Shown one piece after another: positions 1 through 36,765 of a stretch of 36,765 nucleotides of DNA (the stretch's first letter is position 1; each line of letters opens with the position of its first letter). Origin of the DNA: Sphaerochaeta sp. Phil3 (lineage in GTDB: Bacteria; Spirochaetota; Spirochaetia; Sphaerochaetales; Sphaerochaetaceae); contig MSGT01000008.1 in NCBI GenBank assembly GCA_001940825.1, positions 1 to 36,765 of the forward strand, read 5' to 3'. The translations under genes and the position numbers were made by a program. Under the pieces are notes generated by a model. The model did no database searches and was not told the origin of the DNA. It saw nothing but the letters and a program-made list of their open reading frames with translations.

Positions 1-50
1 CGAGGAAAACGTGAAGAACCAAAATAAAGGAACTCCCCTCTCGTTCATAC

Positions 51-80
51 AAAAAAGGCAGGGACACTATGGCCCCTGCC
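51..80 (-). terminator. Rho-independent terminator of the S41 protease gene
   Basis: Read on the minus strand, a 7-bp perfect stem (GGCAGGG / CCCTGCC, plus-strand arms 57-63 and 74-80, 10-nt loop) is followed by six U residues (A-run 51-56). It lies about 60 nt beyond the stop codon of the protease gene. The stem plus U-tract is seen directly; its terminator role is inferred. Confidence 0.8.
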
Positions 81-138
81 AAATCCAAAAAACTAGAAAA
101 CCATGGAACTACAAGAAGTCCAACTACTTCAATTTCTT

Positions 139-1611
139 TCAGTCTTCCAAAAGATACTCGTATGCAGCCTTGCAAGCAGGATCATACTCGATGTCAGCCA
201 AAGGCCTCTCCTCCGTCGTCATCCTAGCGTAGTACTCGTTCCTTGCAAGGACCTGAAGAACCTCGGCTCTGATTCCCGTATAGGAGAACTCATCGACGAA
301 TTTTGAAACGTTCTGTGCAGTGTAGTCAGGATTGGAATCCACGAACTCTTCAATCTTGGTCCCATTCAAAAGCTCCGAATAGGCATCCATTTCATCGTCC
401 TGGACCACAAGGGACTCCACTTCAATGTCTGGAGAGACACCTTCGCCCTGTATCGTATCACCGCTTGGAGGAACGAAGCTTGCAACCGTAATGGAGGTAT
501 AGCCATCACCAAACGATGAAATCTGCTGCATGACACCCTTTCCGTATGTTGTTGCACCAATGAGAACCGCCCTTCCATTGTCACGCATCGTGGAGGAAAG
601 GATCTCAGCAGAACTTGCAGTGCCTTCGTTTATGAGGATTGCAACCTTGACGCTAGGATCCACTATAGTCCCTTCGCTGGATTTATAGACGACATTCCTG
701 GAGGTATCCTTGTACGAAACGGAAAGAAGCTTCTTGCCGCTTATGAACATATCGGCTATTGAAAGCGTAACGTCCACATCTCCGCCAGGATTGTCCCTAA
801 GGTCTATTATGAGGCTCTTCATGCCCTGGGAGTCCAAATCCTCCAAGGCCTCGTTCACGGCAGAGAGGGTGTTCTGGGAGAATTCAAGGATCCTAAGGTA
901 CGCCACGGAACCGTCAACCATCTCGTATTCTACAGTAGGAACGGTTATAACCTCACGAGTGAGGGTAAGTGTGAACGATGACGACTTCCTCTTTATGGTG
1001 ATGTCAACTGTGGTTCCTACCTCACCCTTCATCTTGGCAGCACATTCGTTGGCCGTCATTTCATCGACAGGCTCTCCGTTGATGTGCGTTATCATATCCC
1101 CTGCAATGAAACCAGCCCTGGAGCTTGGCGTATTGGGGAACACCTGTGTTATGTTGCAGTACAGAGTGCTCTCGTCATCGGGGTTCTGGTATTCAAGGTA
1201 TGTCTTGGAGAAGTATATTCCAAGCCCACCGTAGACCCCCGTCAACTGCTCCTCGTAGTCGGAAGAATCGTCCGATGTTATGTAATATGTGTACTTGTCG
1301 TCCAAGGCATCGAAAAGAGCCGTGGCCATTGCATCGTATACGGCGTCGTAGTCGATGTCATAGAGGAAGTTCTTGTTCACATACTGGTACAGCCTCTCCA
1401 GCGAAGCCATGTCCCTTGAAATGATTTCGGCACCCACCGCTGCAGAAGGCTGCTGGGAAACCTTTCCGCTGTTCGAAACGTTCTGAACGCTCTGATACTG
1501 CTGATTTCTCAGAAGGTTCTCGAAGATGGCCTGGTCCTCAGGAGACCCGTTTGCAAAGACAAGTCCTGTAAAGACCGCCGCAATCAAAAACAAAACCAAT
1601 GTTCTCTTCAT
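139..1611 (-). CDS. S41-family C-terminal processing peptidase (CtpA/Tsp-like) with PDZ domain
   Basis: Exported serine protease that would cleave proteins from their C-termini in the periplasm. With the chosen ATG the protein has 490 residues. It opens with a clear signal peptide (MKR, then a hydrophobic run ending in VFA-NGS near residue 20). A PDZ-like domain follows at about 125-210 (GLGIYF, GFIAGDMI). The S41 core contains DLRDNPGG at about 270-277. Ser333 in EGTASSAEI and Lys358 in TYGKG are 25 residues apart, the same spacing as the Ser/Lys dyad of E. coli Tsp. A start 12 codons further upstream is open, but it would place charged residues before the signal peptide. The chosen ATG has no Shine-Dalgarno; a TATATT lies 6 nt upstream. 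The gene is divergent from lgt. The substrate cannot be told. Confidence 0.93.
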   Translation of the reverse strand: MKRTLVLFLIAAVFTGLVFANGSPEDQAIFENLLRNQQYQSVQNVSNSGKVSQQPSAAVGAEIISRDMASLERLYQYVNKNFLYDIDYDAVYDAMATALFDALDDKYTYYITSDDSSDYEEQLTGVYGGLGIYFSKTYLEYQNPDDESTLYCNITQVFPNTPSSRAGFIAGDMITHINGEPVDEMTANECAAKMKGEVGTTVDITIKRKSSSFTLTLTREVITVPTVEYEMVDGSVAYLRILEFSQNTLSAVNEALEDLDSQGMKSLIIDLRDNPGGDVDVTLSIADMFISGKKLLSVSYKDTSRNVVYKSSEGTIVDPSVKVAILINEGTASSAEILSSTMRDNGRAVLIGATTYGKGVMQQISSFGDGYTSITVASFVPPSGDTIQGEGVSPDIEVESLVVQDDEMDAYSELLNGTKIEEFVDSNPDYTAQNVSKFVDEFSYTGIRAEVLQVLARNEYYARMTTEERPLADIEYDPACKAAYEYLLED

Positions 1612-1623
1612 GACTGCAATATA
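1612..1623 (-). promoter_or_regulatory. -10-like TATATT 6 nt before the protease ATG
   Basis: On the minus strand TATATT (plus 1618-1623) is followed by six bases and then the ATG at 1611. The expected -35 position reads TGCCTC, which is poor. No Shine-Dalgarno is present, so transcription may begin at the start codon. The case is weak alone and gains weight only from the recurring pattern in this window. Confidence 0.35.
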
Positions 1624-1769
1624 CAACATTTTCGCCAAATGAGGCACTCAACAACGGCTCAAATGCGGCAAACGTCACAAAAACAACATATTTTCCAAGT
1701 TCAGGGACAACTCCAATTCCAAAGGAACTTCCAACCTCCCGCAAACCCGGTTTTGCAAGCTCCTCTCTA

Positions 1770-1798
1770 TTCACGCTTTCACTGTAATATGGTAGAAT
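1770..1798 (+). promoter_or_regulatory. Promoter of lgt, probably leaderless
   Basis: TTCACG (1770-1775), 17-bp spacer, TAGAAT (1793-1798), then six bases to the ATG at 1805. The -35 matches consensus at 4/6 and the -10 at 5/6. The predicted transcription start coincides with the start codon, and no Shine-Dalgarno precedes it. Confidence 0.5.
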
Positions 1799-1804
1799 CC
1801 AGCC

Positions 1805-2809
1805 ATGTTGATGTATGTGGATTTCCCCAAATGGATTTCGCCGTTTGTGATTCCTTCGCTGCCGGTAAGATGGTACGCAGTCATGTATCTGCTTGCCTTT
1901 GGAACCTGCTACATCCTGTTCAGGCGCCAATGCGACAAGGAAGGCGCGCTGAACCACATGGACTACGACACATCCCTTACACTCTTCTGCTACACCATAG
2001 GATTCCTCCTAATTGGTGCAAGGCTTTTCTCAACCCTGCTCTATGACGGCTCGTGGTACTATTGGACACATCCATGGATGATATTCTGGCCGTTCAGAAA
2101 CGGAAGGTTCATTGGACTTCCAGGCATGAGCTACCATGGAGGTGTGGTGGGCGCAGTCTTTGGAGGATGGCTGTTTGCAAGAAAGTACAAATACAGACTC
2201 CTGAACCTATCGGACACGGTCATAGCGGGAATCCCTCTTGGATATACATTTGGAAGGCTTGGCAACTTCATAAACGGGGAACTGTGGGGGCGTGTAACCG
2301 GCACATCATACGGGATGGTTTTTCCAGAAGCACCATCCTTCTCAACAACGATATCCTGGGTAAGGGACATTGCAGACAAAATAGGCATGCAGTACATAGA
2401 AGGAGACATCGTAAATCTGCCAAGACATCCTTCTCAGCTGTACGAAGCCTTCTTCGAGGGAATCTTCCTGTTCCTAATGCTCTGGTTCATAGTGAAACCT
2501 TTGGCAACCAAGCACAAGGACGAACACGGACCAGGAATGATTACAGGAGCGTACTTCGTAGGCTATGGAGCAATACGCTTCGTACTGGAGTACTTCAGGG
2601 AGCCGGACAGCCAGCTTGGGTTCATAATAAAGCTGGGAAAGGAATGGGAGCCAACGGCGCTGTTCAAATCGGTGCTCAACATATCGCTTGGACAAATCCT
2701 GTGCCTAATAATGGTTCTTGCAGGAATCGCAATCATCGTATATGCAAAGAAATCCGCACCTACGACCTATAAACCAACAAAGAGCAAAAAGGTAAAACGA
2801 GGAAAATAG
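1805..2809 (+). CDS. lgt: Phosphatidylglycerol:prolipoprotein diacylglyceryl transferase
   Basis: Inner-membrane enzyme that moves a diacylglyceryl group from phosphatidylglycerol to the lipobox cysteine of prolipoproteins, the first step of lipoprotein maturation. The 334-residue product shows the family landmarks: YHGGVVGA at about 110-117 and the Lgt signature GRLGNFINGELWGR at 150-163. Several hydrophobic membrane segments are evident (about 22-40, 57-75, 110-125, and two near the C-terminus). It ends in a lysine-rich tail (about 318-334), as many inner-membrane proteins do. A second ATG two codons downstream is possible; the first is chosen because it lies 6 nt after a -10 hexamer. The stop is 1 nt from the aminopeptidase start, so the two genes are co-transcribed. 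Confidence 0.96.
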   Translation: MLMYVDFPKWISPFVIPSLPVRWYAVMYLLAFGTCYILFRRQCDKEGALNHMDYDTSLTLFCYTIGFLLIGARLFSTLLYDGSWYYWTHPWMIFWPFRNGRFIGLPGMSYHGGVVGAVFGGWLFARKYKYRLLNLSDTVIAGIPLGYTFGRLGNFINGELWGRVTGTSYGMVFPEAPSFSTTISWVRDIADKIGMQYIEGDIVNLPRHPSQLYEAFFEGIFLFLMLWFIVKPLATKHKDEHGPGMITGAYFVGYGAIRFVLEYFREPDSQLGFIIKLGKEWEPTALFKSVLNISLGQILCLIMVLAGIAIIVYAKKSAPTTYKPTKSKKVKRGK

Positions 2810-2810
2810 A

Positions 2811-4568
2811 ATGAAAGTCGATGAGAAAGTAAAGCTACTCAGAGATGAGATGAAGAAATCCGGGCTCAGCGCTTGGATAGTAAACGGAACGGATCCGCAT
2901 GAAAGCGAATACGTAAGCGAAAGATGGCAGGCCAGAAAATGGCTAAGCGGCTTCACAGGAAGCGCTGGAACCGTCATAGTGACAAAGGACAAGGCCATGA
3001 TATGGGTCGATTCCCGCTATTTCGTACAGTGCGCAGCGCAGATCAAAGGCACATGCTTTGAAATGAGGAAGCTCAACGGCCCTGAAGCCTCAAGCCCAAT
3101 CGAATTTCTCACAAGCGAATTCAAGGACAACGAAAAGGTTGGAATCTCCGCAGAAACCCTCATGGTGGCAGCAAACGAAAACTACAAGGAGCATGGAATC
3201 AACATAGTCCCAACGGACGACATCCTTGACGCAATATGGAAGGACCGCCCGGCAATGCCTGACTACCCGGTCGAACGCATGCCAGACGATATATGCGGCG
3301 AGACACCGTCCCAGAAAATCGCACGGATCAGGGAAGCCGCCACCAAGAAAGGAGAGGACTACAACCTCATTTCAAGCCTTGACGACATAGCCTGGATACT
3401 CAACCTAAGAGGCAGCGACATAGAGGACACCCCAGTCTTCATGGCCCACCTCCTCATAGGGCCCACCACAGTCAAGCTCTTCACTCCCCCACAGCGCTTC
3501 TCCAAAGTACAGCCCGATGTCTTTGAGCTTTTCGACTACAACGCTATAGTTCCAGAGCTGGAAACCCTTCATGACTGCACTTTGAGAATGAACCCCCACA
3601 GAATCAACATGAAGCTCAAGAACGCGTTGGACAAGGCTTCAAACGTGAAGATATCATGCGGACGCGAGTATTCCACAGACTTCAAAGCCTGTAAGAACGA
3701 AGCGGAGCTCGAAGGAATGAGGACCGCCCATATTCTGGACGGTGTAGCTTTGGTGAACTTCCTTGCCATGGTCAAGCGAAACGAATTCGACTTCACGGAG
3801 CTTTCCATCTCCCAGGCCCTTGAAGACGAAAGAGCCCTGGAGGAGGACTACCTTGGACCGTCGTTCTCAACCATAGCAGGTTTTGGCGACCACGGAGCTG
3901 TTGTGCACTACAGTGCAACCGAGGAGACGGACAAGGCAATAGAGGGCAACGGACTTCTCGTTCTGGATTCCGGTGGACAGTACACATGCGGCACCACGGA
4001 TGTGACAAGGACCTTGCTGTTTGGAGAAGCCACCCAGGAACAGAAGGAAGACTACACATTGGTCCTCAAAGGACACCTTGCACTATGCTCCCAAGTATTC
4101 CCAAAAGGAACCGCAGGCGTGCAGCTTGACATCCTTGCACACCAGTTCCTATGGCAGAGAGGCATGAACTACTTCCACGGTACAGGCCATGGAGTTGGAT
4201 TCAGGCTCAGCGTCCATGAAGGGCCTCAGAGGATATCCGCAGGCTTTGGCTCTGAAAGGCCAGTGTCCCTTGAAAAGGGCATGGTCGTAAGCGATGAACC
4301 GGGCCTCTACAAGGAAGGCAAGCACGGCATAAGGATAGAGAACCTCATAGCAGTCGTACCTGCAATGACGACGGAGTTTGGAGAGTTCTACACATTCGAG
4401 GTCCTCACCGCCTGCCCTTACGAAAGGGACCTTATATGCAAGGACATGCTTACGGAAAACGAAATATCTATGATAGACGAGTACCACAAGTGGGTCTACG
4501 AAGTCCTGAAGGACCTTGTTGACGAAAGCTCCCTTGACTACCTCAAGGAAGCGACCAAACCACTATGA
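2811..4568 (+). CDS. Xaa-Pro aminopeptidase, M24B family, long three-domain type
   Basis: Cytoplasmic metalloaminopeptidase that removes an N-terminal residue before proline. At 585 residues it is far longer than E. coli PepP (about 440) and resembles the three-domain animal XPNPEP1 type: two creatinase-like N-terminal domains (about 5-145 and 160-285) and a pita-bread catalytic domain (about 295-555). The metal ligands are visible as Asp386 and Asp397 (LDSGGQYTCGTTDVT), His460 (GTGHGVG), Glu496 (SDEPGLY) and Glu510 (GIRIENL). Asp-Asp spacing matches the family. GAGGAAA (2799-2805) within the end of lgt is a good ribosome site for the ATG. It sits in an operon after lgt; a functional link to lipoprotein processing is not evident. 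Confidence 0.93.
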   Translation: MKVDEKVKLLRDEMKKSGLSAWIVNGTDPHESEYVSERWQARKWLSGFTGSAGTVIVTKDKAMIWVDSRYFVQCAAQIKGTCFEMRKLNGPEASSPIEFLTSEFKDNEKVGISAETLMVAANENYKEHGINIVPTDDILDAIWKDRPAMPDYPVERMPDDICGETPSQKIARIREAATKKGEDYNLISSLDDIAWILNLRGSDIEDTPVFMAHLLIGPTTVKLFTPPQRFSKVQPDVFELFDYNAIVPELETLHDCTLRMNPHRINMKLKNALDKASNVKISCGREYSTDFKACKNEAELEGMRTAHILDGVALVNFLAMVKRNEFDFTELSISQALEDERALEEDYLGPSFSTIAGFGDHGAVVHYSATEETDKAIEGNGLLVLDSGGQYTCGTTDVTRTLLFGEATQEQKEDYTLVLKGHLALCSQVFPKGTAGVQLDILAHQFLWQRGMNYFHGTGHGVGFRLSVHEGPQRISAGFGSERPVSLEKGMVVSDEPGLYKEGKHGIRIENLIAVVPAMTTEFGEFYTFEVLTACPYERDLICKDMLTENEISMIDEYHKWVYEVLKDLVDESSLDYLKEATKPL

Positions 4569-4572
4569 AGCT

Positions 4573-4601
4573 TTGCCGTTGGCAATAGCTGACATTATAT
4601 T
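4573..4601 (+). promoter_or_regulatory. Sigma-70-type promoter of gpmI
   Basis: TTGCCG (4573-4578), exactly 17 bp, TATATT (4596-4601). Predicted start is near 4608, giving a leader of about 47 nt that contains AAGAGGAAA before the ATG. Unlike its neighbours this promoter makes a conventional leader. Confidence 0.45.
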
Positions 4602-4654
4602 CGAGATGTCAGGTTCGATTGGACGAGACACAATAATATTAAGAGGAAACTGAA

Positions 4655-6301
4655 ATGGTTGAAAAACTTGCAAAGACTGGAAAGATAGAGAGAAAAGGAC
4701 CTGTCGTCCTTCTCATCATGGATGGAGTTGGTTTTGGCAAATATGCAGACGGCGATGCCGTGAAGCAGGCCATGACGAAGAACCTTGACCACCTTATGGA
4801 GACATGCCCATGGACGAAGCTCAAGGCTCATGGAACAGCTGTTGGACTTCCATCAGATGCAGACATGGGAAACTCAGAGGTAGGTCACAACGCAATGGGC
4901 TGCGGAAGGGTTTTCTCCCAAGGTGCAAAGCTTGTGGCATCATCCATTGAGAGCGGCTTGATGTTCAAAGGCGACACATGGAAGAAACTTGTGGCCAACG
5001 TCAAGGACAACGATTCCACAATGCACTTCATTGGCCTTTTGAGCGATGGCAACGTCCATAGCCACATAAAGAACCTCATGGACATGATAGTCGAGGCAAA
5101 GAAGGAAGGAGTCAAGAAGGTCCGTGTACATGCCCTTTTGGACGGAAGAGACGTAGGAGAGACGTCAGCCCTTGACTATTTCGACCCGTTCGACAAGTTC
5201 CTCAAGGACCTTTCGACAGACGGCTTCGATGCCAGAATAGCATCCGGTGGTGGTAGAATGGTCATAACAATGGACCGTTACAACGCAAACTGGGACATGG
5301 TCAGGAAAGGATGGGAGACCCACGTCCTTGGAGAAGGCCGCTACTTCGACAACGCACATGACGCCATCACAACCCTTAGACAGGAAACCGGTGCAATAGA
5401 CCAGGACCTCCCTCCATTCGTGATTGCAAAGGATGGAAAGCCTGTTGGAACCATAGAGGACCACGACAGCGTGATACTGTTCAACTTCAGAGGCGACAGA
5501 GCACTTGAAATCACAAAGGCGTTCGAAGCCAAGGACCTCAAGGAGTTCGACAGAAAGCGCGTACCAAATGTGGAGTATGCAGGAATGATGGAGTACGATG
5601 GAGACCTCCATGTACCTCACCAGTACCTTGTGAACCCACCTTCGATAGATAGGACAATGGCTGAATACCTCTGCGCATGCGGCGTAAAGCAGTTCTCCAT
5701 CTCAGAGACCCAGAAGTTCGGACACATCACCTACTTCTTCAACGGAAACAAGAGCGGCAAGTTCGACGAGAAGCTTGAAGAGTACGTCGAGATTCCATCA
5801 GACATCGTACCTTTCGAGCAAAGACCTTGGATGAAGTGCGCAGAGATCGCTGACCGCGTAATCGAGGAAGTCGAAAGTGGAAAATGGCAGTTCATAAAGA
5901 TGAACTTCCCAAACGGCGACATGGTTGGACATACAGGAGTGTTCGAAGCAGTGGTATGCTCAATGGAAGCCCTTGACCTCCAGATTGGAAGGATTGAGGA
6001 AGCCGTCCGCAAGGCAGGTGGAATCCTCGTAATCACTGCTGACCACGGCAACGCAGACGACATGATAGAGCACAACAAGAAAGGAGAGGCATCCCTCAAG
6101 GCCAATGGAGAACCAAAGGCCAAGACAAGCCACAGCCTCAACCCAGTGCCATGCATCATCTACGACCCATGCTACAACGGCGAGTACTCGAAGGAGCTTG
6201 CACAGGGGCTTGGAATCAGCAGCATAGCAACGACATGCATAGAGCTTCTTGGCTATGAAAAGCCAGAAGGCTACGATCCATGCATCGTGAACTTCAACTG
6301 A
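4655..6301 (+). CDS. gpmI: Cofactor-independent phosphoglycerate mutase
   Basis: Glycolytic enzyme that interconverts 3- and 2-phosphoglycerate without 2,3-bisphosphoglycerate, using two metal ions and a phosphoserine intermediate. The 548-residue product carries IMDGVGFG (metal-binding Asp23) and GNSEVGHNA with catalytic Ser74. It also has HVHALLDGRDV-like and VHSHIKNL segments of the phosphotransferase domain, and C-terminal ITADHGNADDM and the later His in KTSHSLNPVP completing the alkaline-phosphatase-like metal site. It is somewhat longer than the usual 510 residues, mainly through short insertions. The start has AAGAGGAAA (4641-4649) at good spacing. It is probably transcribed from its own promoter at 4573-4601. 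Codon use matches the surrounding core genes. Confidence 0.95.
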   Translation: MVEKLAKTGKIERKGPVVLLIMDGVGFGKYADGDAVKQAMTKNLDHLMETCPWTKLKAHGTAVGLPSDADMGNSEVGHNAMGCGRVFSQGAKLVASSIESGLMFKGDTWKKLVANVKDNDSTMHFIGLLSDGNVHSHIKNLMDMIVEAKKEGVKKVRVHALLDGRDVGETSALDYFDPFDKFLKDLSTDGFDARIASGGGRMVITMDRYNANWDMVRKGWETHVLGEGRYFDNAHDAITTLRQETGAIDQDLPPFVIAKDGKPVGTIEDHDSVILFNFRGDRALEITKAFEAKDLKEFDRKRVPNVEYAGMMEYDGDLHVPHQYLVNPPSIDRTMAEYLCACGVKQFSISETQKFGHITYFFNGNKSGKFDEKLEEYVEIPSDIVPFEQRPWMKCAEIADRVIEEVESGKWQFIKMNFPNGDMVGHTGVFEAVVCSMEALDLQIGRIEEAVRKAGGILVITADHGNADDMIEHNKKGEASLKANGEPKAKTSHSLNPVPCIIYDPCYNGEYSKELAQGLGISSIATTCIELLGYEKPEGYDPCIVNFN

Positions 6302-6307
6302 TTTCAA

Positions 6308-6336
6308 TTGAAAATAGACAGCCAAAGGTTTAAACT
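6308..6336 (+). promoter_or_regulatory. Promoter of the PfkB kinase gene, probably leaderless
   Basis: TTGAAA (6308-6313, 5/6 to consensus), 17 bp, TAAACT (6331-6336), then six bases to the ATG at 6343. No Shine-Dalgarno at correct spacing is seen. The -10 is the same TAAACT as in the next promoter. Confidence 0.55.
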
Positions 6337-6342
6337 ACCCCC

Positions 6343-7353
6343 ATGGCATCCAAGACAGGCAAGGTTTACGGAATTGGAAATCCCCTCATCGATGTGATTG
6401 TAAACGTCGATGACGAGGATCTTGAAAAACTGGGACTCTACAAGGGAACCATGAACCTCATATCACTTGAGAAAAGGCTCGAGCTCACGAACTTCATAAA
6501 GACCAAGAAGGAGCCAAAGTTCTCCTGTGGTGGTTCGTGTCCAAACACCGTCATAACCCTTGCCTCGCTTGGAATAGAAACCACCCTTGGCGGCAAAGTT
6601 GGCTCCGACGAATACGGAGACATCTACAAGGAAAGGCTCGCATCGCTTGGAGTCAAGGACAACCTTGAAAGGTCATCCAATGTGACAGGCTCTTCCATTA
6701 TCCTCATCACACCAGACTCAGAACGCACGATGAACACCTACTTGGGAGCCAACAGGGACTATAATCCCGATGATGTCGTAGAGGACGAAGTCCGCAAGGC
6801 CGATTTCTTCCATTTCACAGGGTATATGTGGGACACCCCAAACCAGAAGGAAGCTGTGCGAAAGGCAATGAAGGTTGCAAAGGCCAACGGCGTGCGCATT
6901 TCATTCGACATAGCTGACCAGTTCGCCGTAGGCCGCTACCGCGATTCCTTCCTTGAACTTGTGAAGGACAGCTGCGACATAGTGTTCGCCAACAAGGAAG
7001 AAGCCCGTGTGATGTTCGACAACTACGACCCATACGAATGCTGCAAGAGCATGGGTAAGCTGTGCGAAACCGCCATAGTCAAGAACGGCAAGAAAGGCTC
7101 CTTCATAAGCTACAAACGTGAAATCCACGAAATCCCCGTCATGGGGCCAGAGACCCCAGTGGACACGACAGGGGCGGGCGACACATACGCCGCAGGCTTC
7201 CTCTATGGTCTTTGCAAAGGCATGGACATAGTGGAGAGCGGCCTTGTAGCCTCCACCCTAGCTGGCCAAATCATCAAGCAGACAGGAGCCCAGTTCTCCC
7301 CTGAAAAGTCCGCACAGCTCAAAGCCTACCTTGAGAAGGACCCATGGAAATAA
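6343..7353 (+). CDS. PfkB-family carbohydrate or nucleoside kinase
   Basis: Cytoplasmic kinase of the ribokinase/PfkB fold, 336 residues, typical length. An N-terminal substrate lid and glycine-rich segment (GNPLIDV at 12-18; SCGGSCPNTV at 61-70) precede the ATP half. The PfkB signature DTTGAGDTYAAGF (274-286) supplies the anion hole and the catalytic base Asp280. The substrate cannot be fixed from sequence: the overall layout fits the adenosine kinase/ribokinase branch more than phosphofructokinase, and sugar, nucleoside or fructose kinase are all possible. The start is set by a promoter whose -10 ends 6 nt upstream. It follows gpmI by 41 nt with its own promoter. Confidence 0.88.
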   Translation: MASKTGKVYGIGNPLIDVIVNVDDEDLEKLGLYKGTMNLISLEKRLELTNFIKTKKEPKFSCGGSCPNTVITLASLGIETTLGGKVGSDEYGDIYKERLASLGVKDNLERSSNVTGSSIILITPDSERTMNTYLGANRDYNPDDVVEDEVRKADFFHFTGYMWDTPNQKEAVRKAMKVAKANGVRISFDIADQFAVGRYRDSFLELVKDSCDIVFANKEEARVMFDNYDPYECCKSMGKLCETAIVKNGKKGSFISYKREIHEIPVMGPETPVDTTGAGDTYAAGFLYGLCKGMDIVESGLVASTLAGQIIKQTGAQFSPEKSAQLKAYLEKDPWK

Positions 7354-7358
7354 CCAAA

Positions 7359-7433
7359 ATGTCGGTTTAATGTCGGTTTAATGTCGGTTTAATGTCGGTT
7401 TAATGTCGGTTTAATTGACATTTTGTCGGTTTA
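7359..7433 (+). repeat. Tandem array of an 11-bp unit (ATGTCGGTTTA), five perfect copies plus one imperfect
   Basis: Perfect head-to-tail copies occupy 7359-7369, 7370-7380, 7381-7391, 7392-7402 and 7403-7413. After a 9-bp break a sixth copy with one mismatch (TTGTCGGTTTA) lies at 7423-7433, between the -35 and -10 of the next gene. The 11-bp period is close to one helical turn, so bound protein would lie on one DNA face. This looks like a regulator-binding array, most simply for the product of the downstream gene; that is inference. It is not a CRISPR array because there are no spacers. Confidence 0.9.
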
Positions 7434-7442
7434 TGGTAAACT
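7415..7442 (+). promoter_or_regulatory. Promoter of the AlbA_2 regulator gene, embedded in the repeat array
   Basis: TTGACA (7415-7420, perfect -35), 16 bp, TAAACT (7437-7442), then six bases to the ATG at 7449. The spacer contains the sixth repeat copy, so a protein bound there would block RNA polymerase. The predicted transcript starts at the ATG. Confidence 0.55.
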
Positions 7443-7448
7443 TCCATC

Positions 7449-8795
7449 ATGGAAACACCAATGAAACATGAATTCGTAGAATCAGAGAAAGTAGAACTCA
7501 AGTCGAAGTATACAGATGCCATAGCAAGAAGCGTGGTAGCATTCCTCAACACAGAAGGCGGACAGGTTTTCATTGGCGTGGACGACAACGGCAATGTCGT
7601 TGGAATACCAAACGTTGATGACACGCTTAAGAAACTGTCTGATCTCATAACCGTTCAGATAGAGCCTTCACCGCAGGATATCATAGACATAAACCTCAAG
7701 CTCATAGAAGGAAAGTATGTGATAGCCCTCAATGTCACAAAAGGTCCTTCTGGAATCTATTGCATCAAGAAATACGGATACTCCACGACAGGATGCCTTA
7801 TGAGGATTGGGTCAACCAACAGGGAAATGACAACCACCCAAATAAGGGTAAGGTATGAAAAGACCTTTGCAGACAACGAAAAGATGCTGATAGTTCCTTC
7901 AAAATATGGGGACATATCCTTCAGAACTCTCAAGGTCTACTACTCTGAAAAAGGCTTACACCTTGATGACAGCTCATTCGAAGTGAACATGAACCTAAGA
8001 ACAGACTCAGGACGATACAACCTTCTTGCAGAACTCCTTTCCGATAGGAACGATATACCTCTTATCTTCGTCAAGTTCAGAGGGTTGGACAAATCGTCCA
8101 TATCTGAAAGGAACGACTACGGCCACACCTGTATACTATTGGCGTATGAAAAGATAAAGAACAGGCTCATATCAGAGAACATATGTACGACAGACACCAC
8201 TGTAAGACCTAGAAAGGACACATATCTGTACGATATGGACTGTGTAGACGAAGCAGTGATAAACGCCATAGTACACAACGATTGGACGCAGACGGAACCT
8301 CTCTTTTCCATGTTCGAAGACAGAATCGAGATATTCTCGCATGGAGGACTTCCAAACGGTCTTACAAAGGAGCTCTTCTTCGAAGGAGTCAGCAAACCAA
8401 GAAACACTACGCTCATGAGGATATTCATGAACATGGAGGTAACCGAGCATACCGGCCACGGAATCCCAACGATAATCAAGAAGTATGGAAAGGAAGTCTT
8501 CGATATAGGGGATGACTACATAAAATGCACCATTCCATTCAATAGTGAAGTAATGGACAATAAACCACAAACTCAAACCACAGTTGCCTCGAACAACGTT
8601 GAAGACATCTCAAAGACTGAAAAAGGAATTCTTGGACTGCTTGTTTCAAACAACGTAGAGACAGCCGACTCAATGGCTGAACATCTATCCGTCACTAAGC
8701 GAACCATAGAAAGGGCTCTGAAATCACTTCAGGACAAAGGCTACATAAGAAGAGTTGGGTCAAAGCGTGCCGGCTCTTGGCTTGTAATAAAGTAA
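7449..8795 (+). CDS. AlbA_2 (Schlafen-like) / HATPase_c_4 putative transcriptional regulator
   Basis: Putative ATP-dependent DNA-binding regulator of the COG2865-like group, 448 residues. Residues about 8-125 form an AlbA_2 domain (VELKSKYTDAI, FLNTEGGQVFIGVDDNG). A GHKL-type HATPase_c_4 segment lies at about 260-360 (EAVINAIVHNDW with the N-box Asn; TGHGIPTI near 335). The C-terminus (about 393-448) is a winged helix-turn-helix (MAEHLSVTKRTIERALKSL). Biological targets of this family are poorly known; antiviral roles have been proposed for some AlbA_2 proteins. The gene follows an 11-bp repeat array that overlaps its promoter, which suggests autoregulation. There is no Shine-Dalgarno; the ATG at 7449 lies 6 nt after the -10. 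An alternative ATG four codons in is possible. A broken relative sits at 28815-30327. Confidence 0.85.
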   Translation: METPMKHEFVESEKVELKSKYTDAIARSVVAFLNTEGGQVFIGVDDNGNVVGIPNVDDTLKKLSDLITVQIEPSPQDIIDINLKLIEGKYVIALNVTKGPSGIYCIKKYGYSTTGCLMRIGSTNREMTTTQIRVRYEKTFADNEKMLIVPSKYGDISFRTLKVYYSEKGLHLDDSSFEVNMNLRTDSGRYNLLAELLSDRNDIPLIFVKFRGLDKSSISERNDYGHTCILLAYEKIKNRLISENICTTDTTVRPRKDTYLYDMDCVDEAVINAIVHNDWTQTEPLFSMFEDRIEIFSHGGLPNGLTKELFFEGVSKPRNTTLMRIFMNMEVTEHTGHGIPTIIKKYGKEVFDIGDDYIKCTIPFNSEVMDNKPQTQTTVASNNVEDISKTEKGILGLLVSNNVETADSMAEHLSVTKRTIERALKSLQDKGYIRRVGSKRAGSWLVIK

Positions 8796-8827
8796 AAGGG
8801 ACCATTGCGCTTCGCAACGATCCCTTT
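8795..8827. terminator. Convergent terminator hairpin between the AlbA_2 gene and jag
   Basis: AAAGGGA (8795-8801) pairs with TCCCTTT (8821-8827), and an inner TTGCG/CGCAA stem (8805-8809 / 8813-8817) closes a 3-nt loop. Both transcripts end here. U-rich tails are short and interrupted on both sides, so strength is uncertain. Confidence 0.7.
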
Positions 8828-8848
8828 GTTCTGTCAACAACTGGAAAA

Positions 8849-9610
8849 TCAGTTGTAGCGTCTTCTCTTTGAGATGATCCTCACCTGCTTGTAGAGGCCG
8901 TCGCCTTCGCTCTTGGTCTCTATGCCGGTTACATCGTTGAGAGCCGTATGGACAAGTCTTCTTTCATACGGGTTCATTGGCTCCAAGAGACGGGACCTTC
9001 CGGTCTTCCTGACCTGCTGTGCGGTTCTGTAGGCGTTCTTGATTATCTGCTCTTCATGCCTGACTCTGTAGGACTCGGAATCAACTATGATCTTGCGCTC
9101 TGAATCGATCTTGCCTGCGAACACGTTTGCAAGTACCTGAAGGGCGTCGAGGTTCTTTCCCTTTCTTCCAATTATTATGCTGGAATCCTCGCTTTCAATG
9201 TTGAGGTTCACCTTCCTACCCTTTCTGGATACAACCTTTGTGGTTGCCTTGTAGCCCATGTGCTCGATTACACCGTCAAGGAACTGGCAGACCTGGGTTT
9301 CAAGCTCCTCGTTTGGTTCAAGATCCTCTTCTTCCTCTTCTTCATTGGAATCGTGGGAGTCATCGTCGTAGGAGTCAATGACATCGGCATTATGGACGTA
9401 GTTGGACTCATCCTCATCCGGTAGAGCCTGCTCGGGCTCATCGTCGTTTGTGTCTATGTGGACCCTTATCTTGACATTGGCCTTCTTGAAAAGGCCCCTG
9501 CGTCCATTGTCCAGTATCTCTACATCAAAGTCCTCACGCTCGATGTGAAGCTCTTCAACAGCCTTGTTGATGGCCTCCTGTTCTGTCTTTCCTTCAAAAT
9601 CTCTTGTCAT
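8849..9610 (-). CDS. khpB: KhpB/Jag RNA-binding protein (Jag_N-KH-R3H)
   Basis: Cytoplasmic RNA-binding protein (also called Jag, EloR or SpoIIIJ-associated protein) encoded next to yidC in many bacteria; in Firmicutes it influences cell elongation. The 253 residues comprise a Jag_N domain (about 3-52), an unusually acidic linker (about 53-103, with a run of six Glu), a KH domain with the GRKG loop at 148-151, and an R3H domain (about 190-253, NPYERRLVHTAL). A good ribosome site (AGGGGAAC) lies in the 14-nt gap after yidC, so it is translated from the yidC transcript. The role in this diderm organism is not known. The long acidic linker is the only departure from common layouts. Confidence 0.93.
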   Translation of the reverse strand: MTRDFEGKTEQEAINKAVEELHIEREDFDVEILDNGRRGLFKKANVKIRVHIDTNDDEPEQALPDEDESNYVHNADVIDSYDDDSHDSNEEEEEEDLEPNEELETQVCQFLDGVIEHMGYKATTKVVSRKGRKVNLNIESEDSSIIIGRKGKNLDALQVLANVFAGKIDSERKIIVDSESYRVRHEEQIIKNAYRTAQQVRKTGRSRLLEPMNPYERRLVHTALNDVTGIETKSEGDGLYKQVRIISKRRRYN

Positions 9611-9624
9611 ATATGGTTCCCCTA

Positions 9625-11457
9625 TTACTTTTTGTTCTTCTTGGCGTTCTTGGCGGCTTCCTTGGCAGCCTTTGCCTTTTCGTCCTCTATCCTCTTGAGC
9701 TTCTCCTGATACTTCCTCACGGCCTCAGGAACCTTCTCCTCAGTCTTCTTCTCGACGACAGGTGCGTTCTTGACCTTCTTGTTAGTGTAGATCTGCTGGA
9801 TTATGGAAAGTATGTTGCTTGCCGTCCAGTAGAGAAGGAGTCCAGATGGTGCGCTGTAGAGAATGAAGAAGAATATGATTGGCATACCGTATGTCATGAA
9901 CTTCATCGTACCGTTCTGGTTGGCTGCGCTCTTGTTCTGGGCATTGGTCATGCTCATTGAAAGGATCATGCTCACCGTGTAGATGATTGGAAGGAGGTGG
10001 ATCTCCGATCCAAGGAGAGGAATCCTGAATCCAAGTGTGAAGATCGTCTCAGGCACAGAGAGGTCTGGAATCCATCCTGGAATGAACATTGCTCCTCTGA
10101 GCTCGAAGTGCTTGTTGAGAAGTCCGTAGAATGCAATGAGGATTGGGAACTGAAGCAGCATTGGCAGGCACCCGCCAATTGGATTTATGCCGGCTTCCTT
10201 GTACAGTGCGGCCGTCTCAGCATTGAGCTTCTGAGGATTGTCCTTGTACTTGACCTGCAGTTCCTGAAGCTGAGGGTTTATGGCTGACATCTTTGCAGTG
10301 GACTCCGTTCCCTTCTTTGAAAGAGGCCACAGCACAAGCTTGAGCAATATGGTGAGAAGGATTATATCAACACCATAGTTTGGAATCACCTTGTACAGGA
10401 GGTTGAGAACCCATTTGAGGATGTTTTCAAGCCATCCCAAAGCTGAACCGCTTTCCATTGCATCATCCAAATTGAGGTCCCTTATACCCCATGGGTTGTC
10501 CGTTCCATTATAGTAGGAACCAAGATACTTCTTGAGCTGAGGTCCGCAGTAGAAGTAAACGGTGTCGCTGGAGGATGCATCGGTTGCAGGCCTTGAAAGA
10601 TAGATTCCATTTGTCTGTGCAATGTCGCCATCCGTGCTCTGTAGCGCAGAATACTTGTAGGCGACGTTGCTTTCAGGAGCTGCTATGACCGTGAAGTATT
10701 TGCTTGTGAGACTTATCCACTTGAGGGAATCGGTGGTCTCATAGCTGCCGTTGGTGAATCCTACGGTTCTCTTCTTGGTCTTTCCGTTGTCCTTGTATTG
10801 GTTTATGTAGACACGTCTGTAGTCATAGTTGTTGTTCTTCATTTGGGTGAATGCAGGTCCTACCTGTGGCTCATACGCCAAAGTGTAGGCATAGCCTTCG
10901 TCGTCTATGCCAGCGAACGATTCACCACCCTCAACATCTACAGTGACTGCGAACAGATAGTCTCCGTCCTTGAATTCAAAGGTCTTCTTCAATGTGAATA
11001 CGTTGCCACTTGCATCCATGTAGTCATGCGAGAAAACGATGCGTGAACCCTCTATCGTATAGTCGAACGTATCCATGATTGGATTGGAAAGGTCGCTTCC
11101 CCAGTAGGTGAGGAATGCATTGTGGTCGTTGTCGCCTTTGAACACCAGATCAACATGCTGACCGTCCGCATTGGCATGGTCCTTCATGATTATTGACCTT
11201 ATGCTTGCGCCCACTGGATCGAACGTTATGTCAAGGATATCGGTCTCGTATTCGAAGGTCTCAGTCGAATTGTGGTCCTCAAGAGGAGTGACCTTGTATT
11301 CGTCCTTCTGAACCGCAGCCGTGGTCGTGGAACCGTCAGCAGGTGATGTCTCGTCTACCGTAGTCTCCGGACTGGAAAAGAATGTTGTCTGTACGAACAT
11401 ACTCACTGATATGACTATGACGCACAGTATGACGGCTAGAATCGTCTTACGTTCCAT
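9625..11457 (-). CDS. yidC: Membrane protein insertase YidC
   Basis: Inner-membrane insertase that works with or without SecYEG to fold membrane proteins. At 610 residues it is the long Gram-negative form: an N-terminal anchor (about 5-25), a large periplasmic P1 domain (about 55-345), and the conserved C-terminal membrane core (about 350-570). The core starts with NYGVDIILLTILLKLVLWPL and includes NPIGGCLPMLLQFPILIAFY and LLYWTASNILSIIQQ. A basic Lys/Ala tail (about 575-610) would lie in the cytoplasm and could bind the ribosome. AGGAGA precedes the ATG by 7 nt. It lies downstream of rpmH-rnpA; the usual yidD between rnpA and yidC is missing, as only 91 nt separate them. Confidence 0.97.
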   Translation of the reverse strand: MERKTILAVILCVIVISVSMFVQTTFFSSPETTVDETSPADGSTTTAAVQKDEYKVTPLEDHNSTETFEYETDILDITFDPVGASIRSIIMKDHANADGQHVDLVFKGDNDHNAFLTYWGSDLSNPIMDTFDYTIEGSRIVFSHDYMDASGNVFTLKKTFEFKDGDYLFAVTVDVEGGESFAGIDDEGYAYTLAYEPQVGPAFTQMKNNNYDYRRVYINQYKDNGKTKKRTVGFTNGSYETTDSLKWISLTSKYFTVIAAPESNVAYKYSALQSTDGDIAQTNGIYLSRPATDASSSDTVYFYCGPQLKKYLGSYYNGTDNPWGIRDLNLDDAMESGSALGWLENILKWVLNLLYKVIPNYGVDIILLTILLKLVLWPLSKKGTESTAKMSAINPQLQELQVKYKDNPQKLNAETAALYKEAGINPIGGCLPMLLQFPILIAFYGLLNKHFELRGAMFIPGWIPDLSVPETIFTLGFRIPLLGSEIHLLPIIYTVSMILSMSMTNAQNKSAANQNGTMKFMTYGMPIIFFFILYSAPSGLLLYWTASNILSIIQQIYTNKKVKNAPVVEKKTEEKVPEAVRKYQEKLKRIEDEKAKAAKEAAKNAKKNKK

Positions 11458-11548
11458 TGTTCGTCTCCTGAAAAATCGTTGTCGATGGCAGAGGTCTTTG
11501 GATTCAAATTCCCACGTATGAAGCGATATTCAGCGTAGAAAACAAAAA

Positions 11549-11896
11549 TCAGCCCACTAGTGAGCTGCTTTTCATAAAGAGGTCGAGTAATGTGCCTTCC
11601 TTTTCTTCATAATCCAAATCTTTGCCTGGGTACACTATGACGACCATGTCCAGCCCTTCCTTTATCCTTTCCTGATTCGTGCGCCAGATCTCCTTGACCT
11701 GTCGTCTTATCAGATTGCGCTGGACGGAGTTTCCATAGTGTCTGACAGGAATGACAATGAGCCTGCTGTAGGAAAGATTGTTCTCGCATACATACAGCTT
11801 AAAGCAGGAAAGAGAGAATCTTTTTCCTGCTTTGAAGACATTGTCAATATCTGCTTTAAGTCTAATAATTTGTTTCTTAGTAAGGCTTTTTCTCAT
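11549..11896 (-). CDS. rnpA: Ribonuclease P protein component
   Basis: Protein subunit of RNase P, which binds the catalytic RNA and helps 5'-end maturation of pre-tRNA. The chosen product has 115 residues: a basic N-terminus ([13 protein letters not shown]), VFKAGKRFS, and the RNR signature [17 protein letters not shown] at about 55-71. The frame stays open a further 30 codons upstream inside rpmH, but those residues lack the basic character of the family, so the ATG at 11896 is preferred. This start overlaps the end of rpmH by 20 nt and has no clear Shine-Dalgarno, implying translational coupling to L34. An 11-bp perfect inverted repeat (11801-11811 / 11823-11833) lies inside the gene. Confidence 0.9.
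11801..11833 (-). repeat. 11-bp perfect inverted repeat inside rnpA
   Basis: AAAGCAGGAAA (11801-11811) and TTTCCTGCTTT (11823-11833) are perfect complements around an 11-nt loop. In the mRNA this would form a hairpin about 25 codons into rnpA. It encodes [11 protein letters not shown], so it may simply be chance in coding sequence. Confidence 0.6.
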
Positions 11897-12044
11897 CAGA
11901 GACGGTAAGACTGTGTCTGCCCTTAGCTCTTCTTCTGGCCAATACCAGACGTCCGCCCTTTGTTGCCATACGAGCTCTGAATCCAAACTTCCTGTTTCTT
12001 TTCACCTTACTTGGCTGATAGGTTCTTTTGCCTTTGTAACTCAT
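11877..12044 (-). CDS. rpmH: 50S ribosomal protein L34
   Basis: Small basic large-subunit protein. Translating the minus strand from the ATG at 12044 gives 55 residues that start [20 protein letters not shown] and continue with [24 protein letters not shown], the L34 signature. The C-terminus ([11 protein letters not shown]) is about ten residues longer than the standard 44-46, because the frame runs into rnpA. GGAGATA lies at good distance before the ATG. It is the first gene of the rpmH-rnpA-yidC-jag transcript, from the promoter at 12113-12141. Confidence 0.97.
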
Positions 12045-12112
12045 GGTCTATCTCCATAATTTATCGCTTAAAGCGGGATTTTCTTGTCGTCAGTACATTT
12101 ACCGAGCAATTG

Positions 12113-12141
12113 AGTATAAATTTATGCAATGTTTTGGTCAA
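12113..12141 (-). promoter_or_regulatory. Strong promoter of the rpmH-rnpA-yidC-jag operon
   Basis: On the minus strand TTGACC (plus 12136-12141), exactly 17 bp, TATACT (plus 12113-12118); each hexamer is 5/6. The start is expected near 12106, leaving a leader of about 62 nt that carries a small CGCTTTAAGCG palindrome (12065-12075) and the L34 ribosome site. The rest of the 157-nt ndk-rpmH gap holds only a weak GAGTGGT/ACCACTC inverted repeat. Confidence 0.7.
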
Positions 12142-12201
12142 GAGTGGTTTTGATACTCGTGCTTTCGATAATCGTCTTTACCACTCACTCATGCCTGCAT
12201 T

Positions 12202-12660
12202 TCAACTGTTGTATTCCTTCACTATCTCGAACATGGTCTTCCATTCACAGATCTCTTCAGGTTTGAAGTAGATTCCAATCTCCCTTTCTGCGCTTTCAGG
12301 ACCATCTGACCCATGAATGACATTGTAGCTCATCTCAGGTGAGAAGTCGCCGCGTATGGTTCCAACATCGGCGTTGGAAGGATTGGTCTTTCCCATGATC
12401 TGACGCATTCCAAGGATTGCATCCTCCCCCTCTACGACCATTGCCACTATTGGGGCGCTCATTATGAACTTTACGAGACTTGTATAGAAGGGCTTTCCAA
12501 CGTGCTCGGCATAATGGGACGCAGCCTGCTCTTTGGTGACTTGAAGCATCTTGAGTGCTACGATTTTATAGCCCTTCTCCTCTATACGGGCGATTATTCT
12601 GCCAATAAGTGCCCTTTGTACGGCATCGGGCTTGATTGCTATGAATGTCCTTTCCTTCAT
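12202..12660 (-). CDS. ndk: Nucleoside diphosphate kinase
   Basis: Cytoplasmic enzyme that transfers the gamma-phosphate of ATP to nucleoside diphosphates through a phosphohistidine, balancing NTP/dNTP pools. The 152-residue length is typical. RTFIAIKPDAVQR (4-16) and the active-site NVIHGSDGPESAEREI with catalytic His116 identify it. The ribosome site AGGAGG is made by the last Arg codons of dciA, and its ATG begins 2 nt past the dciA stop codon. It is therefore the last gene of a dnaN-recF-dciA-ndk unit, a fitting place for an enzyme that supplies dNTPs, though the functional link is inference. Confidence 0.97.
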   Translation of the reverse strand: MKERTFIAIKPDAVQRALIGRIIARIEEKGYKIVALKMLQVTKEQAASHYAEHVGKPFYTSLVKFIMSAPIVAMVVEGEDAILGMRQIMGKTNPSNADVGTIRGDFSPEMSYNVIHGSDGPESAEREIGIYFKPEEICEWKTMFEIVKEYNS

Positions 12661-12661
12661 T

Positions 12662-13054
12662 TCAATACCTCCTGGTTGGTACTACCCTTACTTGAATCCT
12701 TTTCACTTCAAGTTCAGGGAATACAGTCTTTATCTTCTTTATCACATCGTTTCCATTTATCTTCATATACGAAGCTCTGGAAGGATTGTCGCATGCTATA
12801 TGGACCGCATCGCCATCCACTTTCTCGAAGAATACATGCTTTGCGACCTCTTCGCCTACTATGTCATGCCATCTCATGGCAAGCTGGTTGGACGGTTCGT
12901 TTGGGTCTATTCCAAACCTCATGAGAACCTGATCCACAAAGAGACTGCCATCCACAGGATCCTCTGGAGACAATGGAGCGTACATATCCCTCTTGTAGTT
13001 GGACTTCCTGTCATTTTCAACTTTGTCTTCCATCATGTAATCCATCTCATTCAT
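12662..13054 (-). CDS. dciA: DciA-like (DUF721) replicative helicase loader
   Basis: DUF721/DciA proteins interact with the DnaB helicase and are the likely ancestral helicase loaders in bacteria lacking DnaC or DnaI. The 130-residue product carries the DciA core at about 45-125: a tryptophan motif (AMRWHDIVGEEVAKHV), then VHIACDNPSRASYMK and the C-terminal VKRIQVRVV strand. The ATG at 13054 is preferred over one 15 codons upstream because a GGGGGGA ribosome site precedes it and it overlaps the recF stop by 8 nt, implying coupling. The preceding basic/acidic N-terminal stretch (about 1-35) looks unstructured. The assignment is by length, motif and its position in the dnaA-dnaN-recF block. Confidence 0.85.
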   Translation of the reverse strand: MNEMDYMMEDKVENDRKSNYKRDMYAPLSPEDPVDGSLFVDQVLMRFGIDPNEPSNQLAMRWHDIVGEEVAKHVFFEKVDGDAVHIACDNPSRASYMKINGNDVIKKIKTVFPELEVKRIQVRVVPTRRY

Positions 13055-14153
13055 CAAGGAAATCCCCCCCTTCAACCTTATAGACCTTTGTGTTTCCATC
13101 GTTCATGTCAAAGAAGGAACCAAAGTACTTCTCCTCTGGAAGAAAGGTGAAGAAAGCCTGGTTGTAATGGCCCAAGTATGCAAGATACCTCGCTCTTTTT
13201 GATGCATCAAGCTCAAGCAAGACATCATCTATAAGGAATATTGGATTCAGTCCAGTCTTTTGCCTGTAGAACGCAGCTTGAGCGGATCTGAACACCAAGG
13301 AAGCAAGACGCATCTGCCCTGTGGAGGCATTGTTCACGAACGGACCATGCGAATCCACAACCGTGAACCTATCCCTATGAGGCCCGCTGGTCGTCGTAGA
13401 CATCCTTAGATCAGTATCCCTTTGCAAGCGGAGCCTTTCGACGACGCTGTTGACATCAAGTCCGGTCTCAAGGCAGTCTGACCAAGAAGGCCTGTATGAA
13501 ATGCCAATATCCCTGTTCTCTTGGGAAACTGCATTGTATATGTCTGGAAATATTGCAAGGAACGAGTCAAGAACGCCCATCCTTGCCTTCATTATTGGAA
13601 TGCCGTATGCAGCAAGCTTTTCGTCATAGACATCAAGGAGAGAGGTTTTTTGGCTCTTCAAGGCAGCGTTCCTCTGCCTTAGCACCAACTTGTACCTTCT
13701 TAGATCATCGAAGAAAACAGGATCGTACATTGACATGGTCTGGTCGAAGAACCTTCTCCTATTCTCAGGCTCCCCCCTTACGAACTCTATGTCATCGTGC
13801 GTGAAAGCAATGCATGGAATGCTATATATGAGCTCCTTTCTGTCTTTGACTTCCTTTTCATCGAGTCGTATGCGCTTCTTTCCATCTTCGAATGCAATAT
13901 CAACCGTACGTCCAAGCCCCTGGGCATCCTCGAACGACGACCCTACACGGAAGAAATCCCTGCCGTGGGCTACAACGTCCCTAAGGTTCTGGGTTCTGAA
14001 CGAGGAACCATAGCAAAGAAGATATATGGACTCCAGGAAATTGGTCTTCCCTTGTCCGTTCTCTCCTTTGAGTATGACTTGCTTGAAAGATGTATCTACG
14101 CTGCGGTCCTTAAGGTTTCTGAATCCGTTGAAGGACAGCTTCTCTATAAGCAT
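13047..14153 (-). CDS. recF: DNA replication/repair protein RecF
   Basis: SMC-like ATPase that directs RecOR to single-strand gaps for RecA loading. The 368 residues are typical. The N-terminus has FNGFRNL and Walker A GENGQGKT (30-37). The C-terminal half contains the ABC signature-like region (NNASTGQMRLASLVFRSAQ) and Walker B IFLIDDVLLELDASKR. It begins 8 nt after dnaN without a clear Shine-Dalgarno and probably depends on coupling. Its 3' end overlaps dciA. A run of seven C (plus strand) close to the stop codon is a minor oddity. Confidence 0.96.
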   Translation of the reverse strand: MLIEKLSFNGFRNLKDRSVDTSFKQVILKGENGQGKTNFLESIYLLCYGSSFRTQNLRDVVAHGRDFFRVGSSFEDAQGLGRTVDIAFEDGKKRIRLDEKEVKDRKELIYSIPCIAFTHDDIEFVRGEPENRRRFFDQTMSMYDPVFFDDLRRYKLVLRQRNAALKSQKTSLLDVYDEKLAAYGIPIMKARMGVLDSFLAIFPDIYNAVSQENRDIGISYRPSWSDCLETGLDVNSVVERLRLQRDTDLRMSTTTSGPHRDRFTVVDSHGPFVNNASTGQMRLASLVFRSAQAAFYRQKTGLNPIFLIDDVLLELDASKRARYLAYLGHYNQAFFTFLPEEKYFGSFFDMNDGNTKVYKVEGGDFLDE

Positions 14154-14161
14154 CTAGATTC

Positions 14162-15265
14162 TTAGTTGATGTTCATTGGCATTATCACGTGCAGATAATC
14201 CCTTTCAGGCTCTGACTTGATCGTAAAAGGCCTTCCTGGTTCGCTGAACTCGATTCTGGCCTCCTTTCCATCCATGACTTTGAGAGGGCTGAGAAGATAT
14301 GTGAAGTTCATTGCGCACTTCACAGGATCGTCCTCGTACTTGCAGTCTATGATTTCACGTCCGGCACCAACATCGCTTTCATCGCAGTAGACGGACAGCT
14401 TGTTGTCGTTGAATTCAAGTATGACCTTCTTGTACTTGTTCTCAACAAGCAGAGAGACTCTCTTGAGGGCATCTGAAAGAGCCTCTATGTTGACGATGCA
14501 TACCTTGCTCTGTCTTTCTGGAATCACGCGTCTGTATGCAGGGAAGTCGTTCTTTATCAACGAAGAGGAAATCGTACAGCTTCCAAAGCGAATGGAAATC
14601 GTGTTGTCGCTTACACATACATCGAAATCGCCTTCGTTTATGGACATCTTCTTCACGAGAAGAAGAAACTTGCTTGGAATCGTAGCCTTTGAGAAGTCAG
14701 GGATATCGGTCTCAAGCTGTCTGCATATGTATGAAAGGCGGCGACCGTCAGTTCCAACCATTACAAGAGAATTGCCGTTCCTTTCAAGGAGTGCACCGTT
14801 CATTGCGAACTTGGATTCGTCGTCGCTGACTGCGAAGATAACCTGATTGATCATATCCGTGAAATCCTTCTGGGATACCTTGAAGAAGGAATCCTCGTCC
14901 GCAAACGTAAGGCTTGGGAAGGCCGATGCCTCTATGGTTCTTAGCTTGAAGTCAATGGACTGGTTCTCAGGCTTTATGCTTATCTTGTCTTCGCTTGTTT
15001 CGAATACGATGTCAGCCTCTGGAAGGTTCTTGACCACATTCAGAAATTTGTCGCAGAGAACGGTCGTCGAACCGTCTTCGATTCCTTGTACTGTTATCTC
15101 GGAGACATAGCTCATCTTCTGGTCAGTGGCCTTCAATGTAAGGTTGTCGCCTGCAAGTACGAGACATACGTTGGCATATACAGCAATGGTGTTTCTCTGT
15201 GAAGTGAAGTCCAGAGCGTTCGACAGCTCCTTGAGGATGGCGCTTTTCTGGCAAACAAATTTCAT
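14162..15265 (-). CDS. dnaN: DNA polymerase III subunit beta (sliding clamp)
   Basis: Ring-shaped processivity factor that tethers DNA polymerase III. The 367-residue product begins MKFVCQKSAILKELSNALDF and ends with the clamp C-terminus YLHVIMPMNI, and the three tandem clamp domains fit about 120 residues each. AGGAGA lies 6 nt before the ATG. It is transcribed away from dnaA's 3' end across the oriC candidate and starts the dnaN-recF-dciA-ndk group. A TATTAT at plus ~15315 on the minus strand might be a -10, but I see no convincing -35. Confidence 0.97.
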   Translation of the reverse strand: MKFVCQKSAILKELSNALDFTSQRNTIAVYANVCLVLAGDNLTLKATDQKMSYVSEITVQGIEDGSTTVLCDKFLNVVKNLPEADIVFETSEDKISIKPENQSIDFKLRTIEASAFPSLTFADEDSFFKVSQKDFTDMINQVIFAVSDDESKFAMNGALLERNGNSLVMVGTDGRRLSYICRQLETDIPDFSKATIPSKFLLLVKKMSINEGDFDVCVSDNTISIRFGSCTISSSLIKNDFPAYRRVIPERQSKVCIVNIEALSDALKRVSLLVENKYKKVILEFNDNKLSVYCDESDVGAGREIIDCKYEDDPVKCAMNFTYLLSPLKVMDGKEARIEFSEPGRPFTIKSEPERDYLHVIMPMNIN

Positions 15266-15544
15266 AGCCGTCTCCTATGTTGAAATCTTATTTTTTATTT
15301 CAGTAGTCTTAATAATAGCACAAAAATTGTCTAAAATACAGCAATTCTTTGCATTATTTGGTTATATAAGCCCAATTTTTTTCAACAGCCATGTTCATAG
15401 AATGTCAGTTTCTGTGCAATTTTAAGATGTATCGTTTTTTATGCACATGATGTAGACATTCAATCAACGGTTATGAACATGCTATGAACATGTTTTCAAA
15501 GGTGCTTTGAGTCTTACCGGTCCTGTTTTAGGACTGCTTTTCGA
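15266..15544. other. oriC: Putative chromosomal replication origin (oriC) between dnaA and dnaN
   Basis: This 279-bp non-coding interval holds four copies of an 11-mer of form YTATGMACATG: inverted at 15390-15400, then direct at 15439-15449 (TTATGCACATG, whose first nine bases fit the DnaA-box consensus TTATNCACA), 15471-15481 and 15482-15492. The last two are in tandem. Next to them on the dnaN side, 15285-15390 is very AT-rich (long T and A runs) and could be the unwinding element. Gene orientation diverges from this region (dnaA block minus, gyrBA plus). Box clustering and AT-richness are seen; origin function is inferred from position and known origins. Confidence 0.75.
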
Positions 15545-16966
15545 CTATTTCCTAGCCTCTGTCTTTATCTGGCTTTCAAGCTTGGCGACAAGTGATGATA
15601 GCTCGCTGTCGCTGGAGTTGAGCTTTGATTCTACCTTCTGTACGTTGTACATGACGGTGGTATGGTTCTTTCCTCCAAATTCAAGGCCTATCTCCGTTGT
15701 GGAGAAGTCAGTAAGCTTGCGGCACAGGTACATTGCTATCTGGCGTGGAAGCACGACGGACTGGCTCTTGCTCTTACCCTTGAGGTCGAACTGCGAGACG
15801 TTGAAGTAGGTTGCTACCGTCTTGACTATAAGGTCTATCGAAATCACAGAGGCGTCGTTGTTAGAGTTTATGATTTGCTTGAGCTGCTCCTTGGCCGTTT
15901 CAAGCGATATATCCTTGTGAAGAAGGGTGCTGTAGGCTATGAGTTTCGTAAGGCATGACTCCAATGCCCTTACATTGCTTGAAATGTTTGATGCTATGTA
16001 TTCGATGACCTCATTGCTAAAGATGACCCCTTTTTCTTGGCATTTCTTCTTCAATATGGCCACTCTTGTCTCATAGTTTGGAGGAAGTAGGTCTATGTTG
16101 AGACCTCTTGCGAACCTGCTCCTGAGTCTATCCGTTATATCAGTGAGCTCCTCGACGGGTCTATCGCATGTAAACACTATCTGACGTCCGGTGTCGTATA
16201 GGTCGTTGAAGGTATTGAACAGCTCCTCCTGGGTTCCGCCTTTCTTCTGGAGGAAGTGGATGTCGTCTATGAGAAGGACATCGGCCTTTCTGTACTTGTT
16301 CTTGAACTGCTGCAGCGTGTTGTCGTTGACAGACTGTATGAACTCGTTTGTGAAGTTCTCTGCGGTGACGTACACCACCTTGTAGCTTGTAGTCTTTCGT
16401 ACATAGTTGCCTATGCTTTGTATGAGGTGGGTCTTGCCAAGTCCAACCCCTCCGTAGAGAAGACACGGGTTGTAAGCAGATCCCGGGTTCTTTGCTATGG
16501 CCATGCAGGCATTGTATGCAAAGCTGCTGTTGTCTCCTGAAACGAATGATTCGAACGTATACGAAGGGTTGAACATAAGGTCATCGACCTGCGGTGTCTT
16601 TTGTACAGCAGGTTTTTCAGACGATGGCCTATTGTTTGGTGTTTCATTGGTTTTTTCTATATATTGTGGAATGCTGGACTCTTTTCTTATCTCGAATACT
16701 ACGGTATAGGGTCTTCCGCCAAGTTCGCTCGCCGTGTTCTCGATTATTGATTTAAAGCTGTCGTCGAACTTGTCCTTGAAGAATGCGGACGGCAGGTACA
16801 GCGTTATCCTTCCATCGCTTTCACCGCCGAATCTAAGACGTGAGAACCATGATGAAAAGTCGTTCTCGGGAAGTGAGTTCTTTATCTGGGAGATCGTTCT
16901 CTCCCAAAGCTGCAAAGACGATTCGCCGTTGTGGTTTGTAGCAGAGTTTTCGAAAGAGTTTGGCAT
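15545..16966 (-). CDS. dnaA: Chromosomal replication initiator DnaA
   Basis: AAA+ initiator that binds DnaA boxes and melts oriC. The chosen product has 473 residues. Domain I (about 15-95, LQLWERTISQI) is followed by a polar linker, the AAA+ core with Walker A GGVGLGKT (172-179) and Walker B VLLIDDIHF (230-238), and domain IV with the DnaA signature around RQIAMYLCRKLTDFSTTEIGLEFGGKNHTT near the C-terminus. The frame extends 25 codons upstream, but the ATG at 16966 starts a normal DnaA N-terminus and lies 7 nt after a strong promoter's -10. There is no usable Shine-Dalgarno, so the mRNA is probably leaderless. Confidence 0.97.
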   Translation of the reverse strand: MPNSFENSATNHNGESSLQLWERTISQIKNSLPENDFSSWFSRLRFGGESDGRITLYLPSAFFKDKFDDSFKSIIENTASELGGRPYTVVFEIRKESSIPQYIEKTNETPNNRPSSEKPAVQKTPQVDDLMFNPSYTFESFVSGDNSSFAYNACMAIAKNPGSAYNPCLLYGGVGLGKTHLIQSIGNYVRKTTSYKVVYVTAENFTNEFIQSVNDNTLQQFKNKYRKADVLLIDDIHFLQKKGGTQEELFNTFNDLYDTGRQIVFTCDRPVEELTDITDRLRSRFARGLNIDLLPPNYETRVAILKKKCQEKGVIFSNEVIEYIASNISSNVRALESCLTKLIAYSTLLHKDISLETAKEQLKQIINSNNDASVISIDLIVKTVATYFNVSQFDLKGKSKSQSVVLPRQIAMYLCRKLTDFSTTEIGLEFGGKNHTTVMYNVQKVESKLNSSDSELSSLVAKLESQIKTEARK

Positions 16967-16973
16967 AGCCCAA

Positions 16974-17002
16974 ATAATAATACGATAGACGTTTGGTTTC
17001 AA
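16974..17002 (-). promoter_or_regulatory. dnaA promoter, probably leaderless
   Basis: Minus strand TTGAAA (plus 16997-17002), 17 bp, TATTAT (plus 16974-16979), both 5/6 to consensus, then seven bases to the ATG. Transcription would begin at or one base before the start codon. No copies of the oriC 11-mer are visible here, so classical DnaA autorepression through those boxes is not apparent. Confidence 0.6.
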
Positions 17003-17048
17003 GGTTTGAGTTTGTCGTTTGGCCTTTGCACCGCCTGTCAAAAGGTGC

Positions 17049-17078
17049 TTGAGGTAGTCCCATATATTAATATATACT
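17049..17078 (+). promoter_or_regulatory. gyrB promoter with AT-rich palindromic spacer
   Basis: TTGAGG (17049-17054), 18 bp, TATACT (17073-17078). The spacer and -10 overlap a 14-bp palindrome ATATATTAATATAT (17062-17075). Predicted start is near 17085; the ~33-nt leader includes GAGAGGAAGGA as ribosome site. A melt-prone spacer is the sort of element that could respond to supercoiling, as gyrase promoters often do; that is inference. Confidence 0.55.
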
Positions 17079-17117
17079 AGTGAGAGAAAATCTTTAGAGA
17101 GGAAGGATCCGAATTCA

Positions 17118-19151
17118 ATGAATGAAGAGACAATGAATCCAGAGAAGACAATGCCGGTCCAGCATGACGACGTCGCCGAGATGACGCATGCATCCGAGCA
17201 CTACACAGGGGAGAACATCCAGGTACTCAAAGGACTTGAAGCCGTCCGTGTAAGGCCTGGAATGTATATAGGTTCCACAGGTCCTGAAGGACTCCACCAT
17301 CTCGTTTATGAGGTTGTGGACAACTCCATAGACGAAGCTGTGGCAGGCTACTGCGATACCATAAGGGTGACGCTGGACAAAGGCAACTATGTGACTGTGG
17401 AGGACAACGGAAGAGGAATTCCAGTTGACATCCACCCTACAGAGGGCATAAGCACCCTTGAGGTTGCGCTGTGCCATCTCCATGCAGGTGGAAAGTTCAA
17501 CGGCGGTGCCTACAAGGTCTCCGGAGGGCTCCATGGCGTAGGTGTCAGCGTCGTCAATGCGCTTTCAGACCATTTGGTGGCCATAGTCCATAGGAATCCT
17601 GACATTTACATGCAGGAGTACCATTGCGGTGTACCTTTGGAATCCGTCAAGAAGATAGGCCATACCGACAAGGTTGGAACCGTCATAAAGTTCCATCCTG
17701 ACACGACCATAATGGAGTCCGACGACTTCAACTTCTCCACTCTGTGCGAGCGCTTCAGGGAACTTGCATTCCTGAACAAAGGCGTGACCATAACTGCAAT
17801 AGACAACAGGGAGGAGAATCCAGAGGAGAAGGTCTTCCATTTCGAAGGTGGAATCAAGGACTTCGTGAGCTTCATAAACAACAACAAGAAGGTCATACCT
17901 GAGGGAACGGAGCCAATATACTTCGCAGGTGAAAGGTCAAACGACAATGGAGCGGCGATCATAGAGTTCGCCATGCAGTACAACGACAGGTTCGACGAGA
18001 ACCTCCACTCGTTTGCCAACAACATCAATACAAGGGAGGGTGGAAAGCACCTCATAGGCTTCACAACCGGACTTGTAGCGGCCATAAGGAACCAGCTTTC
18101 GCTGCATATAAAGGAGTTCGTTGGAAAGAGCAAGAGCGCAGAGGCGTTCTTTGAATCCGACGACTTCAAGGAAGGCTTCAACTCTGACGTAAGGGAAGGT
18201 CTCAGCGCCGTCGTGTCAGTCAAGATAACGAACCCTCAGTTCGAAGGACAGACGAAGATGAAGCTTGGAAACTCATACGTGCAGGGACTTGTCTACAGCT
18301 TCGTCTACCAGAAGCTCAACGACTACTTCGATGAGAACCCAAGCATGGTGCTTCCAATCCTTGAGAAGACCATAGCCTCCTCGAAGGCTAGGATCGCAGC
18401 CAAGAAGGCACGCGAGAACGCACGTAAGAAAGGTGGAGTGAGTCTTCCTGGAAAACTTGCCGACTGCTCCGAAAAAGACCCGTCACAGTGCGAAATTTTC
18501 ATTGTGGAGGGAGATTCTGCAGGTGGAAGCGCCAAACAGGGACGCGATAGAAGGACGCAGGCCATCCTCCCTCTTTGGGGAAAGATGCTCAACGTAGAGA
18601 AGACCAGAGAGGACAAGGTCGAAGGCAACGACAAGCTGCAGCCTGTCATAGATTCCATAGGAGCAGGACTTGGAGCCTCGTTCGACCCTGCAAGGGCACG
18701 CTACCACAAGGTCATCATCATGGCCGATGCCGATGTCGATGGCTCACACATCAGAACCCTTCTCCTTACGTTCTTCTTCAGATACATGAGGCCTCTCATC
18801 GAAGCGGGCTACGTGTACTTCGCAATGCCGCCTCTCTACAAGATCACCATAAAAGGCAAGGACTTCTATGCATTCGACGACAACGAGAAGGCCGATATCC
18901 TTGAGACCCACGGAGAGACGGAGAACGATTCCAAGAACGTGAAGATACAAAGGTACAAAGGTCTTGGTGAAATGAATCCGGATCAGCTTTGGGAGACCAC
19001 CATGAACCCTGAGACCAGGTTCATAACACAGGTTCATCTTGCAGATGCAGTGGAGGCAGACCAGGTGTTCTCCATGCTTATGGGCGAAGAAGTGGAGCCA
19101 CGACGCGACTTCATTGAAAAGAACGCCACATACGCGCAGATCGATGCCTGA
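17118..19151 (+). CDS. gyrB: DNA gyrase subunit B
   Basis: ATPase subunit of gyrase, which introduces negative supercoils. The 677-residue product is the short GyrB type without the extra domain of E. coli GyrB (804 residues). The GHKL ATPase is shown by VVDNSIDEAVAGY (67-79) and VEDNGRGIPVDIH (94-106). Transducer and TOPRIM parts follow: EGDSAGGSAKQGRDR near 463 and MADADVDGSHIRTLL near 535. The C-terminus has RYKGLGEMNPDQLW. About 30 extra residues precede LKGLEAVRVRPGMYIG; the first ATG is kept because GGAAGGA lies upstream, although an ATG five codons later is possible. It is an operon with gyrA (14-nt gap). Confidence 0.97.
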   Translation: MNEETMNPEKTMPVQHDDVAEMTHASEHYTGENIQVLKGLEAVRVRPGMYIGSTGPEGLHHLVYEVVDNSIDEAVAGYCDTIRVTLDKGNYVTVEDNGRGIPVDIHPTEGISTLEVALCHLHAGGKFNGGAYKVSGGLHGVGVSVVNALSDHLVAIVHRNPDIYMQEYHCGVPLESVKKIGHTDKVGTVIKFHPDTTIMESDDFNFSTLCERFRELAFLNKGVTITAIDNREENPEEKVFHFEGGIKDFVSFINNNKKVIPEGTEPIYFAGERSNDNGAAIIEFAMQYNDRFDENLHSFANNINTREGGKHLIGFTTGLVAAIRNQLSLHIKEFVGKSKSAEAFFESDDFKEGFNSDVREGLSAVVSVKITNPQFEGQTKMKLGNSYVQGLVYSFVYQKLNDYFDENPSMVLPILEKTIASSKARIAAKKARENARKKGGVSLPGKLADCSEKDPSQCEIFIVEGDSAGGSAKQGRDRRTQAILPLWGKMLNVEKTREDKVEGNDKLQPVIDSIGAGLGASFDPARARYHKVIIMADADVDGSHIRTLLLTFFFRYMRPLIEAGYVYFAMPPLYKITIKGKDFYAFDDNEKADILETHGETENDSKNVKIQRYKGLGEMNPDQLWETTMNPETRFITQVHLADAVEADQVFSMLMGEEVEPRRDFIEKNATYAQIDA

Positions 19152-19165
19152 TTGGAGGACTATGT

Positions 19166-21685
19166 ATGGAAAACAATGAAAACAGAGTGTTTGTGAAGGA
19201 TATATCCGAGGAGATGAGGAAATCCTACCTGGACTATGCCATGTCCGTCATAGTCAGCAGAGCCCTTCCTGATGTCCGTGATGGACTCAAGCCCGTCCAT
19301 AGAAGGATCCTGTACGATATGTACGACCTTGGAATCAAATCCACAGGGTCGTTCAAGAAATGTGCAAGGACTGTTGGAGACGTTCTTGGTAAGTTCCACC
19401 CACATGGAGATGCATCGGTCTACGATGCACTTGTAAGGCTTGCCCAGGACTTCTCAATGAGGTATCCGGTCATAAAGCCGCAGGGAAACTTTGGTTCCAT
19501 AGACGGAGACCCACCTGCAGCATACAGATACACAGAGGCCAAGATGGGCAAGATGGGTGAGCTCATGCTTGCCGATATAGACAAGGACACCGTAGACTTC
19601 GTGCCAAACTTCGACGAATCCCTCAAGGAGCCAGAGGTCCTTCCTGCAGGCTTCCCGTTCCTGCTTGCCAATGGAACGAGCGGAATCGCCGTAGGTATGG
19701 CCACCAATATGGCACCGCACAATCTTAGGGAGATATGCGATGCGCTGTGTGCTCTCATAGAGAACCCTGACATAACGATCCTTGAGCTCATGAACTACAT
19801 CAAGGGGCCTGACTTCCCTACAGCCGGCATAGTATGCGGAGTCAAGGGTATAAGGGATGCCTTCGAAACCGGTCGCGGAAAGATCGTAATGAGAGGCCGC
19901 TACCACATAGAGGAACATAAGACCCATGATGCAATTGTATTCACTGAAATACCTTATCAGGTGAACAAAGCTGAGCTTGTAAAGCATATCGATGCACTTA
20001 GGAAGGATGACGTACTAAAGGACATCTCAGAGGTTCGCGACGAATCCGGCAAGGATGGAATAAGGGTCGTCATAGAGCTCAAGAAGGATGCGGTGCCCGA
20101 GATTGCGGTCAACCACCTCTTCTGGAACACGCAGCTTGAAACCAACTTCAACGTCAACAACCTGGCCCTTGTCGATGGTCGTCCAAAATGCCTCAACCTC
20201 AAGGATATGCTGTGCTGCTACCTTGAACACAGGAAGGACGTAATAAGAAGAAGGACCAACTTCGACCTAAACAAGGCGCTTGAAAGGGAACATATACTCC
20301 TTGGACTCAAGATTGGACTTGAGAACATCGACGAAGTCATAGACATCATCAAGAAGGCCGATGACAATGCCGATGCCTCCCTCAAGCTTCAGGCTAGGTT
20401 TGGACTTTCCGACAAACAGGCAGGTGCAATCATCCAGATGCGTCTTGGAAGGCTCAGCCACATGGAGACGCAGGAGATAATTGATGAGCTTTCAGAGCTT
20501 GAAGTCAGAATTGCGTTCTTCAGGGACCTCCTTTCAGACAATGAGAAGTTCATGCATGAAGTCGAAAAGGAGATTCATGAACTGTCCGCCGAATACGGTG
20601 ACGATAGAAGGACTGAGATAGACCTAAGGGAGATTGGCGGGCTTGTAGACAAGGACTTCATCAAGAAGGAGGAAGTCGTAGTCGTCATAACGAACAAAGG
20701 ATTCGTCAAGAGAGTCCCTGCCGACGAGTACAAGTCTCAGGGAAGAGGAGGAAAGGGAGTCAAGGGAGCATCCCTTAGGGACGAGGATTTCGTCGAGCAC
20801 ATGTTCTCCGCCTTCTCTCATGACCACATCCTGTTCGTCACCAACTTTGGAAAGGCATACTGCCTTGAAGTCTGGGAGCTTCCTGAAGGACAGAAGGTTG
20901 GAAAGGGGACGAGCCTCAAAGCCATCCTTCCAAAGATGGATCCAGGTGAGAGTGTATCTGCAATCATCGACTTCAAGGATTTTGCAGATGATGAGTTCAT
21001 ACTCATGGCGACAAGTCGTGGCGTAGTGAAACAGGTAGCTCTCAACGAATTCATCAATGCGCGCAAGAACGGAATCAAGGCGATAATCCTTGATGAAGGC
21101 GATTCCCTTATAAAGTGTGAGTTCGTACATCCTGGCGATGAAGCCATGATAGTGACGAAGAAAGGAAAAGGCCTTAGGTTCAGCGTTGACGATGTAAGGG
21201 TCATGGGACGTACTGCACACGGTGTGAGAGGAATCAAGCTTGCTGAAGACGATGAAGTCATTGGCCTTGTAAAGGTTGAAGAAGGAAAGAACGTAGTACT
21301 TGTGACTGAGACAGGAAAAGGAAAGCAGGTAGATTTCGATCTTTTCAAATCACATAGCAGAGGCACCATGGGTCAGCTTATCTATAAACTGCAAGAAGGA
21401 ACATATCTTGTTTCTGCACTTGGAGTTAATGATGAAAACGACCTTGTGTGCATAACTAAGAAAGGCCAAACTATAAGGACCCATGTGAATGGAATATCAT
21501 CTCAAGGAAGAAGTGCAACTGGTGTAAATGTCGTAAAGATGAAGACCAATGACGACTACATTGTTGCAATGACGGTAACGGACTATCAGGAAGAGGAAGT
21601 AGAGTCTGAAAATTCAGAAAATGCTAATATTTCCGAAGTAGGAATGATTGCAGAAAGCAATGTAGATGATTCTTCAAATGAGTAA
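19166..21685 (+). CDS. gyrA: DNA gyrase subunit A
   Basis: Cleavage-rejoining subunit of gyrase. The 839 residues show the active-site tyrosine at Tyr122 (AAYRYTEA), aligned in number with E. coli, and a C-terminal beta-pinwheel with the GyrA box QGRGGKG ([13 protein letters not shown]), which distinguishes gyrase from topoisomerase IV. The quinolone-determining segment reads [12 protein letters not shown] (78-89), so position 83 is Ala rather than the Ser of E. coli; Asp87 is kept. GGAGG lies 7 nt before the ATG. The last ~100 codons are noticeably more AT-rich than the rest. The tail after about residue 810 is acidic and low in complexity. Confidence 0.97.
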
Positions 21686-21712
21686 AAACAGGCCATAAAG
21701 GCCAAATTATTC

Positions 21713-21732
21713 TGTTACTATTAATAGTAACA
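21713..21732. repeat. 20-bp perfect palindrome after gyrA
   Basis: TGTTACTATTAATAGTAACA is a perfect 20-bp palindrome between the gyrA stop and its terminator. It has no U-tract and a GC-poor stem, so it is not itself a terminator. It could be a dimeric protein-binding site or an mRNA 3'-end hairpin. Confidence 0.85.
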
Positions 21733-21740
21733 ATAGGTAA

Positions 21741-21774
21741 AAACCGCATTCTAGCTATCTGGAATGCGGTTTTT
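21741..21774 (+). terminator. Rho-independent terminator of gyrBA
   Basis: AAACCGCATTC (21741-21751) pairs with GAATGCGGTTT (21762-21772), an 11-bp perfect stem with a 10-nt loop, followed by more T. It lies 55 nt after the gyrA stop. Confidence 0.85.
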
Positions 21775-21901
21775 CATTGTCTTGGGGTGATTTCAAAAAA
21801 AGACCCAGTAAATTCAAAAAATGGAAACAATGGCTAGGTGGGTTGTTGTTTTGTTTGGTTTGATGTTGTTTTATGGATGGATTGATTGGTGATTGTTTTA
21901 T

Positions 21902-21917
21902 GGTTTCACGTGAAACA
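21902..21917. other. parS: parS centromere-like site 1 (15 of 16 matches)
   Basis: GGTTTCACGTGAAACA differs from the widely conserved parS TGTTTCACGTGAAACA only at the first base and keeps the whole CACGTG core. It lies in the 382-bp gyrA-nfu gap, about 0.5 kb from parA. ParB would load here and spread with CTP. The surrounding gap is AT-rich with no gene visible. Confidence 0.85.
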
Positions 21918-21994
21918 TATTATTGTGATTATATGTATTGTGTTTGAACTTTGGATTTGTAGTTTGTTTTTCATTGATGTTTTTGAGCAATAAA

Positions 21995-22023
21995 AAAACC
22001 AGGCCTTTTATTGACCTGGTTTT
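21995..22023 (-). terminator. Terminator of nfu (minus strand)
   Basis: AAAACCAGG (21995-22003) pairs with CCTGGTTTT (22015-22023), 9 bp with an 11-nt loop. Read on the minus strand the stem is followed by a run of about seven U, so it chiefly ends the nfu transcript; it may also stop plus-strand transcripts. Confidence 0.8.
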
Positions 22024-22040
22024 GTTTGTTTTTTCTTTGA

Positions 22041-22056
22041 TGTTTCACGTGAAACA
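22041..22056. other. parS: parS site 2 (perfect)
   Basis: TGTTTCACGTGAAACA is an exact 16-bp match to the conserved bacterial parS palindrome. It lies between the nfu stop codon and the nfu terminator, 340 bp from parA, about 139 bp from site 1. Match to consensus is seen; use by the ParB encoded at 23144-24070 is inferred from proximity and family knowledge. Confidence 0.95.
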
Positions 22057-22066
22057 TTGGTTATTC

Positions 22067-22300
22067 TTAAAATGGAAGGTTCTCGACTTCAAGGTTTTCG
22101 TCTACGTTATACTTCAGCATTCTTTCGACACCGTTTTTCAATGTCATTTGAGCCATCATGCAGCCGGCACATGCTCCTTTGAGTTTTACATAGACTTTGT
22201 TTCCTTCAAGTCTGACAAATTCTATGTCTCCACCATCGTTTTGGAGCGATGGTCTGATGTATTCCAGTGCTTCTTTTACTTTTTGTTCAAGATTTTCCAT
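22067..22300 (-). CDS. NifU-like (Nfu) iron-sulfur scaffold domain protein
   Basis: Single-domain protein of 77 residues that would hold and pass on Fe-S clusters in the cytoplasm. It matches the NifU C-terminal domain: IRPSLQNDGGDIEFVRLEG near the N-terminus and the CxxC cluster ligand motif GACAGCMMAQMTLKNGVE (Cys at about 44 and 47). AAGGAG lies 8 nt before the ATG. It stands alone, divergent from parA, with its own promoter at 22323-22352 and terminator; a parS site falls in its 3' untranslated region. Nothing here links it to segregation. Stand-alone Nfu proteins of this size are common. Confidence 0.9.
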   Translation of the reverse strand: MENLEQKVKEALEYIRPSLQNDGGDIEFVRLEGNKVYVKLKGACAGCMMAQMTLKNGVERMLKYNVDENLEVENLPF

Positions 22301-22322
22301 GGTATTTGGTCTCCTTGGCTGT

Positions 22323-22352
22323 AATTTAGTGTCAAATAGCAGTTAGAGTCAA
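22323..22352 (-). promoter_or_regulatory. Candidate promoter of nfu
   Basis: Minus strand TTGACT (plus 22347-22352), 18 bp, TAAATT (plus 22323-22328), leader of roughly 15-25 nt with AAGGAG. The -10 is only 4/6. A second TTGACA within the spacer (plus 22331-22336) is an alternative element. Confidence 0.35.
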
Positions 22353-22359
22353 GAAAAGC

Positions 22360-22388
22360 GTGACTTTTGGAGTGTTTTGTCTTATTAT
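22360..22388 (+). promoter_or_regulatory. parA promoter, probably leaderless
   Basis: GTGACT (22360-22365, 4/6), 17 bp, TATTAT (22383-22388, 5/6), then seven bases to the ATG at 22396. No Shine-Dalgarno. Same arrangement as the dnaA promoter. Confidence 0.5.
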
Positions 22389-22395
22389 GTTTGGT

Positions 22396-23154
22396 ATGTC
22401 GGCACATAAAATAATCTTTCTAAACCAAAAAGGTGGTGTAGGTAAGACTACAACCGCTGTAAATGTAGGATCCGCTTTGGCAAAGGAAGGATATAAAGTA
22501 CTTCTTGTTGACCTTGATTCCCAAGGAAATCTCTCTAGTTCTGTGTCTGTTGATACTTCAAAGCCTGGAATCTATGAGATTTTGGCCGAGGAAGCGGATT
22601 TTTCTGCAATTCAGAGCACTCCTGTCAATAATCTCTACTGTTTAAGCGGTGGAATCAATATGGCTGGGCTTGCAATTGAGCTTGTTGATGAGAATAGAAG
22701 AGAGTTCTTCCTTAAGGAAGCCTTGGCTCCAATTGCCAATGACTATGATTTCATCTTTGCAGATTGTCCTCCTGCGTTGGATTTGGTGACTATGAACGCC
22801 CTTTGTTGGGCTGATAGCGTCATAATTCCAATGCAGTGCGAATATTTTGCTATGGAAGGCTTGAATTTGCTTCTTAGAACCATCTCTTCCATAAAAAAAC
22901 AATTGAATCCTTCACTTGAGGTTCTTGGAATCGTTTTTACGATGTATTCAAGTCGTTCGAACCTGAATAATGAAGTAGTCGATGATATAACGGCTTATTT
23001 CAAGGATCTTGTGTTCGATACGAAGATTCCAAGGAATGTGCGTCTTAGCGAAGCTCCGTCTCATGGACTTCCTATAAACGCCTATGACAACAGCTGCTCT
23101 GGTTCAAAGGCATACAATGCTCTTGCAAAGGAGGTACTTGACCGTGTCAATTAA
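22396..23154 (+). CDS. parA: Chromosome partitioning ATPase ParA/Soj
   Basis: Deviant Walker-A ATPase that binds nucleoid DNA as an ATP dimer and moves ParB-parS complexes; in some bacteria it also controls DnaA. The 252 residues begin MSAHKIIFLNQKGGVGKTTT (deviant Walker A with the signature Lys at 12), then VDLDSQGN (Walker A') and FIFADCPPALD (Walker B). The frame is open 12 codons upstream, but the chosen ATG gives the canonical ParA N-terminus and sits 7 nt from a -10. It overlaps parB by 11 nt. Codon use is more AT-rich than in the dnaA or gyrB genes. Confidence 0.95.
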   Translation: MSAHKIIFLNQKGGVGKTTTAVNVGSALAKEGYKVLLVDLDSQGNLSSSVSVDTSKPGIYEILAEEADFSAIQSTPVNNLYCLSGGINMAGLAIELVDENRREFFLKEALAPIANDYDFIFADCPPALDLVTMNALCWADSVIIPMQCEYFAMEGLNLLLRTISSIKKQLNPSLEVLGIVFTMYSSRSNLNNEVVDDITAYFKDLVFDTKIPRNVRLSEAPSHGLPINAYDNSCSGSKAYNALAKEVLDRVN

Positions 23155-24070
23155 AAAACATGGCTTGGGTAGAGGAATAAACTCCCTTATTGACGAATAT
23201 TCTTCCTACGAAACGAAAAAACTTGAAGAAACAGGTTCAAAAGTCCAGGAAATCGATATAGATAGGATCAAACCCAATCCAAATCAGCCAAGAAAACAGT
23301 TTGATCCAAATGCATTGATGGAGTTGAGGGATTCCATTGCTGCACAAGGCGTGATTCAGCCTATTTTGGTGGAGGAAATTGCTGATAATTACTATATAAT
23401 TGTTGCTGGCGAAAGAAGATATCGTGCTTCTAAGATGGCTGGGCTTAGGACCATTCCTGCTATTGTAAGATCTTTCAGTGATCTTCAGAGAATGGAGATT
23501 TCCTTGATTGAGAATATCCAAAGAGAGAACCTGAATCCTGTCGAAGAGGCTCAAGCTTTCTCGTATCTTCTTACACAGTCAGGAATTAGTCAAGATGAAT
23601 TGGCGAAAAAAGTTGGAAAAGGGCGTTCAACCATTACAAACAGCGTAAGACTTTTGAATCTTCCACAGAAGATGCTCGACTCGCTTTCCAATGGACAGTT
23701 CTCCCCTGGACATGCCAGAGCTCTTCTTAGTGTGGAAAGCCCTGCAGATAGGGAAATCCTCTACAACATGATCATGGACAAGAACCTTTCTGTACGCCAG
23801 GCTGAAGAGCAGGCTTCAAACCTCAATAGGGGGATTAGAGCCGTTTCAAAGACAGTTCCAGAGAAGTCCTCGAAGAGTGCTATGAAATCGCCTGAAATAC
23901 TCCAGCTTGAGGAGAAATTCCTCTCTGCAACCGGTTGTAGGGTGGAGATAAAGGGGAAATACAAGAACGGCATCATGAAGAAGGGAAAGATACTCATTCC
24001 ATTCTCGTCTGAGGAAGAGCTTGAAAGAATATTCCAAATCGTGGCCCCTGGCGAGGATTTATACGAATAA
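23144..24070 (+). CDS. parB: Chromosome partitioning protein ParB/Spo0J
   Basis: CTP-dependent clamp that binds parS and organises the origin. With the GTG start the product has 308 residues. KHGLGRGINSLI near the N-terminus is the ParA-stimulating type of motif. NPNQPRKQFD and VAGERRYRASKMAGLRTIPAIV form the CTP-binding ParB/Srx domain, including GERR. ELAKKVGKGRSTITNSVRLLNLP is the parS-binding helix-turn-helix, and the C-terminal ~60 residues would dimerise. GTG at 23144 is chosen because AAAGGAGGT (23127-23135) stands 8 nt before it; an upstream ATG in frame lies deep within parA and lacks a ribosome site. It is translationally coupled with parA. Confidence 0.96.
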   Translation: MSIKKHGLGRGINSLIDEYSSYETKKLEETGSKVQEIDIDRIKPNPNQPRKQFDPNALMELRDSIAAQGVIQPILVEEIADNYYIIVAGERRYRASKMAGLRTIPAIVRSFSDLQRMEISLIENIQRENLNPVEEAQAFSYLLTQSGISQDELAKKVGKGRSTITNSVRLLNLPQKMLDSLSNGQFSPGHARALLSVESPADREILYNMIMDKNLSVRQAEEQASNLNRGIRAVSKTVPEKSSKSAMKSPEILQLEEKFLSATGCRVEIKGKYKNGIMKKGKILIPFSSEEELERIFQIVAPGEDLYE

Positions 24071-24113
24071 TTCTTTGTAATATAAGTAATTAAATATAAT
24101 AAGGAGTAGAACA

Positions 24114-25061
24114 ATGAGTTATAAGGATAAAAATGGTTTGTATGCTGTGATCGATACGGAGAAAGGAAAGATCGTCGTTGAGCTTGAGTATAAGAAGGTT
24201 CCAATGACGGTTGCAAACTTCGTTGGTCTTGTTGAAGGGGAGCTCAATTTTGAGAATCCAGGTGAGAACTTCTATGAAGGCCTCAATTTCCACAGGGTTG
24301 TGGACAACTTCATGATACAGGGTGGCTGCCCAAAAGGAGATGGCACCGGTGGTCCTGGCTACTCGTTCCCGGACGAGTTCGATATCTCCCTCAGACACGA
24401 TGGTCCTGGTGTCATGAGTATGGCCAACGCCGGTCCTGGTACTAACGGCAGCCAGTTCTTCATCACCCATGTGAAGACGCCTTGGCTCAACGACAAGCAC
24501 TCTGTCTTTGGAAGGGTCGTCGAAGGTCAGGATGTCGTAAACTCCATAAAGCAGGGTGACAGGATAAACGACATCACAATTGAGCGTATAGGCGATGACG
24601 CAAAGAATTTCAAGGTCACGAAGGAGATCTTCGCAAAGCTCGTCCAGGATGCTGCAAAGAAGGCCATGGAGCGCAGGAAGAACGAGATTGAGAAGATTGA
24701 AAAGGAGATTGCAAACCGTTGGCCAAACGCAAAGAAAACACCTAGCGGTTTGCAGTATGTAGTGCTGAAGGAAGGTGATGGCAAGGGCCATCCAAAGTAT
24801 GGTCAGGAAGTCACTGTCCACTACACTGGAACGCTTCTTGATGGAAGAATGTTCGATTCCTCCGTCCACAGAGGCGAGCCTGCGAAGTTTGCTGTAGGAC
24901 AGGTTATAGAAGGTTGGAACGAGGCCCTTCAAACGATGAGCAAGGGAGAGAAGAGAACCCTCATAATCCCACCAGAGCTTGGCTATGGAGTGCATGGATA
25001 TCCAGGAATCATTCCACCCAATTCATACCTTATCTTTGATGTGGAGCTGCTTGATTTCTAA
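24114..25061 (+). CDS. Dual immunophilin: cyclophilin-FKBP fusion peptidyl-prolyl isomerase
   Basis: Protein-folding catalyst with two unrelated prolyl isomerase domains. The 315 residues comprise a cyclophilin domain (about 8-165: FHRVVDNFMIQGG at 59-71, GSQFFIT at 112-118), a charged helical linker (about 170-205, Lys/Glu-rich, probably coiled) and an FKBP domain (about 212-315: VHYTGTLLDGRMFDSS at 235-250, then the GYPGIIPPNSYLIFDVELL end). Cyclophilin-first fusions of this kind have been described from treponemes and a few other lineages, which supports a spirochaete source. No signal peptide, so cytoplasmic. AAGGAG precedes the ATG, with a TATAAT at 24095-24100 just upstream. Confidence 0.93.
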   Translation: MSYKDKNGLYAVIDTEKGKIVVELEYKKVPMTVANFVGLVEGELNFENPGENFYEGLNFHRVVDNFMIQGGCPKGDGTGGPGYSFPDEFDISLRHDGPGVMSMANAGPGTNGSQFFITHVKTPWLNDKHSVFGRVVEGQDVVNSIKQGDRINDITIERIGDDAKNFKVTKEIFAKLVQDAAKKAMERRKNEIEKIEKEIANRWPNAKKTPSGLQYVVLKEGDGKGHPKYGQEVTVHYTGTLLDGRMFDSSVHRGEPAKFAVGQVIEGWNEALQTMSKGEKRTLIIPPELGYGVHGYPGIIPPNSYLIFDVELLDF

Positions 25062-25104
25062 TTGGTTAGGATAGCTTCCCAACAATCTTTGTTCCATTTT
25101 CATG

Positions 25105-25166
25105 AAACCCGCACGAAAAAGACGTTTTTCAATGTGTTTGGATCGTCTTGGATGTTGCGGGTTTTT
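25105..25166 (+). terminator. Terminator with long structured loop after the immunophilin gene
   Basis: AAACCCGCA (25105-25113) pairs with TGCGGGTTT (25156-25164), followed by TTTTT-G-TTTTT. The 42-nt loop contains a second stem AAGACG/CGTCTT (25119-25124 / 25144-25149). A competing hairpin GAAAAA-GACG-TTTTTC (25115-25130) would break the inner stem. It serves as the terminator of the upstream gene and could also be part of a radA leader. Confidence 0.75.
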
Positions 25167-25249
25167 GTTTTTACCTATATCGTTTTTCGTGAAACGTTTG
25201 GAGAATTCCGTGATTCCAAACACTAAAAAAGTTAGTAAGGAGTTCTTAC

Positions 25250-26593
25250 ATGAAGGAAGGTGCAACTCAATTCATTTGTTCCCAATGTGGCTATACCAGT
25301 TCCAAATGGCTTGGAAGATGTCCTGACTGTAATTCTTGGAATTCCTTTACAGAAGAGAAGATAGAAAAGTCAAAGAAAATTAGTAAGGATTCCATACAAA
25401 CAAATTCAGTACCCCTTTCGCAGGTCCCTTATGAAAGTGAGTTCCGTTTTGGAAGCGGAATAGATGAACTGGACAGGGTCCTTGGAGGCGGAATCGTCCG
25501 TGCCAGCTCGGTTCTCGTAGGAGGCGAACCCGGCATTGGAAAATCCACCCTTATGCTTCAGGTCGTGGCTGGATGCTCCGACAAGAGAAAGGTCCTTTAT
25601 GTGTCCGGTGAAGAGAGCGCCAGTCAGGTTCGTCAAAGGGCGGAGAGGCTTGGACTCAACTTGGATAGGATAAACATACTGTGCGAGACGAAGCTTGACA
25701 GAATCCTGCATGTCCTTGAGGAAGAAAAGCCTCAGATTGTCGTCCTCGATTCACTGCAGACCCTGTATTCGCAGGAGTTCACTTCGACTCCTGGATCCGT
25801 GACGCAGATACGTACATGCTGTATGGAGGTCACAGGGCTTTGTAAACGCATAGGGACATCGGTCTTCCTTATTGGACACGTCACCAAGGAGGGGACGCTC
25901 GCTGGGCCAAAGATTATAGAGCACATGGTGGATACCGTGTTGTATTTCGAGCAGGCTTCCATGGGTGTGAGGCTAATCAGGGCCGCCAAGAACAGGTTTG
26001 GCTCGGTTGATGAGATTGGCATATTCAACATGACCGGCGGAGGGCTTGAGGGGGTGAAGGACCCTACCAGCTTCTTCGTTTCAGAGCGTCAGGATGGTGA
26101 GCTGCCGCCAGGAATCGCCTATACCGCTATCACCGAGGGGTCTAGAACGTTCATAGTTGAGGTCCAAGCTCTCGTGGTGGACGCAAAAAGCGGCTACAGT
26201 CGCGTTTATTCGGATAAGATAGATAACTCTAGGGTGACGCGTATCGCCGCGATTCTGGAGCGACATGGGGCCGTCAGGCTGGCAGACAAGGACATCTATG
26301 TGAACATTGCAGGTGGCGTCAAGGTCAACGAAGTGTCCGTGGAACTTGCATTGGCGCTTGCTTTGTGGTCTGCATGCAGCGGACAGAGCCTGCCTCCAAA
26401 GATGGTCTGCTTTGGCGAGCTCAGCCTTGCAGGAGAGGTGAGGCCTGTCAACTACGGCGACCGCAGACTCAAGGCTGCATACGAGATGGGCTTTGACAAG
26501 GCCGTTGTTCCATACTCAATGAACTTTGAAGAGAATAGGATACTTCTCAAACGCTGCAAGAAGGTGAAGGAAGCCTTCGTGTTCAAGAAATGA
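25250..26593 (+). CDS. radA: DNA repair protein RadA (Sms)
   Basis: RecA-like, DnaB-type helicase that promotes branch migration during recombination. The 447 residues contain the N-terminal C4 zinc finger (Cys10, 13, 24, 27; FICSQCGY, GRCPDCNSW) and Walker A GGEPGIGKST (91-100). They also hold the RadA-specific KNRFG motif near 247 and a C-terminal Lon-protease-like domain (about 285-447, GGVKVNEVSVELALALAL, FGELSLAGEVRPV). AAGGAG stands 7 nt before the ATG. The 188-nt upstream gap holds a terminator-like structure and a further TTTGGA/TCCAAA inverted repeat close to the start. A weak GGTTCATC/GATGAA(T)CC hairpin at 26598-26618 may end transcription. Confidence 0.96.
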   Translation: MKEGATQFICSQCGYTSSKWLGRCPDCNSWNSFTEEKIEKSKKISKDSIQTNSVPLSQVPYESEFRFGSGIDELDRVLGGGIVRASSVLVGGEPGIGKSTLMLQVVAGCSDKRKVLYVSGEESASQVRQRAERLGLNLDRINILCETKLDRILHVLEEEKPQIVVLDSLQTLYSQEFTSTPGSVTQIRTCCMEVTGLCKRIGTSVFLIGHVTKEGTLAGPKIIEHMVDTVLYFEQASMGVRLIRAAKNRFGSVDEIGIFNMTGGGLEGVKDPTSFFVSERQDGELPPGIAYTAITEGSRTFIVEVQALVVDAKSGYSRVYSDKIDNSRVTRIAAILERHGAVRLADKDIYVNIAGGVKVNEVSVELALALALWSACSGQSLPPKMVCFGELSLAGEVRPVNYGDRRLKAAYEMGFDKAVVPYSMNFEENRILLKRCKKVKEAFVFKK

Positions 26594-26705
26594 CAAGGGT
26601 TCATCTTGAGATGAATCCATCTTAGATTGTTTGAATTTTATCGGATGAATTCTTCAAATATTGTCGGATTTGAGTATTAATTGTTTGTCTACAAATCAAA
26701 TATCT

Positions 26706-27899
26706 TCAACCAAAAACCTTAAGCATTATTGGGAACAGAACGAACGTTCCAAGAATGCTTCCAAGGCTTGTGGCGAAGAACACTGTGAAGGCATGTAGCA
26801 CTCTGTTCTTGAACCATCCCTTGAAGGTGGAGATGTCGTCCGCTATGTTCTCGAAGTCCTTGACCTTTGGCTTTCTCAGTTTGGATTCCGCTATTCCCGT
26901 GAAGATTCCAACTCCAACGGCTGGGTTCAGAACCGCTATTGGCGCGCTTATGGCCGCCACCAGCCAGTTCAAAGGGTGTGCGTTGCACAGAATTGCGAAA
27001 AGCATGGTTGTGAGGGCGTTTGTAAAGGCCCAGACGACAAAATACCTAAATCCTTGGTCGAACCCCTGTGTGAAGCCCACTGCAATGACTATGGCTATGA
27101 TTGCAATTGGAACAACCCAACCAGCAATCTTTCCAGCTTTGGACGGCTTTGGAGCCTGCGATATGTCTGAAAGGTCTTTTGAAAGCTCACCTTTCTCAAG
27201 TTTCTCCATGGTTTTGATTATTCCATTGGCATGGCCTGCTCCAATTACGGCCACCTTCTTGTGTCCAGGGGCTTCCAATATGTTGGTTGCAAGATAGCGG
27301 TCCCTTTCGTCTATGAGGGCTTCCTTTGCTCCTGGAAGCTCCTTTGCAAGTTCGTTCATCATTTCCTGAAGGGTGTCGGACTTCTTCAGCTCTTCAAGTT
27401 CCTCCTGTTTGAACTCCTCTTTGTCGAATGCGCTTGAAAGGAGGGTTGATATGAGCTTTGCCTTGTTCCATAGGTTGCTTTTGCCCCATGCCCGCTTGAG
27501 CGTCACCTGAATCTCCCTGTCGCAGAACGAATAGGGTATGCCTTTTTCCTTGGCTATCTCGCTTGCACCTATTATCTCTTCACCAGGGGCCGATCCTGTC
27601 TGTGTCCCCATTTTCTTCTGAAACGAAGCCAAAGCGGTGTTCGCAAGGACGAGGAACGCCTTTCCTTCCTTGAACACCTTGCCAAGGTCCATGTTGGAGT
27701 AGCTGCTTTCCTTGGTCTTGCTTTCATATCGGCCCTTGTCCAATTCAAGGCATACCCTGTCTGGATTCTCCTCCTCTATGACCTGCTTCACTTCGTCAAC
27801 GCTGTTCTGTGAGACGTGTGCGGTTCCAACGAGGACTATCTCATCTCCGTTGTCCAAGTATATCTTGTTAATGGTGTCGCTTACTCTATCAACCTTCAT
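26706..27899 (-). CDS. TraB-family membrane protein
   Basis: Member of the TraB/PrgY family, whose bacterial prototype is thought to reduce peptide pheromone activity; most members have no proven function. The 397 residues start with the family motif VLVGTAHVSQNSVDEV near 20-35 and CLELDKGRYES, continue with VAVIGAGHANGI near 220, and end with several membrane segments (about 260-280, 290-310, 320-345, 370-395) separated by a basic loop. The frame extends 41 codons upstream, but MKVDRVSD is chosen because it is the natural domain start and a TATATT lies 7 nt before it. No Shine-Dalgarno. Divergent from the YgjP-like gene. Confidence 0.85.
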   Translation of the reverse strand: MKVDRVSDTINKIYLDNGDEIVLVGTAHVSQNSVDEVKQVIEEENPDRVCLELDKGRYESKTKESSYSNMDLGKVFKEGKAFLVLANTALASFQKKMGTQTGSAPGEEIIGASEIAKEKGIPYSFCDREIQVTLKRAWGKSNLWNKAKLISTLLSSAFDKEEFKQEELEELKKSDTLQEMMNELAKELPGAKEALIDERDRYLATNILEAPGHKKVAVIGAGHANGIIKTMEKLEKGELSKDLSDISQAPKPSKAGKIAGWVVPIAIIAIVIAVGFTQGFDQGFRYFVVWAFTNALTTMLFAILCNAHPLNWLVAAISAPIAVLNPAVGVGIFTGIAESKLRKPKVKDFENIADDISTFKGWFKNRVLHAFTVFFATSLGSILGTFVLFPIMLKVFG

Positions 27900-27906
27900 G
27901 AAGGAC

Positions 27907-27912
27907 AATATA
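27907..27912 (-). promoter_or_regulatory. -10-like TATATT 7 nt before the traB ATG
   Basis: Minus strand TATATT followed by seven bases and ATG (27899). The local context (TTGTTGTATATTG) resembles that upstream of the S41 protease. The -35 region is poor. Confidence 0.35.
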
Positions 27913-27954
27913 CAACAAAAAAAGCATGTCTTCCATTGCCTAAATGTATAATCA

Positions 27955-27981
27955 TGATTTGTCAAATCACGATTTGTCAAA
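27955..27981. repeat. Direct repeat of GATTTGTCAAA in the traB-ygjP divergent promoter region
   Basis: GATTTGTCAAA occurs at 27956-27966 and 27971-27981, 15 bp apart. The first copy is within a perfect 15-nt inverted repeat TGATTTGTCAAATCA (27955-27969). On the minus strand each copy reads TTTGACAAATC and so includes a TTGACA. It could be an operator for either divergent gene. Confidence 0.7.
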
Positions 27982-27999
27982 ATGTGTAAAGCGGGCCAT

Positions 28000-28028
28000 T
28001 TGCGGATAAGGTTTGCTCTCATTATAAT
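28000..28028 (+). promoter_or_regulatory. Promoter of the YgjP-like gene, probably leaderless
   Basis: TTGCGG (28000-28005), 17 bp, perfect TATAAT (28023-28028), then six bases to the ATG at 28035. No Shine-Dalgarno. Confidence 0.55.
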
Positions 28029-28034
28029 TCCCTT

Positions 28035-28748
28035 ATGCAGCGGCGCGAATGCAACGGCATCACTTATTTCCTCAACAGAAGAAAAGGGCTCAGGAACCTA
28101 CGGGTCCACATCGACAGCCAAGGCCGTGTGATGGTAAGTGCTCCTTACTATGTCCCTTTCTCCAAGGTCGATGGTTTTGTGGCTGCCAACTCTCAGTGGA
28201 TAGTCCAGCATGTTGGACTTGTTCCTGTCCATACATACGAAACAGGGGATATGATACCTTTGCTAGGTGGTGTGAAAGCCCTTGAAGTGGTGGATAGACC
28301 CTTGACCAAAGGAACTAGAAAAATGTCCCAATATTCGATAGATAGTGGAAAAATCATTGTATATGCAAAGAACAGGGATATCGGTCTAGTGAAGAAGGAA
28401 ATCAAGAAGCTGTACGTTGACACGGTTTCCAAGATTCTTGCAAGCAGGGTGGATTACTGGGCCTATGAAATAGGTGTGGAGGTTCCGATATACGGTGTGA
28501 ACAATGCAAAGTCCAAATGGGGCGTGTGCTACCCAACCCAGAACAGGCTTTATCTAAGCTATATGTGTGCGGTGCTACCCTACGAACTCATCGATATGAC
28601 TGTGCTCCATGAGGTGTGCCATTTGAAGGTTCACGGTCATGGGCAGCCTTTCTGGACCCTCATTAAGGAGCACATGCCTGATTTGGACGAAAGAAAAGCC
28701 CGTCTCAGAGAAATCTCCAAAACGGGCGTGAACCTGAATTTGGTGTGA
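28035..28748 (+). CDS. YgjP-like (DUF45/M48-type) putative metal-dependent hydrolase
   Basis: Cytoplasmic 237-residue protein of the YgjP/DUF45 group, predicted zinc metallopeptidase-like proteins of unknown substrate. The zinc site is VLHEVCHLKVHGHGQPFW near residues 194-211, with HEVCH as HExxH and the downstream His as the likely third ligand. WGVCYPTQNRLYLSYMCAVLP just upstream is the other family hallmark. YgjP-like genes often sit beside restriction systems, but none is visible here. The ATG lies 6 nt from a perfect TATAAT, and in-frame upstream codons are not needed. Confidence 0.85.
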   Translation: MQRRECNGITYFLNRRKGLRNLRVHIDSQGRVMVSAPYYVPFSKVDGFVAANSQWIVQHVGLVPVHTYETGDMIPLLGGVKALEVVDRPLTKGTRKMSQYSIDSGKIIVYAKNRDIGLVKKEIKKLYVDTVSKILASRVDYWAYEIGVEVPIYGVNNAKSKWGVCYPTQNRLYLSYMCAVLPYELIDMTVLHEVCHLKVHGHGQPFWTLIKEHMPDLDERKARLREISKTGVNLNLV

Positions 28749-28814
28749 ACGAATTTCATCCAACGTAACGAAATTTCCTTTTCTTGTTTCCCTTTGATGA
28801 TGTATCATGCTTGT

Positions 28815-30327
28815 ATGAAAGATGTTGTTGATATTCTCTCAAAATATAAGCTTGAAGCTAACTCTGAAAACTGCATGGTCGAATGTAAAGAAGCCTCAAA
28901 TCTTATTCCTAAATCCATGTGGGAGACGTACTCTGCTTTTGCCAATACTTCTGGTGGTTGTATTTTCCTTGGAGTAAGAGAGAATTAAGACAAAACGTAT
29001 ACTGTCACGGGAGTGTCTTCCCCTGCGAAGGTTCAGAGTGATATTTGGTCAATTCTTGGGAACAAGAATAAGGTTAGCCTGAATATTCTAAACGATGAAA
29101 ACATCTCTGTTGTAAAAGATGTATCAGGGAAAGATGTTGTAATAGTTCAAGTTCCGGAGGCGGAGGATTCTCAGAAACCAATATATCTTAATTGGAAAAT
29201 TGATATGGCCTTTGTGAGGAAGGGCGAGGGGGATCAAAAAGTTGATAACGATCTTCTTCAAGCGATGCTTAGGAATGCATCATCTTCTGTAGATTCTGGT
29301 ATGCAGAAGTTATATTCAATCAATGATATTGATCCTATTTCATTGGCTGCATTCAAGAGTATTGTTTCTTCTAGATACGAAGAAAAAAAACTATGCGGGT
29401 CTCTCTGATATGCAGTTTCTAACGGAGATTGGTTTGTTCAGAACAGATCGGACTGATGGACTTACTTATCCAACTTTGGGTGCAATTCTTATGTTGGGCA
29501 AATACAACTCGATTAGGGAATTGATACCATCTTTTCATCTTGATTACATAGATTACAGGGACACTGTTGAGAGATGGAGCGACAGGGTTGCTTCAGACGA
29601 ACCAAGCCTACGGGAAATGAATCTCTATAATTTTTTCTCTATTGTCAATGATAAACTAACTGCAACGGTAAAGACCCCATTCAGTTTGGGTTCTGATAAT
29701 GTCAGAATTGACAAATCCCTTGAGGTCTCTTTAAGAGAGGCTCTTGTTAATACGTTAGTTCACGCGGATTATCTGACTCCAAAAGAGTATGTAAAAATAG
29801 AGGTATACAAAAGCTGGTATTCTTTCAAAAATCCAGGAAAAATGCTCATCAGTGAAGCTGAATACGTCTGTGGAGGAGTTTCAAAGGTAAGAAATGAAAT
29901 ACTGATGAAATGTTTCAGACTTTTAGGGTTGTCCGAGAGACAGGGAATGGGCGGAAAGGAAATTCTAAAAGCAGCGATGAATCTCAAGTTTAGGCGTCCA
30001 GAAATAAAGACATCGTTCTTCTATACGTCTCTTGTCTTTTGGAAAACAGACATTGTAGATTCTCATACGGAACTTACAGAAACCGCAAAGAAAGTGTTTG
30101 CCTATATAATCAACAATGGGACTTCTTCCAGAAAGGATATTGCAAAAGCAACAGGTATTCCTGATAGACAAATTAGGAGTGCTTTGGAATCCTTGATGGC
30201 TTGTAGTCTTGTAAATTTGACAGGAAAAGGACCCGCTACTCGTTATTGTCTCCATGAACGGTCAATGGAGAAGAAGGCCCAGATTCAGAAGGGCATATAT
30301 GAGTTGATTAAGTTCCTGAGAATATAG
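28815..30327 (+). pseudogene. Broken AlbA_2 / HATPase_c_4 regulator gene (stop plus frameshift)
   Basis: Second member of the AlbA_2-HATPase_c_4 family. The AlbA_2 domain (ENCMVECKEAS, FANTSGGCIFLGVREN) is interrupted by an in-frame TAA at 28986-28988. The same frame then continues as good coding sequence (DKTYTVTGVSSPAKVQ) to an A8 run (29383-29390). There the reading frame moves by +1, consistent with one extra A, and continues to 30327. The remainder has the HATPase-like segment (LREALVNTLVHADY, FKNPG, GMGGKEI) and a C-terminal winged helix (KDIATGIPDRQIRSALESL-like). The ATG at 28815 is chosen because TATCAT lies 6 nt before it. Composition is more AT-rich than the neighbours. Two independent lesions argue for decay, not a sequencing slip, though the A8 alone could be an error or slippage site. 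Confidence 0.82.
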
Positions 30328-30330
30328 AAG

Positions 30331-30386
30331 AAATCTCGCATTTTTTATTTCTATATAAAAAATTAAATCTCGCACTAACCTCGCAC
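30331..30386 (+). repeat. Direct repeats AAATCTCGCA flanking an AT inverted repeat
   Basis: AAATCTCGCA occurs at 30331-30340 and 30365-30374, with a further CTCGCAC at about 30380-30386. Between the first two lies ATTTTTTAT/ATAAAAAAT (30340-30348 / 30355-30363). Located just after the broken AlbA_2 gene; role unknown. Confidence 0.6.
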
Positions 30387-30442
30387 CAAAAAGGACCAGT
30401 TTGTTTTGAAGGAAAACTATGGAAATCATCGCCGTCAATACT

Positions 30443-30478
30443 TAACCCCACCTGTCGGTTTAAAAACAAGTGGGGTTA
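30443..30478. repeat. 9-bp inverted repeat with the TGTCGGTTTA motif in its loop
   Basis: TAACCCCAC (30443-30451) and GTGGGGTTA (30470-30478) are perfect complements. The 18-nt loop contains TGTCGGTTTA (30453-30462), ten of the 11 bases of the tandem unit found at 7359-7413. No U-tract follows on either strand, so it is not a standard terminator. It sits in the 194-bp gap between the AlbA_2 pseudogene and pepD, which otherwise holds only the AAATCTCGCA repeats. Confidence 0.75.
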
Positions 30479-30521
30479 TGCATGAGCAATTCCTTATAGA
30501 CTGCTCTGTAAATATTCTATT

Positions 30522-31964
30522 CTATTCTATTATGGACAGCAGGTGCTTTAGGAAGTCGTATGTGCGCTTGACCGAGCTTATTGAGAAATGCTCGTTTGTG
30601 GAGTGGACATCGAAGAGGTCAGGCCCAAGCGATACGCTGTCCATACCTGGTACAATGCTGTTTATCACTCCGCATTCAAGACCTGCATGGATTGCCGTCA
30701 CAACAGCATTCTTTCCGGTGTTGTCCTCGTATGCCTTTGCACAGAACTTTGCAAGTTTGGAGTCTGGGTCAGGTGTCCACGAAGGATAGCCGTCGCCAAT
30801 CCTGCAAGGGATTCCAAAAGCCGTTATGATTGTGTAGATCCTGTTTACAAGGAAGTACTTTGCGGAGTCTATGTTGCTCCTTACGCTTACCTCAATGTGG
30901 AGTTTTCCATCAATCAGGCGCGCAATTGCAAGGTTGTCTGACGTTTCGACCACTCCAGAGAGCGCTTTGCTCATTGCAAAGACCCCATGTGGTATTGCGA
31001 ACAACGTCCTTGCAATCGTGAGTGAATCCTGAACTGAAAGGGAAGGGCATTTCTTGGAACACTTCGTGCAGTCATCGCATACGCATTCCACCTTGAGTCC
31101 CGGTTCCTCGAACCTGTTCTCTTCCTTGAGGGTTTGTGCGACGTCAAGGACGATTCGGAAAGCCTTTTCGCAGTCGTCTCCGTCTATCTGTATCACGCAC
31201 TTGCATGTGGAAGGTATCACATTCCTTCTTGTTCCACCATCGAACTTCATTATCCTAAAGCTGATACCCTTTTCATCCAAGGCCATGAGGATCCTTGCCA
31301 TTGCAGTTATGGCATTGAGCCTTTGAAGGTGTATTTCTCCTCCACTATGGCCTCCTTTCAGCCCTTCTATGTTGATTTTGAGGGCTTTGGTTCCCTTTGG
31401 GGCATCGCTCAGTACAAACTCCTTGTCTGCAACAAGGTCTATTCCGCCGGCACAGCCAATGTAGATGACTCCTTCCTCTTCGCTGTCAAGGTTTATAAGT
31501 CTGCGGCTTTGGACCAAGGAGCCGTCAAGGTTGAAGGCTCCGTCCATACCTGTTTCCTCTGAGAACGTAAAGATCGCTTCAAGAGGACCGTGTTTGCAGT
31601 CGGGATCCGTGAATGCTGCCATTGCCATTGCAACGCCAATGCCGTTGTCACCTCCAAGACTTGTGCCTTTGGCTCTAAGGAAGTCTCCGTCAACGTATGT
31701 CTCGATTGGATCCTTCGTGAAGTCATGCTCGCATCCTGGAACTCTGACGCACACCATGTCCATGTGGCCCTGCAGTGCTACGGACGGCTTGTCTTCAAAG
31801 CCTTTGGTTGCCGGAATCCTTGCTATTATGTTGCCTGCTTTGTCCCTTTGGGCTTCTATTCCGTTCTTGGAAGCCCAGTCCAACAGGTACTGTCTCATTC
31901 CCTCTTCATTGCCTGATTCTCGTGGAATCCTGCAGATTTCATCGAAATATCCAAAAAGATCCAT
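30522..31964 (-). CDS. pepD: Aminoacyl-histidine dipeptidase (M20C peptidase)
   Basis: Cytoplasmic zinc dipeptidase of broad specificity (Xaa-His and related dipeptides). The 480 residues match the PepD family length. Metal and catalytic residues are seen as LQGHMDMV (His67, Asp69), GGDNGIG (Asp106), SEETGMDG (Glu136/Glu137) and LDSEEEG shortly after. A cysteine-rich stretch near 295-310 (CVCDDCTKCSKKC) is unusual for the family and could bind a metal. AGAGGAGA precedes the ATG. It follows nagA by 12 nt, so the pair is one transcript; recycling of peptidoglycan-derived sugar and peptide nutrients would connect them, but this is inference. Confidence 0.92.
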   Translation of the reverse strand: MDLFGYFDEICRIPRESGNEEGMRQYLLDWASKNGIEAQRDKAGNIIARIPATKGFEDKPSVALQGHMDMVCVRVPGCEHDFTKDPIETYVDGDFLRAKGTSLGGDNGIGVAMAMAAFTDPDCKHGPLEAIFTFSEETGMDGAFNLDGSLVQSRRLINLDSEEEGVIYIGCAGGIDLVADKEFVLSDAPKGTKALKINIEGLKGGHSGGEIHLQRLNAITAMARILMALDEKGISFRIMKFDGGTRRNVIPSTCKCVIQIDGDDCEKAFRIVLDVAQTLKEENRFEEPGLKVECVCDDCTKCSKKCPSLSVQDSLTIARTLFAIPHGVFAMSKALSGVVETSDNLAIARLIDGKLHIEVSVRSNIDSAKYFLVNRIYTIITAFGIPCRIGDGYPSWTPDPDSKLAKFCAKAYEDNTGKNAVVTAIHAGLECGVINSIVPGMDSVSLGPDLFDVHSTNEHFSISSVKRTYDFLKHLLSIIE

Positions 31965-31976
31965 AACAAATCTCCT

Positions 31977-33146
31977 CTATGCTCTTTGTTCGCCGTTGAC
32001 GAAAACCGCAACTGCGTTGAAGTCGTCGTCGAACACGGCTATGTTTCCCAAATGCCCCTTCTTTATGGATCCTATATCCTTGAATCCATATATCCTTGCA
32101 GGGTTGCATGTAGCCATTGCAAGTGCCTTTTCGACGGGAACGCCCCATGAAACCACGTTTCCAACCCCTTTGTTCAATGTAAGGGCTGATCCGCAGAGAA
32201 GATCAGGATTCGAAGCATCCACAAAAGCTCCTCTTTCCCCAAGTACAACCTTGGTTCCGTTGGCAGTGAACGTCCCTTCTCCAAATGCAGTTGGAGTTAG
32301 GCTGTCCGTTATGAGTACAACGTTTCCATTGGGCTTCTTGTCCGCAGTGAACTTCACAAGGTCTTTGTGTACATGTACCCCATCTGCAATGACCTCGCAG
32401 TTCATTCTGTCATCCATGAGCGCAGCTCCGGCTACGCCTGGCTGTTTGTGGTTCAAAGGGCTCATTGCATTGAACATGTGGGTTGCATGATGTATGCCGC
32501 ACTCAATGCCATGCAAGGCTTCGTCATATGTGGCGTTTGTATGCCCCGCAAGAAGAACAATGCCTTTCTTTGCGGCTATATCTGCAATTTCTTCGACTCC
32601 TTCAAGCTCTGGGGCTATCGTCATGCATACAAGACGTCCCTTTGAAGCGTCACAGAGTTCTTCGAAGACCTTTGCATTTGGAAGCGTCAGCGATTCAGGG
32701 TCCTGTGCACCTGCCTTCTTTGGACTGAGAAAAGGTCCCTCCATGTTCACACCAAGAATTGCAGCTCCTTCTTCGTGTCCTATTGCTTGGACGATGCAGT
32801 CAGCTTCCTTTGCCATTTTTGAGGGGCGGCCTGCGTATAGGGTTGGAAGAAAACCCGTCACTCCAAAATCTATAAGTCTTTGGGACATCCCAAGGATGGA
32901 TGAAGGCTCAGCGGCATCGGTCCCAAAGCCTCCTATTCCGTGTATGTGGGTGTCTACAAGGCCAGGGGAGACGATGTGTCCTGCTGCGTCGTAATGCTCC
33001 TTTGCGTGGTGCTTTGCAGCGTCCAGGTCCCGCATGTCGAATACGTCCGATATCCGTCCTCTTCCATCCACGAGGATTCCGCAGCCATTGCGAGTGGCTC
33101 CGTCCGATACCACCTTGGCGTTTGTAATCAGCAAAAGGTTCTCCAT
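31977..33146 (-). CDS. nagA: N-acetylglucosamine-6-phosphate deacetylase
   Basis: Cytoplasmic amidohydrolase that makes glucosamine 6-phosphate plus acetate from GlcNAc-6-P, in amino sugar use and cell-wall recycling. The chosen product has 389 residues. Metal-binding and catalytic motifs are PGLVDTHIHGIGGFGTDA, NMEGPFLSPKKAGAQ, LLAGHTNATYDEA, HATHMFNAMSPLNHKQPG and ITDSLTPTAFG (catalytic Asp). The frame extends 17 codons upstream, but MENLLLITNA is chosen because AAAGGAAA lies just before it; an ATG seven codons earlier is an alternative. No nagB is present nearby. First gene of the nagA-pepD unit, with a possible operator at 33184-33198. Confidence 0.93.
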   Translation of the reverse strand: MENLLLITNAKVVSDGATRNGCGILVDGRGRISDVFDMRDLDAAKHHAKEHYDAAGHIVSPGLVDTHIHGIGGFGTDAAEPSSILGMSQRLIDFGVTGFLPTLYAGRPSKMAKEADCIVQAIGHEEGAAILGVNMEGPFLSPKKAGAQDPESLTLPNAKVFEELCDASKGRLVCMTIAPELEGVEEIADIAAKKGIVLLAGHTNATYDEALHGIECGIHHATHMFNAMSPLNHKQPGVAGAALMDDRMNCEVIADGVHVHKDLVKFTADKKPNGNVVLITDSLTPTAFGEGTFTANGTKVVLGERGAFVDASNPDLLCGSALTLNKGVGNVVSWGVPVEKALAMATCNPARIYGFKDIGSIKKGHLGNIAVFDDDFNAVAVFVNGEQRA

Positions 33147-33183
33147 GGCTTTCCTTTTTCCTTCCATCCCCACTTGCAATATA

Positions 33184-33217
33184 CATGTAGTATACATGCG
33201 CAGGCGACTTCAAGCAA
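33184..33217 (-). promoter_or_regulatory. nagA promoter overlapped by an inverted repeat (operator candidate)
   Basis: Minus strand TTGCTT (plus 33212-33217), 17 bp, TATACT (plus 33189-33194). The -10 lies inside a perfect inverted repeat CATGTA-GTA-TACATG (33184-33198), and ATACATG is also directly repeated 11 bp apart (33181-33187, 33192-33198). A repressor bound here would block nagA. The -35 overlaps that of the divergent ygiQ promoter. Confidence 0.45.
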
Positions 33218-33237
33218 AGGGGCAAATGGAGTACAAT
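33209..33237 (+). promoter_or_regulatory. Promoter of the YgiQ-type gene, probably leaderless
   Basis: TTCAAG (33209-33214, 3/6), 17 bp, TACAAT (33232-33237, 5/6), then six bases to the ATG at 33244. No Shine-Dalgarno. Fits the spacing pattern seen elsewhere in the window. Confidence 0.45.
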
Positions 33238-33243
33238 TGGACC

Positions 33244-35130
33244 ATGTGCGACGACAAAGAAGCAAAATGCCCAAAAGATTCAACGGGTTTCATCCCAATG
33301 ACCCTTTCCGACATGAAAAGGCGTGGGTGGGACGAACTTGATATTCTATTCGTATCCGCAGATGCCTACGTGGACCACCCGTCTTTTGCCTGTGCACTCC
33401 TGTGTCGCCTCCTCGAATCCAATGGCTATAGGGTTGGAATAATCGCACAACCAGATTGGCGCGATCCTGAAAGCCTCAAGGCCATGGGTCGTCCTAGACT
33501 GTGCTGCATGATAGGCGGCGGCAACATAGATTCCATGGTCGCGCACTACACAAGCACCAAAAAGAAACGCAGCGAAGACATGTACTCTCCCGGTGGAAAG
33601 GCCGGCTTCAGACCTGACAGGCCAACCATCGTCTATTCCAATCTTGCACACCAGGCCTTCAAAGACCTTCCAATCGTAATCGGCGGACTTGAGGCCTCCC
33701 TAAGGCGTCTTTCCCACTACGACTACTGGCAGGACTTGGTCCGCAAACCAATCCTATTCGACTCCAAGGCCGATATCCTTGTGTACGGCATGGGAGAGCT
33801 TCAGATCCTTGAGATTGCAAGACGACTCTCTCTGGGTTGCGGAGTGGAATCGTTGCGGGATATTCCCGGGACTTGCTATTTGATCTCTTTCAGTCAGTTC
33901 GAATCCATGAAAGAAGACGGTTCGCTTCCCTTTGAGCCTGTGGTTCTGCCGTCGTTCGAAGAGGTCTCTTTGAGGGAAAAAGCATCCAACAAGCCTGATC
34001 CAAAAGGACAGCTGGCATATGCAAAGGCGTTCCAGCTTAAGATGATAAATGAGAACCCTATGTCAAAACGATGTCTTGTACAGGAGTGCAATGGACGTTT
34101 TGTCATACAGAACCCTCCAGCTAGGCCATTGACGACCAAGGAGTTCGATTCTTTATATGAGCTTCCTTTCCAGCGTTTGTGCCACCCTTCGTATGACGCC
34201 ATGGGAGGGGTTCCTGCCTTGAAGGAGGTTCAGTTTTCAATAACGTCCAACAGGGGTTGCTATGGAGCCTGCTCTTTCTGTGCCATAACTGCGCACCAAG
34301 GAAGGATCATCCAGGTACGAAGCAAGGAGTCCTTGGTAAGGGAGGCTGAGGCTTTGACCAAGCATAGGGATTTCAAAGGCTACATAAACGACCTTGGTGG
34401 ACCTACAGCCAACTTCCAGTGTACCGCCTGCGAAAAACAGCAGTCCGTAGGACCATGTGCTGGCCGCCAATGCATGTATCCAACTCCTTGCAGGAATGTA
34501 AGGGACTCACATTTGGAGTATTTGGACAAACTTGAAGCCGTCTCAAAGGTTCCTGGAGTGAAGAAGGTTTTCATCCGCAGCGGTATTCGTTTTGACTATC
34601 TCATGCTATGCGCTTCTCCAAAGGTCCGTGCTAAGTTCATGGAGAACCTTGTACGCAACCATGTAAGCGGACAACTCAAGGTGGCACCTGAACATATCTC
34701 CAAACAGGTTCTCGCCTGCATGGGAAAGAGTCCTGTGGAGGTGTATGATGCCTTTAGGGAAGAGTTCTTTGAGGAGAACAGGCGTCAGGGCAAAAAGCAG
34801 TTCATAATCCCTTATTTCATAGCAGCGCACCCGGGTTCCACCATGCAGAGCGCCATAGAGTTGGCGTTGTACTTGAAGAAACAGGGCTTTGTCCCCGACC
34901 AGGTACAGGAGTTCTACCCAACGCCATCGACGGTCTCCACCTGCATGTACTACACAGGCTTGGATCCACGTCCAGGGGAGGACTTCAAACCGGTCTATGT
35001 CCCAAAGGGCCGTGATGCAAACCTCCAACGCGCATTGCTTCAGTTCAACCGCCGAGAGAACAGATCCTTGGTCCTGGAAGCCCTCTCCAAAGCCGGCAGG
35101 CCGGAGCTTGCAAAGGTGTTGTTGAAGTAA
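33244..35130 (+). CDS. YgiQ-family radical SAM protein
   Basis: Radical SAM enzyme of the YgiQ (UPF0313) family; the reaction is unknown. The chosen product has 628 residues. The N-terminal region matches the family (DILFVSADAYVDHPSFACALL, VGIIAQPDWRDPESL, IGGLEASLRRLSHYDYW). The 4Fe-4S cluster motif is RGCYGACSFCAITAHQGR (CX3CX2C) near residue 340. A second cysteine-rich stretch (CTACEKQQSVGPCAGRQC) follows. KVAPEHIS, FIIPYFIAAHPGS and the FYPTPSTVSTCMYYTG end are also typical. The frame is open 70 codons further upstream through the nagA promoter, but the ATG at 33244 gives the usual family N-terminus and lies 6 nt after a -10. An ATG six codons earlier is possible. Confidence 0.93.
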   Translation: MCDDKEAKCPKDSTGFIPMTLSDMKRRGWDELDILFVSADAYVDHPSFACALLCRLLESNGYRVGIIAQPDWRDPESLKAMGRPRLCCMIGGGNIDSMVAHYTSTKKKRSEDMYSPGGKAGFRPDRPTIVYSNLAHQAFKDLPIVIGGLEASLRRLSHYDYWQDLVRKPILFDSKADILVYGMGELQILEIARRLSLGCGVESLRDIPGTCYLISFSQFESMKEDGSLPFEPVVLPSFEEVSLREKASNKPDPKGQLAYAKAFQLKMINENPMSKRCLVQECNGRFVIQNPPARPLTTKEFDSLYELPFQRLCHPSYDAMGGVPALKEVQFSITSNRGCYGACSFCAITAHQGRIIQVRSKESLVREAEALTKHRDFKGYINDLGGPTANFQCTACEKQQSVGPCAGRQCMYPTPCRNVRDSHLEYLDKLEAVSKVPGVKKVFIRSGIRFDYLMLCASPKVRAKFMENLVRNHVSGQLKVAPEHISKQVLACMGKSPVEVYDAFREEFFEENRRQGKKQFIIPYFIAAHPGSTMQSAIELALYLKKQGFVPDQVQEFYPTPSTVSTCMYYTGLDPRPGEDFKPVYVPKGRDANLQRALLQFNRRENRSLVLEALSKAGRPELAKVLLK

Positions 35131-35221
35131 GAAGTTCTTCAAAAGACCATAGAGTGTCTCAAAATCTGAACACTGGTATTCTATACTTCAAAATACAACT
35201 TACTAAGGTGGAGGTTTCCAA

Positions 35222-35479
35222 ATGTTGGGAAAGAAGTATTATTGCAAGAACTGCGGAAGAAAGTTTTCGACCATAGAAGCTCTTAGAAGCTCCAAATGCT
35301 TGAAAAGCCCGAATGGGCCGCTTAAAGGTTATCACGAACTATATGAAGGGGATGAGAAGAAGGCATATACATGCAAGTATTGCGGAAGAAGCTTCAGCAG
35401 CATCGAGGCTATGACTTCTGGTAAATGTCTGAAGCATCCAGATGGTGCATTGAAGGGATATCATTCGCCAGCTTTGTAA
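35222..35479 (+). CDS. Small protein with two tandem CX2CX14CX11H zinc-finger-like repeats
   Basis: An 85-residue protein made almost wholly of a duplicated unit: Cys8, Cys11, Cys26, His38 and Cys51, Cys54, Cys69, His81, a strict 43-residue period. Each unit reads YxCKxCGRxFSxIEA then KCLKxPxGxLKGYH. The ligands would bind one zinc per unit. Small proteins with this kind of repeat occur in gut-associated bacteria, but I know no assigned function; nucleic acid or protein binding is a guess. GGTGGAGG (35208-35215) is a strong ribosome site. A TATACT at 35182-35187 may be its -10 but lacks a good -35. It ends 13 nt before the ankyrin gene. Confidence 0.85.
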   Translation: MLGKKYYCKNCGRKFSTIEALRSSKCLKSPNGPLKGYHELYEGDEKKAYTCKYCGRSFSSIEAMTSGKCLKHPDGALKGYHSPAL

Positions 35480-35492
35480 TGAAGGTTTTCTT

Positions 35493-36068
35493 GTGCTCGA
35501 TTTCAACCAACGGTTCATGAGATATCTTTGCAGTGTAGATGAGTTCAATTGCGGTATTGACGAGGCCATAGTCGATGGTTTTCTATCCAAAGTTGACCTG
35601 AACTATGTTGAACCTGATTCTGGAAGGACTTTCATACATTGTTTTGTTGAAAACTGTGACAACGGCCGCTTGTTGGAGAGACTTATAACAAAGACGAATG
35701 CCAATGCTCCGGATTCCAATGGAATTACACCTCTTTTCATTGCATTTGAACATTGGCATGTCTGGGACTTTCAAAAACTTCGTGATTTTGGTGCTGACCT
35801 GTTTCATTTGGATGCTCGGGGCGGGAACATCCTTCATTACTATGTTCGTAATGGACGCTTCTCATCCACAATGGAGGAAAATGCAGACATATTTGCGTTT
35901 CTAAGTTCTTACGAAATTTCAACACTTTTGGATCAAAGAGATTCCAATGGAAAGACTCCAGAAGACTTGCTTGTCAAACTTGCTTGTCAAAAAAATCTTG
36001 CACGTTGGATGAGAGGGGGGGGTATGATGAACGAGATGAAAAGCAAAAGGAGGTCTAGATTTGTTTGA
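35493..36068 (+). CDS. Ankyrin-repeat protein
   Basis: Protein of 191 residues built from about four ankyrin-type repeats, recognisable by GRTFIHCFVE (about 44), NGITPLFIAFE (about 75), GGNILHYYVR (about 110) and NGKTPEDLLVK (about 152). Ankyrin repeats mediate protein binding; the partner is unknown. A GTG at 35493 is taken as start because AAGGT lies about 8 nt before it; an ATG eight codons later (35517) is the alternative. A run of eight G at 36015-36022 near the 3' end encodes RGGG and could slip. The C-terminal tail is basic (KSKRRSRFV) and its last codons contain the ribosome site and TTG start of the next gene. Confidence 0.75.
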   Translation: MLDFNQRFMRYLCSVDEFNCGIDEAIVDGFLSKVDLNYVEPDSGRTFIHCFVENCDNGRLLERLITKTNANAPDSNGITPLFIAFEHWHVWDFQKLRDFGADLFHLDARGGNILHYYVRNGRFSSTMEENADIFAFLSSYEISTLLDQRDSNGKTPEDLLVKLACQKNLARWMRGGGMMNEMKSKRRSRFV

Positions 36069-36717
36069 TAATGTGTTTTTTCTTCCTTGGGTAGGATGCA
36101 ATTATGAAAGTGGTGGAATCTTCAAGAAAAGAATTCTTGTTGTTGGAGATAGTCATTACTGCAGTGATTGTACAGAATGTGGAGTGTTGAACCCAAAAGC
36201 GAAAGCGTCTGAATTCGAATGTAGGAACTTAACAAAGGATTGCATTGAAGGTTATCTCGACGATTCCGTAAGTTTCCAAAAGTGGATGGGAACTTTTAGA
36301 AGGTTTGAACGTGCTTTGTCAGGAAACCTTTCTTCAACACGCTCGGAAAGCAAAGAGATATGGCAGAGTCTTGCGTTCTATAATTTCGTTCAAACAGCAA
36401 ATAAAGACAAACCTAGAGAACCCTATTCTCAAGAGGCCTATGAAAAGTCTTTGCCTTGTTTCTGGGAGGTGATTGAAGGGCTTAATCCTGATCTTGTTAT
36501 TGTCTGGGGTAGCAGAGTATGGAACCAACTCCCATCTGAAAACTGGAACTATACGAAGCCCCTTGATTCCTACTCTGAGGTTGGGACCTATACGGTTAAT
36601 GGTAAGGAAATTCCTTTTATTCTTTCCTGCCATCCATCATCGTCTTTGTTCTCCTATGACAAGTGGGTTCTCATTTTCAAGGAGTTCCTTTCAACATGTA
36701 TTTCAGATTCTATCTGA
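36061..36717 (+). CDS. Uracil-DNA-glycosylase-like superfamily protein, function unknown
   Basis: A 218-residue protein with the layout of the UDG-like fold: strand-loop RILVVGDSHYC (24-34) in the place of the catalytic loop, SLAFYNFVQ (103-111), NPDLVIVWGSRVW (142-154) and FILSCHPSSS (187-195), where HPS resembles the UDG DNA-contact motif. A cysteine cluster (Cys34, 37, 40, then 54 and 61) could hold zinc or an Fe-S cluster. Real glycosylase activity is not shown by sequence. The start is a TTG at 36061, preceded by a near-perfect ribosome site AAAAGGAGGT (36045-36054), and overlaps the ankyrin stop by 8 nt. This is a coupled pair. The 48 bases after it, to the window end, show no gene. Confidence 0.72.
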   Translation: MFDNVFFLPWVGCNYESGGIFKKRILVVGDSHYCSDCTECGVLNPKAKASEFECRNLTKDCIEGYLDDSVSFQKWMGTFRRFERALSGNLSSTRSESKEIWQSLAFYNFVQTANKDKPREPYSQEAYEKSLPCFWEVIEGLNPDLVIVWGSRVWNQLPSENWNYTKPLDSYSEVGTYTVNGKEIPFILSCHPSSSLFSYDKWVLIFKEFLSTCISDSI

Positions 36718-36765
36718 ACTTCATTGAACCGATAAATTTTTATAGGGGCTGTAACAAAAGTCGGG

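What the first reader, a model, noticed from the sequence alone, without database searches (positions are those of the whole stretch)
7359..7448. 11-bp tandem operator array intertwined with the promoter of an AlbA_2/HATPase_c_4 gene
Five perfect tandem copies of ATGTCGGTTTA abut a perfect TTGACA -35, and a sixth imperfect copy fills the -35/-10 spacer. The period of about one helical turn suggests cooperative binding on one face. The downstream protein has a winged helix and an ATPase domain, so an ATP-sensitive autoregulator is a natural model. I know of no described operator for this family.
Basis: partly seen in the sequence, partly recalled or inferred. Interest (0 to 1): 0.65.

Follow-up and report, generated by a model that had tools for sequence, protein, structure and literature searches.

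The report
Self-operator array of a Schlafen-like regulator
A bacterial gene for a Schlafen-like protein with a DNA-binding tail carries a row of identical 11-letter repeats over its own promoter, and in its relatives the same DNA words are also written inside the gene, in the stretch coding the protein's floppy linker, so the gene very probably carries its own off-switch sites in both places.

Summary
In detail: five perfect ATGTCGGTTTA copies (7359-7413) abut TTGACA (7415-7420), and a sixth core copy, TGTCGGTTTA (7424-7433), lies in the -35/-10 spacer. Among unit matches in the 2.36-Mb genome, this is the only cluster. Relatives carry private 10-12-bp repeats at their promoters, usually with different sequences. 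Strict tandem arrays occur in 22/87 genes versus 8/1829 control windows.

The new part is that relatives repeat the same word, in frame and every 12 bp, in the DNA coding the disordered linker before the winged helix. The orthologue L013 has no promoter copies but five AATGTCGGTTTG copies there, read as NVGL x5. Promoter word, linker word and recognition helix change together: TGTCGGTT with RTIER, TGGCGTAA with RSVQR, TGGCAAAA with RTVSR. Codon choice shows constraint on the DNA: valine in the linker NVG is GTC in 67/68 cases, versus 82/398 elsewhere in the same genes. In the window gene the linker copies have decayed and six promoter copies remain.

Best explanation: autorepression of a predicted Schlafen-type effector by its own winged helix, using promoter and intragenic operators. 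Binding, repression and ATP control are not shown.

The parts
7359..7413 (+). five perfect tandem 11-bp operator units ATGTCGGTTTA
7415..7420 (+). -35 hexamer TTGACA
7424..7433 (+). sixth unit TGTCGGTTTA, in the -35/-10 spacer; the same placement is seen in L073 and L124
7437..7442 (+). -10 hexamer TAAACT, TG before it; inferred start of transcription near 7449 (leaderless)
   Evidence: start point inferred
7449..8795 (+). gene of 448 residues: SLFN_AlbA_2 + HATPase_c_4 + winged helix
7479..7832 (+). SLFN_AlbA_2 domain (residues 11-128)
   Evidence: E11, E16, K18 conserved
8304..8489 (+). HATPase_c_4 domain (residues 286-347); N272/H276, G299-G300 and T335-G338 conserved in the wider ATPase region
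8544..8612 (+). DNA of the linker (residues 366-388; 374-384 predicted disordered). In relatives this stretch holds 2-5 in-frame operator copies; here they are degenerate (AACGTTGAAGAC)
8697..8735 (+). recognition helix (residues 417-429, KRTIERALKSLQD); E421 is the residue that tracks the operator

Best explanation
The array is the private operator of the downstream gene. The protein's C-terminal winged helix (recognition helix K417-D429) is inferred to bind the ~10-bp word TGTCGGTTTA. Copies placed 11 bp apart upstream of the -35, plus one copy 20 bp further on in the -35/-10 spacer, would let several protomers line up along the DNA and cover the core promoter, so the gene represses itself. 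In most close relatives the operator is split between the promoter and the gene body: 2-5 further copies, locked to a 12-bp (four-codon) period, are written into the DNA that codes the flexible linker, about 1.2 kb downstream. Those copies most likely add repression by looping or by local loading; which of the two is not known. Promoter and intragenic copies look interchangeable: the window gene has 6 and 0, L013 has 0 and 5. Word, linker DNA and recognition helix evolve together, so each gene keeps a self-recognition pair. The cargo is a predicted Schlafen-type RNase effector, which would explain tight self-control. Shown by sequence: the arrays, their two locations, their covariation, the codon constraint and their privacy. 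Inferred: binding, repression, looping, RNase activity. Untested: any effect of ATP.
For: Same word at promoter and in linker: L042-L056, L065, L069, L074, L088, L100, L121, and L124 and L136 in loci fetched later. Orthologue L013: linker AATGTCGGTTTG x5 and no promoter copies. Linker is the best-matching CDS window to its own promoter in 20/69 genes, 4.0 expected, P=1.4e-9; with the peptide fixed and codons redrawn, 10/67 genes at p<=0.01, 0.67 expected. Word density peaks only at -100..-1 and in the linker, and words swapped between classes are flat. Codon constraint: GTC 67/68 vs 82/398, TTG 32/36 vs 55/324. Strict tandem arrays: 22/87 promoters vs 8/1829 windows, and vs 3/107 other promoters; one of those three proved to be another family member with the same helix and word as L101/L103. 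Operator follows recognition helix after correction for the rest of the protein, partial r=0.28, p=5e-4; residue 421 E/Q/S tracks CGG/CG[TC]A/CAAA. In 8 genomes the 11-mer lies almost only at this gene. Window array lies upstream of the inferred transcription start; linker disordered in the model.
Against: No binding or expression data. Classes and words were first seen by eye, and the relatives are not independent, so P values overstate the strength. Only a quarter of the promoters pass the strict tandem test. Several distant relatives show linker arrays without promoter copies, or neither. L145's linker copies vary at a third codon position. L013's promoter shows no copies. Start codons and promoters were assigned by simple rules.
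Confidence: 0.82

Rival explanations
1. The array is the binding site of another, unlinked regulator, for example a global repressor or a nucleoid protein, not of the gene's own product.
For: No binding data exist; many promoters are controlled in trans.
Against: The word is private to this gene in its genome and in 8 other genomes. Paralogues in the same genome carry unrelated words (L005 against L006). The word follows the gene's own recognition helix across phyla: L006 and L107 share GYVRK and AGTAGCAAATAA.
Confidence: 0.06
2. A slippage-prone satellite with no regulatory role, or a phase-variation tract that changes promoter strength by copy number.
For: Five perfect copies point to recent expansion; copy number differs between relatives, with 3 spaced promoter copies plus a spacer copy in L073.
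Against: The same word persists in distant relatives at two separate places with codon constraint, and a spacer copy is kept in L073 and L124. An 11-bp unit upstream of the -35 does not change the -35/-10 spacing. Variation in copy number on top of operator function remains possible.
Confidence: 0.06
3. Control acts on RNA: the AlbA_2 (Schlafen) domain binds the repeated word in the gene's own mRNA.
For: Schlafen AlbA_2 domains bind and cut RNA (own knowledge), and the linker copies are in the mRNA.
Against: The window copies lie upstream of the inferred transcription start. Copies occur in both orientations: the linker copy of L101 and L103 is the reverse complement of the promoter word. The word tracks the winged helix.
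Confidence: 0.05
4. The linker repeats are peptide repeats with a protein role, and their likeness to the promoter word is incidental.
For: Four-residue repeats such as NVGL, GKND, TPQV and LGDK recur, and in some subfamilies no promoter partner is seen.
Against: The peptide changes whenever the promoter word changes. With the peptide fixed, codon choice still matches the promoter, and uncommon synonymous codons are fixed in the linker. L073 keeps TGTCGG cores while the residues between them vary.
Confidence: 0.1

Closest known systems
Prokaryotic Schlafen RNases with a C-terminal histidine-kinase-like ATPase and winged helix, described as auxiliary effectors near BREX loci (PMC12839542; [quoted passage not shown]
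   Same: Same three-domain order; best PDB match is 3lmm, with human SLFN structures next.
   Different: The window gene stands alone among housekeeping genes. The passages read describe no operator. RNase activity is not shown here.
ParR/parC and TubR/tubC plasmid centromeres, whose binding proteins also repress their own promoters (own knowledge)
   Same: Arrays of 11-12-bp direct repeats at the promoter of the gene for the DNA-binding protein; multimeric loading.
   Different: No filament NTPase gene, chromosomal, Schlafen and GHKL-type domains, and copies inside the coding linker.
lac and gal operons with intragenic auxiliary operators and looping (own knowledge)
   Same: A promoter operator plus a second operator inside a coding sequence downstream.
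   Different: Here the intragenic operator lies in the regulator's own gene, in its linker codons, as an in-frame 12-bp array that evolves with the recognition helix.

Membership tests
SLFN_AlbA_2 / HATPase_c_4 / winged-helix proteins (COG2865 type) | SLFN_AlbA_2, HATPase_c_4 and C-terminal HTH in this order | tested here: met
   73.8, 56.5 and 29.6 bits, all above cut-off; model
SLFN_AlbA_2 / HATPase_c_4 / winged-helix proteins (COG2865 type) | conserved GHKL-type ATP-binding motifs | tested here: met
   N272, H276, G299-G300 and T335-G338 kept in at least 94% of 39 relatives; ATP binding not tested
Anti-phage Schlafen RNase effector | active RNase and protection against phage | not testable with these tools
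   acidic residues E11 and E16 conserved; activity unknown
Anti-phage Schlafen RNase effector | linked to BREX or other defence genes | tested here: not met
   the neighbours tested are iPGM, PfkB, Jag and YidC
Autoregulator with its own operator | sites over the core promoter of its own gene | tested here: met
Autoregulator with its own operator | operator follows the recognition helix | tested here: met
Autoregulator with its own operator | binding and repression | not testable with these tools
   needs gel shift and reporter
ParR/parC or TubR/tubC centromere | partner filament NTPase gene next to the repeats | tested here: not met
   the four neighbouring genes tested are metabolic or membrane-biogenesis genes
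Intragenic operator array in the linker | in-frame operator copies in the linker DNA | tested here: not met
   met in relatives but not in the window gene itself, where the copies are degenerate

The most novel reading that the evidence does not exclude
In this family the disordered linker of the protein is first of all a DNA element: an operator array for the protein's own winged helix, kept in frame as four-codon repeats and co-evolving with the recognition helix, able to replace or assist the promoter operator. The family would then hold a natural recognition code for winged helices, with many matched helix and operator pairs.
Probability: 0.72. Interest if true: 0.85.

Novelty: new variant of a known kind. 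Interest (0 to 1): 0.75.

Why it matters
If true, it gives a widespread but barely studied class of Schlafen-like proteins its first cis-element and explains odd four-residue repeats in their linkers as DNA, not peptide, signals. It also supplies many natural pairs of recognition helix and operator, so the specificity of a winged helix can be read and tested directly. If these proteins are suicidal RNases of defence, the array is the safety catch that keeps them off.

Tried and rejected
Other arrays of this unit in the genome: none. The seventh exact unit at 30453 sits in a terminator-like loop and was discarded as chance. Shared 9-mers between promoter and whole CDS were too noisy and were replaced by windowed and codon-redraw tests. 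Defence profiles (PADLOC) gave only weak domain-level hits, and NCBIfam only sub-threshold HTH hits. Phage and plasmid collections hold only distant relatives under 60% identity, so the gene is not a typical phage or plasmid gene. Literature: no operator found for the family; most subscription papers and bioRxiv are not held. Early locus printouts were partly in the wrong orientation and were redone.

Full report
OBSERVATION. The array is real. Five perfect units lie at 7359-7413 and a sixth core copy at 7424-7433. TRF scores it 116, and no other array in the window exceeds 57. Two adjacent units occur nowhere else in the 2.36-Mb assembly. The single 10-mer occurs seven times in the genome, six of them here. 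The promoter scan finds TTGACA 7415-7420, a 16-bp spacer and TAAACT 7437-7442. Transcription should start near the ATG at 7449, so the copies are upstream of, not in, the mRNA.

THE GENE. The 448-residue product has SLFN_AlbA_2 (11-128), HATPase_c_4 (286-347) and a C-terminal winged helix. The AlphaFold model (mean pLDDT 88.5) shows a disordered linker at 374-384 and a recognition helix at 417-429. Foldseek's best PDB match is 3lmm, an uncharacterised bacterial protein, followed by human Schlafens; the winged helix resembles MarR- and ArsR-type domains. [quoted passage not shown] The window gene stands between housekeeping genes.

PROMOTER ARRAYS IN RELATIVES. I collected relatives from whole genomes and 80 named loci from genome contigs. 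Many carry 10-12-bp repeats just upstream of the start, with sequences that differ from gene to gene: AGTAGCAAATAA x3 in a paralogue of the same genome (L006), TTATTGCTTC (L018), TGCCGAAGAG x4 (L036), AAGTAAGGAAT x3 (L111), AATGAACTT x5 (L117). A strict tandem score of at least 12 is reached by 22 of 87 promoters, 8 of 1829 other windows and 3 of 107 other promoters. One of those three control hits turned out to be another family member, which shares both the word TTTTCTGGTTG and the helix KTEGSIRH with L101 and L103.

THE SAME WORD IN THE CODING LINKER. The orthologue L013 (58% identical) has no promoter copies, but its linker is coded by five copies of AAT GTC GGT TTG, NVGL x5, which is the window's word. 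Most relatives at 48-64% identity have both: promoter copies and 2-5 linker copies. When the promoter word changes, the linker changes with it: TGTCGGTTT gives NVGL, TGTCGGTAT NVGI, TGTCGGTGT NVGV, TGTCCGTTT NVRL, TGTCGGAAA VGNN, TGGCGYAAT GAIS, TGGCAAAAA GKND. The distribution along the gene has two peaks only, at -100..-1 and in the linker, and swapped words are flat.

TESTS. (a) Among windows of the same gene the linker is the best match to the promoter in 20 of 69 genes, 4.0 expected. (b) With the peptide fixed and codons redrawn from the gene's own usage, 10 of 67 genes have p<=0.01, 0.67 expected. (c) Linker valine codons are GTC in 67 of 68 cases against 82 of 398 in the rest of the same genes, and leucine TTG in 32 of 36 against 55 of 324. 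(d) In eight genomes nearly all exact ATGTCGGTTTR sites lie at this gene; in those with both kinds of site the promoter and linker copies are about 1.18 kb apart. (e) Operator likeness follows recognition-helix identity after correcting for the rest of the protein (partial r 0.28, p 5e-4). (f) Residue 421 tracks the middle of the site: E with CGG, Q with CG[TC]A, S with CAAA, A with CATA. (g) Loci fetched after the hypothesis was formed behave as expected in part: L124 has promoter copies, a spacer copy in TTGACATTTTGTCGGT and four linker copies; L136 and L138 carry TGGGTRATA in both places; others show linker arrays only or neither. The relatives are not independent and the classes were seen before they were tested, so these P values overstate the strength.

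GEOMETRY. Promoter copies keep a layout: two or more sites 11-12 bp apart, then 20-22 bp to a site between -35 and -10 (the window has 11, 11, 11, 11, 20). This places them on about one face of the helix and over the core promoter, which fits repression. Genes with at most one linker copy have more promoter copies (4.7 against 3.0, P=0.0013; counts from a loose pattern). The window gene is such a case: its linker copies have decayed to AACGTTGAAGAC and it has six promoter copies.

MECHANISM. The most likely reading is self-repression by the winged helix on private operators, with intragenic copies adding repression by looping or local loading. Binding, repression, looping, RNase activity and any role of ATP are inferred or unknown.

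LIMITS. Distant subfamilies show linker arrays without promoter partners (TPQV, TAQD, LGDK types) or neither. Start codons were chosen by rule. Literature coverage is limited to open papers; none found describes an operator for this family.

Noticed in passing
window 28750-30327: A second, broken family member: AlbA_2 part with an in-frame stop and a frame change, followed by an open HATPase_c_4 + winged-helix frame (29323-30327). Three CTCGCA words lie just after its stop (30335-30385).
   Followed up: partly
L073 1340-2380: Relative in the window's genus that lacks the AlbA_2 domain yet keeps four promoter copies and four linker copies of TGTCGG; the residues between the linker copies vary.
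   Followed up: yes
L117 1190-1339: Tandem CCTAACAAA-type repeats upstream of an unrelated AAA ATPase gene (ATPase_2/AAA_14 matches): possibly the same arrangement in another family.
   Followed up: partly
L009, L035, L039, L020, L022, L130, L133, L150 linkers: Near-perfect 12-bp in-frame arrays (TPQV, TAQD, TPEV, LGDK, NEGI, EGVT) with no partner found at the promoter; some of these genes follow another gene closely. Could be operators or peptide repeats.
   Followed up: partly
L127, L131 linkers: Repeated palindromic AGTCCGCGGACT in the linker DNA, a different site shape from the direct repeats elsewhere.
   Followed up: no
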